Below, in pieces: positions 1 to 13,490 of a DNA stretch of 13,490 nucleotides; the stretch's first letter is position 1; every line of letters starts with the position of its first letter. The notes beneath the pieces were generated by a model, which ran no database searches, was not told the DNA's origin, and saw nothing but the letters and a program-made list of their open reading frames with translations. Source of the DNA: an uncultured Bacilli bacterium. GTDB lineage: Bacteria; Bacillota_I; Bacilli_A; RF39; UBA660. The stretch lies in assembly GCA_944333305.1 (NCBI GenBank), contig CALVKV010000031.1:1-13490 (forward strand), read 5' to 3'. Made by a program: the position numbers and the translations under genes.

Positions 1-8
1 ATAGCAAA

Positions 9-34
9 AGAAGTAAGAATTTATACTTACTTCT
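9..34 (-). terminator. Weak hairpin, possible terminator
   Basis: A perfect 9-bp inverted repeat (9-17 pairs with 26-34) encloses an 8-nt loop. Read on the minus strand, the 3' arm runs into a short T stretch, so it could end minus-strand transcription. The T-run is short and no intact gene ends nearby, so this is only a possibility. Confidence 0.3.
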
Positions 35-43
35 AATCATGGA

Positions 44-77
44 GATATCTCATTTACACAGATTCCCTTACACACTC
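44..77. mobile_element. Possible insertion-sequence end (IS256-like)
   Basis: The stretch containing TTTACACAGATTCCC and ending in ACACACTC resembles from memory the terminal inverted repeats of IS256/mutator-family elements, which often contain TTTACACA. No transposase and no second end are visible, and the element would lie mostly beyond the left edge. Its position next to a truncated gene fits an insertion or deletion scar. This is tentative. Confidence 0.25.
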
Positions 78-127
78 AAATGTAGTTTTTCCTACATAAT
101 TATTTTAGCCAAAAACTACATTTTTAT
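78..127 (+). terminator. 13-bp inverted repeat with T-run, plus-strand terminator-like
   Basis: A perfect 13-bp inverted repeat (78-90 with 111-123) has a 20-nt loop and is followed on the plus strand by further T residues (CATTTTTATC). It could end a transcript entering from the left edge. On the minus strand the T-run is poor, so it is less likely to serve the nuclease fragment. Confidence 0.45.
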
Positions 128-137
128 CTTGACATTA

Positions 138-416
138 TCAATACTGTCTATTATTTAATATTGATCTTGTATCAACACTACTATTCATCTCGATTATTAT
201 AAAATCTTTTTCTTTCTTTAACAGTATATCTAGTCTATAATCTCTTCCTTTTGAACCACTATTTATTTCATTATCATATAGTTCATATTCTTTTATATCT
301 ATATTGGTTGTTAATTTTATTAATCTTTCAAAAAATGGTCTATACTCTTCATTCTTAAACATATATTTAAAAGTTGTATCGGAAAGCAGACTAATGAAAT
401 TATCTTTTTGTTCCAT
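138..416 (-). pseudogene. Truncated Rpn/PD-(D/E)XK nuclease-family protein
   Basis: This is the N-terminal part of a PD-(D/E)XK nuclease family transposase/Rpn protein. The start of the family core is visible: SDTTFKYMFKNEEYRPF near the N terminus, then RLDILL with the catalytic Asp (about residue 63) and IIIEMN with the catalytic Glu (about residue 76). The frame stops at TGA followed immediately by TAA after 92 residues, whereas relatives are usually about 250-300, so the C-terminal two-thirds are missing. I chose the ATG at 416 because AGGAGG (422-427) lies 5 nt upstream. The upstream ATG at 431 would contain that ribosome site inside its own codons and has none of its own. It has its own promoter and may be expressed, but is probably not a working enzyme. 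Family call is firm; loss of function is inferred. Confidence 0.75.
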
Positions 417-441
417 ATATTCCTCCTTCATTTTTAGATTT

Positions 442-455
442 ACTTTTCGAAAAGT
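442..455. promoter_or_regulatory. 14-bp perfect palindrome at predicted transcription start
   Basis: ACTTTTCGAAAAGT is a perfect palindrome. It overlaps the expected start of the transcript from the promoter at 462-490 and sits upstream of the nuclease-fragment start. The position would suit a repressor operator. No regulator is identified, so the role is inferred. Confidence 0.35.
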
Positions 456-461
456 GATTTC

Positions 462-490
462 AATCTATCACATGAAGAAACATTAATCAA
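462..490 (-). promoter_or_regulatory. Promoter of the nuclease fragment
   Basis: On the minus strand TTGATT (485-490) and TAGATT (462-467) are separated by 17 nt, and the -10 is preceded by TGA (extended -10). The region just before the -10 shares TGTGATAG with the promoter at 2133-2161. Confidence 0.55.
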
Positions 491-513
491 AAGAGCATTT
501 TTTAAATTCACTT

Positions 514-553
514 AAAAATGATAGGACAATTTATTAATTTCATCCTATCATTT
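514..553 (-). terminator. Intrinsic terminator of the downstream two-TM paralog
   Basis: An 11-bp perfect inverted repeat (516-526 with 543-553) has a 16-nt loop. On the minus strand the 3' arm is followed by a T-run (A's at 514-518 on plus). It lies about 50 nt after the stop of the 604-1302 gene and isolates it from the nuclease fragment. Confidence 0.75.
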
Positions 554-603
554 CACATTTTTCATACCTTAATTTTAGGTCAATTCACTAAATTTATACT
601 TTT

Positions 604-1302
604 TTATTTTTTTACAAAAGTGGTTCCTTTAGATTCAACGTCTTTAACTTCTTCTTTAGTAGGAGATAAACCTAAACTTGCTATATTAGCTTTTATCTCT
701 CTTAAAGCAGCTAAAGATAGGCCATCAATACTATTAATATCAAAATAATGCTTATCATTCTGACTATCTTTTTCTTGTTTTATTTCAGCAATTGCTGATC
801 TATCTTTATCTTTAACATTTTCTAATATATTTTCATTTTCTAAATCTGCTTTATTTAGTACTTCTTCATTTTCAATTAAATAATTATTTTTTTCAATTTC
901 TTCTAATTTACTTAAAGTTTTTTTTGTAATAATTGCATGACCAACAGTAACTATAAAAGGTATTGACATTAAAGGAATAAATCTAACAATATCATATACT
1001 GTAGTATAATTAGAATTAGTTAATACAAAAGCACTTAAAAGGAGTGAAACTGCTGATAAATAACCTCCTTTGGAAGTTTTAGTATGTTCATCATTATATT
1101 TTCGTTTTAGTAATCTTTCGTGGGTTGCATTTATTTCCTGTTGTATTGACATCTTTCTTAATAATTCTATCTTTTCTTTTTTCGTATTAATTTTCCTATC
1201 AATTGAACCATTGGCTTTATGGACTAAAATATTATTTCCTTGCACATTAAATTTAAGTATATATGTATCACTATTTTTGTCTTCTTTTCTAATTACCTTC
1301 AT
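604..1302 (-). CDS. Two-TM protein of unknown function, paralog 1
   Basis: I do not recognise a named family. The 232-residue protein has an N-terminal basic/polar region beginning MKVIRKED, a helical charged stretch (about 40-75), two closely spaced hydrophobic segments (about 81-97 and 103-124), a Glu/Lys-rich coiled-coil-like region (about 128-182), then a tail containing IAEIKQEKD, NSIDGLS and a terminal VKK. The same N-terminal octamer core, tail motifs and C terminus occur in the adjacent 1367-2107 gene, so the two are tandem duplicates. The hairpin-like TM pair would leave both ends on the same side, probably cytoplasmic. The start is supported by GAGGGG about 8 nt upstream. The gene has its own promoter (1330-1358) and terminator (514-553), so it is monocistronic. 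Confidence 0.85.
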   Translation of the reverse strand: MKVIRKEDKNSDTYILKFNVQGNNILVHKANGSIDRKINTKKEKIELLRKMSIQQEINATHERLLKRKYNDEHTKTSKGGYLSAVSLLLSAFVLTNSNYTTVYDIVRFIPLMSIPFIVTVGHAIITKKTLSKLEEIEKNNYLIENEEVLNKADLENENILENVKDKDRSAIAEIKQEKDSQNDKHYFDINSIDGLSLAALREIKANIASLGLSPTKEEVKDVESKGTTFVKK

Positions 1303-1329
1303 AATGTTTCCCCTCTTTTCTGATTCTAT

Positions 1330-1358
1330 ATTTTACCACAAAAAAATATAAATAGCAA
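1330..1358 (-). promoter_or_regulatory. Promoter of paralog 1
   Basis: TTGCTA (1353-1358), a 17-nt spacer and TAAAAT (1330-1335) preceded by TGG form an extended -10 promoter on the minus strand. It closely matches the promoter of the paralog upstream (TTGTTA, 17 nt, TAGTAT), with shared TTTTGTGRTA before the -10, so promoter and gene were duplicated together. Confidence 0.7.
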
Positions 1359-1366
1359 TAAAAATT

Positions 1367-2107
1367 TTATTTTTTTACATAAGATTTGCCTTTAGACTCA
1401 GTATTACCTTTAACTTCCTCATCAGTACTAACTAAACCTAGATAGTCATCTCTTTTTACATTATCTATTATCTTTGCTAAAGTATCAAAAGATAGGCCAT
1501 CAATACTATTATTATCTAAATATGGTTTTTCATTCTCTTTATCTTTTTCTTGTTTTATTTCTGCAATTACTGCTTTGTCTTTACTTTTAACTCTTTCTAA
1601 AGTATTAGCATCATCTAAATCTACGTCTTTAAATATATCTTCATTTTCAAAAAACAAAGCATATTTTTTTATATCATTTATTTTACTATTTATTACTTTA
1701 TTAACAATAGTAGCAGAAGTATATGCTAAAGCTATAGTAATAATAGACCATTGTAAAATAATTGGAAGTGAACCTGTACCAAGAGAAATACATATAGAAA
1801 AAAATGTCCCCACCCCCAAAAGAGCATTAAAGAGCCCTTTATTAGTTTGCAATTTTGTTAAATACTCCCTATTACTTTTAAATTGCTGATATCTTAATTC
1901 TAATAGTCTTACCTTATTTTCTTCTACATTAGTATACCTAGGCTTAGAACCATCAGCCATATAAACTACTAAATTATCATAGTCTTCTGTAGTTATCTCA
2001 ACAGCAGAAGCATTTTTTCTAGTATTTTTTTGAATAGTTCCTTTTTCTACATCAAATTTTATTATATATTTAGAGCTCTTCCTATCTTCTTTTCTAATTA
2101 CTTTCAT
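1367..2107 (-). CDS. Two-TM protein of unknown function, paralog 2
   Basis: A 246-residue homolog of the 604-1302 product. It starts MKVIRKEDR, has two hydrophobic segments (about 92-112 and 114-135) and a charged helical region after them. It carries the shared tail: AVIAEIKQEKD near 179-189, NSIDGLS near 200-206, and a C terminus ending in ESKG followed by YVKK. Compared with paralog 1 it has about 20 extra residues in the N-terminal soluble part (about 22-50), while both share a (V/M)xxADGS/ANGS-like turn. AGAGGAAGAG just upstream of the ATG supports the start. It is transcribed from its own promoter directly behind the rpmF terminator. No function can be assigned; a membrane hairpin with cytoplasmic ends is the likeliest topology. 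Confidence 0.85.
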   Translation of the reverse strand: MKVIRKEDRKSSKYIIKFDVEKGTIQKNTRKNASAVEITTEDYDNLVVYMADGSKPRYTNVEENKVRLLELRYQQFKSNREYLTKLQTNKGLFNALLGVGTFFSICISLGTGSLPIILQWSIITIALAYTSATIVNKVINSKINDIKKYALFFENEDIFKDVDLDDANTLERVKSKDKAVIAEIKQEKDKENEKPYLDNNSIDGLSFDTLAKIIDNVKRDDYLGLVSTDEEVKGNTESKGKSYVKK

Positions 2108-2132
2108 AACTCTTCCTCTTTTCTGTTTCTAT

Positions 2133-2161
2133 ATACTATCACAAAAGAAGAAAAATAACAA
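2133..2161 (-). promoter_or_regulatory. Promoter of paralog 2
   Basis: TTGTTA (2156-2161), a 17-nt spacer and TAGTAT (2133-2138) with an extended TGA form a good promoter on the minus strand. The -35 begins immediately after the T-tract of the rpmF terminator (2163-2187). Confidence 0.7.
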
Positions 2162-2162
2162 C

Positions 2163-2187
2163 AAAAAAAGACTTTATTAAGCCTCTT
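2163..2187 (-). terminator. Terminator overlapping the 3' end of rpmF
   Basis: On the minus strand AAGAGGCTT pairs with AAGTCTTTT around an AATA loop (9 bp including two G-U pairs) and runs into a 7-T tract (2163-2169). The rpmF stop codon lies in the loop, so the last codons form the 5' arm. It ends the HD-DUF177-rpmF operon. Confidence 0.65.
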
Positions 2188-2392
2188 CTTTCTTTGTCAT
2201 ATCTACAACTGTTTTACCTTTATAACTACCACATTTAGGGCAAACACGATGTGCTTTAATCATTTCACCACAGTTTGGACATTTAATCATTCCTGGTACG
2301 TCAATTGCATTATGACTTCTACGCATTCTTTTTCTTGTTTTAGATACCTTTCTAAAAGGAACGGCAAACATTTGAATATCTAACTTTAACAT
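2177..2392 (-). CDS. rpmF: Ribosomal protein L32 with N-terminal leader
   Basis: bL32 of the large ribosomal subunit, 71 residues. The typical core [18 protein letters not shown] is at 10-27, followed by a zinc ribbon with CPNC (38-41) and CPKC (51-54), so this is the zinc-binding form. Unusually it begins MLKLDIQMF before the normal mature N terminus (AVP). This matches the leader of Bacillota L27 (MLKLNLQFF before A), which the protease Prp removes. The first ATG is the real start: AAGGAG lies 7 nt upstream of it, whereas the internal ATG (codon 8) has no ribosome site. The gene follows DUF177 by 4 nt, the usual yceD-rpmF arrangement. Identity is certain; leader cleavage is inferred. Confidence 0.97.
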
Positions 2393-2396
2393 TATA

Positions 2397-2864
2397 TCAC
2401 TCCTTCTCTATTTCGTTTAATAAATCTTTAAATGGATTATTAGTATTAGTATCTTTTACATCATCTTCACTAATAACTCTCCAACCATCCCCAGTTAAAT
2501 CTTTATAATCAGTAACTTCGCTATAGCGAATAGGGATCTCTAGTACTATATTTTCCCATAAAATGCTAATAATATCAAGACTAAATTTATCTTTTTCTAA
2601 TTTTTCACTCACATTTTCATTAATTTTGAAAGAAAATTTATAATCTACAGGTTCTAAACTAACAGAATCATTTAATTTCATAATGCCAGAACAATCAGCT
2701 TCTAGAAATAAATTATCATCGCTAGGATATGTTAAATTACCAATAACTTTAACTTCCTGCAAATCTATTATATCGGTATTAGCATAATCTTCTTTAGGAA
2801 TAGTAAACTCTTCATCTATAGATATATTATTAACTTTACTATCTAACAAATCTTTTATATTCAT
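2397..2864 (-). CDS. yceD: DUF177/YceD-family protein (rRNA accumulation-type)
   Basis: A 155-residue protein of the YceD/DUF177 family, which is encoded upstream of rpmF in most bacteria and is linked to 23S rRNA accumulation and ribosome assembly. Family features include a central beta-rich part with one Cys ([10 protein letters not shown]), an acidic region with the [18 protein letters not shown] stretch corresponding to the conserved D...E.LLL.LP pattern, and an NPFKDLL C terminus. I start it at the ATG at 2864, because GGTGA (2870-2874) lies 5 nt upstream. The ATG at 2876 lies 12 nt further upstream and has a weaker ribosome site. The TGA in that ribosome site is also the stop of the HD gene, so the two are tightly coupled. 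The family call rests on context plus pattern. Confidence 0.85.
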
Positions 2865-2869
2865 ATACT

Positions 2870-3370
2870 TCACCATCTCTTGAAAAATACCATGAATAAT
2901 AAAATAACCATGCTACAAGCGACAGACATATTTTCCTTTAGAACATAACTTCTTTCATAGAAGCAAGCAAAATCATCTACTAATGTAACTATCCAACTTT
3001 CTAAATATTTTGGTATAGTCTTACCAACAGGAAACATATGTGCCTTAATAATATCTTGCTCTAAGTCATTTAAATCAAAATACTTTAAAGAATTTTCTAA
3101 AGCTATTTTAGGATGATTTACTAGCATATGAGCTTTTTTCTCATCATAATCATCTAAAAAGAAATCATGTAAAATTGCTCCTTTTGTAGTAGAAACATAA
3201 TTTAAATGACAAAACTTAGTTATTCTATATGAATAATAAGCAACGCGCATCATATGACTATATCTATCCATGCCATGATGAACACAGTCTTTTGTTTTTT
3301 GGTATTCGCTATTGCTTACAATTGGCATTATTATATTGTTAAACTCCTCATTTGGATAAAATGTTCTCAT
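2870..3370 (-). CDS. HD-domain metal-dependent phosphohydrolase family protein
   Basis: A 166-residue HD-superfamily protein. Metal and catalytic positions are visible in order: HHGMDRYSHMMR (His 39), LHD (68-69), NHP (His 86), KAHMFP (His 111) and LVDDF (Asp 132). The set is complete, so it is likely active, but the substrate is unknown. The C terminus carries a short hydrophobic stretch (about 147-163, ending FFKRW) that may tether it to the membrane. The ATG at 3370 is the conservative start. A TTG at 3382, just after GTGGTG, would add four residues, and neither has an ideal ribosome site. It is the first gene of an operon with yceD and rpmF, behind the promoter at 3416-3444. A link to ribosome or nucleotide metabolism is only suggested by that position. 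Confidence 0.85.
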   Translation of the reverse strand: MRTFYPNEEFNNIIMPIVSNSEYQKTKDCVHHGMDRYSHMMRVAYYSYRITKFCHLNYVSTTKGAILHDFFLDDYDEKKAHMLVNHPKIALENSLKYFDLNDLEQDIIKAHMFPVGKTIPKYLESWIVTLVDDFACFYERSYVLKENMSVACSMVILLFMVFFKRW

Positions 3371-3415
3371 ATTTATATTCAAACACCACTTTCTTTTTTT
3401 AACTAGCCATTTATA

Positions 3416-3444
3416 ATTTTAGCATAAATAGTTATTTTTTTCAA
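3416..3444 (-). promoter_or_regulatory. Promoter of HD-yceD-rpmF operon
   Basis: TTGAAA (3439-3444), a 17-nt spacer and TAAAAT (3416-3421) with an extended TGC form a strong consensus-like minus-strand promoter. It lies in the gap after the permease gene. I see no clear terminator before it, so read-through from the upstream operon is possible. Confidence 0.75.
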
Positions 3445-3464
3445 CTTGACACTATATTTTTACA

Positions 3465-4526
3465 CTAACTTAACTCTGCCTTTACTTTTTTTACACCTTT
3501 TTTAATATCTGATTTAAAGAATCTATAACTTGCTGATATTAAGATATATGTAGGTAAAGCAATGATAATTCCAAGTGGTCCACCTACAGTTCCACCAATA
3601 GATACCATCATAATAGTAATTAGTGGGTTTACATTATTTGTCTTACCATATACTCTAGGAGAAATTATATAGCCATCTAATTGTGGGAAGATTAAACAGA
3701 TAATTAAAGTGGCAATAAATAAATTAGGGCTTATAACAGACGCGGTTAATAAAGCTAGTAGATTGGTAATTAAACCTCCAAAATAAGGAATTACAGTAGT
3801 AAGAGATGCTAAAACGCCAAATAAGAACCAGTTAGGATGTCCTACTATTAAAAAGACGATAGAATATTCAAAGAACTGAATGATCATAAAGGTCAAAAGG
3901 CCTCTTAAATAATTACTAAGTTCTGTATCTAAAGCTTTAACATAGCGGAAATATTTATATTTTACTTGTTTTAGAAAATTAGCAACTACTTCTCTTATTT
4001 TATCCATATAAGCTAGAAAATAAATAGACACAACAAACGTAATTATAACTTTACCTAAGAAAGAAGCAGTCTTACCTACTATATCAATAGATCCATCTCT
4101 TAAAAAAGTCCCTAAGCTATCAATAATACTTTCTAAGTAACCATTACTGCTATCAGTTATAAAATCCAAATTTATATTAAATTTATCACCGACATCTTCT
4201 ATAACTTTACCAAAATTAGTAGCAAAGGTTACAAGTTGATTATATAAAAGCGGAAGAGTTATAACTAATAAAGCTATTATGATAGTAGTTACTGCTATTA
4301 CAACTATTGTAACAGCTAAAGGTTTTCTAACTCCTTTAGAAACTAACTTTCTAACTACAGGGTTAAGAGCATAGGAAATAGCAAAAGCAATAAGGAACGG
4401 CATACAAATGCTAATAACAGATGAAAAAATACTGAACCAGGTTCCTATATTAGTAACTATAATATATAAAAGTCCCATAAGAATTAAAAAATTTAATAAT
4501 TTATAATTTATTCTATTCTTGTACAT
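3465..4526 (-). CDS. AI-2E family (PerM/YtvI-like) membrane permease
   Basis: A 353-residue polytopic membrane protein of the AI-2E transporter superfamily. Hydrophobic segments occupy about 10-60 and 65-95. A soluble amphipathic region follows (about 95-155), then a TM near 160-175 (FVVSIYFLAYMDK) and the typical C-terminal block: PYFGGLITN, FPQLDGYIISPRVYGK, NPLITIMMVSIGGTVGGPLG and IALP. Family members include proposed autoinducer-2 exporters and Na+/H+ antiporters; most, including this one, cannot be assigned a substrate from sequence. It is the last gene of the comN-secDF-rel-dtd operon. GGAGAG within the end of dtd serves as ribosome site, and its ATG is 2 nt past the dtd stop. Confidence 0.92.
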   Translation of the reverse strand: MYKNRINYKLLNFLILMGLLYIIVTNIGTWFSIFSSVISICMPFLIAFAISYALNPVVRKLVSKGVRKPLAVTIVVIAVTTIIIALLVITLPLLYNQLVTFATNFGKVIEDVGDKFNINLDFITDSSNGYLESIIDSLGTFLRDGSIDIVGKTASFLGKVIITFVVSIYFLAYMDKIREVVANFLKQVKYKYFRYVKALDTELSNYLRGLLTFMIIQFFEYSIVFLIVGHPNWFLFGVLASLTTVIPYFGGLITNLLALLTASVISPNLFIATLIICLIFPQLDGYIISPRVYGKTNNVNPLITIMMVSIGGTVGGPLGIIIALPTYILISASYRFFKSDIKKGVKKVKAELS

Positions 4527-4528
4527 AA

Positions 4529-4963
4529 TTATCTCTCCAACATAATTGTAGTAGGCCCCATATTAGTTAGGGATATTTCCATGTCCTCTCCAAAAGCACC
4601 ACCAAAGCAAGGAACATATTCGCTTAAACATTTATTAAAATACTCATATAAGAGTTTAGCTTTATCACCTTTCATCGCTTTAATATAGCTAGGCCTATTA
4701 CCTTTAGTAGTATCAGCATAAAGAGTAAATTGAGAAATTGATAAAATAGAACCTTTAGTATCTAAAATAGATAAGTTCATTACTCCATCTTTATCTGGAA
4801 AAATTCTTAAGTTAATTACTTTATTGACCATTTTAAGAATAGTGTCTTTATTATCACTATCGGTAAAACCAACTAAAATTATTAAGCCATTATCTATTTC
4901 ATTTATATTTTTATTATTAACAACGCATTTTGCATGACTACATCTTTGAACTAAAACTCTCAC
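4529..4963 (-). CDS. dtd: D-aminoacyl-tRNA deacylase
   Basis: DTD removes D-amino acids (and glycine from tRNA-Ala) mischarged on tRNA, acting in the cytosol as a homodimer. The 144-residue length is normal. The conserved SQFTLYAD (about 77-84), KGNRPS and the C-terminal NMGP motif with the Gly-cisPro pair are present. The residues after it are TT where VT is usual, a mild change. It starts with GTG: GTG at 4961-4963 overlaps the rel stop TGA by 4 nt (GTGA), and GAGAGG lies just upstream. This tight coupling to rel is the same pairing seen in Bacillus. Identity is firm. Confidence 0.96.
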   Translation of the reverse strand: MRVLVQRCSHAKCVVNNKNINEIDNGLIILVGFTDSDNKDTILKMVNKVINLRIFPDKDGVMNLSILDTKGSILSISQFTLYADTTKGNRPSYIKAMKGDKAKLLYEYFNKCLSEYVPCFGGAFGEDMEISLTNMGPTTIMLER

Positions 4964-7113
4964 ATTATCAACCTCTCTACACTTGTAATATATGGTAAAT
5001 TCTTTAAATCTAGTAGTAATTTTGTTAAGTGATTTATATCATTAACAGCAACTTCCATCTCATATGTTGCATATTCATCTCTAGATATTGTTTTAATGCT
5101 AGTAATATTAACAGAGATCTTACTAGTCGCTTGGATAATATCAGCAAGTTTATTATCTAGGGTATTAGTTCTGATTAATAAATCACTATAATACTTATTA
5201 GAAGGCTTATCATCCCAAGATACTTTAATACATCTATCATCCATACTAGCAAGGTTATGGCAATTACTTCTATGGATGGTTATACCATTACCTCTTGTAA
5301 TATAGCCAACAATATCATCACCATGAACAGGTTTGCAACATGAGGCTATACTTACTTTTATTTTGTCTATTCCATCAACTATTATGTCAGAAGCATTATC
5401 ATTTATTTTGACAATATTTTTTAATAACTTAGGTTTTTCTTCTTCTTTTTCACCGAAGTTTATATTTATGACATTATTAGGTGTATGTTTATTACTACCT
5501 ATATCATAATATAAATCGTCTAAGTTATCTATTTTTAGAATTTTATAGACGTTTTTAAGATTATCCTCAAGATAAAAATCACTAATTGCTATCTTTCTTT
5601 TTCTTAATTCTTTTTCTAAATATTCTTTACCACGTTCTATTAGGACTTCTTTCTCGCTCTTACTAAAGTAACTTTTTATCTTATTACGAGCCCCAGTAGT
5701 TTTAACTATATTTAACCACTCTTTAGAAGGATGAGCACTTTTATTAGTATTAATTTTAATAATATCATTACTTTTTAATTCATAGTCTAAAGGTACGATA
5801 CTACCATTTACAATCGCTCCTACTGTTGTCTCCCCTACTTTACTGTGAACTTTATAAGCAAAGTCAAGCGGTGTGGCACCACGAGGTAGTTCAATAACAT
5901 CTCCTTTAGGGGTAAAAACATAGATATTATTATTTAAGACTTCATCTTTTACAGAAGTAACAAACTCTTCACTACTCATCTTATCATTTTCAAGTTCCAT
6001 AATTTCTTTAAAAAACTGAAGCTTTTGGGTAGTGGTAGATTGTAAGTTAGCGGTTCTCTTACTACCACCATTTTCTTTATAGGCCCAGTGAGATGCAATA
6101 CCATTTTCTGCTACTTCATCCATTTCATAAGTTCTAATTTGAATTTCAAATAAATAGCCATCTATTCCAAAAACAGTTGTATGTAATGACTGATACATAT
6201 TTGGTTTAGGCATAGCGATATAGTCTTTAAATCTTTTAGGTAAAGGTCTAAACTTAGAATGAATTAGACCAAGAACTAAGTAACAATCTTGTTCTGTATC
6301 AACCAAAATACGTAGTGCTAATAGATCATAAATATCACTGAATTTTTTACCTTTATCAAGTTTATTATAAATACTATAGATACTTTTAGCACGGCCTTTA
6401 ATTTGATGAGGGATGTGATGTTCATTTAGTAGTTCTGTAACTTCTTCTTGCATCTCATAAACTGTTGTGTCACGTTCTGCTTTAGTCTTATTAAGTTTAT
6501 CGGCAATATCATAAAAAACAGTTGGTTTTAAATAACGAAGAGATAAATCTTCAAGCTCACTTTTAATTTTATGTATTCCTAAGTGATGAGCAAGTGGTGC
6601 AAATATCTCAAGAACTTCTTTAGACTTTTTCTTTTGTTTTTCAACGGGAGTTGCCCATAAAGTTCTCATATTATGTAAGCGATCTGCAAGTTTTACAATA
6701 ATAACTCTAACATCTTCACTCATTCCTACTATTATTTTTTTATAATACTCTACTAAATATTCATTATCTGTAGAAAAATGAAGTCTACCTAATTTAGTAA
6801 CACCATCTACTAATTTGTAGACAGTAAGCCCAAACTTCTCTTTAAATTCTTCTATATCAACATCACAATCTTCTATTACATCATGAAGTAAAGCTGCTAC
6901 TAAGCATTCACTATCTGCATAAATTGAAGTAAGAATTAAAGCAACATTAAGGGGATGAATAATGTATTCCTCCCCACTTTTGCGATACTGTCCTTTATGC
7001 TTTTCTTTTGCATAATAATAAGCATCTAATATTTTTTCTCTTTCTTTAGGGTCTTTGATATATTCATCTATTTTTTCCATTAAATCATCTATGGTAATTA
7101 AATCCTTTTTCAT
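4960..7113 (-). CDS. rel: Bifunctional (p)ppGpp synthetase/hydrolase Rel
   Basis: Long RSH enzyme of 717 residues that makes and degrades (p)ppGpp, the stringent-response alarmone. The N-terminal HD hydrolase is intact (His 53, HDVIED at 77-82, KLADRLHNMR at 141-150). The synthetase domain has RFKD (294-297, the form seen in bifunctional enzymes rather than the EXDD of RelA), PNMYQSLH, and EIQIRT with the catalytic Glu 323. A TGS domain spans about 396-456. A Cys-rich zinc/RIS region contains CC at 592-593, His 614 and Cys 618, and an ACT domain fills about 645-717. Both activities are therefore predicted. GAGGGG upstream supports the start. It follows secDF by 28 nt. In B. subtilis recJ and apt usually lie between; both are absent here. 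Confidence 0.98.
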   Translation of the reverse strand: MKKDLITIDDLMEKIDEYIKDPKEREKILDAYYYAKEKHKGQYRKSGEEYIIHPLNVALILTSIYADSECLVAALLHDVIEDCDVDIEEFKEKFGLTVYKLVDGVTKLGRLHFSTDNEYLVEYYKKIIVGMSEDVRVIIVKLADRLHNMRTLWATPVEKQKKKSKEVLEIFAPLAHHLGIHKIKSELEDLSLRYLKPTVFYDIADKLNKTKAERDTTVYEMQEEVTELLNEHHIPHQIKGRAKSIYSIYNKLDKGKKFSDIYDLLALRILVDTEQDCYLVLGLIHSKFRPLPKRFKDYIAMPKPNMYQSLHTTVFGIDGYLFEIQIRTYEMDEVAENGIASHWAYKENGGSKRTANLQSTTTQKLQFFKEIMELENDKMSSEEFVTSVKDEVLNNNIYVFTPKGDVIELPRGATPLDFAYKVHSKVGETTVGAIVNGSIVPLDYELKSNDIIKINTNKSAHPSKEWLNIVKTTGARNKIKSYFSKSEKEVLIERGKEYLEKELRKRKIAISDFYLEDNLKNVYKILKIDNLDDLYYDIGSNKHTPNNVININFGEKEEEKPKLLKNIVKINDNASDIIVDGIDKIKVSIASCCKPVHGDDIVGYITRGNGITIHRSNCHNLASMDDRCIKVSWDDKPSNKYYSDLLIRTNTLDNKLADIIQATSKISVNITSIKTISRDEYATYEMEVAVNDINHLTKLLLDLKNLPYITSVERLIM

Positions 7114-7141
7114 TAGAACACACCCCTCTTTCTACTTATAT

Positions 7142-9430
7142 TTAATCATTTATACCTTTAATAGTCTTTTCACTCACTTCTTTAACTACTTTTTTCTTTT
7201 TATTATGTTTTCTTTTTTTACTTGCAAAGAAAACATATAAACTTCCTGCTAGTAGTAATGATGAATAAGTACCAGCGATTAGGCCTACTATCATGGCAAC
7301 ATTAAAGGTTAATATTTCTCTACTACCCATTATTAGTAAGGCTAGTACTGGAAGAAGTGTTGTTAGAGATGTATAAATACTTCTAGACATTGTATCTTTA
7401 ATACTAACATTAACTACTTCTTTAAGTTCATCTTTACTTAGATTATCTTTATCTTTCTTTCTTAAATTCTCACGGACTCTATCAAAGACAACGATTGTAT
7501 TATTAATTGAATAACCTATGATAGCAAGTACTGCTGCTATAAACATTGAATTTACTTCTACTCTTAAAAGAATAACAGAAGCTACCATCATAAGAGCATC
7601 ATGTACTAGACAAATAACTGATGAAATACCATAACTGAATTTGAATCTAAAGGTAATATATAAAATTATACCAATCAAAGAGATAACGATAGAGAATATA
7701 GCATTTTTAATTAGATCTTGTTTAACAACGTTAGAGACAACACCAATATCAACACTAGTATTATATTTTTCAAGGAAATAACTTTCTACCTCATCAACTT
7801 CGTTTTCTTTTAATTCATCACTTACTCTAATATCAGTTTCACTACTAGTAATATCAATGCTTACTTCATCTAAGTCTAACTCTTTTAAATCACTTTTTAA
7901 ATCTTTTAGAGATATTTCCGTAGTAGCAAGAGTAATATCGCTACCTGCCCTAAAATCAATACCAAGATTCATTCCTTTAAAAGCAAACATAACGACTGAT
8001 GCAAGTATAACAATTAGACTGAAGGCTGCAAAGAATTTACTAAGTCCTAAATAATTATAAGTCTTCTTTTTCTCATCTTGTTTAATATTTTCTTCGTGAA
8101 CACCAATAAAGAGATTTAATTTATTATCAAAATATTTAGTTTTAACAAACATTTTCATTAATATTCTAGTAATACCTACCATTGTAATCATTGTTACAAT
8201 AATATTAATGATAAGCATAGTAGCAAAACCTTTAACACTAGATTCTCCTAAATAGAACATTATAATGGCAACTAGTAATGTTGTAAGGTTAGCATCAAGG
8301 ATCGTTCCAAAGCTTGCTTTACTACCATTTTTGAAAGCTGTTTCTAAACTTCTTCCTTTAAGTAGTTCTTCTTTAATACGAGAATATGTTAAGACGTTAG
8401 CATCAACAGCCATACCAATACCAAGTATTAAAGCAGCTATTCCAGGAAGAGTTAAGACTCCACCTACTAGCCAAAAGGCCGCAAAGACAAATAAGGTATA
8501 TAAAAGTATCGATACTGCTGAAATGATACCAGCAAAATTATAAATACCTATTAAAAGAATTATAATAGCAAGAACACCAGCAATTCCTGCATACATTGTC
8601 ATAGTAAGAGTTGCGTCTCCAAAACTAGCTCCTACTGTTTTACTAGATACTTCTGTTAGTTTAGCAGGTAAGCTTCCAGAGTTAATTAAATCAACTAAAT
8701 TACTGGCTTCCTCTTCACTAAAGCTACCTTGAATAATAACATCGCTAGCAAAGCCTTCACTAACAGTAGCAGCACTTATACAATTACTCTCGTCTGTTCC
8801 ACACATACTTCCTTCACTAGCATAAGAATCTGTCATTTCGTTGTAATCTAGCCAGATAACAATAACATTATTTTCGTAATCTTTAACAGCATTAGTTACT
8901 TTATAGAATGTATCTTTATCTTTAACAGCAAGACTAACAGCAGGTCTACCACTTGAATCTGTTGTAAGTCTAGCACCACCTGCGTCTAAGACATCACTAG
9001 TCATTAATAAATTATCTTCACTATCTCTAAATGTTAAAGTAGCAACCGTAGATAGGGTATCTCGTGCTTCTTCTTTATTAGTAACACCTGCTAGTTTTAC
9101 TCTGATTCTATTATCACCTTCTAGAGTAATTTCTGGCTCACTGACACCTAAAGTATCAATACGTTTAAGCATACTCCTGTAAGTAGCGTTTAATATATCA
9201 CTATTCATTTCACTACCATCAATAGGACTAACTTCATAAAGTATTTCAAAGCCTCCTTGTAAGTCTAGTCCAAAGTTTAATGATTTAAATAATGGCACTA
9301 TTAAGAAGCAAACAATAGCAGCAATTACTACTAAGATAGCTGTTTTGCCTAACATTTTCTTCTTTTCAGGAACCATCTTTTTTCTTTCTTTTTTTATCTT
9401 TTTTTCTTTAACTTTCTTTTCTTTCTTCAT
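7142..9430 (-). CDS. secDF: Fused protein-export protein SecDF
   Basis: A 762-residue SecD-SecF fusion that uses the proton gradient to complete translocation through SecYEG. A very Lys-rich cytosolic N terminus precedes TM1 (about 28-48). The SecD signature FGLDLQGGFEILYEV is at 53-67, and the extracytoplasmic P1 domain contains a Cys pair (210 and 217). The TM4 motif GMAVDANVLTYSRIKEE (Asp 343) is intact. The SecF half starts near 465 with MNLGIDFRAGSDI (487-499) and ends in a basic tail. In the SecF TM motif the sequence is GYSINNTIVVFDRVRE: residue 644 is Asn where Asp is usual (SINDT). GGAGGTG upstream supports the start. It probably helps export the surface protein encoded next door, which is inference. 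Confidence 0.97.
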   Translation of the reverse strand: MKKEKKVKEKKIKKERKKMVPEKKKMLGKTAILVVIAAIVCFLIVPLFKSLNFGLDLQGGFEILYEVSPIDGSEMNSDILNATYRSMLKRIDTLGVSEPEITLEGDNRIRVKLAGVTNKEEARDTLSTVATLTFRDSEDNLLMTSDVLDAGGARLTTDSSGRPAVSLAVKDKDTFYKVTNAVKDYENNVIVIWLDYNEMTDSYASEGSMCGTDESNCISAATVSEGFASDVIIQGSFSEEEASNLVDLINSGSLPAKLTEVSSKTVGASFGDATLTMTMYAGIAGVLAIIILLIGIYNFAGIISAVSILLYTLFVFAAFWLVGGVLTLPGIAALILGIGMAVDANVLTYSRIKEELLKGRSLETAFKNGSKASFGTILDANLTTLLVAIIMFYLGESSVKGFATMLIINIIVTMITMVGITRILMKMFVKTKYFDNKLNLFIGVHEENIKQDEKKKTYNYLGLSKFFAAFSLIVILASVVMFAFKGMNLGIDFRAGSDITLATTEISLKDLKSDLKELDLDEVSIDITSSETDIRVSDELKENEVDEVESYFLEKYNTSVDIGVVSNVVKQDLIKNAIFSIVISLIGIILYITFRFKFSYGISSVICLVHDALMMVASVILLRVEVNSMFIAAVLAIIGYSINNTIVVFDRVRENLRKKDKDNLSKDELKEVVNVSIKDTMSRSIYTSLTTLLPVLALLIMGSREILTFNVAMIVGLIAGTYSSLLLAGSLYVFFASKKRKHNKKKKVVKEVSEKTIKGIND

Positions 9431-9469
9431 TGTTTACTACACCTCCAAATATACTTCTTTTATAATGTT

Positions 9470-9739
9470 TTATATTATTTCTAGGTTCTCTTTTCTAGTA
9501 GAAAGACTATCTTTAAGATATTTATCTAATAGTTTATTATCACAATTTAAGATATCACTAACTATATCACTTAATTCCAAATTATGAGCTTTAGACCATT
9601 TAGTAAGAATTAAATAATTCCAGACATCATTTTTATGAATATAACGGTATCCAAGTCTATCAAGTTCACTTTTTTTAGCATCAAGTGCTGGTTCGATCAT
9701 TTGATACAACTCCTCTTTGCTATTAAAAGTAAAATCCAT
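9470..9739 (-). CDS. ComN-like post-transcriptional regulator
   Basis: A small 89-residue protein matching the ComN (YrzD)/post-transcriptional regulator family in pattern: an N-terminal LYQMIEPALDAKKSELDRLGY helix, then DVWNYLILTKWSKAH, then a C-terminal helix LSDIVSDILNCDNKLLDKYL. In B. subtilis ComN acts on the 5' UTR of comE mRNA and its gene is next to secDF, exactly as here, so position and sequence agree. It has no membrane segment. The start is the ATG at 9739. AGGAAAGG lies rather far upstream, and GTGAT is closer. It is the first gene of the operon from the promoter near 9774. What RNA it controls here is unknown. Confidence 0.82.
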   Translation of the reverse strand: MDFTFNSKEELYQMIEPALDAKKSELDRLGYRYIHKNDVWNYLILTKWSKAHNLELSDIVSDILNCDNKLLDKYLKDSLSTRKENLEII

Positions 9740-9773
9740 AAGATATCACAGCCTTTCCTACCAAACTAATATT

Positions 9774-9782
9774 ATTATAGCA
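9774..9782 (-). promoter_or_regulatory. Extended -10 promoter of comN-secDF-rel-dtd operon
   Basis: A perfect TATAAT (9774-9779, minus strand) is preceded by TGC, giving an extended -10. The -35 region is poor (TTCTTT/CTTTAA-like), as is common with extended -10 elements. It lies 34 nt from the comN-like start codon, directly downstream of the surface-gene terminator. Confidence 0.65.
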
Positions 9783-9802
9783 TTTATCTTTTATTTTTAA
9801 AG

Positions 9803-9840
9803 AAAAAACTGATAAATATGATAAAAAACATACTTATCAG
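9803..9840 (-). terminator. Strong terminator of the surface-protein gene
   Basis: A 12-bp stem (9809-9820 with 9829-9840; one position is G-U on the minus-strand RNA) has an 8-nt loop and is followed by six T's (A's at 9803-9808 on plus). It lies 9 nt after the stop codon of the surface gene. Confidence 0.85.
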
Positions 9841-9849
9841 TTTAATATT

Positions 9850-11703
9850 TTATTGTAATTCTATCGTAAATGGGTCTTGTTTTGTTCCGGTTCCTCCAGT
9901 TATAACGACGTTAGATTTTAGATTTACTAATGGGCGGACACCGTTCGCGTTGGTCGGAGTGCTGTAGCCCGTGTCGCCGTCGTAGTAGACGTAACGCACG
10001 TTGGCCGCACTATATGGGGTCAATGTCCAATAAGATGTTGTTAAACCTGTACTAGAACTTCCTCCTTTAACTGTATATCTTTCAAATTGCCCTGACATCA
10101 ATTCTCCCATTCGTAGTAATCCTACTTTAGCATTTGTTGTTGAACTAGTTAGACCACTCATATTAGTATCTGTATATTTTGCCAATCTGTAATTTGCACC
10201 ACTACCTACAGTTCCTAAATACCAAGTTGTACTATCTTCTATCATATTACTATATGTATTTCCTACATAATCTGTTAGATATGTCCTATTTAAGAATGTT
10301 CCCATTGTTGTTGTACTAGAATACAAATAATTTCCTAATGCACTTGTTATGAAACTTCCTCCACTCTTTAATGGTTCTGCACTAGTTATTTTTGTTAAAC
10401 CACTAGTCTCATGACTTACTATTCTATATAAAGTATTTTCTCCTGTTCCAAAAGTTATATATTCACCACTATATCTTGTATTTAACATAGTTCCTGATAA
10501 ATCAGTATCATTATCTCCTTCTAAGCGATATGGGTTATCTATTGTTCCATTACCATTTACGATTTTGACGCTAGATTTTAGATTTATAGATGGGCGGACA
10601 CCGCGCGCGCTGGTCGGATCGTTGCTGCGCGCGCTGCCGGTGCGGTGGACAACACGCACGTAGGACGTACTATATGGTGTTAATGTCCAAAAGTAAAGCC
10701 CATTATTTAAATATCCATTACTATAAGTTGTTCCATGATAACTAGACTGATACTCATACATATTTAACAACCCTACCGAAGCCGTTACAGTTGTTGTTCC
10801 ATTTGGTCTTTGTATACTTCCTAAACTAGTTGCATCTAATGTCGCATCCCATGTCGCATCTGTTACAATGAACTTCTCATAATCTCTTAAATTTCCTAAG
10901 AATCCATCTACAGAAGTATCATTTAACCACATTTCCATATGACTATCTTCAAAAGCTGTATTTCTACTTGCATTATATGGAATAGCACTTATATCCCACT
11001 GAGTAACTAATTTAGTTGTCTTTGCCTCATTATTAACAGATACCGCTCTCCATAACTTTCCACTATACCAGATGTAATTATTAGGGTCAGTTCCTGTTAT
11101 AAAGGTATCTGTTCCATCATCATACGTGTCTCCATTAGGTCCTTGATCCGATAAAACAAAATCTACTACTGTATCTTTTGGAGCTTCTTCAAATAAATGT
11201 CCATTACTAGGTAGACTTAAATCATTATAATCAAGTCCTACCCCGACTCCTAAATTTATTGTTACACTACTATTAGAATTATTTGATATTCTTATTGTAT
11301 AAGTATTACTAGAACCACTAGCACCACTTGTTTCTAAGTTTATTCCTACTGCTGCTGGAGGAATATTTAATCCTTCATCTGCAACATACCCTACTGTTAC
11401 ATCACTAGGTAGACTTCCTTCATAATAGAAATTAAATCTTGCAACTCTATTATTTGGATTACTTAAAGTTACACTAAACTCTTCTGTTGTATTTGCTGGT
11501 ACAGATAAAACATTACTTTCTTCCCCATCTACTTGTAAATTATATTCTAAGTTACCTGTTACAATACTTACGGCATTACTCTTCTCTTTTGATACTGTAA
11601 ACATAGCATAAGAAAAGTATCCTCCTAATATTAATAAAGAAATTAATATTACGCCTAGCATATATATCTTACTAAAACTTGTTTCTAAAAATAGTTTTTT
11701 CAT
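9850..11703 (-). CDS. Surface-anchored DGR-type target protein with two variable modules
   Basis: A 617-residue exported protein. A signal anchor/TM (about 12-34: YMLGVILISLLILGGYFSYAMF) is followed by a beta-rich Ser/Asn-rich domain (about 36-170) whose YFSYAMF...GNLEYNL pattern recalls camelysin/TasA-like folds. Then come two homologous modules (about 210-382 and 414-604). Each contains a (I/Y)W-YSGKLWR or TLYRIVS strand, a VGLL(N/R)M segment, WTLTPYS, a variable stretch, GVRP, NLKS and a GTxxxP(Y/F) end. The layout resembles DUF6273/C-type-lectin-like domains targeted by DGRs. Each variable stretch is a VR candidate (342-371 and 562-591). I start at 11703 because AGGAG lies about 9 nt upstream; an in-frame ATG at 11757 lacks one. 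Monocistronic, with promoter and terminator. DGR targeting is inferred from substitution pattern; ligand unknown. Confidence 0.88.
   Translation of the reverse strand: MKKLFLETSFSKIYMLGVILISLLILGGYFSYAMFTVSKEKSNAVSIVTGNLEYNLQVDGEESNVLSVPANTTEEFSVTLSNPNNRVARFNFYYEGSLPSDVTVGYVADEGLNIPPAAVGINLETSGASGSSNTYTIRISNNSNSSVTINLGVGVGLDYNDLSLPSNGHLFEEAPKDTVVDFVLSDQGPNGDTYDDGTDTFITGTDPNNYIWYSGKLWRAVSVNNEAKTTKLVTQWDISAIPYNASRNTAFEDSHMEMWLNDTSVDGFLGNLRDYEKFIVTDATWDATLDATSLGSIQRPNGTTTVTASVGLLNMYEYQSSYHGTTYSNGYLNNGLYFWTLTPYSTSYVRVVHRTGSARSNDPTSARGVRPSINLKSSVKIVNGNGTIDNPYRLEGDNDTDLSGTMLNTRYSGEYITFGTGENTLYRIVSHETSGLTKITSAEPLKSGGSFITSALGNYLYSSTTTMGTFLNRTYLTDYVGNTYSNMIEDSTTWYLGTVGSGANYRLAKYTDTNMSGLTSSTTNAKVGLLRMGELMSGQFERYTVKGGSSSTGLTTSYWTLTPYSAANVRYVYYDGDTGYSTPTNANGVRPLVNLKSNVVITGGTGTKQDPFTIELQ
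9931..10017 (-). repeat. Candidate DGR variable region, C-terminal copy
   Basis: A GC-rich patch (about 65% over 9931-10010) inside an AT-rich gene, aligning without gaps to 10591-10677 (offset exactly 660). Between 9944 and 10008 the two differ at 23 positions: 13 first, 9 second and 1 third codon position. Adenine appears on the coding strand in one copy at 17 of these, and in neither at 6. All fit A-to-N change from a template rich in AAC codons. It ends in GGTGTCCGCCCA (9931-9942), a GC-rich invariant stretch that would suit the initiation-of-mutagenic-homing site. It lies 26 codons from the stop, the usual VR location. Confidence 0.8.
10591..10677 (-). repeat. Candidate DGR variable region, internal copy
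   Basis: Second copy of the variable patch, at the end of the first module, about 71% GC over 10591-10670. It shares all non-variable positions and the invariant GGTGTCCGCCCA end with the copy at 9931-10017, yet encodes a different residue at nearly every variable codon. Homology extends about 20 bp beyond either side (roughly 10567-10690) and then falls off abruptly at nucleotide level. Confidence 0.78.
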
Positions 11704-11786
11704 TAGATTCACTCCTATTAATTTAGCATATACTTTTTTATAGAAATCATACACCATGTATAATTACCTATATCTTACTTATTTTG

Positions 11787-11816
11787 ATTATACATCAATT
11801 AATAGCAGTAATACAA
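11787..11816 (-). promoter_or_regulatory. Promoter of the surface-protein gene
   Basis: On the minus strand TTGTAT (11811-11816) and a perfect TATAAT (11787-11792) are separated by 18 nt. This gives a 5' leader of about 75 nt before the start at 11703. A small inverted repeat (ATACA/TGTAT, 11749-11761) lies in that leader. Confidence 0.6.
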
Positions 11817-11858
11817 GTACCATGTTTGCATTTTACTTCTTTTAATTGTAAAATAAGT

Positions 11859-11864
11859 TATAAT
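11859..11864 (+). promoter_or_regulatory. -10 element of the IMPACT-family gene
   Basis: A perfect TATAAT lies 28 nt upstream of the start at 11893. The -35 is weak (TTCTTT-like at a 16-nt spacing). With the surface-gene promoter it forms a divergent pair in the 189-bp intergenic region. Confidence 0.5.
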
Positions 11865-11892
11865 AAAATTTAAAGAAAGCTAGAGATAAATT

Positions 11893-12474
11893 ATGAAAAG
11901 TATTATAAATGAAGAAACATTTGAAATAACTATTAAAAACTCTAAATTTATAGGAATAATTAAACATGTTGAATCTAAAGATGATATTAGAAATATTTTA
12001 AAAGACTTAAAAGATAAATATAATAATGCTACTCATTATTGTTATGCTTTTACATTGATTAATGATAAAGGTTTCAGTGATGATGGTGAGCCTAATAAAA
12101 CAGCAGGAGTACCTATTTTAAAGGTAATAGAAAGTGAAGATTTAGTAAATGTCTTAGTAGTTGTTATTAGATACTTTGGTGGTATTAAACTAGGCCCAGG
12201 AGGCCTTATTAGAGCTTATTCTAATACCTGTAAAGAAGTTATTAATAAATCTACTTTAGTAGAATTAATTAAAGGAATAGAGGCATCTATTACCTTTAAT
12301 TACTCTAAAGAAAAAGAGATTAACTACTTACTTAAAGATAGTATTATAAAAAGTAAATCATATGAAGAAACCTGTACTTATATAATAGAGACTACTAAAG
12401 AAGTATTAGATAGTATCTCTAGCCTTGTAACAATAAACTATAAGCATGAAAAAATAATTCCTAAACTTAACTAG
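11893..12474 (+). CDS. yigZ: IMPACT/YigZ (UPF0029) family protein
   Basis: A 193-residue cytosolic protein of the YigZ/YvyE/IMPACT family. The N-terminal UPF0029 domain shows SKFIGIIKHV, ATHYCYAF (about 46-53), DDGEPNKTAGVPIL (about 63-76) and VVVIRYFGGIKLGPGGLIRAY (about 95-115). The C-terminal EF-G domain IV-like part is about 120-190, so the length is near normal (about 200). The molecular role of bacterial members is unsettled; a link to translation or stress is suggested from eukaryotic IMPACT. It is the only plus-strand gene. Only a weak AGAGA ribosome site precedes the ATG. The TAG stop is shared in a CTAG with the converging gene. Confidence 0.95.
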   Translation: MKSIINEETFEITIKNSKFIGIIKHVESKDDIRNILKDLKDKYNNATHYCYAFTLINDKGFSDDGEPNKTAGVPILKVIESEDLVNVLVVVIRYFGGIKLGPGGLIRAYSNTCKEVINKSTLVELIKGIEASITFNYSKEKEINYLLKDSIIKSKSYEETCTYIIETTKEVLDSISSLVTINYKHEKIIPKLN

Positions 12475-12484
12475 GAATTATTTT
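12451..12484. terminator. Bidirectional terminator spanning two converging stop codons
   Basis: A perfect 13-bp inverted repeat (12451-12463 with 12472-12484) encloses an 8-nt loop. T-rich 3' arms occur on both strands (TTATTTT on plus, TTATTTTTTC on minus). It is built from the last codons of both converging genes. Stem is AT-rich with a GG/CC core. Confidence 0.65.
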
Positions 12485-13490
12485 CATTAAAGAATTCTTT
12501 ATTATTATTTTTTATTATATTAATATTATTACTACTTGTCTTAATAGTAACTTTATATTCATTTAACTTATCATAATTGTAAATCTTACCCTCTTTAATA
12601 TCATCACTTACTTTATCTAAAGCGTCCTTAAAACTAAATTCTTTAGGACTATCCATATAGACTAATAAATTATTATTATGTACTTCTATTTCTATATTAT
12701 TATTTATTAAGTAATCATAATAAGTAACATCTACCTCTACTTTATCTGTTAGACTATCATCTACTACATACTCTATATCATTATAGTAATATCCTATAGT
12801 CTTAAAATCACTTGCCATAGGAAGTGTTTCTCTTATCTCTTTAGTATTTACATCTTTAGGTAAACTATCTACATAAGTTAAAGAGAAGAATTCAAAGGCA
12901 AAGATGATGGAACCTATAATAATTATTATTAGAGATATAAGTAGTGTAATCATTACTCTTTTATAGTTATTCTTATGGTTTATAACAAAGTTAAGAGGCA
13001 CTTCAAAACATAAAGCACTGATTATTATACCTGCAATAGTCCATAAAAGTACTCCTATTAAAGGAAGTCCTTTAATAACAAATAATACTTCAAAGCCTAA
13101 CATAACAGCAAGTACTACTATACATATAAGGGGAGCGAAAAGAAATAATACTACAAAGAACTTAATAATATAAATAATTATCTTAGCAAGTAATCTTGTT
13201 AAAGAATTACTATTACTACTATCTTTAATAATTACTTTCTCTACTTCTTCTACTCTCTTCTCTTTAACTTTTTCTACTATCTCTTTGTCAGTATCTTCTT
13301 TAATTTTAATTCTATCTAAATATTTAATCTTTAAGACATAGACAAATATAACTATAGAGAAAACACTATATAAGATATCTACTATTAACCTAAATATAGT
13401 ATTTAGTGTAGGTCCTACATAAGTAATACCATATAAAAGATTAGTACCTATTAAGTTTTCTATAATATCTTTAGGAATTGTACCTACTAA
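12471..13490 (-). CDS. Multi-pass membrane protein of unknown function, 5' partial
   Basis: I do not recognise the family. The reading frame is open from the right edge of the window to the stop at 12471 (339 residues seen), so the first ATG in frame (13103) is internal and the true start lies outside. From the edge: a hydrophobic segment (FRLIVDILYSVFSIVIFVYVL), a charged coiled-coil-like stretch rich in Lys, Glu and Val (KEIVEKVKEKRVEEVEK), a long TM (IIIYIIKFFVVLFLFAPL) and two further hydrophobic segments. A last TM (MITLLISLIIIIIGSIIFAF) leads to an extracytoplasmic beta-rich C-terminal domain of about 130 residues ending in an Asn-rich tail. The layout (TM bundle plus C-terminal extracellular beta domain) recalls envelope-stress proteins of the PspC/LiaF type, but no diagnostic motif is visible. 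Confidence 0.8.
   Translation of the reverse strand, partial: LVGTIPKDIIENLIGTNLLYGITYVGPTLNTIFRLIVDILYSVFSIVIFVYVLKIKYLDRIKIKEDTDKEIVEKVKEKRVEEVEKVIIKDSSNSNSLTRLLAKIIIYIIKFFVVLFLFAPLICIVVLAVMLGFEVLFVIKGLPLIGVLLWTIAGIIISALCFEVPLNFVINHKNNYKRVMITLLISLIIIIIGSIIFAFEFFSLTYVDSLPKDVNTKEIRETLPMASDFKTIGYYYNDIEYVVDDSLTDKVEVDVTYYDYLINNNIEIEVHNNNLLVYMDSPKEFSFKDALDKVSDDIKEGKIYNYDKLNEYKVTIKTSSNNINIIKNNNKEFFNENNS

Follow-up and report, generated by a model that had tools for sequence, protein, structure and literature searches.

Two variable regions of probable diversity-generating-retroelement origin in one two-module DUF6273 protein of a small-genome Bacilli bacterium

The window (i.e., the whole 13.5-kb stretch of DNA that was analysed) contains a minus-strand gene (9850..11757), hereafter the target gene, encoding a 635-aa protein with an N-terminal segment that, judged from sequence, resembles a membrane anchor, followed by a beta-rich domain and two DUF6273 modules; a Pfam scan of this protein matched DUF6273 over two stretches. 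Module 1 (10519..11172, minus strand; aa 196–413) is a predicted C-type-lectin-like domain, and module 2 (9853..10512, minus strand) represents the second DUF6273 stretch. Each module includes a GC-rich patch with a 78-nt core on the same strand, referred to here as the first and second variable regions, VR1 (10594..10671) and VR2 (9934..10011). The target gene adjoins an ORF of 89 aa (9470..9739), which lies next to secDF (7142..9430), both on the minus strand. No template repeat (TR) flank motif and no reverse transcriptase (RT) were found in the window by motif and ORF inspection. Elsewhere in the window, two tandem paralogous ORFs (604–1302 and 1367–2107, encoding 232 and 246 aa), which share 74% DNA identity over 257 nt, presented no Pfam match at E 0.001.

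Set 660 bp apart, the two patches give an ungapped alignment over a 124-bp block with 77% identity. Across the whole block there are 29 differences, including 23 within the core, which is exactly the number that a sequence-only reading of the window had given for these near-identical patches; that reading had also placed 22 of the 23 at first or second codon positions and had noted an A in one copy at 17 of them, and both numbers were reproduced from the list of differences. The cores have GC contents of 0.68 and 0.61, as compared to 0.35 in the gene as a whole and 0.28 across the window, and have in common the fixed words GTGCGT, CCGACC, and GGTGTCCGC. The codons after the VRs (9907–9933 and 10567–10593 in the window) were AATCTAAAATCT in 36 of 43 TR-like VRs vs 14 of 37 decayed VRs, a comparison that is confounded by relatedness; AATCTAAAATCT, considered here as a candidate IMH-like sequence at the VR end, is possibly a required target-site sequence.

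When modelled alone, module 1 yielded a C-type-lectin-like prediction with a pLDDT of 96.9, in which the VR sits within the predicted fold, and each patch would thus probably form the tip that varies on such a predicted domain, as suggested by this structure model of module 1. The model of the full-length target was poor (pLDDT 48.9), including over the modules, and a fold search with it gave no match at E 0.001. A module profile compared to PDB sequences presented no match, and an NCBIfam scan of target proteins gave no usable match.

The nearest genome, G001, shares the order of this locus (target, 89-aa ORF, secDF, relA, and dtd), and three flanking genes are 95.8–95.9% identical to those of the window at the DNA level (95.9% for the 89-aa ORF and 95.8% for secDF). 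Despite these near-identical flanks, the syntenic target gene in G001 is a different member of the family, with amino acid identities of 67% in the N-terminal domain, 33% in VR1, and 19% in VR2, and with GC contents of 0.35 and 0.38 in its VRs. One relative, P0001, is 99–100% identical to the window gene from VR1 through VR2 and 89% identical in the N-terminal domain and the body of module 1, a jump in identity that we consider a sign of exchange between copies. For seven further near relatives (P0002 to P0008, including two near duplicates), identity in the VRs was 37–59%, vs 71–95% in the module bodies. Two named homologs belong to Candidatus Onthousia.

The search for TR, RT, and Avd covered 35 genomes of the same genus other than the window's own. 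A template-like query built from both patches, with A placed at the variable positions, matched 27 of the 60 relatives when TRs and VRs are counted together, and an A-rich pattern matched four of the 60; the first pattern tried in G001 matched only two VRs of one gene. The cassette found at matched loci is non-coding, has an AAC-rich core and near-invariant flanks, and is located 3′ of a target gene. At locus L062, a target gene (4556–6487) is followed by the TR core (6591–6660), a 74-aa ORF, a 113-aa Avd-like ORF, and an RT gene (7581–8534); TR and RT occur together in L060, L061, L062, L065, and L067. The best PDB match of the RT was 8ub7 (E 2.7e-20), which we take to be the enzyme of the BPP-1 diversity-generating retroelement (DGR) and which ranked above group II maturases, and the same-genus TR-adjacent RT contains the motif LPIGNYTSQ, presumably a mark of DGR RTs. 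The 113-aa ORF of L062, the one locus of this RT type that was checked, matched PHROG 3206 (Avd protein of DGR) at E 1.7e-5; the assignment is a weak one, as Pfam bAvd reached only E 0.081, below the cut-off. The neighbours that the sequence-only reading had predicted for a template were thus identified in same-genus genomes, with a DGR-type RT beside TRs and an Avd-like ORF in L062.

Seven TRs of 80–81 nt, designated class I, align with the window patches, which were assigned to this class; a second TR class is 84 nt long. The predicted template, with A at the variable positions and with all fixed words kept, was recovered in part: the seven class-I TRs carry A at most of these positions and GTGCGT is kept in six of them, while the other fixed words occur only as variants. 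The cassette query matched at least 27 of the 35 genomes, some through VRs only (22 candidates were scored in most genomes), and the 3′ TR flank was found with at most one mismatch in 22 of 35, matches with two mismatches being ignored as no commoner than the control would allow. Related RTs were present in 31 of 35 genomes at E 1e-10, and RT relatives with at least 73% identity, several of them fragments, in 20 of 35; G001 is not among these 20. The TR of G001 (contig C8, L076 5187–5400) adjoins a target and belongs to the other class; the close RT type was found neither beside this TR nor in the G001 assembly (94% complete), and TR scans around two G001 RTs identified none for this target class. 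The conserved template of G001 either is an orphan or has lost its RT in an assembly gap. RNA folding of the TR flanks placed stems around the TR; as two-sided change was present in only three of 59 pairs, covariation support for these stems was dropped.

Differences between the window patches fall at 16 of the 21 sites that are always A in the seven class-I TRs, at five of 13 mixed sites, and at two of 44 sites that are never A. This enrichment is not due to codon position, since it persists at positions 1 and 2 alone (16 of 21 always-A vs 1 of 19 never-A sites), nor is the pattern attributable to chance, given that the 23 differences between the patches, when placed on the consensus class-I TR, involve 19 of 25 A sites vs 4 of 53 others (Fisher 1.5e-9). 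At least one of the seven TRs has A at 21 of the 23 differences; the two located at never-A sites include one third codon position. At eight further sites, both patches agree with each other and depart from the consensus TR, a pattern that fits one donor TR for both, as if a single template not in hand had written the two patches. The adenine-specific mutagenesis proposed from the sequence is therefore supported by templates from congeners, even at codon positions 1 and 2 only.

VRs were also compared to the TRs beside them. Eighteen TR cassettes were read (two shortened and one decayed), upstream of which 13 genes presented two recognisable VRs, three presented one, and two presented none (contig ends). 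In nine of the 13 two-patch genes, both VRs depart from the adjacent TR mainly at A (Fisher <0.001 each); the exceptions were L069, L227, and L259, with weak bias, and the G001 locus, where VR1 is not TR-like. Overall, the A bias beside a TR was weak or absent in L069, L227, L256, L259, and L260. When the VRs upstream of TRs were pooled, except for two gap-rich L259 rows, change was found at 340 of 686 A, 49 of 530 C, 33 of 470 G, and 67 of 428 T. Individual cases include the two TR-adjacent VRs of G003 (18/29 A and 1/51 other sites changed; 11/29 A and 0/51 other), G019 (16/27 A and 0/57 other; 14/27 A and 1/57 other), and G015 (13/26 A and 0/58 other; 10/26 A and 1/58 other). The VRs of L065, the template of which lies outside the 18, differ from it at 14/26 A and 8/55 other sites and at 13/26 A and 6/55 other sites.

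The differences at A sites, the congener loci with TR, Avd-like, and RT genes, the nine of 13 two-patch genes, and the lectin-like module 1 together give us high confidence that both patches originate from a DGR. In such a system, reverse transcription of the template RNA would introduce errors at A, and the resulting cDNA would replace either patch, so that one protein would be diversified at two tips. To a fuller reading, in which a DGR wrote the two lectin tips while the gene was beside a TR and the gene was later moved or exchanged into its present locus, where it would now be a parked, two-tipped variant of a large dispersed family, we give a probability of roughly 0.6; a gene would likewise appear parked if its TR had fallen into an assembly gap. 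The main competitor, a possible but doubtful one, is that the gene remains in use as a remote target, both patches still being written in trans by a class-I TR and RT located at another place in the genome of the window.

The distribution of the target family bears on this choice. G001 presented 19 matches to the target protein, and ten further genomes presented between 2 and 29, counts that include N-terminal-only relatives and pieces at contig ends; genomes with the family measure 0.9–1.7 Mb, with one or two intact TRs seen in each and two VRs per target. From every one of the 19 G001 loci and from selected loci of other genomes, we extracted 151 VR-like stretches, including the window's two, by a protein pattern that decayed patches can escape. 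Judging by its surroundings, the window gene belongs to the remote paralogs. Twelve of 19 comparable TR-adjacent VRs (10 of them with their own genome's TR) vs three of 102 remote VRs (one with its own) differ by no more than four non-A mismatches from at least one of 16 TRs, a contrast that is blurred by some "remote" loci that adjoin an interrupted or decayed TR (L213 on G013 C48 and L234 on G019 C24) or that are cut off by the end of a contig, beyond which a TR could lie (e.g., L228). Similarly, the own-genome TR was the best match for 12 of 15 adjacent vs only six of 36 remote VRs (with 15 TRs, excluding the G009 C1 template, and with the G001 TR-adjacent VR counted as remote). Both comparisons argue against writing in trans, and the first, along with the different gene at the syntenic G001 locus, favours parking.

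Evidence in the direction of writing in trans comes from remote pairs that have no adjacent TR found and can look as fresh as adjacent ones. Such pairs differ at few never-A sites, as in G001 L002 (11/21 always-A, 1/44 never-A), G009 L141 (13/21, 1/44), G010 L201 (13/21, 1/44), and G019 L235 (10/21, 1/44), the corresponding values for the window being those given above (16/21, 2/44). More generally, 12 of 34 class-I-length VR1/VR2 pairs, including the window's and several without a TR found beside them, have two or fewer never-A differences. Some remote VRs also fit the TR of their own genome about as well as adjacent VRs do, with non-A mismatches of 5/56 for G001 L001 and of 5/53 and 8/53 for G019 L235. 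The remote G001 pair L002 is close to the TR of another species, G019 (1/53 and 3/53 non-A), and the window VRs each have 10 non-A mismatches to the best known TR. The number of non-A mismatches correlates with lower VR GC content (rho −0.69, n = 127), which may reflect old patches drifting toward the AT bias of the host or, alternatively, plain paralog age. On balance, we favour writing beside a TR followed by gene exchange over writing in trans.

An origin without any retroelement, through ordinary diversifying selection and gene conversion between modules and paralogs, appears highly improbable. Paralogs do seem to swap pieces, as in P0001, and near relatives carry different genes at this locus; selection on amino acids, however, does not account for the concentration of differences at always-A sites within codon positions 1 and 2 or for the way in which VRs next to a non-coding TR and an RT depart from that TR mainly at A. 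Least probable of all is the import of GC-rich patches by phage or plasmid DNA, with their similarity due to plain recent duplication: excerpts of two reports (PMC10743442, PMC11792537) do describe DUF6273 DGR targets in gut phages, but some of the genes around the target in the window are housekeeping genes in synteny with G001, a recent duplication would not place differences at A sites, a scan of viral contigs gave 12 RT relatives with only 28–37% identity, and L062-like loci point toward a target family with its own TR in prophage-free chromosomes.

The DGR of Bordetella phage BPP-1 comprises Mtd, bRT, and Avd. The system described here resembles it in having a TR, a DGR-type RT, an Avd-like protein, A-specific change, and a VR that ends a C-type-lectin-like domain, and differs in representing a chromosomal, genus-wide family with many dispersed paralogs and two VRs 660 bp apart in one ORF. 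Gut phage DGR targets with a VR in DUF6273 include the tentaclins and those of Faecalibacterium prophages, where the VR lies at the DUF6273 C-terminus, according to excerpts of these reports (PMC10743442, PMC11792537); they likewise have a C-type-lectin-like model. As presented there, those targets are phage genes, two separate genes in tentaclin phages, whereas the bacterial protein described here combines two modules and has an N-terminus that resembles an anchor. More than one VR per ORF has already been published: MarpuDRAFT_1558 has three tandem FGE paralogs in one ORF, possibly an artefact according to its authors (excerpt of PMC3521204), and VRs within the same ORF were found in 31 of 271 multi-VR DGRs (excerpt of PMC6642488). 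Unlike those cases, which come from surveys, a single architecture is here preserved genus-wide and amplified. Many targets per chromosome, up to eight, are described for Treponema denticola and Stenotrophomonas (excerpt of PMC10743442); compared to that description, the genomes here are small, with few intact TRs, two VRs per target, and as many as 29 matches to the target family, a count that takes in fragments and N-terminal-only relatives. DGRs, multi-target DGRs, and several VRs per ORF are thus in print; a two-module bacterial family that spans a genus and combines few templates with many dispersed copies was not found in the excerpted DGR literature or, by title, in literature on DUF6273, Onthousia, or Mollicutes.

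The consensus class-I template has 14 variable codons and allows no stop, for a theoretical repertoire of ~5.5e14 peptides from one patch and 3e29 from both. A pattern first spotted by eye has thereby become a checkable DGR family in small-genome Bacilli, and it raises the testable question of whether the DGR rewrites continually or writes once and archives, as in cassette-based antigenic variation. We suggest, tentatively and at somewhat less than even odds, that a single DGR locus writes a lectin with two variable tips and that copies spread by exchange, around the chromosome and between species, to build a library of as many as about two dozen such variants, with a transposon of three recombinases within the template silencing the writer in some lineages.

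Several other elements were observed. At L070 6510–9907 (G022 C20), the DGR template is interrupted by a 3.4-kb element that we take to be RIT-like; it carries three tyrosine recombinases in tandem and has inverted ends of ~80 bp, as judged by eye. The same element was also identified in G035 C8, G032 C6, G016 C4, G013 C48, and G012 C36/C82; an element end was found in seven of the 35 genomes, with 11 ends in total, and all nine readable flanks represent the template at the same spot, the other two being contig ends in G024. In L248 (4146–7120; G035 C8), a further set of three recombinase-like ORFs separates the interrupted template from the Avd-like and RT genes that belong to the same DGR. 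Another DGR, with good Avd and RT, is located in L025 (~1300–4600; G001 C20), preceded by several cassettes that are non-coding, AAC-rich, and similar to templates or VRs; the proteins of L016 and L017 have C-termini that appear alike by eye. In L071 (1057–2272; G006 C54), the RT belongs to a third subclass and has an AAC-rich template directly downstream.
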